Shown: positions 1 through 64,000 of the stretch, piece after piece
Position numbering within the stretch: position 1 is the first letter of the stretch
Layout of the letters: every line of letters begins with the position of its first letter
Assembly: GCA_017461725.1 (NCBI GenBank)
Contig: JAFTXG010000018.1
Coordinates: 93,488 to 157,487, forward strand
Length of the DNA: 64,000 bases
Origin: Lachnospiraceae bacterium
GTDB taxonomy: Bacteria > Bacillota > Clostridia > Lachnospirales > Lachnospiraceae
Direction of reading: 5' to 3'
Program-made: the position numbers and the translations under genes
Notes under the pieces: model-generated
Told to the model about the DNA's origin: nothing
Databases searched by the model: none
What the model saw: the letters and a program-made list of their open reading frames with translations, nothing else

Positions 1-59
1 ATCGAATGCGTAAAATGATTTCAGAATCAGGTATTAAAGCATGGAAACGAGGTGTGGTT

Positions 60-1142
60 ATGTCAACGGAAAAGAACTGGCAATTTGAGCTTGGAGAATA
101 TATCAAACAGGGTGAACCCGGACAAATTGAAAAGAGTGAAGCATGGCAGACTGCAATCGGCCTGCAAGAGGTAGATGGTTTGAAAACCTCTGCATATTTG
201 CTTGATACTGCCAAGGAGCATATTGAGGGAAAAATCAGCATTGATGAAGCGCAGAAGCGTATTCAGTGCTACTATGAGCAGCGTACTGATCGTACTGGAA
301 TAGAGAATGATACCAAGGAAGCGGATATTGTATCGACAAGAATTGCAAAATTGTTAGGCGAGAAAACATTCCAGTTTTCGCCGGTAGAATGGATGAACAT
401 TCACCGCAGATTATTTGAAGGTGTGTTTGAACATGCTGGTCAGATTCGACAGTACAATATCACAAAGAAAGAATGGGTGCTGAAAGGCGATACCGTCACC
501 TATGCGGCATGGAACAGTATCAGAGATACACTTGATTACGATTTTGCGACAGAAAAACAGTTTTCTTATGAGGGGTTGTCTGTGGAGGCGGCCGTAAAGC
601 ATCTGACAAAGTTTGCGTCTGATATCTGGCAGATTCACCCTTTTTGCGAAGGCAATACCAGGGCAACTGCAGTGTTTTTGATTAAGTACATCAAAACATT
701 CGGTTTCCGTGTGAATAATGATGCTTTTGAGAAGAACTCCTGGTACTTCCGCAATGCATTGGTGAGAGCAAACTACTATGATCTGCAAAACGGTGTTCTT
801 GCTACAACGAAGTATTTGGAAATGTTCTTCAGCAATCTGATTTTAGGGACAGATTATGAGTTGAAGAATAGATATATGCACGTGGATTATATGGCTGATA
901 ATTCTCAAAGTGTCAATCCTAAAGTTCCAAAGTCTCAATTTGACACTTTGGAATGCACTTTAGAGGAACTGGCGATTTTGGAGCTGATTTCAAAGAATCC
1001 ATTCATCAAACAGAAGGAATTGGTCAAAGAAACTGGAAAATCTCTCAGCACTGTAAAGCGAATCATGGAATCTTTACAGAAAAAAGAATATATCCGAAGA
1101 GTGGACGGAAAGAGATACGGTAAGTGGGAGGTATTAATTTAA
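60..1142 (+). CDS. Fic family protein with C-terminal winged helix
   Basis: Fic enzymes transfer AMP or a related nucleotide moiety to hydroxyl groups of target proteins. The Fic signature HPFCEGNTR is at residues 193-201, counted from the ATG at 60, which has GAGGTG 5-6 nt upstream; an in-frame ATG at 6 lacks a ribosome site. Ahead of the core, at about residues 35-75, is a helical stretch (AVDG-like VDGLKTS, then IEGKISIDEAQ) resembling the VbhA-type inhibitory domain. The last 60 residues look like a winged helix (LSTVKRIMESLQ), as in many stand-alone bacterial Fic proteins. Odd: the canonical Gly/Lys after GN is Thr. It stands alone, so a toxin-antitoxin role is not shown. The family is secure, the target unknown. 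Confidence 0.88.
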   Translation: MSTEKNWQFELGEYIKQGEPGQIEKSEAWQTAIGLQEVDGLKTSAYLLDTAKEHIEGKISIDEAQKRIQCYYEQRTDRTGIENDTKEADIVSTRIAKLLGEKTFQFSPVEWMNIHRRLFEGVFEHAGQIRQYNITKKEWVLKGDTVTYAAWNSIRDTLDYDFATEKQFSYEGLSVEAAVKHLTKFASDIWQIHPFCEGNTRATAVFLIKYIKTFGFRVNNDAFEKNSWYFRNALVRANYYDLQNGVLATTKYLEMFFSNLILGTDYELKNRYMHVDYMADNSQSVNPKVPKSQFDTLECTLEELAILELISKNPFIKQKELVKETGKSLSTVKRIMESLQKKEYIRRVDGKRYGKWEVLI

Positions 1143-1188
1143 TCTATAAATACAGATGACAATGAATCAGGAAACGGAGCAAAAAACT

Positions 1189-2817
1189 ATGCAAAAACAC
1201 TGGTGGCAAAACGGCATCGTCTATCAGATCTACCCCCGCTCTTTCTGTGACAGTAACGGGGACGGTATCGGCGATATTCCCGGCATTATTTCCAAACTTG
1301 ATTACCTGAAAGATTTGGGTGTGGATATTCTCTGGCTCAGCCCCGTCTATCCCAGCCCCAACTGCGACAACGGCTACGATATCTCCGATTACTGCGGTAT
1401 TCACCCGGATTTCGGCACCATGGAGGACATGGATCGGCTGATCGCCGAGGCGAAGACCCGCGGCATCCGCATTATCATGGACCTGGTCATCAATCACACC
1501 TCCGACGAGCACCCCTGGTTTCAGAAGGCACTGGCAGGAGATGAGACCTACCGGGACTACTATTATTTCCGCAAGGGCAGGGATGGAAAGGCGCCCAGCA
1601 ACTGGGGATCCTTTTTTGCCGGGGATGTATGGGAGCCGGTGGGCGACGACGAGTACTACCTCCACCTGTTCGCGAAAAAACAGCCGGATCTGAACTGGCA
1701 CAATCCGAAGGTCTACGACGAGGTCTGCGATATTCTTCGGTTCTGGCTGGACAAGGGCATCGCCGGATTCCGCTGTGATGTCATCAATATTATTTACAAG
1801 AATACCCTGGAGGACGGAAAAAAGCAGCTGGCGCTGACCGGCATCGAGCACTATCTGTCCACCGAGGGTAACCATGATATTCTGCGCAGACTGAGAAGGG
1901 ATGTGCTGAGTAAGTATGATTGCTTCACCGTGGGTGAGACCGTCATGGTGGACACCCAGATGGCCCGCGACCTCTGCAACCGCGACCGCGGCGAGCTGGA
2001 TATGGTGTTTGGCTTTGAGCACATGGAGTGCGACCAGATCGGCGTGAAATGGTTCAAGGTGCCTTACCGCCCGGAGAAGCTGATCGAGCGTCTGGATCGA
2101 TGGCAGCGGGAGATCGAGTGGACGGCCAATTATCTCGAGAACCACGATCAGCCCCGCTCTGTCAGCCGTTTTGGCGACGAGGGCGAGCTCCGCGAGGCCA
2201 GTGCCAAGATGCTGGGCGGACTGAATCTCTGCCTGCGCGGAACGGCATATATCTATGAGGGGCAGGAGATCGGTATGACCAACTATCCTTTCCGGAGTCT
2301 TGACGATATCGAGGATGTGGAGAGCCATACGGTCAATGAGACCGCCAAGAAAATGGGGCTCTGGTCCAGCCTTCGCTGGAGTCTGATCCGAAAGACCAGC
2401 CGCGATCATGCCAGAACACCCATGCAGTGGACCGGCGGTGAGCATGGAGGCTTCACCACAGGAAAGCCCTGGCTGGCGGCAAATCCCAACTGCAAGACCA
2501 TCAATGTGGCTGCAGAGGAGAAAAACTCAGACGGCATTTTGGCGTTTTATAAAGAAATGATTCGCATAAGAAAGTCGAACGATGCACTTCAGTGGGGAGA
2601 TTACAGAAAAATTTCCTCGCCGAAGGACGTGTACATATTTGAGCGTGAGACGGAGAATGAGAAAGTCACCGTGATCTGCAACATGGGAAAGAAGGAGCGG
2701 AAGATCCAGCCGGTGGACGGAAAGGTGCTGATCGGAAACTATGGCGCATGTGGAGCTGTGAATGGGCAGACGCTGAAGCCGTATGAGTTCCGGGTGGTGA
2801 GAAATTCCGGAAGATAA
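1189..2817 (+). CDS. malL: oligo-1,6-glucosidase, glycoside hydrolase 13
   Basis: Cytoplasmic hydrolase releasing glucose from isomaltose, panose and similar short alpha-glucosides. All GH13 regions are present: DLVINHTSDEHPWF, GFRCDVIN (nucleophile Asp at about residue 197), VGET (acid/base Glu) and ENHDQPR (third Asp). The residue after the nucleophile is Val, which in characterised enzymes goes with alpha-1,6 rather than alpha-1,4 preference. The length of 542 aa is typical. I chose the ATG at 1189 because GGAG lies 9 nt upstream and the protein then starts directly with the MQKHWWQNGIVYQIYPRSF module; in-frame ATGs at 1156 and 1162 have no ribosome site. It is followed by a sugar symporter, suggesting uptake and cleavage of one substrate. 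Confidence 0.93.
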   Translation: MQKHWWQNGIVYQIYPRSFCDSNGDGIGDIPGIISKLDYLKDLGVDILWLSPVYPSPNCDNGYDISDYCGIHPDFGTMEDMDRLIAEAKTRGIRIIMDLVINHTSDEHPWFQKALAGDETYRDYYYFRKGRDGKAPSNWGSFFAGDVWEPVGDDEYYLHLFAKKQPDLNWHNPKVYDEVCDILRFWLDKGIAGFRCDVINIIYKNTLEDGKKQLALTGIEHYLSTEGNHDILRRLRRDVLSKYDCFTVGETVMVDTQMARDLCNRDRGELDMVFGFEHMECDQIGVKWFKVPYRPEKLIERLDRWQREIEWTANYLENHDQPRSVSRFGDEGELREASAKMLGGLNLCLRGTAYIYEGQEIGMTNYPFRSLDDIEDVESHTVNETAKKMGLWSSLRWSLIRKTSRDHARTPMQWTGGEHGGFTTGKPWLAANPNCKTINVAAEEKNSDGILAFYKEMIRIRKSNDALQWGDYRKISSPKDVYIFERETENEKVTVICNMGKKERKIQPVDGKVLIGNYGACGAVNGQTLKPYEFRVVRNSGR

Positions 2818-2967
2818 TAAAGTATCGAACTGAAAGTGCAGTTGAACTAAAAGTGCCATTGAACGGGCTGAGGCTTTTCTCGTGAGTGATCTCAGCGGCG
2901 AAAGTTCGGAAAACCAATGGATGCACAAAACAGGAAGTATTTATTAAAAGAGAGGAACAGAGAGAAA

Positions 2968-4368
2968 ATGAAAACAGACAGGCAGGTTATCAAAAATCGC
3001 TACTGCTTCGGCCTTGGTACCATCGGACGGGACATGCTCTACAGTCTGGTCAGCATGTACCTGATCAATTACATCACCGGTGTGATCGGTGTGTCCAACA
3101 AGGGCCTGGGTATTATCACCGCGCTGATGATGGTGTTCCGCGTGTTTGACGCGCTGAATGACCCGGTCATGGGCACCATCGTGGACAACACAAAGACCCG
3201 CTGGGGCAAGTTTAAACCCTGGATTTTGTTCGGCATGATCGCCTCCGGTATTCTGACGATTCTGCTGTTCACCGATTTCGGACTGGCGGAGGGACAGTAT
3301 ATCGCCCTGTTTGCGGTGGTCTACCTCTGCTGGGGTATGGCGTTCACCACCAACGATATTTCCTACTGGTCCATCATGCCAGCCCTGACCAAGGATCAGA
3401 ACGAGCGCGAGCGCATCGGTTCCTTCGCCCGCATCTGTGCAAGTATCGGCATGTTCTCCGTGGTTATCCTCTACACCCAGATTCCCACGATCCTGGCACC
3501 TTTCGGCGACAAGTGCTATCTGGTATTCACTCTGATCGTGGTGGCGATTCTCTGGATTTTCCAGCTGTTCACCCTGCTCGGCGTGAAGGAGGACCGCTCC
3601 GGGCTGGCGAAGCAGGAGCACACTTCTCTGGGCGATATGGTGAAGGTGCTGTTTAAGAATGACCAGCTGATGGTGACGGCCATTGCCATGGCGCTGTTCA
3701 TGATCGGCTACTGTACCACCACCTCCTTCGGTGTGTACTATTTCCGCTACGCATATCAGGACGAGAATATGTACATGGTGTTTGCCGCGGTGCTGGCGGT
3801 GGCTCAGCTGACGGCGCTCAGCCTGTTCCCGAAATTCTCCGCCAAGTGGACCCGCAAGCAGCTGTATTTCGGAGCGATGGTGGCAGTCTGTGTGGCCTAC
3901 ATTGTATTCTTTATCGCGCCCTTCCAGAACATGGCGCTGATTGCGGTCTCCGGACTGATCCTGTTCTTTGCCCAGGCATTCATCCAGACCCTGATGCTGG
4001 TGTTCCTGGCGGATACCGTGGAGTACGGCCACTGGAAGCTGGGCAAGCGCAATGAGTCCGTGACTTTTGCGGTACAGCCCTTCATCAACAAGCTGGGCGG
4101 AGCAGTGGGCTCCGGCGTGGTCGGTCTGACCCTGATCCTTTCCGGCATCAATGACATTGAGCAGCAGTACGCTGCGGCAGTCACCACCGAGGCGAAGCTG
4201 GCAGCGGCAGCGACGGTGCAGACCTCCTCCCTGTGGATGATGAAGGTGGCCATGCTGATCTTCCCGCTGATCTGTATCGTGGTGGGATTTGTCCTGTATC
4301 AGAAAAAGTACGTGATCGATAAAGAGATGTATGATAAGATCGTGGAGGAACTGAAAGAAAGAGAGTAG
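2968..4368 (+). CDS. MFS sugar:cation symporter, GPH (MelB-like) family
   Basis: Twelve-helix membrane transporter of the glycoside-pentoside-hexuronide:cation symporter family. The family signature between helices 2 and 3 is clear (DPVMGTIVDNTKTRWG, then KFKPW), and the 466 aa length fits. The ATG at 2968 follows an AGAGAGG/AGAGAG purine tract; the frame is open 17 codons further upstream without a better site. It lies 150 bp after the oligo-1,6-glucosidase on the same strand, so isomaltose-type glucosides are the likely cargo (inference). The family also moves pentosides and hexuronides, so the substrate is not proven. Confidence 0.88.
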   Translation: MKTDRQVIKNRYCFGLGTIGRDMLYSLVSMYLINYITGVIGVSNKGLGIITALMMVFRVFDALNDPVMGTIVDNTKTRWGKFKPWILFGMIASGILTILLFTDFGLAEGQYIALFAVVYLCWGMAFTTNDISYWSIMPALTKDQNERERIGSFARICASIGMFSVVILYTQIPTILAPFGDKCYLVFTLIVVAILWIFQLFTLLGVKEDRSGLAKQEHTSLGDMVKVLFKNDQLMVTAIAMALFMIGYCTTTSFGVYYFRYAYQDENMYMVFAAVLAVAQLTALSLFPKFSAKWTRKQLYFGAMVAVCVAYIVFFIAPFQNMALIAVSGLILFFAQAFIQTLMLVFLADTVEYGHWKLGKRNESVTFAVQPFINKLGGAVGSGVVGLTLILSGINDIEQQYAAAVTTEAKLAAAATVQTSSLWMMKVAMLIFPLICIVVGFVLYQKKYVIDKEMYDKIVEELKERE

Positions 4369-4468
4369 ATCCGACACACTGACTCTCATGTAAATGCAGT
4401 ATAAGTGAGTTAAGTGTCACTGACTATAAGTAAATAGTGAAAACTGCCACCGGGTAGTTGAATGCAGG
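4369..4468 (+). promoter_or_regulatory. pnuC leader upstream half, possible ligand sensor
   Basis: About 100 bases between the symporter stop and the terminator hairpin. Small stems are visible (ACTAT/ATAGT around 4420-4436) and, at the 3' edge, GAATGC-AGGA-GCATTC (4460-4475), whose right arm is also the start of the terminator stem. I see no clear promoter here. The layout fits a riboswitch or attenuator ahead of an NAD-precursor transporter, but no aptamer was identified. Confidence 0.35.
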
Positions 4469-4523
4469 AGCATTCGTGAGCGCATCGTTAGGTCTTGGAA
4501 GATGCGCTTGCGGATGCTTTTTT
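4469..4523 (+). terminator. intrinsic terminator abutting the pnuC ribosome site
   Basis: An 18-bp stem (4469-4486 with 4501-4518, three G-U wobbles, no mismatches) and a 14-nt loop, followed by six T residues. The GGAGG of pnuC starts two bases later. It could simply end the symporter transcript, but its position directly before the pnuC Shine-Dalgarno and the competing hairpin at 4460-4475 suggest transcriptional attenuation. Confidence 0.8.
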
Positions 4524-4534
4524 CGGAGGTTATC

Positions 4535-5245
4535 ATGAATAAGATCAAAACATTATGGAACTATTTTTCAGGACTTGAGCGGACGCTGTGGTATTTATCG
4601 GTACTGTTGATCCTGTCGGCCTTTGTCATTTTTGACCGGGAGAATTATCTGACGCTGGCTGCGTCCCTGGTCGGCGTGACTTCATTAATCTTCAGCGCCA
4701 AGGGGAACCCTTTCGGCCAGCTGCTGATGGTGATTTTCAGTCTGCTGTACGGGATCATCTCTTATACCTTTTCCTACTACGGGGAGATGATCACCTATCT
4801 GGGAATGACCATGCCCATGGCGGTCTTTGCGTTGATTTCATGGCTGAAAAATCCCTACAATGGAAACAAATCGGAGGTGAGAGTGAATCGCATCGGCAGA
4901 AAAGAGAATATTTTCATGTGGATCATGGCGGGAATCGTAACGGTTCTGTTTTACTTTATTCTGAAGTGGTTTGACACGGCCAACCTTCTCCCCAGCACCC
5001 TCTCGGTCACGACCAGTTTTCTGGCGGTGTACCTGACCTTTCGGCGCAATGCCGGTTTTGCCATCGCCTACGCGGCCAATGATATTGTGCTCATCATTCT
5101 GTGGGTCCTGGCCAGCATGGAGGACGTGCGGTATTTGTCGGTAGTAGTCTGTTTTGCGGCATTTTTTGTTAATGACGTCTATGGATTCCTGAGTTGGAGA
5201 CGGATGGAACGGCGACAGGCAGAGAGTATGGACAGTGGAAAATGA
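4535..5245 (+). CDS. pnuC: PnuC-family nicotinamide riboside transporter
   Basis: Integral membrane protein (236 aa, about seven hydrophobic segments) of the PnuC family, which takes up nicotinamide riboside or, in some members, other vitamin nucleosides. The recognisable C-terminal block is YAANDIVLIILW, with AAFFVNDVYGFLSW after it. The start at 4535 has a perfect GGAGG at 4525-4529; the frame is open upstream to 4502, but that part encodes the terminator stem. Transcription probably has to pass the terminator at 4469-4523, so expression may be controlled by its leader. A thiamine or riboflavin precursor as cargo cannot be excluded. Confidence 0.82.
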   Translation: MNKIKTLWNYFSGLERTLWYLSVLLILSAFVIFDRENYLTLAASLVGVTSLIFSAKGNPFGQLLMVIFSLLYGIISYTFSYYGEMITYLGMTMPMAVFALISWLKNPYNGNKSEVRVNRIGRKENIFMWIMAGIVTVLFYFILKWFDTANLLPSTLSVTTSFLAVYLTFRRNAGFAIAYAANDIVLIILWVLASMEDVRYLSVVVCFAAFFVNDVYGFLSWRRMERRQAESMDSGK

Positions 5246-5300
5246 TTTTAGATGGTGGAATACTGCTGAGAAAAAAATTTCAGAAGAATGAAAAAAGGGA

Positions 5301-5347
5301 TTGACAATACACTATAGTGATATTAAAATGATATCATAAAAATATCA
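5301..5347 (+). promoter_or_regulatory. SPFH-gene promoter with two overlapping palindromic operators
   Basis: TTGACA (5301-5306), 17-bp spacer, TAAAAT (5324-5329). Over and just after the -10 are two copies of TGATAT-N7-ATATCA (5318-5336 and 5329-5347) offset by 11 bp and sharing half-sites. This looks like a cooperative operator for a dimeric repressor. Confidence 0.75.
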
Positions 5348-5392
5348 CATATGAATCTTACATCATCTCAGTGTGATAGAGGGAGGATAGTT

Positions 5393-6403
5393 ATGAGTGA
5401 CACAAATAGTAAGAGCGTTTATCTCAATGTGGAAGAAAAGGAGATCGTTCCGTTAAACGGTATCCTGATGCTGTTTGCCATTATCGGCATGCTGATATTG
5501 TCGGTGGGTGCGATGGTCGGCAGCGGATTTCTCATCGAAGGAGGCCGGATTGCCTTGGGTGTGATCGGTCTGATTCTGTCCATTGTCTGGTTTATTGTCT
5601 GCTGTATCTGTTTCGGCGGATTTCATGTGATCAACCCCAATGAGGCGCTGGTCATGACCCTGTTCGGTCAGTATTATGGAACTATCCGCAAGCCCGGTTT
5701 TTACTTTACCAACCCCTTTGCAGGCGGTTATAATCCCACCGTGCTGGGACAGGGTGTAAGTGTGCAGATGACGACCAACGGAACTCAGGTCGGTACAGCC
5801 CCCACCTTCAGCAAAAAAGTATCCACCAAGGTTTCTACCCTGAACAATGAAAAGCAGAAAGTAAACGATGCCCTTGGTAATCCCATTATCATCGGTACGG
5901 TAGTGATCTGGCGGGTGGCCAGTCCTACCAAAGCGGTCTTCAATGTAGATAACTACAAGAAGTTCCTGTCCATCCAGTGTGATTCCACCGTCCGCAATGT
6001 GGCGAGACTTTACCCTTATGACACGATGGAGGATGACACGGACGAGCTGACTCTCCGCGGCTCCAGCATGGCCATTGCCGAGAGCATGAAGGAGGAACTG
6101 CAGAAGCGTGTGGCTGAGGCAGGTCTGGAGATCCAGGAAGTTCGGATTAATCACCTGGCATACTCCGACGAGATCGCGTCTGCGATGCTCCAGAGACAGC
6201 AGGCCGTTGCGATCATCGCTGCCCGCCAGAAGATCGTTGAGGGCGCAGTCAGCATGGTGAAGATGGCCATCGATCAGCTGGGCGAGGAGGAGATCGTTGT
6301 CCTTGACGAGGAGAGAAAGGCTGCCATGGTCAGCAATCTGCTGGTAGTACTCTGTGGAAACAAGGACGCACAGCCGATTGTGAACAGCGGATCCATCTAT
6401 TGA
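5393..6403 (+). CDS. SPFH/Band 7 domain membrane protein
   Basis: Flotillin/stomatin-like scaffold protein of 336 aa. Two membrane helices lie at about residues 22-45 and 51-75, followed by an SPFH domain (FHVINPNEALVMTLFGQYYGT to about residue 285, with ISS-like segments RNVARLYPYD and RINHLAYSDEIASAMLQRQQA). The start at 5393 has GGGAGG 6-7 nt upstream; the frame opens at 5351 but without a site. It has its own strong, operator-covered promoter. The next gene encodes a coiled-coil protein with a DNA-binding-like end and is probably co-transcribed. SPFH proteins organise membrane microdomains or proteases; the specific role here is unknown. Confidence 0.88.
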   Translation: MSDTNSKSVYLNVEEKEIVPLNGILMLFAIIGMLILSVGAMVGSGFLIEGGRIALGVIGLILSIVWFIVCCICFGGFHVINPNEALVMTLFGQYYGTIRKPGFYFTNPFAGGYNPTVLGQGVSVQMTTNGTQVGTAPTFSKKVSTKVSTLNNEKQKVNDALGNPIIIGTVVIWRVASPTKAVFNVDNYKKFLSIQCDSTVRNVARLYPYDTMEDDTDELTLRGSSMAIAESMKEELQKRVAEAGLEIQEVRINHLAYSDEIASAMLQRQQAVAIIAARQKIVEGAVSMVKMAIDQLGEEEIVVLDEERKAAMVSNLLVVLCGNKDAQPIVNSGSIY

Positions 6404-6412
6404 CGAAACACG

Positions 6413-6467
6413 GCCAAATGACTATGCAGGTGACGAGCCTGTCTGGACACCTACATGGGTATTTGGC
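6413..6467 (+). repeat. 55-bp imperfect palindrome between SPFH and downstream gene
   Basis: GCCAAAT (6413-6419) pairs with ATTTGGC (6461-6467). Further in, an ATG-x-AGGTG arm pairs with CACCT-x-CAT. There is no T-run, so it is not an ordinary terminator. It may be an mRNA processing or stability element that sets the ratio of the two proteins. Confidence 0.5.
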
Positions 6468-6515
6468 AGTCGAACAGGATGAACATAAAATTATGTCACA
6501 GAAAGGAGCCAGCCG

Positions 6516-6863
6516 ATGACAACTCCAATGTCAGATTCCCAGGGGGACGGGACGATAGCGGACAGCCGACAGAGGCTGGAGGAGAGAGAGTTACAGCTAA
6601 AACAGCAGCTTGATCGCTTGCAGGAGCTGGAGAGACAGCTTCAGAGCAAGGAGGCTGCACTGCTGGACAAGGAGCAGCAGGTTCGGGCCAGAGAGAAGTC
6701 CATGAAGGAGAAGGAAAAGGCGAAAAAGCAGATATTGCTCCGGCTTTCTCCGGCTCTGTGGGAGGAACTGGCAGCCTGGGCGGAGGACGATTTCCGCTCC
6801 ATCAACAGCCAGATCGAGTACCTTCTGGCGGCCTGTGTGCGAGAACGCAGGAAAACAAAATAA
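6516..6863 (+). CDS. coiled-coil protein with ribbon-helix-helix-like C-terminus
   Basis: A 115-aa protein. Residues 15-75 form a charged coiled coil (runs such as EERELQLKQQLDRLQELERQ). The last 40 residues (ILLRLSPALWEELAAWAEDD, then FRSINSQIEYLLAACV) resemble an Arc/MetJ ribbon-helix-helix fold, in which one beta strand and two helices dimerise on DNA. AGGAG lies upstream of the ATG at 6516. It is probably in one operon with the SPFH protein. It could be the regulator of the palindromic operators at 5318-5347, or a soluble partner of the SPFH scaffold. Neither role is shown. Confidence 0.65.
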   Translation: MTTPMSDSQGDGTIADSRQRLEERELQLKQQLDRLQELERQLQSKEAALLDKEQQVRAREKSMKEKEKAKKQILLRLSPALWEELAAWAEDDFRSINSQIEYLLAACVRERRKTK

Positions 6864-6902
6864 ATTGCGTGCAATTTTTATATAAAGTTTATAAAAAGTA
6901 AA

Positions 6903-6949
6903 TTGACTGCCGGCAGAGCTGGGGAATATAATAGATAGGCATCCCCAGC
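6903..6949 (+). promoter_or_regulatory. RND exporter promoter enclosed by an inverted repeat
   Basis: TTGACT (6903-6908), 18-bp spacer, TATAAT (6927-6932). A perfect 8-bp inverted repeat, GCTGGGGA (6918-6925) and TCCCCAGC (6942-6949), straddles the -10 box. A dimeric regulator bound here would block RNA polymerase. Confidence 0.65.
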
Positions 6950-6966
6950 CTGTTGGCTGTTTTTTT
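6946..6966 (+). terminator. intrinsic terminator after the SPFH operon
   Basis: CAGCC-TGTT-GGCTG followed by seven T residues. The left arm overlaps the right arm of the operator-like repeat at 6942-6949, so the two structures exclude each other if transcribed. It most likely ends the SPFH transcript, but it lies just after the presumed start of the RND transcript. Confidence 0.7.
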
Positions 6967-7056
6967 ACGTGAAAGCTCCGGATGACAGATGCCGTGAGCG
7001 TGTGAAAAACACACAGCAATCAGCTTTCACAGAGTAGAGTTAGAAAGGGAAAAAAT

Positions 7057-10000
7057 ATGTTACCTCGTTTTAGTGTGAAAAAGTCGATTACGGTCTATGT
7101 GGCGGTGGTGATCATCATCGTGTTGGGCATCGTGTCCTATACCAAGATGACTCCTGACCTGCTGCCCAATATGGACCTGCCCTACATCATGATCATGACC
7201 ACATACCCGGGTGCGACGCCGGAGGAGGTGGAGACCACGGTGACCAAGCCGCTGGAGCAGTCCATGGCGACCCTGGAGAATATTTCCAATATCTCCTCCA
7301 GTTCCAGTGAAAACTATTCCATGATCATGCTGGAGTTTACGGAGGACGCCAATCTCGATACCGTTGCCGTGGATATCCTGCAGCAGATCAGCCTCTTGGA
7401 GAGCGCGTGGGGCGATATGGTGGGAACGCCCTACATTCTGAAGCTGAATCCCAGTATGCTGCCGGTGCGCACCGCCGCGGTGGATATGGAGGGCATGGAG
7501 GTGGCGGAGCTGTCCGCATTTGTGGACGAGGTATTGATGAATAAGCTGGAGGGCATTGATGGCGTGGCCAGCATCTCCGCCAGCGGTATGCTGGAGCAGG
7601 TCATGCATGTGGACCTGAACCAGGACAAGATCGATGTGCTCAATGACAAGATTGCCGAACTGATCGACGAGCAGTTTGCGGAAGCGGAGGAAGAACTGAA
7701 TAAGGCCTTGGCCGAGGTGGAGAATGGTCTGGCCGAACTGGAGGCCGGAAAAGCTGAGTTGGAAAACGGCAAGGCTCAGCTGGCGGCGGAGCTGGCGAAG
7801 GCGACGGCGGAGATGGATGCCGGACAGATGGAACTGATCTCCACAAAGATGGGACTGCTGGACACCAAAATACAGTTGAACAGTGCGCTGGAGGATATTG
7901 CGACCACCGAAAAGACGCTGCTGGAACTGAAAAATTTACTGGCGAAATTCAAAGCGGCTGAGGCGGAGCTGAAGGCGCAGGTGGATACATTGACGGAGCT
8001 GGTGAAAAACTCCGAGGAGCTGAATGCCCTGAAAGTGGCCTATGAGGCGGCCATTCAGGAGATTAAGGACCGGGTGGATTTGACCGAGGAAGAGCGGGAA
8101 GCGCTGATCAAACGGATCACCGAGTCGGAAGAGTATCAGCAGATGCTGAAGGGACTGGCGCTTTTAGCGGAGAGACTGGAGGAGCTGGGACTGACGGAGG
8201 AATCCCTGAAAGAAGTTTACAATCAGTTAAAAACCAGCTATGACCAGACGAAGGCCGAGATTGAGAAGATCAAAGAATCGCTGAGCTCCATGGGATACAG
8301 TGAGGCTGACCTGGATGCTGCACTGACTGAGATCAGCGCCGGAAAGAACCAGATCAATTCCGGCATTTCTCAGATCGATCAGGCTATGGGAGGTTTGGCG
8401 GACGGAACTACCCAGCTGAAAGAGGCCAAAGCTGTTCTGGAACAGAAAAAGATTGAGAGTATTTTCCAGATGAGTGATGCCTCCACCCAGCTGATCCTGG
8501 CGGAAAGCCAGTTAAATACCGCGTTGGAGGAGATTAAGGCCGGACTGGAGCAGATGGAGCAGACCAAGTCCGATGCCCTGGAAAAAGCGAATCTTTCCAA
8601 TACGATCACCATGGATATGGTATCGCAGATCCTGACCGCCCAGAACTTCTCCATGCCTGCAGGCTATGTGGAGGATGAGGACGGAGTGTCCTATGTGGTC
8701 AGTGTGGGTGACACCTTAAATTCCCGGGAGGAGCTGGAAAATCTGCTCCTGTTTGATATGGGGATGGAGGGAATGGACCCGATCTATCTCACTGACGTGG
8801 CAGATGTATATATGACCGACAATTCCGGCGAGATCTACGCGAAGACCAACGGAAATAACAGTGTCATGCTGTCCTTCTCCAAGCAGTCCACCTACGCGAC
8901 GGCGACGGTCAGCGACAACATTACCGAGAAGTTTGAGGAACTGGAGGCAGAGTACCCCGGATTGTCCTTCACCGATATGATGGATCAGGGTGACTATATT
9001 TATATCATTATCAATTCGATTACTGACAGCTTGCTGTGGGGAGCGGTGTTTGCGATCATTATCCTGTTTGTATTCCTGAAGGATATCCGCCCCACCTTTA
9101 TCACCCTGTGCAGTATCCCGATCAGTGTACTGTTTGCGCTGGCACTGATGTATTTCTCCGGCGTGACCCTGAACATGATCTCCCTGTCCGGTCTGGCCGT
9201 GGCGGTAGGTATGCTGGTAGACAATGCTGTCGTTGTTATTGAGAACACTTACCGATTGAGAAATAAGGGCGAGTCGGCCGTCAAGGCGGCAGTTTCCGGA
9301 GCGGCGCAGGTATCAGGAGCGATTGCCTCCTCCACATTGACGACAGTCTGCGTATTCCTCCCCATCGTGTTTGTGGAGGGCCTGACCAGACAGCTGTTTG
9401 TGGATATGGCACTGACCATCGGCTATTCGCTGATCGCCAGCTTGATCATTGCCCTGACGCTGGTGCCGGCCATGGCAAAGAGCATGCTGAAAAATACCAA
9501 GCCCCACAAGAGTCCCATCATGGACCGGATGCTGGGCGGCTATCAGAAACTGCTGGTGTTCTGTCTGAACCATAAGTTCGTTGTGCTGCTGCTTTCTGCG
9601 GCGATCCTGGTGGGCTCCGCGGTGGCACTGATCAATAAAGGCTTCACCTACATGCCGGATATGGAGATGGATCAGCTGTCCGGTACGCTGACCATGCCGG
9701 AGGGAAGTACCCTCGCTGACACCGCGGCGATGGCGGATGAGGTTGCATCCAGAATCCAGGGTGTCGAGGGAGTTGGAACGGTGGGAGCCCAGGTTTCCGG
9801 CTCATCCATCTTAAGCGGCTCCGCCGATGTGGATACCACGACGGTATCCCTCTACGTGTTGTACGACGAATCCTCCAAGCGTACCGGCGATGAGATCGTG
9901 GCTGATCTGGAGGGCATGTTTGACGATCTGGACTGTGAGGTGACCCTCTCCAGTACCTCCAGTATGAATTTGTCCGCACTGGGCGGTTCCGGTGTAAGCA

Positions 10001-11103
10001 TCAATCTCTACGGGGAGGATATGGAGCAACTGCAGGAGACGGCGAAGGAGATGGCGGCGATCCTGGGGACTGTGGAAGGAATCGCAGAGGTCTCCGACGG
10101 TATGGAGGAAGCGGACCCGGCGATCCGTATCGTGGTGGATAAGGAAAAGGCCATGAAGCATGGACTCACCGTCGCGCAGGTGTATATGGAGATCGCCGGC
10201 GCACTGCAGACCGAGACCACATCCACCAATGTGACCTGGGACGGCTATAAATATGACATCATGGTGGGAAGCGGCGAGAGCGGCAGGACACCGGATGATA
10301 TCCATAACTATGTATTTACGGTAACGAAGCAGGACGGCACCGAGGAGGACGTCGCCCTCGCGGATATCGCGGAGATCAAAGACACAGAAACCTTGAGCAC
10401 CATCTCCCGCCAGAACCAGCGCAGATATTTGACCATCACCGGCGGAATTACAGAAGGATACAATGTAACCAACGTGACTTCCGATGTGCAGGAGGCGCTG
10501 GCCTCCTATGAGCTGCCGAAGGGCATGTCCATCGAATACACCGGCGAGAATGAGACCATCATGGAGGCCTTCGGGCAGCTGGGTCTGATGCTCCTGCTGG
10601 GCGTATTGCTGGTATACCTGATCATGGCAGCCCAGTTCCAGTCCCTGAAATCGCCGTTCATCGTCATGTTCACCATCCCGCTGGCGTTCACCGGAGGCTT
10701 CCTGGCCCTGCTGATCACCGGCATGGAGCTCAGCGTAATCTCCCTGATCGGATTTGTCATGCTGTGCGGTATCATCGTAAACAACGGTATCGTGCTGGTT
10801 GACTATATCAATCAGTCCCGGCTGGACGGTATGGAGAAGCGGGAGGCGATCGTGGATGCCGGTGTGACCCGCATGCGCCCGATCTTGATGACCTCCATCA
10901 CCACCATCCTCGGTCTGGTCGTCATGGCCATGGGTGTGGGAACCGGTTCGGAGATGATGCAGCCCATCGCCATCGTCTGCATCGGCGGTCTGACCTACGC
11001 GACGCTGATGACCCTGTTCGTGGTGCCGGTGCTCTATGAGATGATGAACCGAAAGGATATGATCAAGATCAGTGACGAGGAGCTGGAGATCAGCTCGCTG
11101 TAA
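7057..11103 (+). CDS. RND family efflux permease with large coiled-coil insert
   Basis: Proton-driven RND exporter of the HAE1/AcrB type, 1348 aa compared with about 1040 for AcrB. There is an N-terminal helix at residues 12-32, a first porter region with a long insert of heptad-rich coiled coil at about residues 205-530 (AEAEEELNKALAEVENGLAE and similar), a TM block with GMLVDNAVVVIENTYR carrying the proton-relay Asp, a second porter region, and a second TM block with GIIVNNGIVLVDYINQ. The start at 7057 has GAAAGGGA upstream. No membrane-fusion adaptor or outer-membrane channel gene is adjacent, as expected in a single-membrane cell. The coiled coil may replace the adaptor (inference). Substrate unknown. 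Confidence 0.9.
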   Translation: MLPRFSVKKSITVYVAVVIIIVLGIVSYTKMTPDLLPNMDLPYIMIMTTYPGATPEEVETTVTKPLEQSMATLENISNISSSSSENYSMIMLEFTEDANLDTVAVDILQQISLLESAWGDMVGTPYILKLNPSMLPVRTAAVDMEGMEVAELSAFVDEVLMNKLEGIDGVASISASGMLEQVMHVDLNQDKIDVLNDKIAELIDEQFAEAEEELNKALAEVENGLAELEAGKAELENGKAQLAAELAKATAEMDAGQMELISTKMGLLDTKIQLNSALEDIATTEKTLLELKNLLAKFKAAEAELKAQVDTLTELVKNSEELNALKVAYEAAIQEIKDRVDLTEEEREALIKRITESEEYQQMLKGLALLAERLEELGLTEESLKEVYNQLKTSYDQTKAEIEKIKESLSSMGYSEADLDAALTEISAGKNQINSGISQIDQAMGGLADGTTQLKEAKAVLEQKKIESIFQMSDASTQLILAESQLNTALEEIKAGLEQMEQTKSDALEKANLSNTITMDMVSQILTAQNFSMPAGYVEDEDGVSYVVSVGDTLNSREELENLLLFDMGMEGMDPIYLTDVADVYMTDNSGEIYAKTNGNNSVMLSFSKQSTYATATVSDNITEKFEELEAEYPGLSFTDMMDQGDYIYIIINSITDSLLWGAVFAIIILFVFLKDIRPTFITLCSIPISVLFALALMYFSGVTLNMISLSGLAVAVGMLVDNAVVVIENTYRLRNKGESAVKAAVSGAAQVSGAIASSTLTTVCVFLPIVFVEGLTRQLFVDMALTIGYSLIASLIIALTLVPAMAKSMLKNTKPHKSPIMDRMLGGYQKLLVFCLNHKFVVLLLSAAILVGSAVALINKGFTYMPDMEMDQLSGTLTMPEGSTLADTAAMADEVASRIQGVEGVGTVGAQVSGSSILSGSADVDTTTVSLYVLYDESSKRTGDEIVADLEGMFDDLDCEVTLSSTSSMNLSALGGSGVSINLYGEDMEQLQETAKEMAAILGTVEGIAEVSDGMEEADPAIRIVVDKEKAMKHGLTVAQVYMEIAGALQTETTSTNVTWDGYKYDIMVGSGESGRTPDDIHNYVFTVTKQDGTEEDVALADIAEIKDTETLSTISRQNQRRYLTITGGITEGYNVTNVTSDVQEALASYELPKGMSIEYTGENETIMEAFGQLGLMLLLGVLLVYLIMAAQFQSLKSPFIVMFTIPLAFTGGFLALLITGMELSVISLIGFVMLCGIIVNNGIVLVDYINQSRLDGMEKREAIVDAGVTRMRPILMTSITTILGLVVMAMGVGTGSEMMQPIAIVCIGGLTYATLMTLFVVPVLYEMMNRKDMIKISDEELEISSL

Positions 11104-11113
11104 GTTAATAAAT

Positions 11114-11190
11114 GGGGCGGCTTCAAAATAGCGGTTCAGTTTGATTGCAAAAGATCGTGCCGTTTTGAAGCCGCCTCATTCTTAATTTTT
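11114..11190 (+). terminator. terminator after RND gene
   Basis: A 13-bp perfect stem, GGCGGCTTCAAAA (11116-11128) with TTTTGAAGCCGCC (11163-11175), followed by a T-rich tail. The 34-nt loop is long for a terminator. Confidence 0.65.
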
Positions 11191-11316
11191 ATCTGCCGTA
11201 GTGAAACAAGATTGCACTTCCGACAATATTCGTGTATAATTATTTCCATCCAGGTTGTTGCAAAAGGCAAAGATTCGTGAAGGTTCCATTTTGCAATGTC
11301 CATGCAGGGGGAAGCC

Positions 11317-12282
11317 ATGAATATTGTCTTGTTTATCGTGTTCATCATCATATTTGCCGGAAATAAGAAGGACCGCAAGAACAGTGATCTGTTCAAGTGG
11401 CTGTTAAAATTATATATCGGTGTCACGATCCTGGGCGCGGTTATCCCGTCACCGATTTTCTGGATCATTGCGATTGCCATGATTGCTATTATCGTGATGA
11501 AGAAAAACGAGGATAAAAAGGCGCAGAGCAGCCATCAGAAAGGCGAGGCGAAGAAGACTCAGAGCAGCTATCAGAAAGCTGATTATGACCGCATGAGGCG
11601 GGAATGGGAGCAGAGAAATCGACCGGGCAGTGGACAAGCGACGAGTAAGACTGAGACAAAAAATGCTGGAAACGCCACTGGCAGTGCACAGAATACTGGC
11701 AGCTACAGCAGCATTCAGACGAACTACAGTACCCAGGGCAGCTACACCCCCTACACCGCCAGCAAGATCCTTCCCAAGCCTCTGGGCAGGAGAAATAAGA
11801 TCATCAGTGCGTTTAATGATCGGTATGACCTGAGCCTCACTGAGGCGGAGATCCACCGTATCGCGGAGGCTTCCTATGTGTCGGAGGCCTGGAAGCGCGA
11901 GGTGGAGTCCATGACTGCCAAGTATGAGACGGAGGGGCAGTGGTTTGCCGGCCCCACCGACTGGCTGCGCGTGTATATTTACGCATTTTATAATCAAAAT
12001 ATTTCTTCGGATTTCTCCCTGCAGGAGCAGATCTGCTTTGAGACGCTGGACGAGGTCATGGCTTACGCCTGCGCGATCCCGGATGCGACTATTGAGGAGC
12101 GCATTCAGCGGATCAATGATCGTTACTTTACTCGTTTCAATGAGATGTCCTTCATGATCGCCTACCGTTTCCTGCAGCGAAAGGGACGCAATTATGATCT
12201 GTCCAGACCTGATCTGGTGAAAAATGTGGATCAGGAGCTGGAGGAAGCGCTGAAGAAATACCAGACTGCCGGAGGAAGATAG
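11317..12282 (+). CDS. unknown protein: two membrane helices, linker, conserved C-terminal domain
   Basis: Family not recognised. 321 aa: two hydrophobic segments (residues 2-17 and about 28-50), a charged segment with a repeated QSSxQK motif, a Ser/Thr/Gly/Gln-rich flexible linker (about 90-150), then a folded-looking domain of about 165 residues beginning KILPKPLGRRNKIISAFNDR, with aromatic patches (WFAGPTDWLRVYIYAFYNQN). Its ATG has AGGGGGA at 11306-11312. The N-in/C-in hairpin would leave the large domain in the cytoplasm if the loop is outside. It lies between terminators and appears monocistronic. Confidence 0.7.
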   Translation: MNIVLFIVFIIIFAGNKKDRKNSDLFKWLLKLYIGVTILGAVIPSPIFWIIAIAMIAIIVMKKNEDKKAQSSHQKGEAKKTQSSYQKADYDRMRREWEQRNRPGSGQATSKTETKNAGNATGSAQNTGSYSSIQTNYSTQGSYTPYTASKILPKPLGRRNKIISAFNDRYDLSLTEAEIHRIAEASYVSEAWKREVESMTAKYETEGQWFAGPTDWLRVYIYAFYNQNISSDFSLQEQICFETLDEVMAYACAIPDATIEERIQRINDRYFTRFNEMSFMIAYRFLQRKGRNYDLSRPDLVKNVDQELEEALKKYQTAGGR

Positions 12283-12379
12283 AGAAGTCCGGGAAGATGG
12301 ATGTGGTGAAACCGGATAGGGGAAATGCCCGGAGCAGAATGTGAAGAGATTGCAGTCCTGGCGCGAAGGAGGGGATGGT

Positions 12380-12655
12380 ATGCTGCTGAAATTATTGAGT
12401 ATCTGGCTGATCGTCATCAATCTGGTGGGATTTATTCAGATGTACGTGGACAAGCGCAGAGCAAAGAAAGATAAGTGGCGTATACCGGAAAAGCAGCTGT
12501 TTCTGGTGGCCCTCATCGGCGGAAGTGTCGGATCAATCCTGGGAATGCAGATGTTCAGACATAAGACAAAGCACAAAAGCTTTGTGATCGGGATGCCGGC
12601 GATATTGATTCTGCAGATAGTGGTTGTGGCTGTGATTCGGTACAGTTTGTATTGA
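12380..12655 (+). CDS. DUF1294 family small membrane protein
   Basis: A 91-aa protein with three hydrophobic segments and the DUF1294 signature: YVDKRRAKKDKWRIPEK, then GGSVGSILGMQMFRHKTKH. The ATG at 12380 is preceded by AGGAGGGG; an ATG five bases earlier is out of frame. The function of the family is unknown. It lies about 100 bp after the preceding two-TM gene. Confidence 0.85.
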   Translation: MLLKLLSIWLIVINLVGFIQMYVDKRRAKKDKWRIPEKQLFLVALIGGSVGSILGMQMFRHKTKHKSFVIGMPAILILQIVVVAVIRYSLY

Positions 12656-12730
12656 CTAGCTGACAAATAATCAGATTTGGAAAGTGAAATGATCATATCA
12701 GATCGGATTTTAACGACAGACGAGTATAGA

Positions 12731-12763
12731 AAAATCGAGGGCCATTTCAGCCCTCGATTTTTT
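12731..12763. terminator. bidirectional terminator between DUF1294 and CBS genes
   Basis: ATCGAGGGC (12734-12742) pairs with GCCCTCGAT (12750-12758), with an A-run before and a T-run after, so it can act on both strands. The stop codon of the minus-strand CBS gene lies in the loop. Confidence 0.8.
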
Positions 12764-13166
12764 CGCGCTGTGCCTTCTCGGAAAGATAGGAAATCACACC
12801 CTTTCGGGTCAGGATGCCGCAGAGCACGTTGCGGCAGTCGACAATCGGCACAAAGTTCTGATTCAGGATCGCCGCCAGCACAGTCTGGTCATCGGAGTCC
12901 ATGGACAGGGCCGGACAGAAATCTCTTCGCAAAATGTCTTTGATCCGGTAGTGCTCCAGCTCCCGCCGGTCTGTGGTCTCCAGCACCAGCAGGTGGCGAA
13001 GAAAGTCACCCTCGGTGATGCTGCCTACATAGTGCTGGTTGGCATCCAGTACCGGGATCGCTGTGTACCCGTGTCGGGTCATGATTTCCAGTCCCTGGCG
13101 GACGGTGTCGTTCTCGTGCAGAAATGCGGTGAACACCTTCGGTGTCATGATCTTTGCAATATTCAT
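12747..13166 (-). CDS. tandem CBS domain protein
   Basis: 139 aa made of two CBS motifs (residues 1-62 and 70-135), each with a G-x-[IV]-T-x-[GK] type segment (VGSITEGDFLRHL and CGILTRKGVISYL). Stand-alone CBS pairs bind adenine nucleotides or cyclic dinucleotides and regulate enzymes or channels. GGAGG lies 6-7 nt before the ATG. No obvious partner gene is adjacent. The partner and ligand are unknown. Confidence 0.85.
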   Translation of the reverse strand: MNIAKIMTPKVFTAFLHENDTVRQGLEIMTRHGYTAIPVLDANQHYVGSITEGDFLRHLLVLETTDRRELEHYRIKDILRRDFCPALSMDSDDQTVLAAILNQNFVPIVDCRNVLCGILTRKGVISYLSEKAQREKIEG

Positions 13167-13345
13167 ATGATTCCTCCTTGGTGGAAGTAGTTGGATCGGA
13201 CGTTGATTGATATTTAAATTATAACACAGATGGGAGGAAAAAGAAGAAACGAAGTATGAATTTAGTATTAAGCTTGTATTACAATTCTGACGAAATTGTT
13301 ACAAATTGGGCAATACAGAAGACCGGTTCCAGCTGATCATGAAAA

Positions 13346-13372
13346 GGACCCTCAGAAATAAGTCTGGGGGTC
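13346..13372 (-). terminator. degV terminator
   Basis: On the minus strand, GACCCCCAGA and TCTGAGGGTC form a hairpin with a CTTTTC tail just downstream of the degV stop. Confidence 0.65.
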
Positions 13373-13419
13373 TTTCGCTAAAATGGGTTTGCAGCCGTCT
13401 CGCAACAGCATCAAAATAT

Positions 13420-14274
13420 TTACTCGCAGCGGAACACGCCGATACCCACCAGGCCGGGGCCGGTGTGGATCGCCAGACTGGCCGCAATCTGACCGCTGGT
13501 GATGATCGTTCCGTTCGGAACAGATTCCATGAGGGTCGTGCGAATGTTTTCTGCCTCCTCGGGGGCGCCACCGTTCATCAGGGCCAGCCAGACTTTCTCG
13601 CCCTTGGCCTTGGAGACCGCGGTGGTGAGCAGCTTTTTCAGACCGTTCTTCCGACCGCGGATCATGGAAACCGGATAATAAATGCCATCGTTGTTGCAGG
13701 AGATGATCGGTTTCAAATTCAGGGCTTCGCCGACAATGCCAACCACCTTGCCGATACGTCCTCCTGCCCGCAGATAGTTGAGGGTATCCATATAAAAGAA
13801 TACATGGGAATCATACAGACGGTCTTCCAGTCCAGTCAGTACGTCAGCCAGAGGCATACCCTTCTGAAGCTTTTCTGCAGCCCAGATAGCAAAGAAGCCT
13901 GCGCCGACGGAGATATCCTTAGTATCAAACACATGAGCCTCCATATCGGCCACATCTTCCAGAGCAAGATGAATGTTATTGTTGGTGGAGCTCAAGCCAC
14001 TGGATATGGTGATAAATAAAAGCTTTTCATAGCCCTCAGTGCGCAGCTGATTGATCAAATCCAGTGCCTCTCCAACATTCGGGGTGGAGGTGGTGGGCAG
14101 CTTGTCCGGGTAGCTGCCGTAAATATCGGACAAGGGGATGTCGTACCCGTCATTGCAGACACGGTCACTAAAGATAACTTTCAGTGGAAGAATGCGAATA
14201 TCCAGCTTTGCGGCCAGCTCCGGGGAGACATCACAGCCGGTATCGGCGATCACGGCAACTTTCTGACTGTTCAT
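13420..14274 (-). CDS. DegV family fatty-acid-binding protein
   Basis: 284-aa DegV protein. These bind a fatty acid and in Firmicutes can act as FakB, presenting exogenous fatty acids to a FakA kinase. Typical blocks are DTGCDVSPELAAKLDI, FSDRVCNDG, ISSGLSSTNNN and DTLNYLRAGGRIGK. The start at 14274 has AGGAGG seven nt upstream; the 24 codons before it lack a site. It diverges from metY. No fakA is visible in the window. Confidence 0.88.
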   Translation of the reverse strand: MNSQKVAVIADTGCDVSPELAAKLDIRILPLKVIFSDRVCNDGYDIPLSDIYGSYPDKLPTTSTPNVGEALDLINQLRTEGYEKLLFITISSGLSSTNNNIHLALEDVADMEAHVFDTKDISVGAGFFAIWAAEKLQKGMPLADVLTGLEDRLYDSHVFFYMDTLNYLRAGGRIGKVVGIVGEALNLKPIISCNNDGIYYPVSMIRGRKNGLKKLLTTAVSKAKGEKVWLALMNGGAPEEAENIRTTLMESVPNGTIITSGQIAASLAIHTGPGLVGIGVFRCE

Positions 14275-14582
14275 GGAAATCCTCCTGATATAGTTGCAGT
14301 ACAAGGTTGGCTGAAAAAAGGCACAGCTGCCGACCTTGTGGGGCAAGTGAATTGTTTGATGTAATAATCAATACTATGTAATATAGTATACCAAATATAT
14401 CCCGTTGTCAATGTGTCAACCGCACATTCAACTGTTTTTTCACAAATTAAACGGGAGCCGGGTAAGATAAACATACTGCTGTCGGCAGATGAAAAAAATG
14501 CGAAAAAGTATCGCCAACAAAGAAATATCGTGGTATACTGTTAGCAATCATACCTAAACCTACTACATAAGGAGTAATTAAG
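14275..14582. promoter_or_regulatory. degV-metY divergent intergenic region
   Basis: 308 bp, no gene. For degV (minus) there is an extended -10, TGGTATACT (14390-14385 core), with TTGACA 15 bp upstream. For metY (plus) a TATACT sits at 14534-14539 with a poor -35. A small CTGC-TGTC-GGCAG hairpin lies around 14476-14490. I looked for S-box and T-box signatures and saw none. Confidence 0.45.
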
Positions 14583-15866
14583 ATGAAACAGTGGAGACGT
14601 GAGACTAATTGTATTCAGGGCGGATATGTGCCGGGCAACGGCGAGCCCCGTATGATTCCGATCATTCAGAGTACGACATTCAAATATGACACCGGCGAGC
14701 AGATGGGAGCGCTGTTCGATCTGGAGGCTGAAGGGTACTTCTACACCCGTCTGCAGAACCCCACCAACGACATGGTGGCTGCAAAGATCTGTGAGCTGGA
14801 GGGCGGCAGCGCAGCGATGCTGACCGCATCCGGCATGTCCGCAGTATTTTTCTCCGTATTTAATATCTGCTCCGCGGGAGACCATGTGATCTCCTCCGCA
14901 GCGATCTACGGCGGCAGCTTTAACCTGTTCTCCGTAACCATGAAGAAGATGGGCATCGAGTTCACCTTCCTTGATCCCGACTGCACTGACGAGGAGCTGG
15001 AGGCGGCATTCCGTCCCAACACTAAGGCGGTTTACGGCGAGACCATCGCTAACCCCGCGCTGAAGGTACTGGACATCGAGCGCTGGGCAAACGCGGCTCA
15101 CGCACACGGCGTTCCGTTGATCATTGACAATACCTTTGCGACCCCCATCAACTGCAGACCTTTCGAGTGGGGCGCAGATATCGTGGTACATTCCACCACC
15201 AAGTACATGGACGGCCACGACGCGACGGTGGGCGGCTGTATCGTGGACTCCGGCAACTTTGACTGGATGGCTCACGCGGACAAGTTCCCCGGACTGACCA
15301 CCCCCGACGATTCCTACCACGGTATCACCTACGCAGAGCGCTTCGGCAAGGGCGGCGCGTACATCACCAAGGCTACCGCGCAGATGATGCGTGACCTGGG
15401 TGCTACCCCCTCCCCGATGAATTCCTACATCCTGAATATCGGTCTGGAGTCCCTCCATGTGCGCATGGAGCGCCACTGTGCAAACGCGCAGAAGGTGGCT
15501 GAGTACCTGCAGGCACACGATAAGATCGCGTGGGTTAAGTTCGCAGGACTGCCCGGCGATCAGTATTACGAGAGAGCGCAGAAGTACATGCCGAATGGCA
15601 CCTGCGGCGTTATTTCCTTCGGCGTAAAGGGCGGCAGAGCAGCGGCAGAGAAGTTCATGGCAGGCCTTAAGGTGGCGATGATCGCGACCCATGTGGCAGA
15701 CGCACACACCTGCGTATTGCACCCCGCATCTACCACTCATCGCCAGATGAACGATGAGGATCTGATTGCAGCAGGCGTAGGACCGGATATGGTTCGTATG
15801 TCCGTGGGTATCGAGCATATCGATGATATCCTTGCGGATATTGCGAGCGCGCTGGAGGCAGTGTGA
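14583..15866 (+). CDS. metY: O-acetylhomoserine sulfhydrylase / Cys-Met metabolism PLP enzyme
   Basis: PLP-dependent gamma-replacement or elimination enzyme of 427 aa. The PLP lysine is K207 in HSTTKYMDGH; other family blocks are EGYFYTRLQNPTN, IIDNTFATP and the C-terminal HPASTTHRQ. This form matches MetY-type enzymes, which make homocysteine directly from O-acetylhomoserine and sulfide; a methionine gamma-lyase function cannot be excluded from sequence alone. TAAGGAG lies 7-8 nt before the ATG. It is monocistronic, with a strong terminator just after. Codon use is strongly biased to C/G-ending codons, suggesting high expression. Confidence 0.85.
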   Translation: MKQWRRETNCIQGGYVPGNGEPRMIPIIQSTTFKYDTGEQMGALFDLEAEGYFYTRLQNPTNDMVAAKICELEGGSAAMLTASGMSAVFFSVFNICSAGDHVISSAAIYGGSFNLFSVTMKKMGIEFTFLDPDCTDEELEAAFRPNTKAVYGETIANPALKVLDIERWANAAHAHGVPLIIDNTFATPINCRPFEWGADIVVHSTTKYMDGHDATVGGCIVDSGNFDWMAHADKFPGLTTPDDSYHGITYAERFGKGGAYITKATAQMMRDLGATPSPMNSYILNIGLESLHVRMERHCANAQKVAEYLQAHDKIAWVKFAGLPGDQYYERAQKYMPNGTCGVISFGVKGGRAAAEKFMAGLKVAMIATHVADAHTCVLHPASTTHRQMNDEDLIAAGVGPDMVRMSVGIEHIDDILADIASALEAV

Positions 15867-15888
15867 GAAATAAAGAGTGAAAAATGAT

Positions 15889-15916
15889 AAATCCCGGCAG
15901 AAACCTGCCGGGATTT
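15889..15916. terminator. terminator between metY and the his operon
   Basis: AAATCCCGGCAG and CTGCCGGGATTT form a 12-bp perfect stem with a 4-nt loop. A- and T-rich flanks make it usable by both converging transcripts. Confidence 0.85.
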
Positions 15917-15952
15917 GCTGATGGTTAAAACAATTGCTGTGTAATTTATGGT

Positions 15953-16762
15953 TTACAGATCAACTTCCTTCAATCCATCCCCCGTAATCACCATCGCCGT
16001 CTCAAATCCACAATCTTTCGCCAGCTGCGTCGCCATCTCGTACCCGCACAGCAGTCCGTCACAGGCGTGAGTGTCGCCGGAGAGGATGATCTTTCCGCCC
16101 AGATCGTGGAGCTCCTTTAAGATAAAGGGAGCAGGGTAGGGGGTGACCCGGTAGCCTCTGCTGATGGCACCGGTGTTGATCTCAAAAGGCTTTCCGGCCT
16201 TGACCAGTTCATGGAGAGCGCCCAGTGCCGCTTTTTGGTAGCGTGGATGGGACTCGTCGAAGTATTTGCCGCCCTCATTAAACTTGGTCACCAGATCAAA
16301 ATGGGCGATAAACGTCGGGTCGTATTTCAGCACGGTGTCGGTCAGCACCTGGTAATAGTGCTCCGCATAGGCGTAGTAATCGCCGCCGTAGTAGGTTTCC
16401 ACATTCCGAACCATATCTGCCGCGGAATGGTCCACGCAGATGTAGTGCCCGTCCTTGAAGAATGCATGGACTGCACCGATCAGATACTCGTAATCGTAGT
16501 CCGGTGCGGCACACAGAGAGTCCTGCTCTATTCCCAGATAGATTTCAATCTGTCCGATGTATTTCTCCTTCAGACGGAGGACTTCCCGGCGGTATTCTGC
16601 ACAGGCCTCGGGGTTCATGCCGTAGGTCTCGGTCACACTGTAGGAGTGCCCGGAAAAGCCGATGGCAGTCATGCCTAGCTCGATGGCAGCCTGCACCATC
16701 TCCTCGGGGCTGTTTTTTCCATCACAGTATACGGTGTGTGTGTGGAAATTAGCTTTTATCAT
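15953..16762 (-). CDS. hisK: histidinol-phosphatase, PHP type
   Basis: 269-aa PHP-family phosphatase for the penultimate step, histidinol phosphate to histidinol. Metal-binding blocks are HTHTVYCDG (residues 7-15), GFSGHS, GIEQD, the later FIAHFD and the C-terminal SGDTHACD. It is the last gene of the his operon and its ATG overlaps the hisIE stop by 4 bases (ATGA), so it is translationally coupled. That context supports the histidine role over other PHP activities. Confidence 0.9.
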
Positions 16763-17409
16763 TTCGTCATTTTCTCCTGTTTCACTTTGTGGTCGATGAT
16801 GTGACGGGAAGCCAGCTCGTCGCGAACCTCGTCCAGAGAGATGCCCATCTCAGTCATCAGTACCATGACATGATACGTCAAATCTGCGATTTCGTAAATC
16901 GTTTCCGCCTTATCATTTGCTTTTCCGGCAATAATAACCTCGGTACATTCCTCGCCGACCTTTTTTAAGATCTTGTCGATGCCCTTCTCGAAGAGGTAGG
17001 TGGTGTAGGAGCCGGCGGGCTTGTCCTTTTTGCGGCCCTCCAGCAGATCCATCAGTCCGCCCAGAGAGAAGGAGTGAAGTTCATCGCTGACGAATACCTC
17101 GTTGGTAAAGCAGGAATCGGTGCCCAGATGGCAGGCGGGGCCGTCCTTCTCCACCAGCACGGTCAGCGCGTCCTTGTCACAGTCGGCGGTGATGCTCACA
17201 ATGTGCTGGTAGTTGCCGGAGGTCTCGCCCTTGCGCCACAGCTCCTTGCGGGAACGGGACCAGAAGCAGGTCTTTTTCTCCGCGATACTGATGGCAAGGC
17301 TCTCCTTATTCATGTAGGCCAGTGTCAGGACCTCCTTGGTCTTGGCATCCACCACGATGGCGGGGATCAGGCCGTTCTCATCGAATTTCAGGTCGTTTAT
17401 GTTCAGCAT
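16759..17409 (-). CDS. hisI: bifunctional phosphoribosyl-AMP cyclohydrolase / phosphoribosyl-ATP pyrophosphatase
   Basis: HisIE fusion of 216 aa for steps 2 and 3 of histidine synthesis. The HisI half (about residues 1-115) has [16 protein letters not shown] and the metal-binding [13 protein letters not shown] region. The HisE half (about 125-216) has [17 protein letters not shown] and [14 protein letters not shown] purine-rich AGGAGAGA lies before the ATG. It sits after an unrelated ORF in the operon and overlaps hisK by 4 bases. Confidence 0.93.
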
Positions 17410-17465
17410 GGCAGGTCTCTCCTTGTTTTGTTTTCTTTTGAAATGGTTATTAGGTAAATTGGAAT

Positions 17466-18005
17466 TTATGGGGATGATGTTGTTGCAGCAGTACCATGTG
17501 TTTTCAGATATTCGACTAAATTGTATATTGTCTCATGGTTTGTAGGATGGTAAACGTGGAACCCCGATTCTCCACCCACAAAAACGGTTATGATGCTGTT
17601 GCTCAAAAAGGTGATGTTGACAAATTCATCCGGTTCGTCTCCCCGGAAAAAGCGCAGGCTTACCGTGTTGCCATCAAAATTTTTGTCGGGATGTACAGTG
17701 TCCACATCACCGGGCAATAAGTTACGGTAATCCTGCTGATAGCTGGATGTGCCCAGAATTTCAAGAATTTCTTCAGGATTACTGTTTTGCGGTTGGGTTA
17801 TATCCTCCATGCGATAATAAGTATCCGTGTAGGATTGTTCGTTTGCGTAATGTCTGACCATTGCGTAGGCTGAAAAGCTGGAGACAGAAGCCTTGTCAAA
17901 AGGAAGTAAATCAGAAAAGGTATGCGGCCATACGCGCCAAATCAGACAACAAACAAAGATTGTAGTTGTGGTGATAATGGCAATTAACCTGATTCGTTTT
18001 TTCAC
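17466..18005 (-). CDS. unknown membrane-anchored protein inserted in the his operon
   Basis: Not recognised. About 179 aa: a basic N-terminus, one hydrophobic anchor ([20 protein letters not shown]) without a clear lipobox, then a soluble, probably extracytoplasmic domain of about 150 residues. GGAGG precedes two possible starts: GTG at 18005 (8-nt spacing, preferred) and ATG at 18011 (2-nt spacing). Nothing in it suggests a histidine function. It lies between hisF and hisIE on the same strand and a 15-bp direct repeat flanks its upstream edge, so it may be a later insertion. Confidence 0.65.
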
Positions 18006-18020
18006 ATTCATTTCCTCCAT

Positions 18021-18058
18021 TATATTCAAATTTGTATAGCACATATATTCAAATTTGT
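18021..18058. repeat. 15-bp direct repeat between hisF and the inserted ORF
   Basis: TATATTCAAATTTGT occurs at 18021-18035 and again at 18044-18058, an exact repeat with 23-bp periodicity. Each copy contains the partial palindrome ATTCAAATTTG. It could be an operator pair or a duplication left by insertion. Confidence 0.75.
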
Positions 18059-18061
18059 GAA

Positions 18062-18820
18062 TCACAGCCGCATGATGATCCCTTCGTCTGCCAGTGTCCG
18101 CTTCAGATTCAGGATATCCACCTCACCAAAGTGGAAGATGGAGGCTGCCAGCCCGGCGTCCACTTTAGGCAGTGTCTTAAACAGGGTGATGAAATCCTCG
18201 GCCTTTCCTGCACCGCCGGAGGCAATGACCGGCACATTCACCGCATCGCAGATTGCCTCTAACATTTCCAGATCAAACCCGTTTTTCACACCGTCAGTGT
18301 CAATACTGTTCAGCACGATCTCACCGGCACCGTTCGCCACACCGGCCTTCGCCCATTCCACCGCGTCGATGCCGGTGTTTTCACGGCCACCCTTTGCGTA
18401 CACGCAGAAATGACCGTCGGCCCGCTTGGCGTCGATGGAGAGAACCACGCACTGGTCGCCGTATTTCTGAGCTGCTTCATGGATCAGCTTCGGATTGCGG
18501 ATGGCACCGGAGTTCACACTGACCTTGTCAGCACCGCATTTTAAGACACGGTCGAAATCGTCCACCGTGTTGATGCCGCCACCCACCGTCAGCGGAATAA
18601 AGACTGAGCGGGCAGTCTCGGTCAGAATCTCAGTGAACAGCTTTCGCCCCTCGAAGGAGGCGGTGATATCGTAAAAGACCAGCTCGTCGGCACCGTGGCT
18701 GCTGTAATACTTGGCCAGTTCCACAGGGGAACTGACATCGCGGATGCCTTCAAACTGTACGCCCTTCACCACGCGCCCGTCGCGGACATCGAGGCAGGGG
18801 ATAATTCGTTTCGTGATCAT
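18062..18820 (-). CDS. hisF: imidazole glycerol phosphate synthase cyclase subunit
   Basis: 252-aa (beta/alpha)8 barrel, the family's usual length. It starts [20 protein letters not shown], carrying the first catalytic Asp in CLDV. It contains [15 protein letters not shown]-type and VIASGGAGK phosphate-binding loops. It uses ammonia from HisH to form IGP and AICAR. The ATG at 18820 follows GGAGATAATCAA; upstream in-frame codons are outside the conserved protein. Confidence 0.95.
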
Positions 18821-18882
18821 TTGATTATCTCCATTCCGTCGCTGAAGACAGCGGCAAAATTGTGGGTAAAATAAGCAACCGG

Positions 18883-19605
18883 TCAGTTCTGAGCGCCGCA
18901 CAGCTTGACTGCCTCGGCCAGATCAATGTTTCCGGTGTACAGTGCCTTTCCAAGAATCGCGCCGTACAGATTCATTGCCTTCAATGCTCGCACGTCATCC
19001 AGACTGGACACGCCGCCTGAAGCCACAATGTTCATGGAAAATTCCTCGGAGAGCTGTCGGTAGAGCGGGAGATTGGTGCCGCTTAAGCATCCGTCCTTGG
19101 AAATATCGGTGCAGATAATCGTTTTCACGCCGATTTCGCTTAAGCCTTTACAGAACTCACGGCAACTGAGGGCGGAGGTTTCGGTCCAGCCCTTGATGGC
19201 CACGAATCCGTCGCGGATATCCACGCCCACGGCGATCTGCTCGCCGTATTTGGCAACCATCGCCTTCGCAAACTCAGGCTCAGTCACGGCGACGGTGCCG
19301 AGGATCACGCGGAACACACCGGCATTTAAGTATGTACGGATGACCTCCTCACTGCGGATGCCGCCGCCCACCTCCACCTTCAGAGAGGTGTTTGCGGTGA
19401 TGGCGCGGATGGTTTCCAGATTGGGGGTGGTGCCGTCCTTTGCTCCGGCCAGATCCACCACGTGGAGGTATTCGGCACCGGCGGCCTCAAACTGTTTGGC
19501 CACCGAGACCGGATCGTTGCTGTAGATCTGCATCTGCTGGTAGTCACCCTTTACCAGGCGGACTGCACAGCCGTCATATAAATCAATCGCGGGGAAGATA
19601 TTCAT
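18883..19605 (-). CDS. hisA: ProFAR isomerase (phosphoribosylformimino-AICAR-P isomerase)
   Basis: 240-aa barrel paralogous to HisF that isomerises ProFAR to PRFAR. It has [20 protein letters not shown] at the N-terminus, VEVGGGIRS, and the second catalytic Asp in [14 protein letters not shown] lies 7 nt before the ATG. It is 62 bp ahead of hisF and separated from hisH by a 159-bp spacer with a long inverted repeat. Confidence 0.95.
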
Positions 19606-19637
19606 GGGGAACTCCTTGTCCTATTCTGGGTATATTT

Positions 19638-19750
19638 AACCGTTCAGCATTCTATCCACTTGGCAGGCAGGAAGTCCAGAAAGGATTTCTGTGCAATGAT
19701 AGGAAAACTTTCTGAGACAACTGCCTTAATTTGTTGCAGGCTGAACGGTT
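19638..19750 (-). repeat. structured spacer between hisH and hisA
   Basis: AACCGTTCAGC (19638-19648) and GCTGAACGGTT (19740-19750) are perfect 11-bp inverted repeats enclosing about 90 nt, inside which CAGAAAG/CTTTCTG and GGCAG/CTGCC can also pair. As RNA this gives a long hairpin with nested stems. There is no T-run on the transcribed strand at its end. Confidence 0.6.
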
Positions 19751-19764
19751 TTCCATATTTACTG

Positions 19765-20382
19765 TCACAATTCGCAGAATGCCTTCAAAATCTTTAATCC
19801 CACCTCACCGCTCTTCTCCGGATGGAATTGGCAGCCGAACACATTGTCCCTGCCCACGGCGGCGGTCAGCTCCGCGCCGTACTCGGTGGTGGCAATGACG
19901 GAATCCGCGCAGTTGCATCCGCTGTAGGAGTGAACAAAATAGACATGGTCACCCTCCTTGATGTGGCGGAAGATGGGGCTCACCGGTTTACCTTTAGGGA
20001 AATGCAGCGCATTCCAGCCGATGTGAGGGACTTTATAGTCGGCGGGGATCTTGGGCGCGATGGGCTCCACGGAGCCGGGAATCAGGCCAAGACCTTCGTG
20101 CTCGCCGTATTCATAGCTTTTTTCCAACAAAAGCTGCATGCCGAGGCAGATGCCTAAGGTAGGCTTGCCCTTGGCAGCTTCGTCGCGGAGAAGATCTACC
20201 AGCCCGCAGGCGCGCAGCTTGTCCGCCGCGTCACCGAAAGCGCCGACGCCAGGCAGAATGATCTTATCCCACGAGCGAATCTTGTCAGGATCGCCGCTGA
20301 CCTCGGTCTCGATCTCGAGGGCGGCGAACGAACTTTTCAGGGAAAACAGATTTCCCACACCGTAATCTACACTACCGATCAT
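19765..20382 (-). CDS. hisH: imidazole glycerol phosphate synthase glutaminase subunit
   Basis: 205-aa class I glutamine amidotransferase. The nucleophile Cys is in LGICLGMQLL, and the His/Glu pair in GCQFHPEKSG. It supplies ammonia to HisF. The ATG at 20382 shares a base with the hisB stop (TGATG) and has AAAGGAG upstream; a GTG one codon earlier is less likely. Confidence 0.95.
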   Translation of the reverse strand: MIGSVDYGVGNLFSLKSSFAALEIETEVSGDPDKIRSWDKIILPGVGAFGDAADKLRACGLVDLLRDEAAKGKPTLGICLGMQLLLEKSYEYGEHEGLGLIPGSVEPIAPKIPADYKVPHIGWNALHFPKGKPVSPIFRHIKEGDHVYFVHSYSGCNCADSVIATTEYGAELTAAVGRDNVFGCQFHPEKSGEVGLKILKAFCEL

Positions 20383-20969
20383 CACAGAACTCCTTTGGTG
20401 GAAGGGATCTCATCCTTGCGGGACTCGTCGATGGCTACCGCCTGACGGAGCGCCCGAGCCACGGACTTGAAACATCCCTCAATGATGTGGTGGGAGTTGG
20501 TGCCCGCTATCTGGCGAATGTGGAGAGTCATCTCTGCCTTGCGGGTAAAGCCAAGGAAAAATTCTTCCACCAGCTCAGTATCGAAGGAGCCAACCTTTTC
20601 GGTGGGGATATCCAGACCGTAGGCCAGATAGGATCTGCCGGAGATATCCACCGCGGTGAGGATCAGCGCCTCGTCCATGGGCAGGATCATCTGCCCGTAG
20701 CGGTAAATCCCTTTCTTATCGCCCAGCGCCTGCCGGAATGCCTCGCCCAGGCAGATGCCGATGTCCTCTACCGTGTGGTGATCGTCCACATCGGTGTCGC
20801 CTTTGCAGGTCACATTCAGATCGAAGCGGCCGTGGGAGGCGAACAGAGTGAGCATATGATTTAAGAAACCGCAGCCGGTGTCGATGGAACTTTTGCCGGT
20901 TCCGTCAAGACATAAGGAGAGAGCGATATCCGTCTCTGCGGTGGTGCGGGTAATTTCGTAAGTACGCAT
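20382..20969 (-). CDS. hisB: imidazoleglycerol-phosphate dehydratase
   Basis: 195-aa monofunctional IGPD. It has the two metal-binding repeats around DVDDHHTVED and TNSHHIIEGCFK, and GFLNHMLTLFASH. There is no phosphatase domain, consistent with the separate PHP phosphatase. AAGGAGG lies 7 nt before the ATG at 20969. It is translationally coupled to hisH and preceded by a structured 128-bp spacer. Confidence 0.95.
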   Translation of the reverse strand: MRTYEITRTTAETDIALSLCLDGTGKSSIDTGCGFLNHMLTLFASHGRFDLNVTCKGDTDVDDHHTVEDIGICLGEAFRQALGDKKGIYRYGQMILPMDEALILTAVDISGRSYLAYGLDIPTEKVGSFDTELVEEFFLGFTRKAEMTLHIRQIAGTNSHHIIEGCFKSVARALRQAVAIDESRKDEIPSTKGVL

Positions 20970-20990
20970 GTGGGACCTCCTTAATGTTTG

Positions 20991-21075
20991 ATTTGCGCGC
21001 TCAGCCTGCAAAAATCTGCCTATCGTCTGCTTGCAGAAAATTGCCGAATGCTTGGCAAAAGAGATGTGCGCAAAT
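20991..21075 (-). repeat. three-way-junction-like spacer between hisC and hisB
   Basis: The outer arms ATTTGCGC (20991-20998) and GCGCAAAT (21068-21075) are perfect inverted repeats. Between them are two further hairpins: CTGCAA/TTGCAG (21006-21011 with 21031-21036) and TTGCC/GGCAA (21041-21045 with 21054-21058). It would fold as a multibranched RNA. It may also be a remnant of a small dispersed element. Confidence 0.6.
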
Positions 21076-21097
21076 TTTAAATTATGTTGTGATAAAG

Positions 21098-22168
21098 CTA
21101 CTGGTTTCTTGTTTCAAGTATCTCGGCCACCGCCGCGATAAACTTCTCCATCTGTTCCATGGTTCCAACCGTGATGCGGTTGAAATCCTTGATTCTCTCC
21201 TTGGAGAAGTGACGGACCAGTATGCCTCGTTTCTTCAGCTCCAGATACAGTTCCTCGCCGCCGATCAGGTCGCTCTTTGCGAAAAGGAAATTGGCCTTGG
21301 AGTCGGTGACGGCGAAGCCTAAGCGTCGCAGTTCGGCAGCGGCGTATTCTCTGGCCTCGATAATCTTTTTACTATTATCCACGAAATAATCGTTGCTGTC
21401 AATGGCCGCTTCGCCTGCGATCAGGGTCAGTCGGTTGATGTTGTAAGGGTTGGTGGAATATTTGATCAGATTCAGGTCGGCGATCAGCTCGGGGGAGCCG
21501 AAGGCGAAGCCCAGTCTGGCTCCGGCCATAGAGCGGGACTTGGAATAGGTCTGAACCACCAGCAGGTTGTCGTACTCGTTGATCAGCGGGCAGACCGACC
21601 GGCCGCCGAAGTCCACATAGGCTTCATCGATCAGCACCACATTGTCCGGGTTGGACTCCAGAATGCCGCGGATGTCCGCCTCGGAGATGGACAGTCCGGT
21701 GGGGGCATTGGGGTTGGCGATGACCACCATGCGGCCGAGACCATGGTAATCCATGGGATCCAGCGTGAAATCCTCCTTCAGGGGAATCACCTTACAGTCA
21801 ATGCCGTACAGATCGCCGTAGACCGGATAGAAGCCGTAGGTAATATCCGCGAAAGCGGCGCCGTGCTCCTTGTCACAGAAGGCCATAAAGGCAAAATTCA
21901 GAATATCATCTGAGCCATTGGAGACGAACACATTCTCTGGCTTCACACCGTAGAGACCGGCCAGCTTGCCGCGAAGCGCGGTAGCCTCCGGGTCGGGGTA
22001 GAGATTCAGACGGCTCACCTCCGCCTCGGACACCTTCTGTAGAACCAGAGGGGAGGGCGGGAAGGGAGACTCGTTGGTATTCAACTTAATGTACTGCATA
22101 TCACGGGGCTGTTCGCCGGGGGTGTATGCGTCGAGGGCAGCCAGGCGGCTGCTGAGATATCTGCTCAT
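21098..22168 (-). CDS. hisC: histidinol-phosphate aminotransferase
   Basis: 356-aa fold-type I PLP aminotransferase. It has NTNESPFPPSP near the N-terminus, NPNAPTG, DEAYVDFGG, and the PLP lysine in QTYSKSRSMAGARLGF. It converts imidazole acetol phosphate to histidinol phosphate. GGAG lies before the ATG, which begins two bases after the hisD stop. Confidence 0.94.
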   Translation of the reverse strand: MSRYLSSRLAALDAYTPGEQPRDMQYIKLNTNESPFPPSPLVLQKVSEAEVSRLNLYPDPEATALRGKLAGLYGVKPENVFVSNGSDDILNFAFMAFCDKEHGAAFADITYGFYPVYGDLYGIDCKVIPLKEDFTLDPMDYHGLGRMVVIANPNAPTGLSISEADIRGILESNPDNVVLIDEAYVDFGGRSVCPLINEYDNLLVVQTYSKSRSMAGARLGFAFGSPELIADLNLIKYSTNPYNINRLTLIAGEAAIDSNDYFVDNSKKIIEAREYAAAELRRLGFAVTDSKANFLFAKSDLIGGEELYLELKKRGILVRHFSKERIKDFNRITVGTMEQMEKFIAAVAEILETRNQ

Positions 22169-22170
22169 GG

Positions 22171-23445
22171 TTATTCTCCTTTAAACCGTACCGTCGCTGA
22201 CCTTGCGTGAGCGCTCAGGCCTTCCTCCTCCGCGAACGCCGCGATGTCCTTATAAACCTTCTCCAGCGCATCCTTTGTGTAGTAGGTGAAGGAAGATTTT
22301 TTTACGAAATCGTCCACGGACAGCGGGCTGGAGAACCGTGCGGTGCCGCTGGTGGGCAAGGTGTGGTTGGGGCCTGCGAAGTAGTCGCCCAGCGCCTCGG
22401 GACAATACTTGCCGAGGAAGATGGAGCCCGCATTTTTGATCTTGCTCAGATAATCGAAGGGATTGTCCACGCAGATCTCCAGGTGCTCGGGCGCGATTTT
22501 GTTGGAGATATCAATGGCGGCATTCAGATCGGCGGTCAGCACGATCATGCCGTTATTTTCAATGGAGGTTCTGGCGATGTCCTCCCGGGGAAGTACCGAG
22601 AGCTGCTTTTCCAACTCAGCCTGTACGCTTTTTGCCAGCTCGGCGCTGTCGGTGACCAGCACTGCGCTCGCCAGACGGTCGTGCTCTGCCTGGGAGAGCA
22701 TATCTGCCGCCACAAAGGCCGGATTACAGGTACCGTCCGCCAGGATCAGGATTTCGCTGGGACCTGCGATCATATCGATGGCCACCTGACCGAATACCTG
22801 GCGCTTGGCCTCCGCCACGAAGGCATTGCCGGGGCCGACGATCTTATCCACGGGGGGAATGGTCTCGGTGCCGTAGGCCAGTGCTGCGATGGCCTGTGCA
22901 CCGCCGGTCTTGAAGATACGGTCGACGCCCGCGATTTTTGCGGCCACAAGGATCAATGGATTCAGCTGGCCGTTCTTGGCGGGGGTGGTCATGAAGATCT
23001 CGCCCACACCCGCAATCTTTGCGGGGATCGCGTTCATCAGAACGGAGGAGGGATAGCAGGCGGTGCCGCCGGGAATGTAGAGGCCCACGCGGGCGAGGGG
23101 CATCACCTTCTGGCCCAGGATCACGCCTTCCTGCTCGTTGATCACGAAGCTGTTGCGGACCTGGTGGCGATGGAAAGCGGAGATATTGGCGGCGGCTTTC
23201 TTTAACACCTCGATCATATGAGGGTCAGCAGCCTGAAATGCTGCCTGAATCTCCTGGTCGGAGACTTCCAGACAGTCGGGAGCAGCGCCGTCAAAGCGGG
23301 CTGAGAAGCGCTTCAGGGCCTCGTCGCCGTCCGCGCGGACTTCCTTAATAATATCTCTTACTATGTCACCAACGCCGGAATCGTCCGGGTTGCGCTTAAA
23401 TAGTTCATCATCATTTATGGTGTTTAACTCTACGATCCGAATCAT
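22171..23445 (-). CDS. hisD: histidinol dehydrogenase
   Basis: 424-aa zinc-dependent, NAD-linked enzyme for the last two oxidations to histidine. It has the N-terminal ALKRFSARFDG, YIPGGTACYPSSVLMNAIPA, GPGNAFVAEAKRQV and the C-terminal APEHLEI and GPNHTLPTSGTARFSS blocks. The length is normal. It lies about 50 bp after hisG. Confidence 0.95.
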   Translation of the reverse strand: MIRIVELNTINDDELFKRNPDDSGVGDIVRDIIKEVRADGDEALKRFSARFDGAAPDCLEVSDQEIQAAFQAADPHMIEVLKKAAANISAFHRHQVRNSFVINEQEGVILGQKVMPLARVGLYIPGGTACYPSSVLMNAIPAKIAGVGEIFMTTPAKNGQLNPLILVAAKIAGVDRIFKTGGAQAIAALAYGTETIPPVDKIVGPGNAFVAEAKRQVFGQVAIDMIAGPSEILILADGTCNPAFVAADMLSQAEHDRLASAVLVTDSAELAKSVQAELEKQLSVLPREDIARTSIENNGMIVLTADLNAAIDISNKIAPEHLEICVDNPFDYLSKIKNAGSIFLGKYCPEALGDYFAGPNHTLPTSGTARFSSPLSVDDFVKKSSFTYYTKDALEKVYKDIAAFAEEEGLSAHARSATVRFKGE

Positions 23446-23494
23446 AGGATACCTCGCAATCTGTAGCGGTCCAAAGCTATGCGGCTCCGGCCGA

Positions 23495-24112
23495 TTACTT
23501 CAATTTTTCACAGAGCTCTGTGATCTGCTCATATTGGAATTTGTAGCTGACTTTGTTTGCAATCAGTCTGGCGCTGATGGGGACAATGTCCTCGAAGGGC
23601 TTCATGTTGTTGTCCCGGAGAGTTTTGCCGGTCTCCACGATATCGACGATCACGTCGGACAGGCCCAGAATCGGAGCCAGCTCGATGGAGCCGTTCAGCT
23701 TGATGATGTCGATCTCTCTGCCCTTTCCCCGGTAATAATTCCGGGCAATGTTGGGGAATTTGGTGGCCACCCGCAGGGTGCGCTCGGTGTCGTCCGAGAA
23801 GTCGCAGCAGCTGGCAACTGCCATGCGGCAGACGCCAAGGCCAAGATCCAGAAGCTCGTAAACGTCGGGCTCATATTCCAGCAGGATGTCCTTGCCCACC
23901 ACGCCGATATCGGCGGCGCCGCGCTCAACGTAGATGGAAACGTCGGAGGGCTTTACCCAGAAGTAGCGGACACCGCATTCTTCATTTTCAAAGATCAGCT
24001 TTCGGTTTTGCTCGCGGATGGAGGGGCAGCCGTAGCCGATGGCCTCGAAGCGGTCATAGACCTTTTCGCCCAATCTTCCTTTGGGGAGCGCGATATTAAT
24101 CATTTTCTTCAA
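23495..24112 (-). CDS. hisG: ATP phosphoribosyltransferase, short form
   Basis: 205-aa short-form HisG, which lacks the C-terminal regulatory domain and needs HisZ. It has NIALPKGRLGEKVYDRF, GAADIGVVGKD and the PRPP loop with DIVETGKTLRDNN. The best start is TTG at 24112, with GGAGG 11 nt upstream inside hisZ; an ATG at 24103 is in frame but 20 nt from that site. It overlaps hisZ by 17 bases and is probably translationally coupled. Confidence 0.94.
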   Translation of the reverse strand: MKKMINIALPKGRLGEKVYDRFEAIGYGCPSIREQNRKLIFENEECGVRYFWVKPSDVSIYVERGAADIGVVGKDILLEYEPDVYELLDLGLGVCRMAVASCCDFSDDTERTLRVATKFPNIARNYYRGKGREIDIIKLNGSIELAPILGLSDVIVDIVETGKTLRDNNMKPFEDIVPISARLIANKVSYKFQYEQITELCEKLK

Positions 24113-25223
24113 GAGTAACCGGACCTCCTTCCGTCAGTTTGAGAAGCTTTCTGTATCGAAGATTCTGCGGGATCGCCTGCTGTACCTGCAGGGTCAGCCC
24201 TTCCTCCGTCAGCTCACGGACCGCTGCGGCCAGTTTTGTGGGAGCGGTGTCCGGAGAGTAGAGGAGCAGTGCGTCTACATCGTAGGGGGAGCGGCGGGGG
24301 GCCAGGCTCTCCAGTGCGGAAAGGTAGATGGCGAAGCCGACAGCGCCGGCATCCTTGCCAAATTTTTTCATCAGGTTATCGTAGCGTCCGCCGGACAGCA
24401 CCGGGGTCGGAATGCCCTCGATATATCCCTGGAAGATGATGCTGTTATAGTAACTCATATCATTGACGATGGAGAAGTCCAGATTGATTCGTTCGCCACA
24501 GCCTGCCGCTTCCAGCATCTGACAAACGGCTTCCAGCTCGGCGATGGCCTCGTCCGCCTGGGCGTTGGGACTTAAGTCTTTCAGCTTTGGCAGAATGGAG
24601 AGCGCCGGACCGTAGAGGGCGGTGAGGGCGGAAAGCCTGTCCACAAATTCATCGGTAAGACCAAAGGCACTGCAGCACTCGTGGATGCCGGGGACATTCT
24701 TGGCACTTAAGGCATCCAGAAGCCGGGACTGTTCTGCACTGGAGAGGTCAGCTTCCTCCAGCATGGCGGTGATCACACCCATGTGGGAGAGATCCAGCAG
24801 ATAGTCGGGGCTGATGGTCTTTAGACTGCCTGCTGCCAGCATCACGGCCTCGCCGGTGGCGTAGAGGTCAATATTTCCGATGGACTCCAGGCCGATCTGC
24901 ATGATCTCACGGTATTCGTGGGAGCCCCGCTCCGCACGGTAAACATTTTCATGATAATATAACTTTTGAGCGGTGGAAGTGTCGACGGAAGCATTCTTTG
25001 CGATGGACAGGGTCACATCCGGCTTCAGCGCCCGAAGATGGCCGTCCAGATCAGTGAAGGTGATGACATTGTCACTGACCAGAAAACGCTTATTTTCCAC
25101 ATAGAGGTCGTACTCCTCAAACTTGCTCATTTTATACTGGCGGTAGCCATACTGTCTGAACAGTCGGCGAAGGTCGGAGACGATGGTCTCCTCGCTCTTG
25201 GTTAAAATCTCAGGCTGGGTCAT
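24096..25223 (-). CDS. hisZ: ATP phosphoribosyltransferase regulatory subunit
   Basis: 375-aa HisRS-like protein without aminoacylation activity. It complexes with short HisG and confers feedback control by histidine. Its class II synthetase-like blocks include LKPDVTLSIAKN, YYHENVYRAER and the later GGRYDNLMKKFG. GGGAGG lies 8 nt before the ATG. It is the first gene of the his operon. Confidence 0.93.
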   Translation of the reverse strand: MTQPEILTKSEETIVSDLRRLFRQYGYRQYKMSKFEEYDLYVENKRFLVSDNVITFTDLDGHLRALKPDVTLSIAKNASVDTSTAQKLYYHENVYRAERGSHEYREIMQIGLESIGNIDLYATGEAVMLAAGSLKTISPDYLLDLSHMGVITAMLEEADLSSAEQSRLLDALSAKNVPGIHECCSAFGLTDEFVDRLSALTALYGPALSILPKLKDLSPNAQADEAIAELEAVCQMLEAAGCGERINLDFSIVNDMSYYNSIIFQGYIEGIPTPVLSGGRYDNLMKKFGKDAGAVGFAIYLSALESLAPRRSPYDVDALLLYSPDTAPTKLAAAVRELTEEGLTLQVQQAIPQNLRYRKLLKLTEGGPVTLEEND

Positions 25224-25302
25224 GAATCAATCCTCCCGGATATTGTTTATTGAAAATGAATGTTATGTGGCCTGTAAAGTAACATTAAACACCGTTTTGT
25301 GA

Positions 25303-25338
25303 TGCAGTAAGAATACCACACCGCGACACTTTAGTCAA
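25303..25338 (-). promoter_or_regulatory. his operon promoter
   Basis: On the minus strand, TTGACT (25338-25333), 17-bp spacer, TATTCT (25315-25310), giving a leader of about 80 nt. The leader holds an AATGTTA/TAACATT hairpin (about 25258-25285). No T-box (AGGGTGG-ACCGCG) and no His-rich leader peptide is visible. Confidence 0.6.
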
Positions 25339-25418
25339 GTAGCATGATAAAATATGAAAGCGTTTTGTGAAAGCACATAAAGATTATATCATAATTCGAT
25401 AGAAAATTGGATATTTTC

Positions 25419-25427
25419 TGGTATAAT
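25419..25427 (+). promoter_or_regulatory. extended -10 promoter just left of the integrated element
   Basis: TGGTATAAT is an extended -10 on the plus strand, about 20 bp before attL. Without the element it would read through the attachment site towards the HTH/membrane gene now at 35419. Confidence 0.45.
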
Positions 25428-25445
25428 GAAAGAAAAAATGTGTCT

Positions 25446-25459
25446 GCAACCAAAAGTTG
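25446..25459 (+). repeat. attL core
   Basis: GCAACCAAAAGTTG, identical to 35335-35348 and in the same orientation. It lies 80 bp beyond the 3' end of the integrase gene, as expected for the left junction of a tyrosine-recombinase element. Confidence 0.75.
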
Positions 25460-25470
25460 TATAACAATTA

Positions 25471-25512
25471 AACCGCCTAACCCGTTGAAAATGCTGGAAA
25501 TAGGCGGTTTTT
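25471..25512. terminator. terminator at the left end of the element
   Basis: AACCGCCTA (25471-25479) pairs with TAGGCGGTT (25501-25509), followed by a T-run on the plus strand; the minus strand tail is AT-rich. It can end integrase transcription and also block transcription entering from the host promoter at 25419. Confidence 0.7.
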
Positions 25513-25539
25513 GTGTGATTGGATATGGCGGTTTTCCCT

Positions 25540-26709
25540 TTACAGATTCAGTACGTTTTTTGTGAAGTTGTCCATCCTAGCGGCGCTGTCCTGTTTCATG
25601 CGTTCTGTGAAGTGCCCATACCGATCAAGGGTGAAGGCAGCAGAAGCGTGGCCGAGGTTTCCTTGTAGGGTTTTGATATCGTCACCGGCGCGGATGGCGT
25701 TGACGGCATATGTGTGGCGCAGATCATGAAAGCGGACGTTTTCAATGCCGGCAGCAGTCAGCAGGTCCTTAAACTCCCGCTGGACACGCCAGCGATCAAC
25801 AAGACTGCCATCCTCCAGCGTGAACACAAGATTATGCGGATTATTCCAAATCTGGCCAGCTTTAAGCCTCATTTCGATTTGTCTGCGTCGCTGAGCTTTC
25901 AGGGCGAGAATGACGGAGGTGGCAACAGTAAGTGTTCTGGTTTTGTTATTTTTCGGAAGCATAAAGATATCGTCATCATCTCGATCAAGATCAGCAAGCT
26001 GTTTGCTAACGAATATGGTGCCTTTATTCAGATTTGCGCTATCCCAGGTTAATCCGAGCAATTCCCCCAGACGCAGGCCGGTAAATAAAGCCACTACGAT
26101 CAAATGTTCATAAGGGTTACCCTTAGCGGTTCGCAGTAAAGCTGTTATTTCTTCGTCGGTGAGAGGGTGCATCTCAGGTTGATTAACCTTGGGTAGTGCA
26201 CAGCCTACCGCCGGATTACGTGGGATATATTCGTTCTGTACTGCTTTTTCCAGCGCCATGCGGAGAACTTTGTAGGCGAGATGGATAGAAGCTGCGGAAA
26301 GCTCATCCAGACCGTTTACAAAGAATTGCACATCGTGTGGCCGAAGATCTGACAGCTTTATTGCTCCCAGAGCTGGCTTAATATGCTTCCTGATATTTGA
26401 TTGGTATATGCGTACAGTGTTTTTCTTTCGATTGCCCAGATATTCCGCTGCCCAGGTATCGAGCCACTGGCCAACGGTCATTTTCTGGGGTGGGATATAG
26501 ATGCCGGTATTCACGGCAACTGCTGCCGCCTGCATTTTCTCCCGGACTTCCTTTTGGGTCTTGCCGGTAAATGACTGTTGGATCTGTTTGCCGGTTCCTG
26601 GATCACGACCGGTGGTGATTCGCGCCTCCCAGTATATGTACTGTTTGCCTTTCCGGGTAACGGTTTTCTTCCGGATGGTACCGGAGCCTTGCGCTGCTCT
26701 TTTTGCCAT
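25540..26709 (-). CDS. int: tyrosine recombinase (integrase)
   Basis: 389-aa site-specific recombinase. N-terminal arm-binding domain: GSGTIRKKTVTRKGKQYIYW up to about residue 60. SAM-like core-binding domain from TVGQWLDTWAAEYLGN. Catalytic domain with Arg in FTGLRLGELLGL, His-Arg in FHDLRHTYAVN, a second His in LGHASAAFT and the nucleophile Tyr in LDRYGHFTERM. The start at 26709 has AAGGAG 7 nt upstream; an in-frame ATG at 26802, also with GGAGG, would add 31 residues. It acts on the 14-bp repeats flanking the element. Confidence 0.95.
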   Translation of the reverse strand: MAKRAAQGSGTIRKKTVTRKGKQYIYWEARITTGRDPGTGKQIQQSFTGKTQKEVREKMQAAAVAVNTGIYIPPQKMTVGQWLDTWAAEYLGNRKKNTVRIYQSNIRKHIKPALGAIKLSDLRPHDVQFFVNGLDELSAASIHLAYKVLRMALEKAVQNEYIPRNPAVGCALPKVNQPEMHPLTDEEITALLRTAKGNPYEHLIVVALFTGLRLGELLGLTWDSANLNKGTIFVSKQLADLDRDDDDIFMLPKNNKTRTLTVATSVILALKAQRRRQIEMRLKAGQIWNNPHNLVFTLEDGSLVDRWRVQREFKDLLTAAGIENVRFHDLRHTYAVNAIRAGDDIKTLQGNLGHASAAFTLDRYGHFTERMKQDSAARMDNFTKNVLNL

Positions 26710-27054
26710 GGCGTACTCCTTTCGTTTGACACCATCGCCTAAATGTGGTAGTATAAAAGGGCGCAGTGGTGCCTTGTTTGGTAGACTGGTATTGTTGTGC
26801 ATCCTCTCCTCCGGTGTTGGTAGCGCCGGGGGAGATTTTCTATGTCCATCAGGACAGGGCTATTTGCCCCGCTGGTGGATTTTTTGTTGTTGGTAGAGAT
26901 TTCCTCCGCCAAAGCAGAAAATGGCGGCATCTTTTCACCAAATCGGGCGAAAAGCCAGAACCTAACTCAGTAACGTTTCGTTATCGAGCTTCTTCCTTCT
27001 GATGGTCTGTACCTTGGGGTACGGTGCGCTCTGAACTTATGGAGTAACACTTTG
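26710..27054. other. integrase upstream region, no confident gene
   Basis: About 345 bp between int and the repressor gene. It contains a GGAGGAGAGG-ATG at 26802 in frame with int, and several hairpins towards 27000 (AGTAACG/CGTTA-type around 26970 and GTACC-TTGG-GGTAC around 27010). Short minus-strand frames are open but show no recognisable protein. It may carry arm-type integrase sites or int leader structure. Confidence 0.4.
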
Positions 27055-27061
27055 TTACTCC
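27041..27061 (-). terminator. hairpin at the end of the repressor gene
   Basis: GGAGTAACA and TGTTACTCC form a perfect 9-bp stem with a 3-nt loop. It contains the repressor's stop codon. It lacks a T-run, so termination is uncertain. Confidence 0.5.
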
Positions 27062-27474
27062 GTTTGCTGATCATCGGGATCAGTGTCTTTCTTTGTGTAA
27101 CCTGGAATAAGGGTTAGATCCTTCACGTATTCTCTAGCCTTGCTCTTGCCGCTCTTATTTAGTTTCAAGTAGTCGGAAACCAACTCTTGTTCGTCAGTTT
27201 CGATTATTCGAACCTTTCCGCTTTTTATATGCGAGTCCATTACTGCATCAACTTCTTTACTAATTAGCTTCTGAAAATCTGCAGCATCGACAATATCTAC
27301 TAACCTCACGTTTAGGGCGGATGCTATTTTTTGAATGGTTTCTATTCTAGGCTCCCGCTTATTGTTTTCGTACTGACGCAGAGTGATTTCTGCAACGCCT
27401 ATTTTCTGAGCCAGTTCTTTTTGGGTAAGTCCCCTCAGCTTACGAAAATTTTTAATATTCTGTCCTGTATTCAT
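27055..27474 (-). CDS. CI-like XRE family repressor
   Basis: 139 aa with an N-terminal XRE helix-turn-helix (residues 4-58: NIKNFRKLRGLTQKELAQKI, then RQYENNKREPRIETIQKIAS) and a C-terminal tail without a visible LexA-type peptidase motif. An ImmA/IrrE protease gene is present in the same element and could cleave it, as in ICEBs1 (inference). GGAGG lies 7 nt before the ATG. It is divergent from the Cro-like gene, with palindromic operators between them. Confidence 0.88.
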   Translation of the reverse strand: MNTGQNIKNFRKLRGLTQKELAQKIGVAEITLRQYENNKREPRIETIQKIASALNVRLVDIVDAADFQKLISKEVDAVMDSHIKSGKVRIIETDEQELVSDYLKLNKSGKSKAREYVKDLTLIPGYTKKDTDPDDQQTE

Positions 27475-27523
27475 ATTGCCACCTCCTGCGAGAAGTATAG
27501 CATAAATTACACACAAAAGATAG

Positions 27524-27600
27524 ATTCAAAATGAATAAATTTTATTGTTGACAGATACGTAATGAATATGCTATGATTATATCAGATTCAAAACGAATCT
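27524..27600. promoter_or_regulatory. genetic-switch operators and Cro-side promoter
   Basis: Two related palindromes: ATTCA-AAA-TGAAT (27524-27536) near the repressor promoter and AGATTC-AAAAC-GAATCT (27584-27600) at the presumed start of rightward transcription. Between them the rightward promoter is TTGACA (27548-27553), 18 bp, TATGAT (27572-27577). The layout matches a CI/Cro switch. Confidence 0.75.
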
Positions 27601-27629
27601 GTCAAGTTTAAAAGAAAAGAGGTGTATAA

Positions 27630-27827
27630 ATGAAGCTGAACAGAAAAAAACTGGAACTGGCAATGGCTCGCGCGTGTATGAACACTGAGGACTTGCAGAA
27701 GGCCACGCAAATCCCGCGTCCTACCATCACAGGAGCAATCACGGGCAGAGGAATCCGCACAGCCACCGCAGGCCGAATTGCAAAGGCTCTTGGGGTGGAT
27801 GTAACCGAAATCTTGGAGGATGAGTAG
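27630..27827 (+). CDS. Cro-like XRE helix-turn-helix protein
   Basis: 65 aa, nearly all one XRE domain (KLELAMARACMNTEDLQKAT, then IPRPTITGAITG). It is first in the rightward operon, directly after the operator region, with AAGAGGTG 7 nt before the ATG. Position and size suggest a Cro-type regulator that turns the repressor off. Confidence 0.85.
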   Translation: MKLNRKKLELAMARACMNTEDLQKATQIPRPTITGAITGRGIRTATAGRIAKALGVDVTEILEDE

Positions 27828-27875
27828 TTACGCCGGCGCAATTTGTGCGACGTCGCACAGAAAGGAGGAACACAC

Positions 27876-28079
27876 ATGAATAGTAGCACAGCAACCTTGA
27901 CGATGAGCGTAGAGGAAGCAGCAAAGGAGCTGGGGATCTGCGTAAAGATCGCCTATGACCTTACCCACCGGCAGGACTTCCCGACAATCAAGATCGGACG
28001 GCGCACCCGCATTTCTCGTGAAGGGTTGAGAGAATGGGTGCGGCAGCAGGAGCAGAGCAGAAAGGAGACAACGATATGA
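27876..28079 (+). CDS. xis: excisionase/AlpA-like helix-turn-helix protein
   Basis: 67-aa MerR-type winged helix of the excisionase family: MSVEEAAKELGICVKIAYDL, then TIKIGRRTRISREGLREWV. GGAGG lies before the ATG at 27876. It probably helps Int excise the element and may also regulate transcription. Its stop overlaps the next start as ATGA. Confidence 0.85.
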   Translation: MNSSTATLTMSVEEAAKELGICVKIAYDLTHRQDFPTIKIGRRTRISREGLREWVRQQEQSRKETTI

Positions 28080-28330
28080 GAAACACATTTACCATTGAGG
28101 CGAGAAGATTTCCGGTATCAATCAAGGATATGCGTACCGGCGAAGTGAGAAACGATATTATCATTCTGAGCAAGCAGGAGCTGCAGGCGGCTCAGATCGT
28201 GGGCCAGTCCTCCAAGGAGTTGATCTGGCGCATGTACAACAGAAGGGGATTCCACGTTCTGGACATCGGAACGCCAGAGAAGCAGACTTTATTTGCTGAT
28301 CTGGAGGAATTGTGGGTGATGAGTGAATGA
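28076..28330 (+). CDS. small hypothetical protein of the element
   Basis: 84 aa, not recognised. It starts MRNTFTIEARRFPVSIKDM and is a mixed alpha/beta sequence without membrane segments. GGAGA lies upstream. It overlaps the excisionase stop and the following start by four bases each, so translation is coupled through the early operon. Confidence 0.7.
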   Translation: MRNTFTIEARRFPVSIKDMRTGEVRNDIIILSKQELQAAQIVGQSSKELIWRMYNRRGFHVLDIGTPEKQTLFADLEELWVMSE

Positions 28331-28674
28331 CAGCAGAAGAAGCCCACAGAGAGGCCGCAGAGCTTGCGGAAATGGCCAAGGATAGAAGCTTGTGGGGTCC
28401 AGAGCTATTTGACCGTGTAGCGGCAAATCCGGCCCTTAGCCCGTGCGTATTCAACCGGATACGGCAGGCGTTAGGCCCGGAGGAGTGGAAAGAATTTGAT
28501 CATGCATATTGCGGGTATAAAAGGCCGCAAGATAAAGAGCTGGTGGACTGGATCGAAAGAAAGGCAGGTGAGGAAGCATGGGAAAGAAGCCTACAGCAGA
28601 TGAGCAGCAGCGAGTTGATCAGATTATTGGAGAACTTGGCAAACGGGGATTCTCTACAACAAAAAACGGCGTAA
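28327..28674 (+). CDS. small acidic helical protein of the element
   Basis: 115 aa, not recognised. Predominantly helical and acidic (AEEAHREAAELAEMAKDRS; EWERSLQQ-type C-terminus). The start overlaps the previous stop (ATGA). Its last 97 bases overlap the ATPase gene in another frame, an unusually long overlap. Confidence 0.6.
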   Translation: MTAEEAHREAAELAEMAKDRSLWGPELFDRVAANPALSPCVFNRIRQALGPEEWKEFDHAYCGYKRPQDKELVDWIERKAGEEAWERSLQQMSSSELIRLLENLANGDSLQQKTA

Positions 28675-29894
28675 TCGTGCCGACAGAGCGACCAATACCA
28701 AAAATTGTTTCAGCTGCAGAACTTCAGAAAATTGATATTCCACCAATTGAATGGCTGGTTAACAATATTCTTCCAACTGGTTTATCGATGATAGGCGCAC
28801 CGAGTAAGTATTTCAAAAGCTATATGATGCTAGGCCTATGCGTTGCTATCTGCACAGGCGGAAAGTTCTTAGGTTTTGATTGCACTAAACACGCCTGTTT
28901 GTATCTGGATCTTGAGAGTACGAAGCGAAGACCGCAAAACCGTTTAAAGCAAATTATGGGGCGCGGGCCGTGGCCGGACAATCTTTATATCCTCACAAAT
29001 GAAACGGGTGTTGGGCGAATAGGGAATGGCTTCGAGGCGGCGGTAACTGCATTACTGGAACAGCATTCAGATATTAAACTGATGGTTGTGGATGTATTCC
29101 AGATGATTCGTCAGCCTGCAAAGAGAAATCAAACAGGTTATGATCGAGACTATGAAGACTTTAGCGTGTTAAAACAGATTGCGGACAAGTATAGTATCGG
29201 ATTGATGTTGGTGCATCATACTCGAAAAATGAAAGATCCGAATGATGTATTTAACGAGCTGTCTGGTTCGGTTGGCGTGATGGGTGCGCTCGATTGTGCA
29301 TGGGTAATCACAAAAGAGGATAGGGATTCAACGGAGGCGGTTCTGCATATTACTGGCCGAGACATGGAAAGTGTCAATTTGAAAATCTGTTTTAATAAGC
29401 GTACATTTCAATGGGAACTAATTGGCGAGGAGGATGCAGTCAATAAGCAACGCGAGTTGTTCTCCTACGGTCGAAATCCTGTTGCCAACACCATTAAAGC
29501 ATTGGTGAAGCAGGGTGACGGACACTGGGAAGGCAGTGCAAGCGATCTGATTGATGTGAGTAAATATCTTTCTGGCGGAAGAAACCGGATACACTGGGAT
29601 GCGGCGAAGGTTGGAAAAGAGATCAACAGAATAAAGGCGTTTTTGTTGGATGATGGGATCTGTTTCGAGTATGATCCGAACTCGACCAGAGGAAAAAGGA
29701 AGTATATTTTTACTGTTGTTCGTGATGATGCTGTTGAATCCGTTTCACCTGTTGAAGCTGTTGAAGCAGAACAATATCAACTGGAATTTATCCGGCAGAA
29801 CAATAATATCAACACAGTCAACAGTTGCAACAGTGCAACAGATGGTTTTACACCAGCACAAAAGTCGCCATTTGATAATACTGGAAGGGAGTAA
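28578..29894 (+). CDS. RepA-like AAA ATPase
   Basis: 438 aa. RecA/RepA-type hexameric ATPase core: Walker A variant GAPSKYFKSYM (about residues 73-83), Walker B LMVVDVFQMI, and a sensor-like LMLVHHTRKMKDPND. This matches the AAA_25/RepA helicase group used for replication of plasmids, phages and mobile islands. The C-terminal third is variable. GAGG precedes the ATG at 28578. It is the only replication-type protein in the element; no separate primase or origin-binding protein was recognised. Confidence 0.82.
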   Translation: MGKKPTADEQQRVDQIIGELGKRGFSTTKNGVIVPTERPIPKIVSAAELQKIDIPPIEWLVNNILPTGLSMIGAPSKYFKSYMMLGLCVAICTGGKFLGFDCTKHACLYLDLESTKRRPQNRLKQIMGRGPWPDNLYILTNETGVGRIGNGFEAAVTALLEQHSDIKLMVVDVFQMIRQPAKRNQTGYDRDYEDFSVLKQIADKYSIGLMLVHHTRKMKDPNDVFNELSGSVGVMGALDCAWVITKEDRDSTEAVLHITGRDMESVNLKICFNKRTFQWELIGEEDAVNKQRELFSYGRNPVANTIKALVKQGDGHWEGSASDLIDVSKYLSGGRNRIHWDAAKVGKEINRIKAFLLDDGICFEYDPNSTRGKRKYIFTVVRDDAVESVSPVEAVEAEQYQLEFIRQNNNINTVNSCNSATDGFTPAQKSPFDNTGRE

Positions 29895-29898
29895 GGGT

Positions 29899-30219
29899 AT
29901 GAGTGAAATCACAGAAATATTGGAACGTATACACGATGCGAAAAGCAGACTTAATGAACATCAGGAGATCGTGAGGGTCTGCACGGAATGCAATTCTGTG
30001 CGGGTGTCAATATGCATTTCGTGGCCGGAAGCCGACGCAAGGCGCCAGGAAATGCGACTTCAGACGCGCGAGTTACGCCCCGCAAAAGGACTGACAAAGG
30101 CTCTGATAGGTGTCCTGGTGAAGGGCTATGAACATCAGATTGGAGAATTAAACAAGGAGTTGGATGATGCAATCGCTGATCTTGTAGAGCTGCGGAGTGC
30201 GAGAAAGGAGCAACCATGA
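29899..30219 (+). CDS. small coiled-coil hypothetical protein
   Basis: 106 aa, not recognised. Helical ends (ITEILERIHDAKSRLNEHQE and LNKELDDAIADLVELRSARK) surround a middle with Cys residues (VCTECNSVRVSIC). The ATG at 29899 has AAGGGAGTAAGGG upstream. It starts 5 bases after the ATPase stop, and its own stop overlaps the next ATG. Confidence 0.65.
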   Translation: MSEITEILERIHDAKSRLNEHQEIVRVCTECNSVRVSICISWPEADARRQEMRLQTRELRPAKGLTKALIGVLVKGYEHQIGELNKELDDAIADLVELRSARKEQP

Positions 30220-30437
30220 AAATCTTAACCCAAGGTAGAACCGCAATGGTCGAGCTGCCAAAAGAAATCTGGGCAACAAGTTACGGCACCGAAGGTCGCG
30301 CCGGTGTACTTAGCTCCAGCTACATATCGCCGTGTCTGGGTGATTATGACAGCATTGGCAGAGCAAAGGCGGTTGTGAAAGAGCTCTTCGATTATCACCG
30401 GAACGGCAAAAACAGCTATATCATGCCGGAGCAGTAA
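30216..30437 (+). CDS. small hypothetical protein of phage/island type
   Basis: 73 aa, not assigned. It starts MKILTQGRTAMVELPKEIW and ends FDYHRNGKNSYIMPEQ. The segment LGDYDSIGRAKAVVKELFDY resembles small phage-island proteins. AAGGAG before an ATG that overlaps the previous stop. The structured element begins directly after its TAA. Confidence 0.6.
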   Translation: MKILTQGRTAMVELPKEIWATSYGTEGRAGVLSSSYISPCLGDYDSIGRAKAVVKELFDYHRNGKNSYIMPEQ

Positions 30438-30517
30438 AAGAAAAAAAGCCCTCAGGAAGCTGCAACTTCGAGAGGGCCAAGCAGCCGGAGCTGCTACCAA
30501 ATGGCAATTATAGGGTA
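30438..30517 (+). ncRNA. structured RNA element, copy 1 (CTGCAA loop)
   Basis: Directly after a TAA and an A/G-rich spacer: GCCCTC (30448-30453), GAAG, loop CTGCAA (30460-30465), CTTC, GAGGGC (30472-30477), then CAAGCA, and a second perfect hairpin AGCAGC-CGGA-GCTGCT (30480-30495). Copy 2 at 32536 has the same order, the same loop and different but still paired stems. It may be transcribed as part of the mRNA; function unknown. Confidence 0.65.
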
Positions 30518-30588
30518 ACACATTCTCCGGGGAAATGTAAAGGACTTTTCGCTAAAAAATAAGCGAAACCCTAAGAGGAGGATTAGAA

Positions 30589-30783
30589 ATGCAGAGAATC
30601 AGAGAACTCATGAAGGAACTGATCCGGGAGCTACTCTTGATGGATATTGAGACAATCGAGAGGATAAGCGGCAAATGGACGGAAGGAATGCGAAAAGAAG
30701 GTATTCCGGATAACTTGATTGCGTTTTGCAATAAACTCGCAGAGGCAGTGATCCAGCGGAAGAAAGAGAGGTCATGTGTATGA
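30589..30783 (+). CDS. small helical hypothetical protein
   Basis: 64 aa, not recognised. Amphipathic helices rich in Glu, Arg and Leu (MQRIRELMKELIRELLLMD). GAGGAGG lies 6-7 nt before the ATG. Its stop overlaps the start of the ImmA/IrrE-family gene (ATGA), so the two are probably co-translated. It could be a partner of that protease. Confidence 0.6.
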   Translation: MQRIRELMKELIRELLLMDIETIERISGKWTEGMRKEGIPDNLIAFCNKLAEAVIQRKKERSCV

Positions 30784-31199
30784 GGGATAATAAAGAACTA
30801 CTTGCCAAGCTGATCAACATGACCGGAAGTATAGATGGGGACATTGTTTTTATGCCGATGATCAGTAAATGCAAGGGATTGATGGTAGGTGAACAGGTGG
30901 AGTATACGCCAGAAGAGATGGAACGGCTTATGTACATAGCGGAGCAACAGGGGATAAAGGTTAGATTTAAGTCGTTTGAGGCTTTTGATGGAAGGATGGC
31001 GGTTGTCAAGGATGAGGTCCGTATAGGAATCAGAGCGGGAATGAGTTTTGACGAATATGTGTACACCCTTGCACATGAGCTTGCGCACTGGTTTTTGCAT
31101 TTCGATAAGGGCGATACAATAACCAGTGACAACCACCAGGAATATGAGGAGCAGGCAGACAGGGCGGCGAAAATGCTATTGCTGGCTTTGTCCGCATAA
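30780..31199 (+). CDS. ImmA/IrrE family metallopeptidase
   Basis: 139 aa. Zinc-protease motif HELAH at residues 99-103 with a downstream Glu in EYEEQADRAAKMLL. In ICEBs1 and related elements ImmA cleaves the CI-like repressor (ImmR) to trigger excision; this element has a CI-like repressor without its own peptidase domain, which fits. The ATG at 30780 overlaps the upstream stop; an ATG at 30774 is too close to the GAGAGG site. Confidence 0.87.
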   Translation: MRDNKELLAKLINMTGSIDGDIVFMPMISKCKGLMVGEQVEYTPEEMERLMYIAEQQGIKVRFKSFEAFDGRMAVVKDEVRIGIRAGMSFDEYVYTLAHELAHWFLHFDKGDTITSDNHQEYEEQADRAAKMLLLALSA

Positions 31200-31344
31200 A
31201 TAACGGCACCTATGGGCCGGGGAATGGTGTTGGCGCACCGGAACCCGGCTGCACACGGGCCGAGGAATAGTGAGATGGACGGATGTTATTAAATGTTATG
31301 GTTATGAATTTGTTGACGCGATAACGCGCGAAGGGAGGTGTCTT

Positions 31345-31488
31345 ATGATCAAGCTCACCGTACACTATGACCATCCGGAGCAACTGCAGATGCTGATCCA
31401 GCTCCTGGGTGATCGGGTGTTGAGCTGCCGGAGAGCAAAACAACAGACCGGATCACATAAGAGGGCATATATTGTTTTACGTGATTAA
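31345..31488 (+). CDS. very small hypothetical protein
   Basis: 47 aa, not recognised. It starts MIKLTVHYDHPEQLQMLIQL and ends SHKRAYIVLRD, suggesting a beta-alpha-beta unit. GGAGGTG precedes the ATG at 31345. Its stop is directly followed by the structured region at 31493. Confidence 0.55.
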   Translation: MIKLTVHYDHPEQLQMLIQLLGDRVLSCRRAKQQTGSHKRAYIVLRD

Positions 31489-31492
31489 GACA

Positions 31493-31615
31493 CACTAAAG
31501 GAGCAATGGCCCAACCCAAAGGGGGGTCAGGTATCGCTCCTTTAGTGAAGCCATTCTCCTCCCAACCCAAAAGGATCACGAGGGAAAAGGATGGTTCTCA
31601 TTCGGATTATACAAT
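31493..31615 (+). ncRNA. tandem structured region with repeated CCCAACCCAAA loops
   Basis: CACTAAAGGAGC (31493-31504) and GCTCCTTTAGTG (31536-31547) form a perfect 12-bp stem around an inner hairpin whose loop contains CCCAACCCAAA (31510-31520). A second, shorter structure follows with the same 11-mer at 31561-31571 closed by TCCT/AGGA and GCCAT/ATGGT. It holds no ORF. It may include a terminator for the upstream genes. Confidence 0.5.
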
Positions 31616-31699
31616 AAGGCGCACAGAAAAGCAAGGGCGGTTTATCATGTAATTGATAGGCTTGCCCTGTTTCTGGGTTGTGGGCTATATTCCTTTAGT

Positions 31700-31912
31700 T
31701 CAGTCCTGATCAGGAAGGTATTCCAGAAAGTCTCCTGGCTGACACCTTAGTAATTCGCAGACTGTAGAGATATTTTCCCATGAGACCAGCTCGTTATTTC
31801 GAAATTTTTGTATTGTGGCTTCTCCGAATAACCTTTCTTTTCTTAGGCGGTACGTTGAGTAACCGGCATCTTTGAGCGCAGAAACAATATTGATTTTGTA
31901 TTGAATTGGCAT
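31700..31912 (-). CDS. Cro/CI-type helix-turn-helix regulator
   Basis: 70 aa, one HTH domain of the YozG-like type (YKINIVSALKDAGYSTYRLR, then WENISTVCELLRCQPGDFLE). AGGAAG lies before the ATG at 31912. It is divergent from the promoter of the structured leader at 32098. GTGTATA/TATACAC half-sites between them suggest it controls that promoter and its own. Confidence 0.82.
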   Translation of the reverse strand: MPIQYKINIVSALKDAGYSTYRLRKERLFGEATIQKFRNNELVSWENISTVCELLRCQPGDFLEYLPDQD

Positions 31913-32009
31913 GGATTGCACTTCCTTTCTGTGGGAAATAAATAGGACAGTTAAAATTGTGAATACCTCTTCCATTATAAGCATTATATCGCAGATATGC
32001 ACAAAAAAA

Positions 32010-32090
32010 CAAGTGTATAAAATCGCCAAAATATACACTGTAAGTTTGTGCATAATGTCAATGGACATACACTAGTATCTGGTGTATAAT
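32010..32090 (+). promoter_or_regulatory. promoter and operators for the structured leader
   Basis: TGGACA (32062-32067), 17 bp, TATAAT (32085-32090). Upstream and overlapping are AGTGTATA/TATACACT (about 32010-32040) and ATACAC/GTGTAT (about 32067-32087) inverted repeats, likely sites for the divergent HTH regulator. Transcription should start near 32097. Confidence 0.72.
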
Positions 32091-32097
32091 GTGGTCA

Positions 32098-32259
32098 TAA
32101 GATAACAGAGAGGGACAGCCGGAAAAAGCGGTGAAAGGCCGTAAATGCCGAAAGCGTCCGATACCGAAAACCATATCCCTGTGAGAGGTAGAAAGCCTCA
32201 ATAGGCAGGAAGATGATTCCGGGGCGGTTCCTCTCCACAATGAAAAGGAGATAGAAAAC
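32098..32259 (+). ncRNA. about 160-nt structured 5' leader
   Basis: It begins at the predicted transcription start and runs to the next ribosome site. Closing stem GAGAGG (32108-32113) with CCTCTC (32230-32235), then CCGGAA (32119-32124) with TTCCGG (32217-32222). Inside are GCGG/CCGT (32128-32131 with 32139-32142) and GAGG/CCTC (32185-32188 with 32196-32199), with GAAA-rich joining regions. It holds no ORF. It looks like a cis-regulatory RNA or stable small RNA; no known class was recognised. Confidence 0.55.
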
Positions 32260-32535
32260 ATGACAGAGAGACAGATTGAAAATCGCATCAAAAAGCTGCA
32301 GGCCATTGAGGTGCAGCAGAAAGAGCTGGAGGCGCAGGCTGAATTGTTGAGAGCTGAGTTGAAAGCAGACCTGGAAGACAAGGGGCTGGACGAGCTGAAG
32401 ACATCGAATTTTATTATCCGTTGGAAAGAGATCGTCAGTGAACGGCTGGATGGAAAGGCGCTGAAAACGGCATTACCAGAGATATACCGTCAGTATTGCC
32501 GGCAGGCGAGCAACAAAAGATTTACGATTGCATAA
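32260..32535 (+). CDS. small coiled-coil protein of phage type
   Basis: 91 aa. The N-terminal half is a coiled coil (IENRIKKLQAIEVQQKELEA); the C-terminal half (SNFIIRWKEIVSERLDGKAL, then YRQYCRQASNKRFTI) matches a small protein type common in Firmicutes prophages and islands, loosely like Gp157. AAGGAG precedes the ATG. It is the first gene after the structured leader, and RNA copy 2 starts right after its TAA. Confidence 0.72.
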   Translation: MTERQIENRIKKLQAIEVQQKELEAQAELLRAELKADLEDKGLDELKTSNFIIRWKEIVSERLDGKALKTALPEIYRQYCRQASNKRFTIA

Positions 32536-32608
32536 AGAAAATGCCCTTGCCAGAGCTGCAACTCTGACAGGGGCAAGCAACCCGACAACCTGTTAAAATT
32601 GGGGTATG
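32536..32608 (+). ncRNA. structured RNA element, copy 2 (CTGCAA loop)
   Basis: TGCCCTTG (32542-32549), CAGAG, loop CTGCAA (32556-32561), CTCTG, CAGGGGCA (32568-32575), then AGCAACCCG. It has the same layout as copy 1 (TAA, A/G spacer, stem, loop, CAAGCA, later an AATT...GGGTA block). The stem sequences differ in both arms, keeping pairing. Confidence 0.65.
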
Positions 32609-32647
32609 AACGGAGTATATCACACCTGCTGCCTTGTTGTAAAGGTA

Positions 32648-32732
32648 ATGTCGCAATTCCAGGAGCGGTGCAAGTATCTGCTTTCGGCAAGCGATTTGAG
32701 CCGGGACTGGTACAATAAAAATATTGCGACAT
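32648..32732. repeat. 10-bp inverted repeat in the 32.6-kb spacer
   Basis: ATGTCGCAAT (32648-32657) and ATTGCGACAT (32723-32732), 65 bp apart. The region from 32609 to 32822 contains only weak short frames. It may be an operator pair, a hairpin or a replication/transfer site. Confidence 0.45.
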
Positions 32733-32822
32733 CGCAGAAGAATGTAAACATTGTACTCTCCTGTTCCACTTCTGAATTAGTGATGAAGTGTAGGAAATGA
32801 AGCAAAAGGAAGGGAGGAAAAC

Positions 32823-32984
32823 CTGACAAAACTTGAAATGCTCGCACGTATAGGCCGGGCGATCAATTTTCTTAAAACCTTTGAAGTGGTGTCGAAAGCA
32901 GATATTCTTCTCCGGATAGTGTACCTTGCAATAATGTGGTCAGGGATAGCAGTTCTCTTTTGCGTACGGAGGGTTGAAAAATAG
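32823..32984 (+). CDS. small membrane protein, probable CTG start
   Basis: 53 aa: TKLEMLARIGRAINFLKTFE, then KADILLRIVYLAIMW and SGIAVLFCVRRVEK, with one membrane helix in the second half. GGGAGG lies 5 nt before a CTG codon; the first in-frame ATG is 20 nt from that site. The composition is protein-like (basic helix, then a hydrophobic span with positive end). Homology unknown. Confidence 0.45.
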   Translation: MTKLEMLARIGRAINFLKTFEVVSKADILLRIVYLAIMWSGIAVLFCVRRVEK

Positions 32985-33029
32985 CAATTAATGGGGTATG
33001 ATAGAAGAAAAAATGGAGGTTTTTTTGTG

Positions 33030-33509
33030 ATGGGAGACGTGAATTTGATACTTAGAGGTGCGCGTGGTGGTGCACATGCTTATCGGATATTATCGGAGAA
33101 ATTCGAGCAGGCAAGAGAATGCATGATGAACCGTGAAGCATTCCAAATGGAAGACATTGAGTTGGCATTCCCAGTAGTAATGACACAAACATTTTCTTGC
33201 GAGCTTTATCTCAAGGCGTTGTTGACTAAGAATAATATTAGTTACAGGCGCACACATGATTTGTATGAACTGTTCAACTGTTTGGACGAAAACACACGGG
33301 CTAAAATTCTTCATTACTATAAAGAAATATGCGGTACAGACAATGATTTTCTTGTAAGGCTCCAAGAAAATAATATAGAGTTTTCAAAGTGGCGATATTA
33401 TTTTGAAATTGACCTAAATAAGGAACCGGGCGGATTTCATGTCGTGGATGTTCCTTTTTTAGATGATTTTCTTGTGAGTCTGGAAAAAACCATCTTGGAA
33501 ATACTATGA
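33030..33509 (+). CDS. HEPN-like domain protein
   Basis: 159 aa, helical. Its blocks match HEPN proteins: MTQTFSCELYLKALLTKNNI, then the typical RTHDLYELFNCLDE. A possible Rx4-6H RNase motif is R-AKIL-H in NTRAKILHYYKE, but the polar residue usual after Arg is absent, so catalysis is uncertain. GGAGG precedes GTG 33027 / ATG 33030. No nucleotidyltransferase partner is adjacent. HEPN proteins in mobile elements often serve in toxin-antitoxin or anti-phage defence. Confidence 0.6.
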   Translation: MGDVNLILRGARGGAHAYRILSEKFEQARECMMNREAFQMEDIELAFPVVMTQTFSCELYLKALLTKNNISYRRTHDLYELFNCLDENTRAKILHYYKEICGTDNDFLVRLQENNIEFSKWRYYFEIDLNKEPGGFHVVDVPFLDDFLVSLEKTILEIL

Positions 33510-33575
33510 TGGTGCGGAGGTACTTCGGTGCCTCTTTTTCTGTACCCAAATTTGCCAGAAAGTGAGGTGAGTCTG

Positions 33576-33782
33576 ATGGCGAAAGGGAAATATGAACATT
33601 GGTTAACGCCAGAAGGCTTACTGAAGATTGAGGGTTGGGCAAGAGATGGCCTTACAGACGAATAGCTTGCAAAAAATATGGGAATCGGCAGCAGAACTCT
33701 CTACGAATGGAAAGAGAAGTATCCGCAGATTTCGCAGTCCCTAAAAAAGGTAAGGATATTGCGGGTGGGTGAGGTTATATAA
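33576..33782 (+). pseudogene. decayed phage-type HTH gene (terminase small subunit-like start)
   Basis: The start MAKGKYEHWLTPEGLLKIEG, then WARDGLTDE, is followed by an in-frame TAG at 33663-33665, where related proteins usually have Gln. The same frame continues LAKNMGIGSRTLYEWKEKYP and QISQSLKK, then loses similarity at an A6 run; one extra base would restore a KKGK continuation. This is the N-terminal HTH of phage small-terminase-type proteins. GAGGTGA lies before the ATG. The remainder of the protein is missing. Confidence 0.7.
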
Positions 33783-34234
33783 CTTATAAGAAGCGAGTTC
33801 GCTCAGTTTCGAAGCGGCGAGGAAGCGGCGAGAAACGTCAATATTTCGATACTGCGCAGCAACCCAAATTTTACATCGAACAGCGAGGGAACAGCGAGAA
33901 AGCTCATCGAACAACGGGCGAACTACGGGAAAATTGGATATTGAAGCACGAAGGAAGCCCGAGAAATGGTTTGCGCTCCTTGCGTATTCGAGGAAACTGC
34001 GGTACAATATTCTCAGAGCAAACAGAATACAGAAGTACCCCAGGCAGAAGGAAACTCTGCTTCTTGCATGGAAGCTTTTGTGTATGATGGCGCGGGAATA
34101 GGATGATCCAGAAATGGATCTTCTTATTTCTGCGTTTTTTATTTGAGATAATGCGAGCGCTCCAAAACTACGAATATCATGTGAACGCTCGCATAATCCG
34201 AACGTTCCAAAACCGACGAATAGGAGTTGACACC
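33783..34234. other. non-coding stretch with tandem 11-mers
   Basis: 450 bp. GAAGCGGCGAG occurs twice in tandem at 33811-33832, and the related GAACAGCGAGG/GAACAGCGAGA at 33878-33899. A plus-strand frame is open from 33790 to about 34100 but has no early start codon or recognisable protein. Close to the sigma gene are ATGCGAGCG/CGCTCGCAT arms (34151-34159 with 34185-34193) and a direct repeat of CGYTCCAAAAC (34158 and 34203). Confidence 0.45.
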
Positions 34235-35176
34235 ATGACCAACGAGCAACTTGCAGCCAGCATTCAAACTGGAGAATATCCGTCCGGCAATATGCTTCTT
34301 CTGTATGAGCAGATGAAAGGATTTATTTTTCATCACGCCAAGAATTACCAGGGTTATGCAGAGTATGCTGATCTTCTACAGGAGGGATTCCTGGCGCTGT
34401 ATGATGCGGTAGCCGGTTATGATCCAGAGAAGGGCAGCTTCTCCACGTATGCCGGTTGGTGGATCAAAAATCGCCTGAGGCGGTACGTGTTCGGGGATAA
34501 TGCAGCTATCCGGGTACCGGAGCACATGCATGCCCGTATCATGGAATACAAGCGGTTCGTGGAGAATTTCAGCCAGAAGCATGACCGGGAGCCGTCTGAT
34601 CAGGAAGCTATGAGGGCGTTAGATCTGAGTGGTCGCCAGCTGGAGGAGATCAAGCGCGCCTGCTGCCTGATTACGATATCGAGTCTGGACAGGCCTATCC
34701 TGGAAGATGGTAACAAGGCTATATCTCTGTTGGACAGCATAGCAGATGAGCATAACAACATCGAGGCAGCGGAGGAGCGAATCTATCTGGAGGAGCGTAG
34801 CCGGGCAGTGTGGGCAGCAGTTGACAGTCTGGATCCTGATCATGCGGAGGTGATCCGGGAGCGGTACGCGGAGGGAATGACTCTGACAGAGATTGCGAAT
34901 TGTCGTGGTTGCTCGTTCCAAAATGTCCGGAGCATGGAACACCAGGCGCTGCGTCGGTTAAGGACGGGAAAACTCCGGAAGATGCTAAAGCCATTTGCGG
35001 AGGATCTGATCTATAGCATGGGACTGCGGAGCGGAGGCGTTGGCCAATTTAACCGGACTCTTACCAGTTCCACGGAATGGGCAGTGTTGACCATGGAAGA
35101 ACGTCGGGAACGTGAATGGCAGTTGTTCATGGAGAAGGAGTTGGAACAGTATAAAATAATGGGATATGAGACATAA
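34235..35176 (+). CDS. sigma-70 family-like factor
   Basis: 313 aa. Region 2 is clear (LLQEGFLALYDAVAGYDPEK, then STYAGWWIKNRLRRYV), followed by a region 3-like segment and a region 4 HTH (LTEIANCRGCSFQNVRSMEH). A roughly 60-residue extra C-terminus carries no recognised domain. AGGAG precedes the ATG at 34235. It is the last gene of the element. Such factors may direct late or host-takeover transcription; target promoters are unknown. CGYTCCAAAAC direct repeats upstream could be its own control sites. Confidence 0.85.
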   Translation: MTNEQLAASIQTGEYPSGNMLLLYEQMKGFIFHHAKNYQGYAEYADLLQEGFLALYDAVAGYDPEKGSFSTYAGWWIKNRLRRYVFGDNAAIRVPEHMHARIMEYKRFVENFSQKHDREPSDQEAMRALDLSGRQLEEIKRACCLITISSLDRPILEDGNKAISLLDSIADEHNNIEAAEERIYLEERSRAVWAAVDSLDPDHAEVIRERYAEGMTLTEIANCRGCSFQNVRSMEHQALRRLRTGKLRKMLKPFAEDLIYSMGLRSGGVGQFNRTLTSSTEWAVLTMEERREREWQLFMEKELEQYKIMGYET

Positions 35177-35259
35177 AAAAGTTTTTCCTTATGCCAGGAA
35201 GTTTTCCCTTTAATTTTCCCTTTAGAAATTGCAGAACAGTGATAAGACATTCCATGAAA

Positions 35260-35300
35260 TACCGTAAAACCTTGCAAAATCGGTGTGTTTACGGTACAAT
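35260..35300 (+). promoter_or_regulatory. outward promoter at the right end of the element
   Basis: TTGCAA (35272-35277), 17 bp, TACAAT (35295-35300), reading out across attR into the gene at 35419. TACCGTAAA (35260-35268) and TTTACGGTA (35288-35296) form a 9-bp inverted repeat over the promoter, a possible repressor or recombinase site. Confidence 0.6.
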
Positions 35301-35334
35301 CAAATCGGATTCTATGGGATGAAAAATAGACTCC

Positions 35335-35348
35335 GCAACCAAAAGTTG
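35335..35348 (+). repeat. attR core
   Basis: GCAACCAAAAGTTG, identical to attL. Here the flanking bases extend it to the perfect palindrome CGCAAC-CAAAA-GTTGCG. It lies in the 5' leader of the next host gene. Confidence 0.75.
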
Positions 35349-35418
35349 CGCGATATTTGGTGGTGGCAACCGGGGAGAGTAGAGTAAGCTGTTTCTATCA
35401 AAATATGGAGGTGCCAAT

Positions 35419-35850
35419 GTGAATATGATTTTGGCCGTTTTAGATGTTTACGTCACAAAAGGAAATGATGGTACTGTTGCACAAGGTGGTTTTGGCTGGT
35501 TGGGAGCACTGTTGTGGATACTGATTTTGTTTGTGATTTATTTTGGCTTGATTGCCGGAGCCATCTATTTATTTGTTTTGATAGTCAAGGCACTGCGAAA
35601 GTATCTCAACTCTGGGGAAGTGCGCAAGGAGAAAAATGAAATTGCAAAGACCTTAGGTGAGTCTCTACGCGAACACCGGCTGCGCTGTCAGATGACGCAG
35701 GAGTTTGTGGCGGAGCGCCTGGGGGTCAGCCGACAGGCGGTGTCCAAGTGGGAGAACGGGACCTCCGACCCCAGCACATCCAATCTGCTGGCGCTGGCAA
35801 AGCTTTACGGGGTGTCGGCGGAGGAACTGCTGCGGGCGGTTGAAGTGTGA
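35419..35850 (+). CDS. membrane protein with C-terminal XRE helix-turn-helix
   Basis: 143 aa. N-terminal hydrophobic region of two segments (LGALLWILILFVIYFGLIAG and the following AIYLFVLIV), then an XRE HTH at residues 75-135 (SLREHRLRCQMTQEFVAERL, SRQAVSKWENGTSDPS). The usual order in membrane-linked XRE proteins is HTH first. Start GTG at 35419 with GGAGG 7 nt upstream. The integrated element sits in its leader, so its promoter has changed. The 1-phosphofructokinase starts 26 bp after it and may be co-transcribed. Confidence 0.75.
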   Translation: MNMILAVLDVYVTKGNDGTVAQGGFGWLGALLWILILFVIYFGLIAGAIYLFVLIVKALRKYLNSGEVRKEKNEIAKTLGESLREHRLRCQMTQEFVAERLGVSRQAVSKWENGTSDPSTSNLLALAKLYGVSAEELLRAVEV

Positions 35851-35876
35851 GATAATAGATTTAACGGAGAAAACGT

Positions 35877-36815
35877 ATGATTACGACCTTAACCTTAAAC
35901 CCCTGTATCGACCATACCATCGAGATCGGTGGGTTGGAGATCGGAGGGACCAACCGGATCAAAAAAGTAAAGAAGAATGTGGGAGGCAAGGGCATCAATG
36001 TGTGTACCGCCCTGACACAGCTTGGCTATGAGACCGCCGGGCTGATCTTTTCCTATGAGCGGGAGGCGGTTCCACTGGCGGAGCATCTGACTGCCAGAGG
36101 GAGCGGGTGCAGAGCGATCTCCGTTCCGGGAGAGCTTCGCACCAACATCAAGGTCTTTGACACGGTCAGCCGGGAGATGACGGAATTCAATGAGAGCGGC
36201 TGCCCGGTGCCGGAGTCGGCGGCGGAGGAGATGCTTTCCTTAATTAAAGAGCAGTTGCCCGAGACAGAGATTCTGGTGGTGACCGGCAGTGTGCCGCCGG
36301 GAGTTCCGGCAGACTTTTATCGCCGTGCTATCACACTGGCTAAGAAAGTCGGTGTGATGACCATTCTGGATGCGGACGGCGAATTGTTCAGGGAGGGGCT
36401 GAAAGCAAAGCCCACTATGATCAAGCCAAACCTCGGTGAGTTGCAGCGCTATCTGGGGAAAACATTGAACTCTGAACAGGAGATTATCGATGCAGCCGAG
36501 GAGCTGGTGCGGAGTGGCATTGAGTATGTCTGTGTATCTGTGGGAGCGGACGGTGCCTATCTGGTCTGCAGGGATGGCGCTTACCACACAAAAGGTGCCC
36601 AAATCGAAGTGAAGGGCGTACAGGGGGCAGGGGATTCCCTGGTGGCCGGGTTTTCTATCGGATTACTGGAGCAGAAATGTCCGGGGGAGATGCTTAAACT
36701 TGCGGTAGCCTGTGCAGACGGTTCTCTGATTCATGAGGGAACGGAGATGTGCACAAAAATGGATGTGGATCGGCTGATCGGGGAGATCAAGCTTCGATCG
36801 ATCGAAAAGTCGTAA
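35877..36815 (+). CDS. fruK: 1-phosphofructokinase (PfkB family)
   Basis: 312-aa PfkB kinase. It starts MITTLTLNPCIDHTIEI, then GGKGINVCTALTQLG, VTGSVPPG, and the ATP/anion-hole motif GVQGAGDSLVAGF. The NPCIDH start and length fit 1-phosphofructokinase or tagatose-6-phosphate kinase; no fructose PTS is adjacent, so the substrate remains open. ACGGAG lies before the ATG. Confidence 0.85.
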   Translation: MITTLTLNPCIDHTIEIGGLEIGGTNRIKKVKKNVGGKGINVCTALTQLGYETAGLIFSYEREAVPLAEHLTARGSGCRAISVPGELRTNIKVFDTVSREMTEFNESGCPVPESAAEEMLSLIKEQLPETEILVVTGSVPPGVPADFYRRAITLAKKVGVMTILDADGELFREGLKAKPTMIKPNLGELQRYLGKTLNSEQEIIDAAEELVRSGIEYVCVSVGADGAYLVCRDGAYHTKGAQIEVKGVQGAGDSLVAGFSIGLLEQKCPGEMLKLAVACADGSLIHEGTEMCTKMDVDRLIGEIKLRSIEKS

Positions 36816-36884
36816 AATTTTACGGGGATCGGTGATGAAGAATCGAAAGTTACAGTGAATCTGGCATATTTTTAAAATTGCTGA

Positions 36885-36937
36885 TTGACAGCGGACCGAA
36901 TTTGTGATATAACTATCTGCAGGTCGTGTGCGACCTG
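36885..36937 (+). promoter_or_regulatory. tRNA-Trp promoter and leader hairpin
   Basis: TTGACA (36885-36890), 17 bp, TATAAC (36908-36913). A perfect CAGGTCG-TGTG-CGACCTG hairpin (36920-36937) begins at the presumed transcript 5' end, 5 nt before the tRNA. Confidence 0.75.
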
Positions 36938-36942
36938 TATGT

Positions 36943-37015
36943 AGGGGTGTAGTTCAGTCGGTAGAACGTTGGTCTCCAAAACCAAATGTCGAGGGTTCGA
37001 GTCCTTCCGCCCCTG
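36943..37015 (+). tRNA. tRNA-Trp (CCA anticodon)
   Basis: 73 nt. Acceptor stem AGGGGTG/CGCCCCT with discriminator G, D-arm TTCAGTCGGTAGAA, anticodon stem TTGGT/ACCAA with loop CTCCAAA, T-arm GAGGGTTCGAGTCCTTC. The CCA tail is not encoded. It has its own promoter and terminator. Confidence 0.97.
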
Positions 37016-37022
37016 TCATGAG

Positions 37023-37061
37023 CAACCGCAACTTGGTATAAGTTGCGGTTGTTTTCTTTTT
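37023..37061 (+). terminator. tRNA-Trp terminator
   Basis: CAACCGCAACTT, loop GGTAT, AAGTTGCGGTTG, then a T-rich run. Perfect 12-bp stem. Confidence 0.92.
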
Positions 37062-37092
37062 ATGGTACAATACCCATATGGAGGTGAAGCAT

Positions 37093-37374
37093 GTGAAAAT
37101 ACATAGTGTCGTGCGATCATGGTCTCATCCGTTCTTTGTAAAGTATAGGACCCATTATTGTCCAGACTGTAAGGAGAAACTAAAGAAAATAAACATTTCC
37201 AAGGTCGTCAATTCAAGGTCAAAAGAAGCAAAGGAGCATGACTTTGAATTCCCGAGTGGAGATGGATATATGATTGGGAATGTTAAATTTATCTGCACAG
37301 AGTTTCACTGTCCGAATTGCGAGAAAAATTACTCAGTTGACTACCTATACAAAATTGCCAGGGGTGAAAAATAG
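37093..37374 (+). CDS. small zinc-ribbon-like protein
   Basis: 93 aa, not assigned. Two CxxC pairs (HYCPDCKEKL and FHCPNCEKNY) about 50 residues apart can form one zinc ribbon. Start GTG at 37093, 8 nt after GGAGG; an ATG at 37078 overlaps the ribosome site and is unlikely. It is followed 31 bp later by a membrane protein gene on the same strand. Confidence 0.65.
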   Translation: MKIHSVVRSWSHPFFVKYRTHYCPDCKEKLKKINISKVVNSRSKEAKEHDFEFPSGDGYMIGNVKFICTEFHCPNCEKNYSVDYLYKIARGEK

Positions 37375-37405
37375 CCGAAAGTCCAAGAGGAGAAAAGGTG
37401 AGAGT

Positions 37406-37753
37406 ATGATAAAAGCAATGAAGATTTCGTTTGCCTTACAGCTGCTCTATTGTATTGGATGTGGGATTGTACTGGTATGTATGCCTCTTTACACATTATT
37501 TTATCCGACGGCATTTTCCGGAATATGTTTTAAAGTTGGCGCGACAATGACGTTTGTTTCAGCCTTGAATCCGGTGGGGATTGTTTGTGGAATTATCAAT
37601 ATTGTCAGCTATATATCAGAGCGACAGATGGCGAATAATGATCAGCAAATAAAGAAAATGTCTCTTGTTTGGGTGATAATGGGACCAATTCTTACCACAT
37701 TGTGTTGGCTATTGGCAATATTGTCATTTGTTTTTCATAGTGGTGGCGTTTGA
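37406..37753 (+). CDS. small membrane protein, unknown
   Basis: 115 aa with three hydrophobic segments (LQLLYCIGCGIVLVCMPLY, a middle one around VSALNPVGIVCGIINIV, and a C-terminal WVIMGPILTTLCWLLAILSF). AGGTGAGAG before the ATG. No family recognised. Probably paired with the zinc-ribbon-like gene upstream. Confidence 0.6.
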   Translation: MIKAMKISFALQLLYCIGCGIVLVCMPLYTLFYPTAFSGICFKVGATMTFVSALNPVGIVCGIINIVSYISERQMANNDQQIKKMSLVWVIMGPILTTLCWLLAILSFVFHSGGV

Positions 37754-37832
37754 GGCGAAATTGACAAGCCGAAAATAGTATATTACATACGAAACGATGA
37801 GCGGAAATTGAATAAGCAATGGTTATAGTATC

Positions 37833-38246
37833 ATGGAGTGTCAGGAAATGTGTAGAAGCAATGAGCTATATTTTAAAATAGAAACGGAACAGGATGTTTG
37901 TCGTTTTATTGAAAACACTAACGGCTTACACGATGGTTATATTATCTCGGTTCAGTATGAGCATAGAGGTCATGTTAAAGGCAACCCGCATTGGATTAAT
38001 CCGGCATTATCAGAACTTAGGATTCAGATTCTGGTGACGAGCATAAAGAATACGATCGTAGAGTTGGTATTTACTGATTTGGTTAAGTGGCAATTGATGG
38101 ACAATGGTTTTGATATAGTGAACACAGCAATTTCATTTGACCAGTCTGGTTATGTAATGTGGGCAGATGATGACGCTCCTGATGTGGAGGAGCGAAAGAA
38201 AGGCTCTTATGTAATTGCCGGAAACATGAGATGGCGAATTGAGTGA
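37833..38246 (+). CDS. hypothetical protein
   Basis: 137 aa, not recognised; mixed beta-rich soluble sequence (DGYIISVQYEHRGHVKGNPH, then ELRIQILVTSIKNTIVELVF) reminiscent of small immunity-type proteins. The ATG at 37833 lacks a good ribosome site; ATG 37848 is an alternative with AGGAA immediately before it. AT-rich relative to neighbours, as are the two preceding small genes. Confidence 0.55.
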   Translation: MECQEMCRSNELYFKIETEQDVCRFIENTNGLHDGYIISVQYEHRGHVKGNPHWINPALSELRIQILVTSIKNTIVELVFTDLVKWQLMDNGFDIVNTAISFDQSGYVMWADDDAPDVEERKKGSYVIAGNMRWRIE

Positions 38247-38340
38247 TTTAAGATTTTTCAGGGCATCTTTATCATACTTTATTGATTTTATATGAGAATT
38301 AGCGTATAAAATACTTAAGAATATTCGGAGGTAACCTTCC

Positions 38341-39168
38341 ATGTACGATTCACATATGCACAGCAAAAACTCCCACGACGGCAAGGAGACGCTGGACGCG
38401 CTTTGCCAGACTGCCATTGAGAAGGGCGTGAAGGGCATTGCGGTGACGGACCACATCGATATGCATTCTTATGTCCGGAGAAACGCCTGGGTGACGCTTA
38501 AGCAGTCTATTGCGGACATCCGAGAGGCCAGGGAAAAGTATAAAGGTCAGTTGGAAGTGTTCTGTGGTGTCGAGCTGGGAGGATTTCCCTATGATCGTGA
38601 GATGGGAGAAAAGGTGCTGGCATTGACCGACTACGATGTGATCATCGGAACGGCCCATTATATCAGCCGGGGCAGATTTGCGGAGGCCTATTCCAAGGAA
38701 AAATATGATCGGGAGTCCATTTCTGACGAGGAAATTATTGCATTTTTAGGGGACTATTTTGATGAGATGCTGGATATTGTGGAGTCATTTCACTTTCATA
38801 CCCTGGCCCATTTGACCTGCCCTCTGCGTTACATCAACGGGATATATCATCGTGGGATCGACGTGATGATTTATGAGGATAAGATTCGCCTGGTTCTGCA
38901 GAAAATGATCGAGAAGGGGATTGCTTTGGAGGTGAATACGTCCGGTTATTCGGAAAAATATGGCTATATGTTTTATCCTGACCGGGAGGTGCTTCAGCTG
39001 TATAAGAAACTGGGTGGGGAATTGATTACCTTAGGAAGTGATGCCCATGTATGTAAAAATATAGGAATGGGATTTGATGCGGCGAAGAAGCTGCTGAAAT
39101 CCATCGGTTTTGATGAGTACTGCTATTTTGAAAAGGGACAGGCAAAGCGAGTGGCAATTACCGAATAG
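38341..39168 (+). CDS. PHP-domain phosphoesterase (histidinol-phosphatase-like)
   Basis: 275 aa. PHP metal motifs: DSHMHSKNSHDG (residues 3-14), VTDHID, GVELGG, GTAHYI, HFHTLAHLTCP, EVNTSGY and GSDAHVCKNIG. It is similar in type to HisK at 15953, but this copy is far from the his operon and is followed 15 bp later by a glycerophosphodiesterase. Its substrate may therefore be another phosphoester. CGGAGG lies 9 nt before the ATG. Confidence 0.85.
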   Translation: MYDSHMHSKNSHDGKETLDALCQTAIEKGVKGIAVTDHIDMHSYVRRNAWVTLKQSIADIREAREKYKGQLEVFCGVELGGFPYDREMGEKVLALTDYDVIIGTAHYISRGRFAEAYSKEKYDRESISDEEIIAFLGDYFDEMLDIVESFHFHTLAHLTCPLRYINGIYHRGIDVMIYEDKIRLVLQKMIEKGIALEVNTSGYSEKYGYMFYPDREVLQLYKKLGGELITLGSDAHVCKNIGMGFDAAKKLLKSIGFDEYCYFEKGQAKRVAITE

Positions 39169-39183
39169 ACAGGAGGTACGAAA

Positions 39184-39912
39184 ATGAGAGAGAAAAAGTT
39201 TTGTGCGCACCGCGGTTTATCCGCACTGACACCGGAAAATACATTGCCGGCATTTGCGGCAGCACTGGCGCTTGGCGCCGATGAGATCGAATTTGACGTG
39301 CGTCTGACGAAGGATAATCGTCTGATCGTCTCCCATGACAATACGCTGGAGCGCATTTCCGACGGAGAGGGAATGCTCTGTGACCATACACTGGACGAGT
39401 TAAAGAAACTGAATATCGGCGGCAAGCAGGGGTGGGTGGTTCCTTTCTGCGAGCCGGAGGAAGTGTTTGAGCAGTTCGCAAATCGGATGACCTTTAACAT
39501 TCATCTGAAAGAGCACGGGGAGGACGGCTACCTGATCCGCGAACTGGTGAAGATCGCAGAAAAGTATGATGCCTGTGAACATATTTATTTTGCCGGCTCA
39601 CCCAGTGAGCTGGAGTGGATGCAGAAGATCGCGCCGCAGATTCCGAGAACTGCGATCCAGCTGCGCCGGGACACCATCGGCATCTATGAAATGGCTAAAA
39701 AGTATGACTGCTCAGGCGTTCAGTTCTGGCTGGGCATGTTTGATCAGGAGCTGATCGACCGGCTCCATGAGGAAAATATCCGCTGTAACCTGTACTTTGC
39801 GGATACATACGAGGACTATGATAAGTATTTTGCCATGGGCATTGATACCCTGCTGACGAATCGGATGGATCTGGCCGCGGCTTACCGGCGATGGGGTCAT
39901 ATGGACAAATGA
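39184..39912 (+). CDS. glycerophosphodiester phosphodiesterase
   Basis: 242-aa GDPD barrel. Catalytic His-Arg in AHRGLSALTPENT (residues 8-20), metal ligands in EIEFDVRLTKD, and the second His in VSHDNTLERISDG. No signal peptide, so it is cytoplasmic. It splits glycerophosphodiesters to glycerol-3-phosphate plus alcohol. ACAGGAGG before the ATG. It stands between a PHP enzyme and a two-component system. Confidence 0.9.
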   Translation: MREKKFCAHRGLSALTPENTLPAFAAALALGADEIEFDVRLTKDNRLIVSHDNTLERISDGEGMLCDHTLDELKKLNIGGKQGWVVPFCEPEEVFEQFANRMTFNIHLKEHGEDGYLIRELVKIAEKYDACEHIYFAGSPSELEWMQKIAPQIPRTAIQLRRDTIGIYEMAKKYDCSGVQFWLGMFDQELIDRLHEENIRCNLYFADTYEDYDKYFAMGIDTLLTNRMDLAAAYRRWGHMDK

Positions 39913-39955
39913 GTGGTTTCGGGAGCGGCATCAGACCGACAAAAGGAGGAAGTTC

Positions 39956-40630
39956 TTGTTTAAGATATTAATTGCAGAGGATGATAAGGAACTGCGGATG
40001 ATGTATCAGCGGGTTCTGGTGAAAAACGGATATGCAGTCAGGGGTGTGGGCAACGGAAAAGAGGCACTGGAGGTCATGGATCAGGAGTATATCGATCTGA
40101 TTATTTCTGATATTATGATGCCGGTGATGGACGGCTATGAGTTTGTTCGGACCCTGCGTGAATCGGGAAATACCACGCCGGTGCTGATGATCACCGCAAA
40201 GGGGGCTTTTGATGATATGCGGCAGGGCTTTTTGTCCGGCACCGATGATTATATGGTCAAGGCGGTCAATGTCAATGAGATGGTGCTGCGGGTTGGTGCC
40301 CTTCTTCGCCGCGCCCAGATGATCAATGAGCGGCGGCAGGTGATCGGAAATACGGAGATGGAGTACGATTCCATGACGGTCATCACCCCCGAAGGGCGAA
40401 CTGTACTCCCCCAGAAGGAGTTTATGATCCTGTACAAGCTGGCCTCCTATCCGGGGCGCATTTTTACCAAGCAGCAGATCATGGATGATATCTGGGGCTA
40501 TGATACGGAGACCGATCCGCACACGGTGGATGTACATATCGGACGTCTCAGGGAACGATTCCGGGATAATCAAGATTTCCAGATCGTGACTATGCGGGGA
40601 TTGGGCTATAAAGTAGTGAAGAAATCATAA
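39956..40630 (+). CDS. OmpR/PhoB-type response regulator
   Basis: 224 aa. Receiver domain with acidic pair E8/D9-D10 and phospho-acceptor D52 (DLIISDIMMPVMDG). C-terminal winged helix, with HTVDVHIGRLRERFRDN and MRGLGYKVVKK. TTG start at 39956 with AAAGGAGGA 6 nt upstream. The cognate kinase follows 11 bp later. Its targets are probably the downstream envelope genes. Confidence 0.93.
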   Translation: MFKILIAEDDKELRMMYQRVLVKNGYAVRGVGNGKEALEVMDQEYIDLIISDIMMPVMDGYEFVRTLRESGNTTPVLMITAKGAFDDMRQGFLSGTDDYMVKAVNVNEMVLRVGALLRRAQMINERRQVIGNTEMEYDSMTVITPEGRTVLPQKEFMILYKLASYPGRIFTKQQIMDDIWGYDTETDPHTVDVHIGRLRERFRDNQDFQIVTMRGLGYKVVKKS

Positions 40631-40640
40631 CGGGGAAAAA

Positions 40641-41684
40641 ATGGGAAGAAAAAGCACGATTAAGAGACAGAAAAACTACATTCACATGCGGCCCTATTTC
40701 ATTTTTCTGGTGTTTTTGATTCTGGGGATCGCTATCGTGGGAGAGTCCGTGGTGGAAACCATCCTGGCCAGACATTTCCAGATCCGTGAGCTTCCGACGA
40801 TTTTATGGCTGTTGGGCGTGGTGCTGATCATCGGAGTCGGCATCAGTTTCTGCGTACATCGCCTCTTTCTGCGCCATATCAGTAAGCTGGGCCGGGCGAT
40901 GAACCGGATCATGGCCGGTGATTTTGATACGCGCATCGAAATCAACAGCAACGTACAGGAGATCCGCGACATTTATAATAACTTTAACCTGATGGCCAAA
41001 GGCCTGGGGACCATGGAGATGCTTCAGAATGATTTTGTGTCCAACGTCTCCCATGAGTTTAAGACTCCGCTGAATGCCATCGAGGGGTATGTGACCCTGC
41101 TGGAGGATCGCAGCCTGTCGCCGGAGGAGCAGGAGGAGTATGTGGAGAAAATTCTTCTGAACACTCACCGACTGTCGGAGCTGGTGGGAAATATTCTTCT
41201 GCTGTCCAAGGTGGAGCATCAGGCGATCCAGGAAAAGAAGAGTCAGTATCGTCTGGATGAGCAGATCCGTCAGGCCATCTTGAGTCTGGAGCCTAAATGG
41301 ATAGAGCAGGAGATTGAGTTTGACGTGGAGATGGATGAAGTTCTCTATTATGGCAATGAGAGCATGATGATGCACGTCTGGACAAACCTGATCGGCAATG
41401 CCATTAAGTTCAGCCGGGTAGGCGGCGGTGTGACCATACGGCTCAGTCAGTTTGGCGAGGAGATTCGGTTTTCGGTTTCAGACACCGGTGTAGGCATGTC
41501 CGCGGAGGAGAAAAAACATATCTTTGATAAGTTTTATCAGGGGGATACCTCCCGCAAATCGGAGGGAAACGGTCTTGGCCTTGCGCTGGTGATGCGTATT
41601 TTGCGGATGTCCGGCGGCCGAATCAGTGTGCAGAGTGAGCCCGGAAAGGGCAGCTGCTTTTCCGTTTTTCTGCTGAAAAAATAA
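40641..41684 (+). CDS. sensor histidine kinase
   Basis: 347 aa. Two membrane helices (about 19-39 and 53-74) with a very short external loop, a HAMP domain (75-125), HisKA with phospho-acceptor His138 (VSNVSHEFKTPLNAIEG), and an HATPase_c domain with N box NLIGNAIKFS, G1 DTGVGM and G2 GNGLGLAL. The short loop suggests an intramembrane-sensing kinase of the cell-envelope-stress type. It directly precedes the glycolipid cluster. Confidence 0.93.
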   Translation: MGRKSTIKRQKNYIHMRPYFIFLVFLILGIAIVGESVVETILARHFQIRELPTILWLLGVVLIIGVGISFCVHRLFLRHISKLGRAMNRIMAGDFDTRIEINSNVQEIRDIYNNFNLMAKGLGTMEMLQNDFVSNVSHEFKTPLNAIEGYVTLLEDRSLSPEEQEEYVEKILLNTHRLSELVGNILLLSKVEHQAIQEKKSQYRLDEQIRQAILSLEPKWIEQEIEFDVEMDEVLYYGNESMMMHVWTNLIGNAIKFSRVGGGVTIRLSQFGEEIRFSVSDTGVGMSAEEKKHIFDKFYQGDTSRKSEGNGLGLALVMRILRMSGGRISVQSEPGKGSCFSVFLLKK

Positions 41685-41827
41685 TGGTAATATCTTATCC
41701 ATAAAATTCAACTGCCGTTGAAGTTCAGTTGAAGTTCGCTTGCTTTTTGTATCGTAAATTGGGTATACCGATACATATACTGTTTGGAGAGACAGTGGGC
41801 AGATGAACTGAGAGGAGACGAGGACGG

Positions 41828-42340
41828 ATGAGAGAGTTGCTTCGATGTATCGGATACCTGGCGGTGACAGGTATCCTTTCTTTTATTATAGGCCGTTTGT
41901 TGCCGAAAAAGTGGTTTGACTGGGAGGCGGCCTTCTTTCAGTGCAGGCAGTCTGAGAACGGAGGCAGGATTTATGAGCGCTACCATATCCGAAAATGGAA
42001 GGATATCGTTCCGGACATGAATAAGATCCTTCCGGCCCTGATGCCCGGACGGGCACCGAAAGCCCTGCACAGTTCCAGAGAAGAGGTGGAGGGGCTGCTG
42101 CAGGAGACCTGCGTGGCGGAGGTGATTCATCTGGCACTTGCCGTAGCGGGACTTTGGTGTGTACATATCTGGCCTGAGTTTCCCGGCCTGGTGCTCGCGC
42201 TGCTGAATGTGGTGGGGAATCTTCCGTTTATCATGATTCAGCGTTATAACCGTCCGAGATTCTGTAAAATTTACCGCAGATTTGCTGTGGAGGAAAAGTG
42301 TGGGGGACAGGTATCAAGCTACGAGGGGGAGACAGCATGA
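41828..42340 (+). CDS. CrtO-like membrane acyltransferase family protein
   Basis: 170 aa. Three or four hydrophobic segments and the motif ERYHIRKWKDIVPDMNKILP, resembling glycosyl-diaponeurosporenoate acyltransferase (CrtO) family proteins. It is the first of four overlapping or closely spaced genes with two glycosyltransferases and a PAP2 protein, which suggests acylation of a glycolipid rather than of a carotenoid (no carotenoid genes here). The TGA overlaps the next ATG. Confidence 0.65.
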   Translation: MRELLRCIGYLAVTGILSFIIGRLLPKKWFDWEAAFFQCRQSENGGRIYERYHIRKWKDIVPDMNKILPALMPGRAPKALHSSREEVEGLLQETCVAEVIHLALAVAGLWCVHIWPEFPGLVLALLNVVGNLPFIMIQRYNRPRFCKIYRRFAVEEKCGGQVSSYEGETA

Positions 42341-43452
42341 AGGTTTTGATTTTGACTTGCAATACAGGCGGCGGCCACAATACCGCTGCAGCTTCTGTGC
42401 AGGAGGCGTTTGTGAAGGCAGGCTGGTCCTGCGACATTGCGGATGCGCTGGCGTTTATTTCCAAGCGTGTTCCGAAGATCATGGGCAGCGGGCACAACTG
42501 GATTTATCGCCACGCGCCGGCATTATTTAATTTTGGTTATCAGTTTTCCGAACAGCATCCGGATTTATTTCAGGAGGAGTCGGGACTCTATAAATTTCTC
42601 TCTGTTGGAACCGGAAAGATGAAGGCCTGCATCGAGGAAAACGGGTATGATATGGTTATCTGCACTCACGCGTTTGCGGCGCTGATGCTGACCGGCGTAT
42701 TAAAGGATGAGGGATTGGAGATACGCACCGGTTTTATCTCCACCGATTATACCTGCTATCCCAGCATCGAGGAGAGTGAGCTGGACTGGTATTTTATCTC
42801 TGATGAGTCATCGGTAGAGGATTTTGTGGCCAAAGGACTGCCGAGAGAAAAACTGGTGAGGACCGGCATTCCGGTCAGTGCAAAGTTCTGTCATCGCAGA
42901 CCTCTTGAGGAGGCTAAGCGCCTTCTGGGAATCAGACCTGAGCAGAAGCACCTGCTGGTGATGTGCGGAAGCATGGGCTGCGGTCCCATACGGGATGTGG
43001 CGGAGGAACTGGCAGAGCGGCTTCCCAGGGATGCGGTGATGACTGTCATCTGCGGAAGTAACGAGTCTCTGTATCGCAAGCTGACACAGAAACTGGGCGA
43101 TGATGAGCGGGTTCGGATCCTGGGCTTTACCGACCAGGTATCACAGCTGATGGACAGCGCGGATCTGTATCTGACTAAGGCCGGGGGCTTAAGCACCACT
43201 GAGGCGCTGAATAAGCATCTGCCTATGTGTCTCATCGATGCGATCGCCGGATGTGAGGAGTATAATGCAGGCTACTTTGTCAGTCGGGGGATGGCAGCGA
43301 TGGCAGAGGGTGAGGATGCGCTGGCAGACCTCTGTATCGACCTGCTGAATGACGATGAACAGCTTGCAAAAATGAGAGCGCAGATGGAGAAACATTCTCC
43401 CGGCAATGCGGCGGAAAATATTGTTAAATTTATTGTAAATGGGGTAAACTGA
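42337..43452 (+). CDS. UgtP/MGDG-synthase-type glycosyltransferase
   Basis: 371 aa, GT-B fold, GT28. The N-terminal acceptor domain starts MKVLILTCNTGGGHNTAAAS, a diacylglycerol glucosyltransferase signature. The C-terminal donor domain has MCGSMGCGP and KAGGLSTTEALNKHLP, as in UgtP and MurG. It likely transfers a hexose from UDP-sugar to diacylglycerol at the membrane. Start at 42337 after GAGGGGGAGA, overlapping the upstream stop (ATGA). Confidence 0.87.
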   Translation: MKVLILTCNTGGGHNTAAASVQEAFVKAGWSCDIADALAFISKRVPKIMGSGHNWIYRHAPALFNFGYQFSEQHPDLFQEESGLYKFLSVGTGKMKACIEENGYDMVICTHAFAALMLTGVLKDEGLEIRTGFISTDYTCYPSIEESELDWYFISDESSVEDFVAKGLPREKLVRTGIPVSAKFCHRRPLEEAKRLLGIRPEQKHLLVMCGSMGCGPIRDVAEELAERLPRDAVMTVICGSNESLYRKLTQKLGDDERVRILGFTDQVSQLMDSADLYLTKAGGLSTTEALNKHLPMCLIDAIAGCEEYNAGYFVSRGMAAMAEGEDALADLCIDLLNDDEQLAKMRAQMEKHSPGNAAENIVKFIVNGVN

Positions 43453-43455
43453 GTG

Positions 43456-44160
43456 ATGAAATTAGAAATTGTGGACTATCGCAAGCTGCGCCCGAATAAT
43501 TTGAATTCGGAGCAGTTCAGACATCTTTGGCTGTTGATATTTTGGCCGATTTTTGGTATCTTATTTATGGGAGTAGAGAGGCTGGGCTTTAACAGTGGTT
43601 ATGTGCCGGTGTACAGCCCGCTGGATGATCTGATTCCGTTCAATGAGCTGTTCGTGATCCCCTACCTGTTCTGGTTTGTGTATCTGACCGGAGTGGTGGT
43701 GTTTACCGGATTTTTTGATGTGAGAGCCTTTAAGCGGGTGATGCATTTTATTATTGTCAGCTATACGATCACCATTCTGATTTATCTGATCTATCCGACC
43801 TGTCAGGAGCTGCGTCCGCTGGAGTTTGAGCGGGATAATATTCTTACCCGGTTTATGGCGGGCTTTTATGAGTTTGATACCAATACCAACGTGTTTCCGT
43901 CATTGCATGTGATCGGTGCGGCGGCAGGCATGTTTGGCTTCTGTGATACGAAATATTTCCGGAGTATCGGCTGGAAACTAGCAAATGTGATCGTGACGGT
44001 GTTGATTTCCATGTCCACGGTATTTTTAAAGCAGCATTCCATTCTGGATGTGTTTGGGGCAATTCCCGTATGTCTGGTGGCATGGTATGCGGCATACGGT
44101 CCCGGAAATGTGATGGAAAAGGTGTTTTGCCGCCGTACATGGCAGCGCCAGAAGGCGTGA
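43456..44160 (+). CDS. PAP2-family membrane phosphatase/phosphotransferase
   Basis: 234 aa, about six membrane helices. PAP2 signature: C1 remnant ELRP, C2 PSLHV, C3 KQHSILD. It resembles the inositol-phosphoceramide-synthase-like branch of PAP2, which transfers or removes phospho head groups on the outer leaflet. ATG 43456 is preferred to the GTG just before it. It is set between two glycosyltransferase genes, supporting a lipid head-group role. Confidence 0.82.
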   Translation: MKLEIVDYRKLRPNNLNSEQFRHLWLLIFWPIFGILFMGVERLGFNSGYVPVYSPLDDLIPFNELFVIPYLFWFVYLTGVVVFTGFFDVRAFKRVMHFIIVSYTITILIYLIYPTCQELRPLEFERDNILTRFMAGFYEFDTNTNVFPSLHVIGAAAGMFGFCDTKYFRSIGWKLANVIVTVLISMSTVFLKQHSILDVFGAIPVCLVAWYAAYGPGNVMEKVFCRRTWQRQKA

Positions 44161-44200
44161 GCGATGAGACGGGCAGAGAAAGTAAATGAGGTTGTCCGGT

Positions 44201-45259
44201 ATGAAAGCATTGATTGTGTCCTGCGAGGCAGGAGGGGGATGCACTGACATTTCGGTGGCGGTGAAGGAAAAGCTGGAAGACCACGGACATGAGGTGACGC
44301 TGTTTGATCTGTACCGGGATAAAGGAGAGACAACCGGTAGTATTTTTCGAAAAAAAGCAAAGCGCGGAGCGGGCAGTCAGAGTGATCTGATGCGGCAGTA
44401 TCTGGAGGAAAATCCCTACGATGTGATCATTGCAGCGGATGTGTTGTCAGCCATCCTGCTGTCGGTACTGCGCAGCAGTCTGATATCCCTGCCGAAGGTG
44501 ATTTATGTTGCTTCGGATTACACCTGCGCACCGTTTACTGAGGACACATGGTGCGATCATTACGTAATCCCGTCGCAGAAACTGACGGCAGAGTTCTGCC
44601 GCCGAGGGATTCCGAAGGAAAAGGTGATTCCTCTGGGGATGCCGGTGAGAAAGATGTTTCTGACTGGCATCGGAAAAGCCGACGCGGGAGCGGAGATCGG
44701 ATTAGCTGAGGATAGATATAATATATTGATGTCAGCAGTGGGGCTCAGCGGACGTAAGCTATTCCGCACGGTGAGAATGCTGCAGACTTATCTTGACCGG
44801 AATCGGCGCGCACGGCTGATTGTTTTTGGTGTGAACCAGAAGGTTGGCCGACGTCTGCAAACAAGAATCGAAAACGATGGGCGGATCACGCTGATGCAGG
44901 AATTATCGACACCGGCTATGTATATGAGAGCCTGCGATGTGATGATTGCCGGTGCCCAGGGTTCGGTGTCCACTGAGGCTGCAGTTCTCGGCACGGCACT
45001 GATTCAGTATATGCCGTCATCAGCCTACGAGCGGCATAATGCGGAGTTCTTCTCAAGATACGGCATGAGCCTGGTGGTAAAAAGACCTGGAACGGGATTG
45101 CTTCGTGCATTGAAGGTTCTTGAGGATGAGGCAGTCCGAAGGGATATGATCAAGGCACAGCGGTTCCATATCAGTCAGCTGGCGACGGCGGAGATCTGTA
45201 ATTTGGCGGAGACTCCGGCGCTCTCTGTGGAGACCGGCAGTGCAGGCGTGCTGATCTGA
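44201..45259 (+). CDS. second UgtP-like glycosyltransferase, atypical
   Basis: 352 aa, same GT28 fold as the gene at 42337 but shorter. The nucleotide-site glycine loop reads VSCEAGGGCTDISVAV, with Cys in place of the His of the usual GGGH. Donor-domain motif AGAQGSVSTEAAVLG replaces the KAGG/TE block. The start at 44201 has GAGG 8 nt upstream. Either its substrate differs or it is a catalytically altered paralog. It ends the four-gene cluster. Confidence 0.78.
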   Translation: MKALIVSCEAGGGCTDISVAVKEKLEDHGHEVTLFDLYRDKGETTGSIFRKKAKRGAGSQSDLMRQYLEENPYDVIIAADVLSAILLSVLRSSLISLPKVIYVASDYTCAPFTEDTWCDHYVIPSQKLTAEFCRRGIPKEKVIPLGMPVRKMFLTGIGKADAGAEIGLAEDRYNILMSAVGLSGRKLFRTVRMLQTYLDRNRRARLIVFGVNQKVGRRLQTRIENDGRITLMQELSTPAMYMRACDVMIAGAQGSVSTEAAVLGTALIQYMPSSAYERHNAEFFSRYGMSLVVKRPGTGLLRALKVLEDEAVRRDMIKAQRFHISQLATAEICNLAETPALSVETGSAGVLI

Positions 45260-45317
45260 ACCGGTTTGGGCAGCGGCCGCTGACCTGAATTATGATTGCA
45301 GGAAGGAGGGATTGAGA

Positions 45318-47111
45318 GTGAACATAACGACAATTAACAAGACACTTTCCATGATTGGGCAGATTCTTGATCCCAGAAACAATACGAAACCGATGATTGA
45401 GATACCATCGGATAAGCCTTCCTTTCAGCGGAGACCCATCGAACAGCCGCTGCAGCGGACGACGCCGGAGGCGGCAGGTGTGCCCTCTGCGCATATTGAG
45501 GCCTTTGTGCGGGAACTGATGGAGGATAAGACCCTGCGGATGCACAATCTGATGATTCTCCGGGGCGGCAAGGTGATTTTTGAGACCAGCTTCGGCGGTC
45601 AGGATATCAGTATCTGGAAGTATACCTTTTCCGCCTGCAAGAGCATCACTTCTCTGGCCATCGGTATGCTGATCGACGAGGGAAGACTGCGGCTGGATGA
45701 CAAGCTGATCGACCTGTTTCCGGAACAGGTCAACACCGTCAACCGCCTTTTGTTGAAGGATATCCGGGTACGCCATCTGCTGAGCATGTCCAGCACCGTG
45801 CTGTTCAATGAGGCGGAGAGCATCACGGAGGTGGACTGGGTGAGAGGCTTTTTCAGCTCGGCGATTGCCGGGGAGCCGGGAAAGACGTTTAACTATAACA
45901 GCCTGAATACCTATATGTTGTCGGCCATCGTCTGCAGAGTGTCCGGGGAGAGTATGAGCAGTTACCTGGAGCGCAAGCTGTTTGCGCCGTTGGGTATCAC
46001 TGAGTATTACTGGGAGACCTGCCCCAGCGGGATCGAAAAAGGCGGATGGGGACTGTACATTCGCCCCGAGGATATCGCAAAGATCGCTCAGCTGGTGATG
46101 CAGAAGGGCAAATGGAAAAAACGTCGGATCATTTCCGAGGAGTGGATTACCATGGCGACCACGGCTCATATAACCGCGCCGGAGGAATTGGGTGAATTTA
46201 ATTACGGATACCAGATCTGGGTGGGCAGGGAGCTTAAGACTTTTTTGTTCAACGGTATGCTGGGTCAGAATGTGCTCGGCTTCTGGGATAACGGGATTAT
46301 CGTGGTGACAAATGCGGGAAACACGGATATGTTTCAGCAGAGCAGCTATTTTAAGATCGTACAGAAGTATTTCAGCCTGCCCTTTGAGCGTGGCCTGCCT
46401 GAAGATCAGGGAGCACTGGATGCCCTGAATCGGCTGAAATATGCAGGCGGAGAGACCAGGGCGCTGCCTATCGAGTGTGACTGGCTGTGCGGTTTTCGCA
46501 TGTATCCTTCATCTGATCTGGCGTTGTCCGCCAGTGTGGTGCCATTGATCTGGCAGGTGGCACAGAATCGCTACACCGAGGGTCTGGAAGGCATTGAGTT
46601 TTCCAAGGAAAAAGGTAAGCTGGTCATGAGCTATGCGGAACACGGGATAACCTACCGCATTCCCATCGGATTCGGAAAAGGTGAGGTCAGCGAGGTTTTA
46701 TTAGGTGGAGTGCCATTCCTGGTCAGTGCGGTGGGCAGATTTTCCACCGACGAGGACGATCATCCGGTATTTCAGACCACCATTGATTTTCTGGAGACGC
46801 CCTGCAGCCGAAAGATAAAACTGTATTTTATGGATAAGGATACGGTCCTGCTGAAGCAGGAGGAGATGCCCGGCGGCGGATTTTTGCACAATCTGATCGG
46901 AGAGATGCTGGAGAGCTTTGAGAAACGTCCGGTGATCGGCGCGGCGGTAAATAAGTTGGATCACGATCTGATCGACTATAAAATCGATAAGATATTTGTT
47001 CCGATGATGGAGCTGAACATACAGGAAAAGACTGCGCAGGTAAACGGTGTGCAGGAAAAAAACATACAGGAAAATGTTGTACAGGAAAAAATCGTACAGA
47101 CGGAAAGGTAA
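45318..47111 (+). CDS. beta-lactamase-fold serine hydrolase
   Basis: 597 aa. Beta-lactamase/esterase domain at about residues 45-360: nucleophile SxxK in FSACKSITSL, Tyr motif in NYNSLNTYM, and later HITAPEELGEFNYGYQIWVG. No signal peptide is visible, so it may be cytoplasmic. The C-terminal 230 residues are a separate domain ending in a repetitive Gln-rich tail of five-residue units (IQEKT, VQEKN, IQENV, VQEKI). Start GTG at 45318, 8 nt after AAGGAGGG. It could be an esterase or a peptidase; the substrate is unknown. Confidence 0.83.
   Translation: MNITTINKTLSMIGQILDPRNNTKPMIEIPSDKPSFQRRPIEQPLQRTTPEAAGVPSAHIEAFVRELMEDKTLRMHNLMILRGGKVIFETSFGGQDISIWKYTFSACKSITSLAIGMLIDEGRLRLDDKLIDLFPEQVNTVNRLLLKDIRVRHLLSMSSTVLFNEAESITEVDWVRGFFSSAIAGEPGKTFNYNSLNTYMLSAIVCRVSGESMSSYLERKLFAPLGITEYYWETCPSGIEKGGWGLYIRPEDIAKIAQLVMQKGKWKKRRIISEEWITMATTAHITAPEELGEFNYGYQIWVGRELKTFLFNGMLGQNVLGFWDNGIIVVTNAGNTDMFQQSSYFKIVQKYFSLPFERGLPEDQGALDALNRLKYAGGETRALPIECDWLCGFRMYPSSDLALSASVVPLIWQVAQNRYTEGLEGIEFSKEKGKLVMSYAEHGITYRIPIGFGKGEVSEVLLGGVPFLVSAVGRFSTDEDDHPVFQTTIDFLETPCSRKIKLYFMDKDTVLLKQEEMPGGGFLHNLIGEMLESFEKRPVIGAAVNKLDHDLIDYKIDKIFVPMMELNIQEKTAQVNGVQEKNIQENVVQEKIVQTER
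47019..47093 (+). repeat. five 15-bp in-frame repeats at the hydrolase C-terminus
   Basis: Units of 15 bp built on RTRCAGGAAAA encode five-residue repeats. The A-runs inside make unit or base slippage plausible, which would alter the tail. Confidence 0.75.
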
Positions 47112-47131
47112 GTACGAATATCAAATCAAAC

Positions 47132-47161
47132 GGAGGGGCAGATCGTCAGGTCTGCCCCTCC
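47132..47161. terminator. hairpin between hydrolase and araC genes
   Basis: GGAGGGGCAGA (47132-47142) and TCTGCCCCTCC (47151-47161) form an 11-bp perfect stem between convergent genes. The araC stop codon is in the loop. No long T-run. Confidence 0.7.
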
Positions 47162-48027
47162 TCGATATAGTGCATGTCTTTGTATTCCCGCGGCGAGATG
47201 CCATACTCTTTTTTGAATGCCCGGAAAAAGCTGGAATAGTCTCCGAAGCCGAAGGCCTGGTATGCCTCAGTGATACTCATATCGCCCTGAATCGCCTGTT
47301 GACACAGAGACAGCCGTTTTTTAGTGATGTACTGATGGATGGAAATCCCCAGGTTATCCTTGAACATGTGGGCAATGTGGTATTTGCTGACGAAAAACTC
47401 GCTGCTCAGACGGTCGAGAGAGAGGTCCTCCTCAATGTGGGTCTCAATAAAATTACAGATGGTTTGGTAGAGGGCAGCGGTCTCCGGCTGGCGGACCGGG
47501 TGATTGCGCTCGTAGGCAGTGCGGTTCAAATGCAGGATCAGATCATTGACGCAGAGGGAAATCTGGGCTTCGCGGCAAAAATGGTCGCCCTGCATCTCCT
47601 CCAGCAGTCGGATCAGCTTGGACTGGAGGGTGTTAAAGCTAATCTGATCGTGGTGTGTGATGTAACGCTTTTTGGAGCAGGCATGCTGAATCATGTAACC
47701 GTAGTCAGGGGAGATCTCCAACAGCTGCTCATAAAACTCCTGGCTGATCCAGAAGACGAAACGACGGTAAGGGGTCTCGCAATCATGGATGATGGAGTGA
47801 TGGGGAAGCCCGGGAGGAATCAGCAGCACGTCGCCATGAGTCAGTGGATATTGTTTTTCGTTGATCTGCATGGTCACATTTCCCTCAAGGAAAAAGCAGA
47901 ATTCATAATAATTATGGCTGTGACTGGCCACATGCTTGAGGTCAGTATCGTTATAATAGTAAAGCTCAAAGCTGGGGGAGACCATATATTGTCTGGCGCT
48001 GAACGGGGTGAGTAGATTTTTCTTCAT
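47146..48027 (-). CDS. AraC family regulator of the uronate operon
   Basis: 293 aa. N-terminal cupin sensor domain (SHSHNYYEFCFFLEG, GDVLLIPPGLPHHS) and C-terminal double HTH (LDRLSSEFFVSKYHIAHMFK, and ITEAYQAFGFGDYSSFFRAF). It is divergent from uxuA, so the inducer is probably glucuronate or a catabolite (inference). AAGGAG lies 8 nt before the ATG at 48027; the frame stays open upstream through a palindromic element but without a ribosome site. Confidence 0.92.
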   Translation of the reverse strand: MKKNLLTPFSARQYMVSPSFELYYYNDTDLKHVASHSHNYYEFCFFLEGNVTMQINEKQYPLTHGDVLLIPPGLPHHSIIHDCETPYRRFVFWISQEFYEQLLEISPDYGYMIQHACSKKRYITHHDQISFNTLQSKLIRLLEEMQGDHFCREAQISLCVNDLILHLNRTAYERNHPVRQPETAALYQTICNFIETHIEEDLSLDRLSSEFFVSKYHIAHMFKDNLGISIHQYITKKRLSLCQQAIQGDMSITEAYQAFGFGDYSSFFRAFKKEYGISPREYKDMHYIEEGQT

Positions 48028-48050
48028 GAGTGACTCCTTATGAGAGTTTC

Positions 48051-48174
48051 GCAGTGCGTATTCGCACCTGCTTCGCAGCTGCTCATCACGGACATTCGTC
48101 CTATGTATCCGCCGCCAAAGGCATCTGTTTGTGAGCAAGCTCCCACAGGTGCTTCGTCTGCGGATACGCACTGC
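48051..48174. repeat. 124-bp palindromic intergenic element
   Basis: The ends GCAGTGCGTATTCGCA (48051-48066) and TGCGGATACGCACTGC (48159-48174) are inverted repeats with one mismatch. Inside are CACCTG/CAGGTG, AGCTGCTCA/TGAGCAAGCT-type and GGAC-ATTC-GTCC arms, so the whole element can fold as one long branched hairpin. It looks like a dispersed MITE- or REP-type element; no second copy is in this window. Confidence 0.65.
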
Positions 48175-48191
48175 TCATTGTTTTCGCGTAT

Positions 48192-48220
48192 ATTATAATA
48201 CAAAACAGCAATTTTTGCAA
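48192..48220 (-). promoter_or_regulatory. araC promoter
   Basis: On the minus strand TTGCAA (48220-48215), 17 bp, TATAAT (48197-48192). Facing it, uxuA has TATAAT at 48265-48270 with a weak -35, consistent with activator dependence. Confidence 0.65.
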
Positions 48221-48318
48221 TATATACAACAAGCCAGTCAATGTTATTTTTTCGAGATTTTATCTATAATATATGTTAGATTTATACGAAAAAAATCCCA
48301 GAAAGGAAGAAAAGTTTT

Positions 48319-49392
48319 ATGGAAATGACATTGAGATGGTACGGTTCCAAGTTTGACACCGTAACGTTGCAGCAGATCAGACAGATTCCCGGAGTGACAG
48401 GAGTGATCACTACCCTGTATGATACCCAGCCCGGAGAGGTATGGTCCAGAGAGCGCATCCGTGCGATGAAGGACGAGGTTGAGGCTGCAGGCCTTCACCT
48501 GGCAGGTATCGAGAGCGTAAACGTACATGATGCGATCAAGACCGGTGCGGCAGACCGTGATATGTACATTGACAATTATATTGAGACTTTGAAGAATCTG
48601 GGTGAGGAAGATATCCATCTGGTATGCTACAACTTCATGCCCGTATTTGACTGGACCAGAACTGAGATGGCGAGAAAGAGAGAGGACGGCTCCACTGTTC
48701 TGGCTTACACTCAGGAGGCAGTAGATGCTCTTGATCCCGAGAAGATGTTTGAGTCCATCGCAGGCGATATGAACGGCACCATCATGCCCGGCTGGGAGCC
48801 TGAGCGTATGGAGAGAGTAAAAGAACTGTTCGAGATGTACAAGGACATCGACGATGAGAAGCTGTTCGCAAACCTGGTTTACTTCCTGGAGCGCATCATG
48901 CCCGTTTGTGATGAGTACGACATCAACATGGCTATCCATCCCGATGATCCCGCATGGAGCGTATTCGGACTTCCCCGTATTATCATCAACAAGGAAAATA
49001 TCGTTCGCCTGATGAAGGCAGTGGACAACCGTCACAACGGCGTTACCTTCTGCTCCGGTTCCTACGGCACCAACTTGAAGAACGATCTGCCCGGTATGAT
49101 CCGCGCACTGGAGGGTCGTATCCACTTTGCACATGTTCGTAACCTGAAGTTCCATACTCCCACCAACTTTGAGGAGTCTGCACACCTGTCCTCCGACGGT
49201 ACCTTCGATATGTACGAGATCATGAAGGCACTGTACGAGACCGGCTTCACTGGCCCTATTCGTCCCGACCACGGACGCATGATCTGGGGTGAGGTGGCAA
49301 TGCCCGGCTACGGTCTGTACGACAGAGCACTGGGTGCAAGCTATCTGTGCGGCCTCTGGGAGGCAATCGTGAAGGGAGCAGAGAGAAAATGA
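48319..49392 (+). CDS. uxuA: mannonate dehydratase
   Basis: 357-aa enzyme dehydrating D-mannonate to 2-keto-3-deoxygluconate. Family blocks: MEMTLRWYGSKFDTVTL, ESVNVHDAIKTG, CYNFMPVFDWTRT, NMAIHPDDPAW, GSYGTNLKNDLPG, RPDHGRMIWGE. It is the first gene of the uronate operon. A purine-rich GAAAGGAAG precedes the ATG. The TGA overlaps the uxuB ATG. High-expression codon bias. Confidence 0.96.
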   Translation: MEMTLRWYGSKFDTVTLQQIRQIPGVTGVITTLYDTQPGEVWSRERIRAMKDEVEAAGLHLAGIESVNVHDAIKTGAADRDMYIDNYIETLKNLGEEDIHLVCYNFMPVFDWTRTEMARKREDGSTVLAYTQEAVDALDPEKMFESIAGDMNGTIMPGWEPERMERVKELFEMYKDIDDEKLFANLVYFLERIMPVCDEYDINMAIHPDDPAWSVFGLPRIIINKENIVRLMKAVDNRHNGVTFCSGSYGTNLKNDLPGMIRALEGRIHFAHVRNLKFHTPTNFEESAHLSSDGTFDMYEIMKALYETGFTGPIRPDHGRMIWGEVAMPGYGLYDRALGASYLCGLWEAIVKGAERK

Positions 49393-50999
49393 GATTGACG
49401 GCTGAAGGTCTGAAGGATCGCGAGGCGTGGCTGGCAGCTGGTTATCAGCTTCCCCAGTTTGACCGCGAGGCGATGATTGCCGCAACGAAGAAGGCTCCCG
49501 TGTGGGCACACTTTGGTTCCGGAAATATCTGTAAGGCATTCCTGGCAAACGCTGCACAGCGGATGCTGAATGAGGGTCACACCGACAAGGGTCTTGTTCT
49601 GGTTGACCGCGAGATCGTTGAAAAGCTCAATCGCAAGCATGACGATTATCATATTTTAGTTACCCTGAAGGCTGACGGAAACGTGGAAAAGACCGTTGTC
49701 GGCAGTGTATCCGAGTCCTGCATGCTGGATTCCAGAAGTGCAGTGGAGTTCGGAAGACTGAAGGAGATTTTCGCCAACGAGTCCCTGCAGATGGTAAGCT
49801 TTACCATCACCGAGAAGGGCTACAGCCTGGTGAACGCTCAGGGCGAGTATCTTCCCGAGGTGGAGGATGACTTTGTTGCAGGTCCCGAGGCTCCCGTGAG
49901 TTACATGGGTAAGGTGACCGCGCTTCTGTATGCACGCTTCCTGGCAGGTGAGAAGCCTCTGGCCATGGTGAGCATGGACAACTGCTCCCACAACGGAGAC
50001 AAGCTGGCAGCAGCGATCCACGCATTCGCAGAGAAGTGGGAGGCAGCATGCCTGGTTGAGCCCGGTTTCACCGCATATGTAAAGAATCCTGCGAAGGTTT
50101 CCTTCCCCTGGACCATGATCGACAAGATTACCCCTCGTCCCGACGCATCCGTGGAGAAGATTCTCCGCGAGGATGGTGTTGAGGACCTGGATTATGTGGT
50201 TACCAAGAGAGGTACCCACGTTGCTCCCTTCGTAAACGCGGAGGAATGCGAGTATCTGGTGATCGAGGACAGCTTCCCTAACGGACGTCCCGCACTGGAG
50301 AAGGCCGGTCTGATTTTTGCTGAGCGCGAGACTGTGGAGCGTGTGGAGAAGATGAAGGTTTGTACCTGTCTGAATCCTCTGCACACCGCGCTGGCCGTGT
50401 TCGGCTGTCTGTTGGGCTATGAGAAGATCTCCGAGGAGATGAAGGACGCTGAGCTGAAAAAGCTGGTTGAGATCATCGGCTACACCGAGGGACTTCCCGT
50501 TGTAGTAGACCCCGGCATTCTTGATCCCAGAGAGTTTATCGATACCGTACTGAATGTACGTATTCCCAATCCTTTCATGCCGGATACCCCTCAGCGTATC
50601 GCCTGTGACACTTCCCAGAAGCTGTCCGTGCGTTTCGGTGAGACCATCAAGGCATACGCAAAGCGTGAGGACCTGGATGTGCAGGATCTGAAGCTGATCC
50701 CTGTGGTATTCGCAGGCTGGCTGCGGTACCTCACCGGCATCGACAATGAGGGCAATGCGTTTGATGTGAGCCCCGATCCCATGCTGGAGGTCGTTCGTCC
50801 TTACGTGGCAGACCTTAAGCTTGGCAGCACCGCTGATATCGAGGCACTGTGCCCTGTACTGGAAAATGATCGGATCTTCGGCGTAAACCTGTTCAAGGTT
50901 GGTCTGGCGGAGAAGGTTGTTGGTTATTTGAATGAAATGTTGGTTGGCCCCGGAGCTGTTCGGGCAACCCTGAAAAAATATACTGGAGGACAGGCATAA
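49389..50999 (+). CDS. uxuB: fructuronate reductase / D-mannonate oxidoreductase
   Basis: 536-aa polyol-type long-chain dehydrogenase reducing D-fructuronate to D-mannonate with NADH. N-terminal FGSGNICKAFLAN; catalytic-domain block WTMIDKITPRPD and the conserved KVCTCLNPLHTALAVFGCLL. The start at 49389 overlaps the uxuA stop. It shares the mannitol dehydrogenase fold; uronate specificity rests on the operon. Confidence 0.92.
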   Translation: MRLTAEGLKDREAWLAAGYQLPQFDREAMIAATKKAPVWAHFGSGNICKAFLANAAQRMLNEGHTDKGLVLVDREIVEKLNRKHDDYHILVTLKADGNVEKTVVGSVSESCMLDSRSAVEFGRLKEIFANESLQMVSFTITEKGYSLVNAQGEYLPEVEDDFVAGPEAPVSYMGKVTALLYARFLAGEKPLAMVSMDNCSHNGDKLAAAIHAFAEKWEAACLVEPGFTAYVKNPAKVSFPWTMIDKITPRPDASVEKILREDGVEDLDYVVTKRGTHVAPFVNAEECEYLVIEDSFPNGRPALEKAGLIFAERETVERVEKMKVCTCLNPLHTALAVFGCLLGYEKISEEMKDAELKKLVEIIGYTEGLPVVVDPGILDPREFIDTVLNVRIPNPFMPDTPQRIACDTSQKLSVRFGETIKAYAKREDLDVQDLKLIPVVFAGWLRYLTGIDNEGNAFDVSPDPMLEVVRPYVADLKLGSTADIEALCPVLENDRIFGVNLFKVGLAEKVVGYLNEMLVGPGAVRATLKKYTGGQA

Positions 51000-51637
51000 T
51001 GAATGAAGTATTAGCTAAGATTCAGGAAATTGGTATTATCCCCGTAGTTGTTCTTGACCGTGTGGAGGACGCGATTCCCCTTGGAAAGGCCCTGGTTGAG
51101 GGCGGCCTTCCCTGCGCAGAGGTTACCTTCCGTACTGAGGCTGCTGAGGAGTCTATCCGCGTGATGAGTGAGACTTTCCCCGACCTGCTGGTAGGTGCAG
51201 GTACCGTTCTGACCACCGATCAGGTTGATCGTGCAGTGGCAGCAGGTGCTAAGTTTATCGTCAGCCCCGGACTGAATCCCCGCATCGTAAAGTACTGTGT
51301 TGAGAAGGGTATCGTGATCGTTCCCGGCTGCGCAAACCCCAGCGATATCGAGCAGGCTCTGGAAAATGGTCTTGAGGTAGTTAAGTTCTTCCCCGCAGAG
51401 GCGATCGGCGGACTGAAGCTGATCAAGGCGATGGCAGCACCCTACGGCGGCGTGAAGTTCATGCCCACCGGCGGCATCAATGCAAACAATGTTCGTGAGT
51501 ATCTGGCATATGACCGTATCGTAGCTTGCGGCGGCAGCTGGATGGTAAGCGGAAAGATGATCAAGGAAGGCAAGTTTGACGAGATCACCGCTCTGGTTAA
51601 GGAAGCAGCTGAGATCGTTAAGGAGTGCAGAGCATAA
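50999..51637 (+). CDS. eda: KDPG aldolase
   Basis: 212-aa class I aldolase splitting 2-keto-3-deoxy-6-phosphogluconate into pyruvate and glyceraldehyde-3-phosphate. Motifs: EVTFRTEAAEESI (catalytic Glu), GAGTVLT, and the Schiff-base lysine in EVVKFFPAEAIGG, with KFMPTGGIN binding phosphate. The start overlaps the uxuB stop (TAATG) with CTGGAGG upstream. Confidence 0.95.
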   Translation: MNEVLAKIQEIGIIPVVVLDRVEDAIPLGKALVEGGLPCAEVTFRTEAAEESIRVMSETFPDLLVGAGTVLTTDQVDRAVAAGAKFIVSPGLNPRIVKYCVEKGIVIVPGCANPSDIEQALENGLEVVKFFPAEAIGGLKLIKAMAAPYGGVKFMPTGGINANNVREYLAYDRIVACGGSWMVSGKMIKEGKFDEITALVKEAAEIVKECRA

Positions 51638-51680
51638 ATATTATGTGTGCCGCAAAAAACGCGGCGGAATGGAGATAAGT

Positions 51681-52706
51681 ATGGCAAAGAGAATTATTAC
51701 ATTTGGTGAGATCATGTTGAGACTGGCTCCCGAGGGATACTATCGTTTTGTGCAGGCTGAGACCTACGGTGCAACCTACGGCGGAGGCGAGGCTAACGTG
51801 GCAGTCTCCCTCGCAAACTACGGCTTTGACGCAGCATTTGTTACCAAGCTGCCCAAGCATGAGATCGGACAGGCAGGCGTAAACTCCCTGCGCCGCTACG
51901 GTGTTGATACTTCCCTCATCGTAAGAGGCGGAGACAGAGTAGGTATCTACTTCCTGGAGAAGGGTGCTTCCCAGCGTCCCTCCAAGGTTATCTATGACCG
52001 TGCAGGCTCTGCCATCGCTACGGCTACCACCGCAGATTTTGATTGGGACAAGATTTTCGATGGCGCTGACTGGTTCCACTGGACCGGCATCACCCCCGCA
52101 CTGGGTGACAATGTAGCTGAGATCTGCCTTGAGGCTTGTAAGGCAGCGAAGGAGCGCGGCATCACCGTATCCTGTGACTTAAACTACCGCAAGAAGCTGT
52201 GGACCCGCGAGAAGGCCGGTCAGGTGATGGGCGAGCTCTGCAAGTACGTTGACGTTTGCATCGCTAACGAGGAGGATGCAGCTGACGTATTCGGTATCCA
52301 CGCAGCAAACACCGATGTAACTGCAGGAGAGGTAAACCATGAGGGTTACAAGGATGTGGCTAAGCAGCTGGCTGACCGTTTCGGTATGTCCAAGGTGGCA
52401 ATCACCCTGCGCGAGTCCATCTCCGCAAACGATAACAACTGGTCCGCAATGCTGTATGACGGCGAGGGCTATTACTTCAGCAAGAAGTACAAGATGCACA
52501 TCGTTGACCGTGTGGGCGGCGGCGACAGCTTCGGCGGCGGTCTGATCGCAGCTACCTTAAGTGGCTACGATTCTCAGGCAACCATCGAGTTCGCAGTGGC
52601 AGCTTCCTGTCTGAAGCACTCCATCGAGGGCGACTACAACATGGTATCCATGGATGAGGTTGCTTCCCTGGCAGGTGGAAATGCTTCCGGTAGAGTACAG
52701 CGGTAA
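51681..52706 (+). CDS. kdgK: 2-keto-3-deoxygluconate kinase
   Basis: 341-aa PfkB kinase phosphorylating KDG to KDPG. Motifs: FGEIMLRLAPEGYYRFVQ, TYGGGEANVAVSLANYG, SCDLNYRKKLWTREKA and DRVGGGDSFGGGL (anion hole and base Asp). GGAGA before the ATG at 51681; an ATG at 51669 is less well placed. Between the aldolase and the isomerase genes. Confidence 0.94.
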   Translation: MAKRIITFGEIMLRLAPEGYYRFVQAETYGATYGGGEANVAVSLANYGFDAAFVTKLPKHEIGQAGVNSLRRYGVDTSLIVRGGDRVGIYFLEKGASQRPSKVIYDRAGSAIATATTADFDWDKIFDGADWFHWTGITPALGDNVAEICLEACKAAKERGITVSCDLNYRKKLWTREKAGQVMGELCKYVDVCIANEEDAADVFGIHAANTDVTAGEVNHEGYKDVAKQLADRFGMSKVAITLRESISANDNNWSAMLYDGEGYYFSKKYKMHIVDRVGGGDSFGGGLIAATLSGYDSQATIEFAVAASCLKHSIEGDYNMVSMDEVASLAGGNASGRVQR

Positions 52707-52715
52707 GGAGCAGCT

Positions 52716-54119
52716 ATGAAAAAGTTTATGGATGCAGATTTTCTGCTGACTACCGATACGGCAAAGAAGCTGTATCACGAGTATGCAGAGACTCAGCCGA
52801 TCATCGACTATCATTGCCATATCGTTCCTCAGGAAATTTATGAGGACCGCAAGTTTGATAATATCACCCAGGTTTGGCTGGGTGCTGACCACTACAAGTG
52901 GCGTCAGATGCGCTCCAACGGTGTGGAGGAGCGTTACATCACCGGCGATGCCTCCGACCGCGAGAAGTTCCAGAAATGGGCGGAGACGCTGGAGGTAGCT
53001 ATCGGAAATCCCCTGTATCACTGGAGCCATCTGGAGCTGCAGCGTTACTTCGGATACGAGGGCTGGCTGAACGGTGAGACCGCGGAGGAGGTCTGGAATC
53101 TCTGTAATGAGAAGCTGCAGAATGGCCTGAGTGCCAGAAAGCTGATCGAGATGTCTAATGTTGAGATCCTGTGTACCACCGACGATCCCGCAGACACCCT
53201 GGAGTGGCACAAAAAGATCGCGGAGGATGAGTCCTTCTCCGTGAAGGTATTGCCCGCATGGAGACCTGACAAGGCCATGAGCCTTGAGAAGGCCGACTAC
53301 CTGGCATACCTTGAGAAGCTGTCAAACGCTTCCGGCGTGAAGATCGACAGCTTTGCCGCGCTGATCGAGGCACTGAAGAACCGTATGGATTTCTTTGCTT
53401 CCATGGGCTGCAGCGTTTCCGACCACGGTCTGGCTTATGTGATGTGTGCACCTGCTTCCACTGAGGCTGTTGAGGCGATCTTTGCGAAGCGTCTGGCCGG
53501 CGAGGTGGTTACCGTTGAGGAGGAGCGCCAGTTCAAGACCGCATTCCTGGTGGAGATGGGCCGCGAGTACCACAAGAAGAACTGGGTAATGCAGCTGCAT
53601 TATGGTGTAAAGCGCGACAATAATGGTCTGATCTTCGGAAAACTCGGTCCCGACGCAGGTATCGATTGCATCAGCAACTACACTCCCTCCGCGGAGCTGG
53701 CTGACTATCTGAATCTGCTGGCAGTGAACGATGAGCTTCCTAAGACCATTATCTACTCCCTGAATCCCATCGACAATGCGGCCATCGGCACCATTATCGG
53801 TTGCTTCCAGGACAGCAGTGCGGTGGGCAAGATCCAGCAGGGCAGCGCTTGGTGGTTCAATGATAATAAGACCGGTATGATCGACCAGATGACCTCCCTG
53901 GCAAATCTGGGATTGCTCGGAAACTTCATCGGCATGTTGACCGACTCCAGAAGCTTCCTGTCCTACACCAGACATGAGTACTTCCGCAGAATCATGTGTG
54001 AGCTCATCGGCGGATGGGTGGAGAACGGAGAGTATCCGGCAGATTACCGTGCGTTGGAAAGAATTGTCAGCGGTATTTCCTATAAGAATACCAAGCGGTA
54101 TTTTGGATGGGATAAATAA
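52716..54119 (+). CDS. uxaC: glucuronate/galacturonate isomerase
   Basis: 467-aa uronate isomerase, the first pathway enzyme (glucuronate to fructuronate; also galacturonate to tagaturonate). N-terminal KKFMDADFLLTTDTAKKLYH, metal ligands IDYHCHI, then ILCTTDDPADTLEWH and the C-terminal RHEYFRRIMCELIGGWVENG. AAGGAG before the ATG. Last gene of the operon, followed by a strong terminator. Confidence 0.96.
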   Translation: MKKFMDADFLLTTDTAKKLYHEYAETQPIIDYHCHIVPQEIYEDRKFDNITQVWLGADHYKWRQMRSNGVEERYITGDASDREKFQKWAETLEVAIGNPLYHWSHLELQRYFGYEGWLNGETAEEVWNLCNEKLQNGLSARKLIEMSNVEILCTTDDPADTLEWHKKIAEDESFSVKVLPAWRPDKAMSLEKADYLAYLEKLSNASGVKIDSFAALIEALKNRMDFFASMGCSVSDHGLAYVMCAPASTEAVEAIFAKRLAGEVVTVEEERQFKTAFLVEMGREYHKKNWVMQLHYGVKRDNNGLIFGKLGPDAGIDCISNYTPSAELADYLNLLAVNDELPKTIIYSLNPIDNAAIGTIIGCFQDSSAVGKIQQGSAWWFNDNKTGMIDQMTSLANLGLLGNFIGMLTDSRSFLSYTRHEYFRRIMCELIGGWVENGEYPADYRALERIVSGISYKNTKRYFGWDK

Positions 54120-54142
54120 GTATATATCTTGGATAAAAAAGA

Positions 54143-54180
54143 GAAAGCTACCAGTTATTTTCATGGTAGCTTTCTTTTAT
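54143..54180 (+). terminator. uronate operon terminator
   Basis: GAAAGCTACC (54143-54152) pairs with GGTAGCTTTC (54165-54174), then TTTT. Perfect 10-bp stem. Confidence 0.88.
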
Positions 54181-54192
54181 CTATAAAGATTT

Positions 54193-54501
54193 TTAACGGG
54201 TCATGCGATTGAGCAATCCAAGAATGGCAATTAAATCGTCCTCTTCTAATTCTTTTATTTTTTCGTATACAGTCTGCAAAAGCACTGGATCTTCAATAGA
54301 ATCATCAAAAAAATCCCGTGGAGTGATTCCAAAATAGTCACAGATATATAGAAATTCTGACAATGAGGGCAATATTCTGCCCGAAGAAATTCCTTGCATA
54401 TAGCTTCGGCTATGACCAAGGTCGAGGCTCATTTTGTATTCAGATATTCCCTTTTGGGTGCGAAGTTTGGTAATTCGGTTTCTGATAAACTGTTCATCCA
54501 T
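54193..54501 (-). CDS. XRE family helix-turn-helix protein
   Basis: 102 aa. N-terminal XRE HTH (NRITKLRTQKGISEYKMSLD, then SRSYMQGISSGRILPSLSEF) followed by a short helical tail (VLLQTVYEKIKELEEDDLIA). AAGGAGG before the ATG. Divergent from the FkbM gene; may regulate it. AT-rich like that gene. Confidence 0.85.
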   Translation of the reverse strand: MDEQFIRNRITKLRTQKGISEYKMSLDLGHSRSYMQGISSGRILPSLSEFLYICDYFGITPRDFFDDSIEDPVLLQTVYEKIKELEEDDLIAILGLLNRMTR

Positions 54502-54641
54502 GGTTATTATGCCTCCTTGGATGTTATTTTATATGCTATTATGTGTGAAAATTAATACTAAAAATATTAATATTTATTGACTTAGCATATTCTGAGTGGT
54601 ATATTTATGGAAAAACAGAAAATTTACAGTGGAGGTATATT

Positions 54642-55937
54642 ATGATAAAATTTCTTAAAAAGTGTAGAAATGTGATAATTAGTCCCATCTGCCAGAAACT
54701 GGATGAACAGAAGGTTCAAAATGAAAGAATTTTGAGATTACTGGTGAACGACGAGCAGAGTTGGAATAATGTTTCTGAGAATGGATTTATTTCTGAAAAT
54801 GAGGTCAAATGTGCATATAAAATGTTACTTAAACGTGAGCCAGAGCAGGAAGCGATTGTTGCGTGGCAGTTCAGTAATAGAACAATCACAGATTTGAGAG
54901 AAGAAATCTGGAAGTCAGAAGAATTTCAGATAATGATAAAAAAACATTTGGCATCAACTTCATCGGGTAATATATGGAGAATTGTTGATTATCCTAATAG
55001 AGATGGGTTTAAATGGGTCCTACGCGACTTGGCATGGGATCCGATTTCACAGCGGATTTTTTCTTGTCAACCTTTCGAGGAAGCGGATATGTTAATAAAG
55101 TTTCTTTCAGATTTGGAGCCTGAGGCTGAGATTCTGGATATTGGGGCGAATCTAGGAGTATTTACTTTCCACTTGGCGCAAAAAGGGCACAAAGTATATA
55201 GCATTGAGGCATCAGCTAATAATGCCGAATGCTTGAGGATGACAAGCCGACTTAATGATTTTGATGTAACAGTGTGCGAGTGGGGAGCTTTTGAGCGTAC
55301 AGGAAGTATTTATTTCGTACAGAGAGGTCCATGGGGGGAAATTCATCTCAATAAAACAGAGGATAGCGAAGAGATTAAATGTTTTGCGCTTGATGATTAT
55401 GAACAGACAGATCTTCGAAACGCAAAAATCAAGTTTATTAAAATGGATATTGAAGGATCGGAAGCTACTGTAATTAGAGGGGCAAAGAAATTTCTTGCAG
55501 ATATGAAGTATCCTCCTATTTTCAGTGAACGAAATAATCTTTCGCTTTTGAGCCATGGTGATACACGAGAGTCATATTTTGCGGCCTTTTTAGCAGCAGG
55601 ATATAAACCATATGTTCTTGAGGATAATGTGTTGCTTCGATTCAATCCGGATATATTATCAGAGAAATTGAGTTGCGATTATATTTTTTTGAACGATAAC
55701 AATCCGTTTCTTCATGACAGAGTTGCAGGTGATTACAAACCGAAACGTATGGAAAAAGAGATAATTGACGCAATTATTGCTCATGATATCGGCGATATTG
55801 AATATGTGCTTGGGCAGACAGCAAATCTTAAAGACTCCAAGTATTTCGAATATCCAGAAGTGAGAGCCTGGAATGATAAGGTGAAGGAATATTATAAAGA
55901 TAGCGATGATTATCACGTAAAATATTTGTATAAGTAA
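54642..55937 (+). CDS. FkbM family methyltransferase with N-terminal DUF4214-like region
   Basis: 431 aa. Residues about 40-100 (YKMLLKREPEQEAIVAWQFS, then SEEFQIMIKKHL) resemble DUF4214, a domain often joined to cell-surface glycan enzymes. Residues 160-330 form an FkbM SAM methyltransferase: ILDIGANLGVFTFHLAQKG, YSIEASANNAEC, IKMDIEGSEATVIRGAKKFL. It probably O-methylates a surface sugar. GTGGAGG before the ATG. The gene is visibly AT-rich with different codon use from the neighbouring uronate operon, suggesting transfer. Confidence 0.85.
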   Translation: MIKFLKKCRNVIISPICQKLDEQKVQNERILRLLVNDEQSWNNVSENGFISENEVKCAYKMLLKREPEQEAIVAWQFSNRTITDLREEIWKSEEFQIMIKKHLASTSSGNIWRIVDYPNRDGFKWVLRDLAWDPISQRIFSCQPFEEADMLIKFLSDLEPEAEILDIGANLGVFTFHLAQKGHKVYSIEASANNAECLRMTSRLNDFDVTVCEWGAFERTGSIYFVQRGPWGEIHLNKTEDSEEIKCFALDDYEQTDLRNAKIKFIKMDIEGSEATVIRGAKKFLADMKYPPIFSERNNLSLLSHGDTRESYFAAFLAAGYKPYVLEDNVLLRFNPDILSEKLSCDYIFLNDNNPFLHDRVAGDYKPKRMEKEIIDAIIAHDIGDIEYVLGQTANLKDSKYFEYPEVRAWNDKVKEYYKDSDDYHVKYLYK

Positions 55938-55941
55938 AATT

Positions 55942-55990
55942 ATGGCATTTCCATTTTTTAATAGTGAAGAATGGAAATGCCATTTTTATT
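55942..55990. terminator. bidirectional terminator after the FkbM gene
   Basis: GGCATTTCCATT (55945-55956) and AATGGAAATGCC (55971-55982), with a T-rich tail on the plus strand and an A-rich start serving the minus strand gene. Confidence 0.85.
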
Positions 55991-55991
55991 A

Positions 55992-56840
55992 TTAATGATT
56001 CTTGCCAGGTATGCAGCTCTCACACGGCACTCCGGTCTGACACAATCCACAGACCGAATATCCGTCGTAGCCGTAACGCTCGTGGTTGATCGTTTTGATC
56101 AATCCGTCGTGATAAGCCATACATTTGCGCTTGTCGTGGCCCTTTTCGGTGATGGCACCCACAGGGCAGCGCTTGATGCAGGCAGTACAGCCGTTTTTCG
56201 CCATGCAGTATTCATTGTACGCGGTATAGTTGCGCTCGGTCGGCTCCAGGGGGAGATTGACAATGACAGAACCGTAGCGGCCGGCCTTACCCTTGGCGGA
56301 GATCAGTCCGTCGCACAGACCGAAGGTGCCGAGACCGGAGATGAAGGCGGTGTGACGCTCGGACCAGTTGGATTTTTTGACAAAACGCTGGCTGTCACCC
56401 CAGGTGAACTGATCGGAGCACATGGGAGCAACCGCCTCGTAACCAAGCTCCATCAGGTGCTGTTCCAGCGCTTTAGCCAGTCTGCGGTTACAGTCCTCGC
56501 CGTGGACGCGGACCATGGTCCACTCCAGAGGAGGGCAGTCATTTACCGCTCGGCTCTTCTGCTTGGTATCGGCGGTGTGGGGCAGGAACCAACTGATGAT
56601 GCTGACATTCGCCGGATCGAAGGGATGACCGTGAACGGCCTCCAGCCACTCAGAGGGCAGGCGGTAAAAATCGGAGCCGATATGTTCTTTGTAAAATGCG
56701 TACCACTGGTCATCGCCGCGGCTGAAGCCAACGATGGGTTCGTCGAAGGAAAATCCGGGAAGCTCCTTCATGTTATTATTCTCCAGCATAGACATGTGGG
56801 ATTTGATCCATTGCTCCAGATAGGTGTTGTTCAGTTCCAT
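55992..56840 (-). CDS. epoxyqueuosine-reductase-like 4Fe-4S protein
   Basis: 282 aa, QueG-related. N-terminal reductase-like domain (HTAFISGLGTFGLCDGLIS, then GRYGSVIVNLPLEPT) and two 4Fe-4S clusters in the C-terminal quarter (NGCTACIKRCPVGAI; CGLCQTGVPCESCIP). It is shorter than typical QueG and lacks its HEAT-repeat tail, so it may be a reductase of another substrate rather than true QueG. GGAAGG before the ATG. Own promoter at 56905-56933. Confidence 0.8.
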   Translation of the reverse strand: MELNNTYLEQWIKSHMSMLENNNMKELPGFSFDEPIVGFSRGDDQWYAFYKEHIGSDFYRLPSEWLEAVHGHPFDPANVSIISWFLPHTADTKQKSRAVNDCPPLEWTMVRVHGEDCNRRLAKALEQHLMELGYEAVAPMCSDQFTWGDSQRFVKKSNWSERHTAFISGLGTFGLCDGLISAKGKAGRYGSVIVNLPLEPTERNYTAYNEYCMAKNGCTACIKRCPVGAITEKGHDKRKCMAYHDGLIKTINHERYGYDGYSVCGLCQTGVPCESCIPGKNH

Positions 56841-57189
56841 GGTTCATACCTTCCTTTATCAGAGTGTGGCGGAAACATTTGCTGTCGATACCGTCGGTAT
56901 AATCAGTATAGCACGGTTAAGAGGAAAGGACAAGAAAATTGGTTTGTAGTAGATCATAAATCATGTTAAAATGGAACAGACAAAGTATTTGGTGGAGAAG
57001 ATGGGGCAATTCTCGCGTTCCGAGAGAGATTCTCGCTCTTGTGGGTGGAATTCTTTCTGACAAAATGGGAGAATATGGGCGTGCACAGGGCAAGGACGTA
57101 CGCCGATAACATGCAGCCGACCCGATAAGCGATGGGATCGATATAGCACCATAAGGAATATGGTCAGGGGCGGCAGAAGGGAGAATAGT
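56841..57189. promoter_or_regulatory. 349-bp divergent region with promoter and palindrome
   Basis: For the iron-sulfur protein gene (minus): TTGTCC (56933-56928), 17 bp, TATACT (56910-56905), followed by a 13-bp palindrome ATACCG-T-CGGTAT (56888-56900), a likely operator. For the XRE membrane gene (plus) no strong promoter is seen. Around 57010-57060 there are repeated TTCTCGC/GAGAGA-type arms. No ORF of note. Confidence 0.5.
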
Positions 57190-58503
57190 ATGGAAAAGAA
57201 AACGATTGGAAAATTTATAGCGATACTTCGCCGGGCAAACGGAATGACGCAGAAGGAGCTGGGTGAGAAGCTCTACGTGTCAGATAAGACAGTGAGCCGT
57301 TGGGAGCGGGATGAATGTACACCGGAGTTATCACTGATCCCGGCCATTGCGGAGATATTTGGTATCACCACCGATGAACTGCTTCGTGGAGAGCGAAACA
57401 GCGGGAATGCAGGGGATTGTCATGAGGATGAGAACCTGCTTGCAAAGCGCCGGGCAAAGGGCGATAAGCAATTCAGAACGATGCTGTATAATCGACAGAT
57501 CCGACATCGGAATCAGAGCCTGATCTCGATGGGGATTTCTGGCGCCGGACTGATCGGCGCCATGATCTGTAATCTTGGCTTTACCCGCGGGTTAATCGGA
57601 TTTTGTGTGACATTGATCTTTCTGTTGGCCGGTGTGATCTGCCAGCTGTGCTTTACCTCCGGAGCGATGATTCGCAGGGACGAGGAGGATGACCGCTATG
57701 ACGAGGAGATACGGAAGGCAAACACGGTCATGATCGCTATGACGAGGAAGGTGATGACCGGAAATATTGCATTGCTGGCATTTGTCATACCTCTGGCGGT
57801 TTTTTCGCCGGGAGCTTACAGTGGTCTCGAGTTTGGAACATGGGTGATCTTCGGTATGGTATTTGTCCTGATGGCTCTGGTGGCGGTCAGCGTGTTGGAT
57901 ATCCTATGGTTGAGAGGAAAATTGATTCGGCAAGAAAACTTGTATTATGAAGAAAAAGAAGCGGGGTGGAACAGACTGGATCGTCGGCTGTTGAAACGGT
58001 TGCTGGTCATCTCGCTGGCAATTATTCTGGCACTTTGCCCGATCTATGAGTATCTGAAATCTTATGAAGCAGAGCTGCGTTTTACCAAGGCTGAAGTGTT
58101 TGACAACTATGCCGATTTTGTGGAATACATGGAGCTGCATGCCGATGATGAGCGACCGGACAGCGCAACCGCAATGGAACCCAGTTCCGGAATTGTCAGC
58201 TCTGATCAGGAGGAGGTTTTTGTACCGAATATCGATTCCTACGAGAGACAACAGATTTTGGATGTCAATGGAAATGTGGTGTGCGAGTATATCATCAATC
58301 TGGATTTTGTCTGGTCGGTTCAATTAACGCCGAATGAGAGTGGAGAGCATGGACTTCCGGTGAAGGTGTATACCCGTGCAGCGATGATGGAAGCATATTC
58401 CGCACTGGCAAAGCTGAGAGTGGCTGTGTTGGGGCTGATGGTGCTGGATGTGGTGATTTGCGCCGGCGTGTATGTGGTGTGCGCGAAGAGAAGAAGAAAA
58501 TAA
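57190..58503 (+). CDS. XRE regulator fused to a multi-helix membrane domain
   Basis: 437 aa. N-terminal XRE HTH (residues 1-70: IAILRRANGMTQKELGEKLY, DKTVSRWERDECTPELSLIP). After a basic linker come about six hydrophobic segments in two groups (for example GFCVTLIFLLAGVICQLCF and the C-terminal VAVLGLMVLDVVICAGVYVV), with an extracytoplasmic segment of about 110 residues before the last helix. GGGAG before the ATG at 57190. A membrane-tethered one-component regulator; ligand unknown. Confidence 0.82.
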   Translation: MEKKTIGKFIAILRRANGMTQKELGEKLYVSDKTVSRWERDECTPELSLIPAIAEIFGITTDELLRGERNSGNAGDCHEDENLLAKRRAKGDKQFRTMLYNRQIRHRNQSLISMGISGAGLIGAMICNLGFTRGLIGFCVTLIFLLAGVICQLCFTSGAMIRRDEEDDRYDEEIRKANTVMIAMTRKVMTGNIALLAFVIPLAVFSPGAYSGLEFGTWVIFGMVFVLMALVAVSVLDILWLRGKLIRQENLYYEEKEAGWNRLDRRLLKRLLVISLAIILALCPIYEYLKSYEAELRFTKAEVFDNYADFVEYMELHADDERPDSATAMEPSSGIVSSDQEEVFVPNIDSYERQQILDVNGNVVCEYIINLDFVWSVQLTPNESGEHGLPVKVYTRAAMMEAYSALAKLRVAVLGLMVLDVVICAGVYVVCAKRRRK

Positions 58504-58538
58504 AGATAACTGTGGTCGGGGATGTGAAGAAATAAACC

Positions 58539-58590
58539 AGACCGCCGATGTGTACAAAGTAGTATACGTTGGCGGTCTTTCTGGTTTTTA
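58539..58590. terminator. terminator after XRE membrane gene
   Basis: AGACCGCC (58539-58546) pairs with GGCGGTCT (58571-58578), extended by GTGTAC/GTATAC inner pairing and a T-rich tail. It also faces the minus-strand nitroreductase gene. Confidence 0.75.
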
Positions 58591-58624
58591 TAGATTGTCG
58601 AAGATATGTGATATCAGCGGGAAG

Positions 58625-59152
58625 TCAGTCGATATAGTACACCCGGTTTTCTTTTCGCTCAGCAGCCTTCGGCAATTCCATATCCGGGTAACCGAGAATA
58701 CAGTGGCCGATGCCCTCGTATTCGCCTTCGATACCCAGATCAACAAGCAACTGCTTGTATTCCTCGGTCTCAAATTCCTGCTTTGCCCGGTGAATCCAGC
58801 AGCTGCCGAGGCCAAGAGAATGAGCCGCCAGCATCATATTTCCGATTACCAGACTGCCGTCATAGAGATAGGTGGACCAGTCTTTCCGGGAGAGGACGAT
58901 CAGCACCACCGGCGCGCCGTAGAAGGGGTCATGTCCCTCGGGCATCCCCATCACCTGACCGTTCAGCGCGGAGAGTTTGTCGCGTGTCTCCTTGTTGGTC
59001 ACAGCGACGATGATCGCAGGTTGGCCATTTCTGCCGCTGGCTGCGTAGAGACCGGCCTCAATGACCTGATCGATCAGTTCCTTGGAAACCATGTCAGGTT
59101 TATATTTGCGGATGCTGCGGCGTTCCTTGATGGCGGTTAATAGTTCATTCAT
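58625..59152 (-). CDS. nitroreductase family protein
   Basis: 175-aa FMN-dependent oxidoreductase. N-terminal IKERRSIRKYKPDMVSKELI, AASGRNGQPA, and the FMN-binding C-terminal half with NMMLAAHSLGLGSCWIHRA and the GYPD segment. AAAGGAGG before the ATG. Single gene; physiological substrate unknown. Confidence 0.92.
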   Translation of the reverse strand: MNELLTAIKERRSIRKYKPDMVSKELIDQVIEAGLYAASGRNGQPAIIVAVTNKETRDKLSALNGQVMGMPEGHDPFYGAPVVLIVLSRKDWSTYLYDGSLVIGNMMLAAHSLGLGSCWIHRAKQEFETEEYKQLLVDLGIEGEYEGIGHCILGYPDMELPKAAERKENRVYYID

Positions 59153-59365
59153 GGGGGATCCTCCTTTACCGTTAGCGTGATTTGATATCGTGGTATGGTT
59201 CTATTATTCGCCATTTGGCGGGGAATGTCAACGCTTTTTTATGAAGAACACGGCGAATGCTTTCTGATATGATTAGTCGGAGTCTGGGATGACGATGAAA
59301 TATCTAAAATATATAGGTGAAATGATAAAATACATTCTAAAATGTACAAAAGAGACAAAATGTAC

Positions 59366-59394
59366 TTGTGAATAATGCTGTTTGATGCTATACT
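59366..59394 (+). promoter_or_regulatory. promoter of the BtpA-TIM operon with operator-like repeats
   Basis: TTGTGA (59366-59371), 17 bp, TATACT (59389-59394). Just upstream AAAATGTAC occurs twice (around 59339 and 59357), the first as the right half of TACATT-cta-AATGTA-type dyad symmetry, likely regulator sites overlapping the -35. Confidence 0.65.
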
Positions 59395-59443
59395 AATCAT
59401 ATCAGCTCGAAATGGTCGAACAATAAAGGAGGAATGTTCAATT

Positions 59444-60247
59444 ATGTGGACGAAAGAAATGTTTGGAGTGGAAAAGCCGATTATCTCTATGGTGCATCTG
59501 CGTGCGCTTCCCGGAGATCCTGACTTCTGCGGAGATCTTGAGGCGGTAATCAAGCAGGCACGTGCGGACATTCATGCGTTGCAGGACGGCGGCGTGGATG
59601 GTCTGTTCTTTGCCAATGAGTTCAGCCTTCCCTATCAGCCCAAGGCAGACTATGTGACCGTGGCAGCGATCGCTTACATTGTAGGCCAGTTAAAGAAGGA
59701 AATCCGTATTCCTTACGGTGTGAACGTAGTCTTGAACCCGATGGCCAGCCTGGAACTGGCAGCAGCTACTGATGCGATGTTTATCCGCAGTTCCTTCACC
59801 GGAGCTTACATGGGCGAGCAGGGTCTGACCAATACCGACGGAGCTGCAGTTGTTCGCAGAAAGAAAGCGCTGGGTCTGGATCATGTGAAGATGCTGTACA
59901 AGGTAAATCCTGAGTCCGAGGCATATCTGGTTGAGCGTGATATTAAGGTGATCACCAAGTCCCTGCTGTTCGGCTATGCTCCGGATGCACTCTGTGTATC
60001 AGGCGCAAGTGCAGGCAGCGAGACCAGCACGGACATCATCAGCGAGGTAAAGAGCGTGGCAGGCAGTGTTCCCGTATTCTGCAATACCGGATTCAATGCA
60101 GCTACCGTAAAGGAGAAGCTGGATGTGAGCGATGGCGCATGTGTAGGTACCGCATTCAAGGAGAACGGCAAGTTCGAGAACAATGTTGATCCCGAGCGTG
60201 TAGTGGAGATCATGAATCTGGTAAAGGCTTACCGCGCAAACATGTGA
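59444..60247 (+). CDS. BtpA/SgcQ family TIM-barrel protein
   Basis: 267 aa. Family blocks: ISMVHLRALPGDP, DIHALQDGGVDGLFFANEFS, PYGVNVVLNPMASLELAAAT and FIRSSFTGAYMGEQGL. BtpA-like proteins are putative sugar-phosphate or nucleoside-phosphate binding barrels; SgcQ occurs in sugar PTS operons. Start at 59444 with GGAGG 11 nt upstream. It is followed by a TIM-like isomerase 27 bp later, so the pair probably handles one phosphorylated sugar. Confidence 0.85.
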   Translation: MWTKEMFGVEKPIISMVHLRALPGDPDFCGDLEAVIKQARADIHALQDGGVDGLFFANEFSLPYQPKADYVTVAAIAYIVGQLKKEIRIPYGVNVVLNPMASLELAAATDAMFIRSSFTGAYMGEQGLTNTDGAAVVRRKKALGLDHVKMLYKVNPESEAYLVERDIKVITKSLLFGYAPDALCVSGASAGSETSTDIISEVKSVAGSVPVFCNTGFNAATVKEKLDVSDGACVGTAFKENGKFENNVDPERVVEIMNLVKAYRANM

Positions 60248-60274
60248 CGGCTGTGATGCAGATTGGGGAACACC

Positions 60275-60955
60275 ATGAAAAAAACGATTCGAACGCCGTT
60301 TTTTAACATCAACCTGAAATCATATATCTACGGTCAGGAAGCGCTGGATCTGGCGAAGGTCTGCGATGAACTGGCAGAAGCGTATGATATCGATTTCTTT
60401 TACGATGTGCAGCACGTGGATCTCCGCCTGATCGCAGAGAACACGAAGCACATCATCGTGACGGCACAGCACCTCGACGGGATCATGCCCGGCCGTGGCA
60501 CCGGCCACATGCTTCCCGAGGCCGTGAAGGACGCCGGGGCGAGGGCGGTACTGCTGAACCATGCGGAGGACCCGCTGGAGTCGGAAGAACTGGAGCGGGC
60601 CATAGAGCGGGCCAACGAGATGGAGCTGTATACCCTGGTCTGCTGTGATACGGTGGAGGATGCCCGGCGGATAGCGGCACTTAAGCCGGATATTATCATC
60701 TGTGAGCCTACCAGCCTGATTGGAACCGGACAGACCAGCAGTGACGAATATATCCGGGAGACCAATGCGGTGATCCGATCGATCAGCGAGCACACGCTGA
60801 TCCTGCAGGCGGCAAGCATTTCCACCGGTGAGGATGTGTACAGAGTGATGATGAAAGGTGCAGACGGGAGCGGAGCGACCAGCGGCATCCTGAATGCGAC
60901 CGACAGAAGAGAAAAGATTGCTGAGATGTTGGAAGCATTGAAACGAACGACATAA
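60275..60955 (+). CDS. triosephosphate-isomerase-like sugar phosphate isomerase
   Basis: 226 aa. The TIM catalytic set is retained: Asn-Lys in NINLKSY, His in LLNHAEDPLE, Glu in ICEPTSLIGTG, and the phosphate loop GADGSGATSG. Overall divergence from housekeeping TPI (for example DVQHVDLRLIAEN) and pairing with a BtpA barrel suggest a different aldose/ketose phosphate, as in tetrulose-phosphate isomerases of alditol pathways (inference). Start ATG 60275 with GGGGAA upstream. Confidence 0.83.
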   Translation: MKKTIRTPFFNINLKSYIYGQEALDLAKVCDELAEAYDIDFFYDVQHVDLRLIAENTKHIIVTAQHLDGIMPGRGTGHMLPEAVKDAGARAVLLNHAEDPLESEELERAIERANEMELYTLVCCDTVEDARRIAALKPDIIICEPTSLIGTGQTSSDEYIRETNAVIRSISEHTLILQAASISTGEDVYRVMMKGADGSGATSGILNATDRREKIAEMLEALKRTT

Positions 60956-61002
60956 TTCGGTCTCTTTGTCAAGAGTTGGGGTGAAATATTCGAGCGCAAA
61001 AT

Positions 61003-61054
61003 GAGAAAACCCTCAGGGATCAAGCGAATTGCTTGTTTCCCTGAGGGTTTTCTC
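61003..61054. terminator. bidirectional terminator between TIM-like and pfp genes
   Basis: GAGAAAACCCTCAGGGA (61003-61019) and TCCCTGAGGGTTTTCTC (61038-61054) are a perfect 17-bp inverted repeat, with A/T-rich ends suited to both strands. Confidence 0.9.
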
Positions 61055-61069
61055 ACTTACAGTCAATGA

Positions 61070-62731
61070 TTACTTTGCATGCTCCAGTGCAAGGGTCTTA
61101 GTGGTAGCATCACAAACCTCAGCAGGTCCGTAGTACTGGATAGCACCGGGATATACGAAAGAGGTTTCGACTGCCCACTCATCACGGTGAGCCTCGAAGT
61201 ACTTGAAGGGAGCGCCGTCAAGCTCAACCAGAGCCTTCTTGATAACGGGCTTGTCCTCGCCGTGTCTTCTCTCGATGTTCATCATCTTGGTGATGGGCAT
61301 ACCGCCTGCAACCCACTCATTTGCGGGAGCGGACAGGTTGGAAACCTTGGACAGGTATCCGTTGTAGCCGTACTGGATCAGCATGAATGCGTTGTATCCC
61401 AGAGAGTAGCAGTAGTCGGAGTCAAAGTTGGAAGGGAATGCACATCTTCCCTCGTAGCCGAGGAAGTGATGAAGTGCGCTGAACTTGCCCTTGTAGGTGC
61501 CGGCTGCCTTTCTCGCTGCCAGGTTCTCCTTAACCATAGCGGAGAACAGCTTCTCGGACTCGATCAGGGAAACCTGTACGTTTCCGTGGGGATCTCTGTC
61601 CAGGAACAGCTGCTGCTGGATCGCCTGGGGAAGAATAGCGAATACATCCATGGACTCCTTGGTCAGACCGTTCTGGATGAATGCATACTTTGCCTCCCAG
61701 GAAGGAAGAGCGTTGAACTCGTCTGCCTTGCTGCCGGCAAGGAGCTCATTGATCTCATGGATCAGTACAGAGAACTCGGGAACGAACTCAACAACGCCCT
61801 CGGGGATCACTGCGATACCGAAGTTCATGCCCTTGGCAGCTCTCTTTTCCACTGCGTCTGCGATATAGTTGGTGATGTCAGCCAGGGACATCTTCTTCTC
61901 AGCAACCTCCTCAGAAACCAGACAGATGTTGGGCTGGGTCTGAAGTGCGCACTCCAGAGCAACGTGGGAAGCGGAACGTCCCATAACCTTGATGAAGTGC
62001 CAGTATTTCTTAGCGGAGTTAGCATCTCTTGCGATATTTCCGATGATCTCGCTGTAGGTCTTGGTAGCGGTGTCGAAACCGAAGGAGCACTCGATGTCCT
62101 CGTTCTTTAAGTCGCCGTCGATGGTCTTGGGGCATCCGATTACCTGAACGCCGGTGTTATGTGCTGCGAAGTACTCTGCCAGAACACCTGCGTTGGTGTT
62201 GGAATCGTCACCGCCGATGATTACGATAGCGGTGATGCCGTGCTTCTTGCAAACCTCAGCAACGACAGCAAACTGCTCGTTGGTCTCCAGCTTGGTTCTG
62301 CCGGAACCGATGATATCGAAACCGCCGGTGTTTCTGTACTGGTTGATGTACTCGTCGTCGAAGATCAGGTAATCATCCTCGATCAGACCGCTGGGGCCGC
62401 CCTTGAAGCCGTAAAGCTCGTTGTCCTTGTTGGTCGCCTTCAGCGCGTCGTACAGACCACAGATAACATTGTGTCCGCCGGGAGCCTGTCCACCGGAGAG
62501 GATAACACCTACCACCTGCTTCTTAGCCTCGGAGGTGTTCTGTCCCTTCTGGAAAGTAATTTCCTTCTTACCATAAGTATTCGGGAAGAGGGCCTTGATC
62601 TTTTCCTGATCAGCTACGCTCTGAGTCTCTGCGCCTTCTTTAACGCAGATATCTGCAATGCCGTTTCTCAGCATTCCGGGAAGCTTCGGAGTATACTCAT
62701 ATCTTGCCTTCTGTAATGATGAAATTGTCAT
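61070..62731 (-). CDS. pfp: PPi-dependent phosphofructokinase
   Basis: 553-aa long-type PFK using pyrophosphate for reversible fructose-6-phosphate phosphorylation. The N-terminal loop has [15 protein letters not shown]. The PPi-specific residues are visible: GGDDSNTNA (Asp where ATP enzymes have Gly) and PKTIDGD (Lys where they have Gly). Then [16 protein letters not shown], and a C-terminal block with the [13 protein letters not shown] segment. GAGGAG before the ATG; a GGCGA-TTT-TCGCC hairpin lies in the leader (62756-62775). High-expression codon bias suits a main glycolytic enzyme in an anaerobe. Confidence 0.95.
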
Positions 62732-62881
62732 AACTACATCTCCTCAAAATGTTTAGTGGGCGAAAATCGCCTAATCAAAATCAATCTTATAACATTGTGA
62801 AACTTTTTTCAAGTCCTAACGGTAAAAAAGTTTGAAGAGTTTTTAAAAGCGTTTTTAAAATAAGCAAAAAGACGAAAAAGC

Positions 62882-63934
62882 TCAGATATCAAATGCCTTC
62901 CGAATAGCTTCCACTTCCTCTACGGTGCAGTTGCACAACTCGGCAATCGACTGATTGTCCGAGGTTCCTGACCGGATGGTGCGGAAGATGGCGGCGCTTA
63001 AATCAATGCCTTGACTGATGCCTTGGCTAATGCCTTGACTGATACCTTGCTCAATGCCCTGGCTGATGCCTGCGTTGAGTCCATCATTCCATCCATCGTT
63101 CCACAGTTCTCTGATCGCCTGACACATGTTATATTTTCCCTCCTCCTGATATTGCTCTTTGTTCTCCATAAATGTTTCCACTCCCATTATCCCGCTGATT
63201 ACTTCGGCGGTTTCTTCATCTAAGTGTTTGTACTCTTCGTGGTTTTCGAGGAACTTCATCATTCCTTTTTTATCTTTGCGGTAAGCCATCAAGGCAAATA
63301 ATTCTTTCAGTCCGGTGCTGAATTTGGAAAAATCTTCCAGCTCATTGACGCAGATCAGGTGCATCGGATAATCGGAAAAGCAGTTTTCCAGGACCGGGCT
63401 GGCGTGGTCATGACCGAAGTTCATCATATCCTTCAGGCTCTTAGGACCGTCCCACTGTTCGGAGCCATGGTACAGGCAGACGGTATAGATTGGATCCAGC
63501 CGGTCAGTCCGGGTGAAACGGCAGAGCTTTTCATTTTCGTCTGTGTAGGGGTGGCATTCCTCGTTTTTCTTTTGGATGTTTCGCACCTGTCTGCTGTATT
63601 CCAGCGAGTCATAATTCATACACCGCCAGGGCATGGTGTAATCGATGTGGCTTTGCTCCTCGATGGCAAGGATGCGAAGCGCAGCGCCGGTTCCGAGGCG
63701 TTTTTTGAGGTCTCTGGATCTGGGGACGGTTTGGTTTTTCTTCTTGGCGTGGGCCTTGCCGATAGCCGTTGCAGAAGTGATTTCTCTTTTGTATTCGGTG
63801 TAGTTTTCGCTGCCCTCCTGCAGATCGGCAGCGTTTATGATGGTTTCTCCGCCAAACAGACCGCCGTTAAACAGGTCGGCGAACCGTCGATTATCCCGCA
63901 GATAATCCAGCATCAAATCATTTTCTTTTCCCAT
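62882..63934 (-). CDS. Rpn family PD-(D/E)XK nuclease
   Basis: 350 aa. The N-terminal domain has the recombination-promoting nuclease / transposase_31-like core: LRILAIEEQSHIDYTMPWRC, with the E-x-Q form of the PD-(D/E)XK motif, then YTVCLYHGSEQWDGP. The C-terminus has a low-complexity run of GISQ units before a helical tail. GGGAGG 7 nt before ATG 63934; the frame is open upstream. These genes are often multi-copy. It lies about 150 bp upstream of pfp on the same strand, separated from it by AT-rich sequence. Confidence 0.83.
   Translation of the reverse strand: MGKENDLMLDYLRDNRRFADLFNGGLFGGETIINAADLQEGSENYTEYKREITSATAIGKAHAKKKNQTVPRSRDLKKRLGTGAALRILAIEEQSHIDYTMPWRCMNYDSLEYSRQVRNIQKKNEECHPYTDENEKLCRFTRTDRLDPIYTVCLYHGSEQWDGPKSLKDMMNFGHDHASPVLENCFSDYPMHLICVNELEDFSKFSTGLKELFALMAYRKDKKGMMKFLENHEEYKHLDEETAEVISGIMGVETFMENKEQYQEEGKYNMCQAIRELWNDGWNDGLNAGISQGIEQGISQGISQGISQGIDLSAAIFRTIRSGTSDNQSIAELCNCTVEEVEAIRKAFDI
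63006..63077 (-). repeat. six 12-bp tandem repeats in the Rpn gene
   Basis: Units close to ATGCCTTGACTG (plus-strand sense), in frame, encoding the GISQ/GIEQ repeats of the nuclease. Copy number may vary by slippage without breaking the frame. Confidence 0.8.
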
Positions 63935-64000
63935 GTGCATTCCTCCCATCGTAAGCAGAAGCTGCCCATGGAAATGCCGCCTCTGCCATATCAATATTTC

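What the first reader, a model, noticed from the sequence alone, without database searches (positions are those of the whole stretch)
30438..32608. Two paralogous structured RNA elements with an invariant CTGCAA loop and compensated stems
Copy 1 (30448-30477) is GCCCTC-AG-GAAG-CTGCAA-CTTC-GA-GAGGGC; copy 2 (32542-32575) is TGCCCTTG-C-CAGAG-CTGCAA-CTCTG-A-CAGGGGCA. Stem sequences differ but stay paired, the hexaloop is identical, CAAGCA follows both, both start 5-10 bases after a TAA through an A/G-rich spacer, and an AATT..GGGTA block follows at a similar distance. Covariation with a fixed loop suggests selection on RNA structure or protein binding, perhaps an antitermination, processing or packaging signal. 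I know of no named class with this consensus, but could not search for one.
Basis: partly seen in the sequence, partly recalled or inferred. Interest (0 to 1): 0.75.

Follow-up and report, generated by a model that had tools for sequence, protein, structure and literature searches.

The report
Antisense RNA switches in mobile elements
Two hairpins in an integrase-bearing stretch of a bacterial genome match a family of predicted small antisense RNA genes, read from the opposite strand, that likely switch off translation of the next gene.

Summary
On the minus strand each is an intrinsic terminator, and ~70 nt upstream of its end lies a promoter-like site (TTTACA/TTGACA, 17-18 nt, TGnTATAAT). 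The unit is a predicted ~70-nt RNA gene, antisense to its operon, filling the gap between gene A's stop and gene B's start. The CTGCAA loop is not invariant (5 of 64). Rfam has no match. Relatives: 31 of 397 genomes of the same family, 4 more outside it among 391 of the class; 29 of 36 fetched neighbourhoods hold integrase-like sequence against 2 of 20 control regions. In the sense mRNA the antisense-binding site pairs with a C-rich arm (0 of 20000 permutations as good), and that arm pairs with the member's own Shine-Dalgarno region (3 of 20000). I infer a translational off-switch: the antisense RNA takes the first segment, freeing the arm to cover gene B's ribosome site. This works like I-complex plasmid control, but on other genes, integrases included. 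In this window copy 1 has a poor promoter and copy 2 a weak switch hairpin. No transcript was seen.

The parts
30439..30505 (-). Copy 1: predicted small antisense RNA (67 nt), 5' hairpin AGCAGC-TCCG-GCTGCT then terminator
   Evidence: R2 match 69.4 bits; length; fold -30.8 kcal/mol, z -3.63. Start site inferred.
30448..30477 (-). Copy 1 hairpin = intrinsic terminator stem-loop (T-run at 30441-30447 on minus)
   Evidence: R1 match 56.2 bits
30507..30541 (-). Copy 1 promoter region: TTTACA (30541-30536), family-position -10 is poor (TACCCT 30517-30512), a TATAAT lies 5 nt further (30512-30507) with the spacing then too long
   Evidence: score 9 of 13, not above chance by itself
30216..30437 (+). 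Gene A of copy 1 (73 aa), no family found
30485..30490 (+). Segment 1 of copy 1: mRNA loop sequence CCGGAG, complementary to 30525-30530
30522..30530 (+). Segment 2 of copy 1: AUUCUCCGG, pairs in the predicted fold with the Shine-Dalgarno stretch, and can pair with segment 1
30577..30583 (+). Shine-Dalgarno stretch GGAGGAU of gene B of copy 1, covered by segment 2 in the predicted fold
30589..30783 (+). Gene B of copy 1 (64 aa), no family above cut-off
32535..32607 (-). Copy 2: predicted small antisense RNA (73 nt)
   Evidence: R2 match 111.2 bits; length; fold of 70 nt -29.1 kcal/mol, z -3.38. Start site inferred.
32543..32574 (-). Copy 2 hairpin = intrinsic terminator stem-loop (T-run at 32535-32542 on minus)
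   Evidence: R1 match 73 bits; terminator scan
32614..32643 (-). Copy 2 promoter: TTTACA (32643-32638), 18 nt, TG, TATACT (32619-32614)
   Evidence: 10 of 12 matches plus TG
32260..32535 (+). Gene A of copy 2 (91 aa), like the C-terminus of RecE-like exonucleases and Gp157-like proteins
   Evidence: PHROG 6244 E 2.8e-14, PHROG 434 E 1.8e-10, Pfam Sipho_Gp157 below cut-off
32648..32800 (+). Possible gene B of copy 2 (50 aa, ATG); doubtful, its ribosome site is weak
   Evidence: (inside the ORF listed from 32606)
25540..26802 (-). Tyrosine integrase of the element that holds both copies
   Evidence: Pfam PF00589 E 9.1e-24

Best explanation
Each hairpin is the terminator of a predicted ~70-nt antisense RNA gene on the minus strand, which likely shuts off translation of the next plus-strand gene (gene B) by a three-segment RNA switch. 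Shown by sequence and statistics for the family: a promoter-like site and a terminator enclosing a conserved ~70-nt unit; a place between gene A's stop and gene B's start; homologues in integrase-rich regions; segment 1 (inside the antisense-binding site) is complementary to segment 2, and segment 2 is also complementary to the member's own Shine-Dalgarno region. Inferred: without antisense RNA, segment 1 (as a hairpin arm, or as a loop making a pseudoknot in copy-1-type members) holds segment 2 and gene B is translated; when the antisense RNA binds segment 1, segment 2 is freed, covers the Shine-Dalgarno region and gene B is off. The number of copies of the element would then set the repression.
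For: Promoter: 17 of 24 fetched hairpin-only matches score at least 10 of 13 on the minus-strand flank; shuffles 3.7%, sense strand 0 of 24, other flank 1 of 48. Terminator: T-run in 63 of 64, stem covariation. Place: gene A stop at the unit's edge in 45 of 64, gene B start within 60 nt of the -35 in 49 of 64, by a mechanical ORF rule. Segment 1:2 complementarity: 0 of 5000 permutations (59 members), 0 of 20000 (27 strong non-redundant members). Segment 2:Shine-Dalgarno: 3 of 20000, while the two control pairings are not special (1669 and 15294 of 20000). Segment 1:2 is more stable in sense than in antisense RNA in 26 of 40 (p 0.004), and blocking the antisense site lowers predicted openness of the ribosome site from 0.50 to 0.41 (p 0.0017). 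Copy 1's own mRNA fold shows segment 2 on the Shine-Dalgarno stretch.
Against: No transcript, start site or translation effect was seen. 7 of 24 flanks are not above chance, copy 1 among them; only 39 of 63 units have both boxes good. Copy 2's segment 1:2 pairing is weak (-6.7 against a mean of -12.8 kcal/mol), its gene B doubtful, and it was dropped. The openness effect is modest and 4 of 40 go the other way. Permutations do not correct for kinship. The conserved terminator loop is not explained by a purely cis role.
Confidence: 0.6

Rival explanations
1. A small RNA gene as described, but acting in trans through its conserved terminator loop on other mRNAs or on other elements; the antisense position is incidental.
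For: The terminator loop is the best kept unpaired part (TTGCCG in 29 of 64), and 9 of the loci in A4 carry two units.
Against: The site co-varies with the neighbouring arm and that arm with the neighbouring ribosome site, which a trans role does not need. No trans targets were searched.
Confidence: 0.15
2. Promoter and terminator serve as a roadblock or insulator: antisense transcription itself lowers read-through from gene A to gene B, or the terminator stops leftward transcription; the RNA product does nothing.
For: The unit lies exactly between two genes of one direction. Tn916 has a terminator said to act as an insulator (PMC11658703, start of abstract only).
Against: Does not explain the segment pairings or their bias to sense RNA.
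Confidence: 0.1
3. The repeat around the -10 is a DNA-level feature: a repressor's operator, or a folded single-strand promoter that primes copying after transfer.
For: The repeat flanks the -10 and its arms change together; most fetched regions look mobile.
Against: Two units in one element carry different repeats (window, L165), unlike operators of one repressor; stability is skewed to sense RNA; the arm also matches the ribosome site. Single-strand priming was not tested.
Confidence: 0.08
4. One reading: a plus-strand hairpin acting as a protein-binding, antitermination, processing or packaging signal.
For: The stem co-varies and follows stop codons.
Against: T-run and promoter on the other strand explain stem, spacer and downstream block together.
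Confidence: 0.05

Closest known systems
I-complex plasmid (IncI-alpha, IncB, IncK) RNAI antisense control of rep translation
   Same: Short stem-loop antisense RNA from the leader of the controlled gene; a leader hairpin whose loop can pair with a stretch next to the ribosome site (seen here in copy-1-type members). A review table says the antisense RNA of IncI/IncB prevents an activator pseudoknot (PMC5415839, passage); PMC10724649 (passages) says RNAI acts through stem-loop I.
   Different: Other host phylum, no sequence relation shown, controlled genes are mostly not rep genes (2 AAA_25 helicases of 49 gene B), and no leader peptide was shown; gene A ends just before the unit instead.
pT181/pIP501 countertranscribed RNA
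   Same: Antisense RNA choosing between alternative leader structures (named in PMC5415839, passage).
   Different: There the outcome is transcription attenuation; here I saw by eye no T-run after the sense-strand structures, and the arm targets the ribosome site.
Phage lambda OOP RNA
   Same: Short antisense RNA from an early operon of a temperate phage (recalled; PMC5869508 seen as listing and start of abstract).
   Different: OOP overlaps the end of cII (recalled); this unit ends just after gene A's stop codon and lies on gene B's leader.
Rfam GP20-a RNA (RF02991)
   Same: A structured RNA on the same contig as one family member (L157).
   Different: Different sequence and structure, about 2.5 kb away.

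Membership tests
Intrinsic (Rho-independent) terminator | GC-rich stem-loop followed by a T-run on the same strand | tested here: met
   At least 5 T in the last 8 nt in 63 of 64; copy 2 found by the scan.
Cis-encoded antisense RNA gene | Promoter on the opposite strand of the target leader | tested here: met
   17 of 24 flanks, by consensus score only; copy 1 of the window does not reach it.
Cis-encoded antisense RNA gene | A transcript is made | not testable with these tools
   No expression data at hand.
I-complex RNAI control | Antisense-bound leader loop complementary to a stretch by the ribosome site (pseudoknot) | tested here: inconclusive
   Present by eye and script in copy-1-type members (4-8 nt match in the 8 with a TCCG hairpin and CCGG-like spacer; GAGCCG in L257); in a fixed loop this is conservation, not covariation.
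I-complex RNAI control | Controlled gene is the plasmid rep gene | tested here: not met
   Of 49 gene B proteins 3 are integrases, 2 AAA_25 helicases, most without family.
I-complex RNAI control | Translated leader peptide that opens the leader | not tested
   Gene A ends at the unit's edge in 45 of 64; coupling was not examined.
Any Rfam 15 family | Covariance model match at the gathering score | tested here: not met
   No match on the units in the window, in 6 loci to E 10, and in 8 further loci.
Type I toxin-antitoxin | Controlled gene is a very short hydrophobic peptide | tested here: not met
   Only L263 (32 aa) and L268 (27 aa) of the 49 automatic gene B calls look so, by eye.

The most novel reading that the evidence does not exclude
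A portable antisense-RNA translation switch that phages and integrative elements of Clostridia place before unrelated genes, from integrases to helicases to cargo. Each copy re-evolves its anti-ribosome-site arm to fit its gene, while the shared terminator loop lets copies and resident elements sense one another: a dosage or superinfection gauge for integrated elements.
Probability: 0.25. Interest if true: 0.82.

Novelty: new variant of a known kind. Interest (0 to 1): 0.62.

Why it matters
Antisense control of translation is best known from plasmid replication. A family that carries the same logic to integrases, helicases and cargo genes of phages and integrative elements in Lachnospiraceae would add an RNA layer to how such elements stay quiet, with one consensus to search and many natural variants to test. 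It would also account for two such units recurring within one locus.

Tried and rejected
The plus-strand reading of the hairpin (antitermination, packaging, REP-like) was dropped once the reverse strand gave promoter and terminator. A spacing pattern matched in 18 of 120 genomes, its control pattern too; by eye only two of the 21 places were true, the window's copy 2 and L140. R1 matched 79 of 299 genomes at E 0.01, but of the 30 loci fetched about a dozen look by eye like ordinary terminators, some beside T-box-like leaders, so I used R2 for the counts.

Limits of the tests. R2's 22 seeds were picked by eye for a promoter, so the promoter counts are not independent; one search is, as R1 holds no promoter, but 10 of its 24 sequences are R1 seeds. 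One search took the 24 distinct fetched matches of 40 bits or more; matches without a fetched locus were left out. In one search copy 2's start was one base off and the segment 1:Shine-Dalgarno control was spoiled by failed duplexes; replace it. Copy 1 is not, where a -10 of at least 4 of 6 was asked for. In one search the 64 distinct units gave 27 used, 8 redundant and 29 dropped: 21 as under 50 bits (one of them, L239, has 59.9 bits but lacks the promoter at a contig end), 5 without a gene B call, 3 with a Shine-Dalgarno window under 8 nt (copy 2 among these). In one search two of the 36 regions supplied integrase queries themselves (27 of the other 34 match), and the 20 control regions were picked by me on larger contigs of 13 of the same genomes, so part of the contrast may come from contig size.

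Searches of phage and plasmid records with the hairpin regions and with two proteins gave no useful named relative. Print: the searches listed no description of this family.

Full report
What was claimed. Two paralogous hairpins with an invariant CTGCAA loop, compensated stems and a shared downstream block, read on the plus strand as an RNA signal.

Observation. Both hairpins are present. The loop with three pairs is not unusual in the window (6 matches against 5.45 in shuffles). A covariance model from 10 hairpins, the two here included (R1), recovers relatives in viral contigs and genomes. In the window it finds the two copies and the palindromic reverse of copy 2. Rfam 15 has nothing over them (to E 10 on six loci; on eight more).

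Change of strand. Reading the relatives side by side, the A-rich stretch before the hairpin becomes a T-run after it on the other strand, and the block after the hairpin becomes a -10 box with TG before it and a -35 box 17-18 nt away. To test this without circularity I scored the 110-nt flanks of the 24 distinct fetched matches (40 bits or more) of the hairpin-only model, which holds no promoter: 17 of 24 reach 10 of 13, against 3.7% of dinucleotide shuffles, 0 of 24 on the sense strand of the same flanks and 1 of 48 readings of the other flank; six score 9 and one 8, which is no more than chance. A separate consensus scan lists copy 2's promoter and terminator, not copy 1's.

Family. A second model (R2) covers -35 to T-run with structure only on the terminator. 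At E 0.001 it matches 31 of 397 genomes of the window's family, the own genome included, and 6 of 391 drawn from the class, of which 2 are again in that family. The 10 named loci are titled Lachnospiraceae (5), Oscillospiraceae (2), Clostridiales, Clostridium sp. and Bacteroidaceae (1 each), all MAGs. In all, 75 matches, 64 distinct. The hairpin is 92.7% paired with changes on both sides at 12 of 12 pairs; for hairpin and promoter repeat together, 4 of 5 measures exceed all 500 shuffles and the fifth is reached by 2 of 500, and all slid versions score lower, though the alignment was fitted to the terminator.

Setting. By a mechanical ORF rule, gene A's stop lies at the unit's edge in 45 of 64 and gene B starts within 60 nt of the -35 in 49 of 64; predicted RNA 58-85 nt, median 73. 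Gene A recurs: 14 of 46 match PHROG 6244 and 434 (the latter RecE-like exonuclease), 5 of 46 HIRAN; 46 of the 51 gene A calls were scanned. Gene B varies: of 49 scanned, 3 integrases, 2 AAA_25 helicases, 2 SprT-like, and one each of DnaJ, DUF5839 and Lar. Integrase-like sequence is found in 29 of 36 fetched regions and 2 of 20 control regions (with the limits told under tried and rejected), and R2 finds nothing in those 20. In the window the two copies lie with an integrase, HTH genes and an AAA_25 ATPase between two copies of GCAACCAAAAGTTG about 9.9 kb apart, a candidate att pair (not tested further).

Switch. The promoter spacer is complementary to the segment just after the -10: 0 of 5000 permutations among 59 members, 0 of 20000 among 40. 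In the mRNA these are segment 2, next to gene B's ribosome site, and segment 1, mostly inside the antisense-binding site. Segment 2 also pairs with the member's own Shine-Dalgarno window: with 27 strong, non-redundant members, 3 of 20000 permutations, while the two control pairings are not special (1669 and 15294 of 20000). L274 shows it plainly: GGCGGTTA, TAACCGCC, GGCGGTTA in series. Segment 1:2 is more stable in sense than in antisense RNA (26 of 40, p 0.004), so selection seems to act on the mRNA. Predicted openness of the ribosome site is 0.50 free, 0.41 with the antisense site blocked and 0.42 with that site shuffled (40 members; p 0.0017 and 0.0047); 19 of 40 fall by more than 0.1 on blocking and 4 rise. 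The effect is modest.

Two forms. Copy-2-type members use a hairpin arm (such as GGGGTATGCAGG with CCTGCTGCC). Copy-1-type members carry a UNCG-loop hairpin in the antisense RNA (AGCAGC-TCCG-GCTGCT in copy 1; GTAGC-TCCG-GCTAC; ATAGC-TCCG-GCTAT), and the mRNA loop CCGGA can pair with UCCGG before the ribosome site. In copy 1 the 150-nt mRNA fold puts AUUCUCC (30522-30528) on GGAGGAU (30577-30583), the ribosome site of the 64-aa gene, while CUCCGG (30525-30530) is also complementary to CCGGAG (30485-30490).

State of the two copies. Copy 1: good RNA fold and switch, poor -10 at the family position. Copy 2: good promoter, RNA and terminator, weak segment 1:2 pairing (-6.7 kcal/mol) and a doubtful gene B. 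Both may work, or be partly decayed.

Mechanism. Most likely a cis-antisense translational off-switch (inferred). It works like I-complex plasmid RNAI control but is not filed there: the controlled genes differ and no sequence relation was shown. Novelty is a new variant of a known kind; the searches listed no paper that describes it, with the limit that subscription papers and supplements were not read.

Noticed in passing
L157 5033-5215 (-): Two tandem GP20-a RNA matches (RF02991), one above (51.2 bits) and one just below (45) the gathering score of 47.2, on a contig that also carries a family member.
   Followed up: no
L165 8389-9627 (-): A reverse-transcriptase-like ORF in a phage contig with two family members, perhaps of a diversity-generating retroelement (by eye).
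   Followed up: no
window 25446-25459 and 35335-35348: GCAACCAAAAGTTG on both sides of ~9.9 kb with the integrase near one end: candidate attachment sites.
   Followed up: partly
window 33577-33662: Start of a small helix-turn-helix-like ORF cut by an in-frame TAG (by eye).
   Followed up: no
window 32991-33509: HEPN-domain protein next to copy 2 (Pfam E 5.7e-6).
   Followed up: no
window 31489-31548: Inverted repeat CACTAAAGGAGC ... GCTCCTTTAGTG around a ~30-nt centre, between the two copies (by eye).
   Followed up: no
window 34103-35176: Sigma-70-like protein (regions 2, 3, 4) inside the candidate element.
   Followed up: no
L263 7943-8038 (-), L268 8178-8258 (+): Two gene B calls are short hydrophobic peptides alike in sequence (FILGVLFTVN), reminiscent of type I toxins (by eye).
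   Followed up: no
L243 14302-14433 (+): Azaaromatic (yjdF) riboswitch match near a family member.
   Followed up: no
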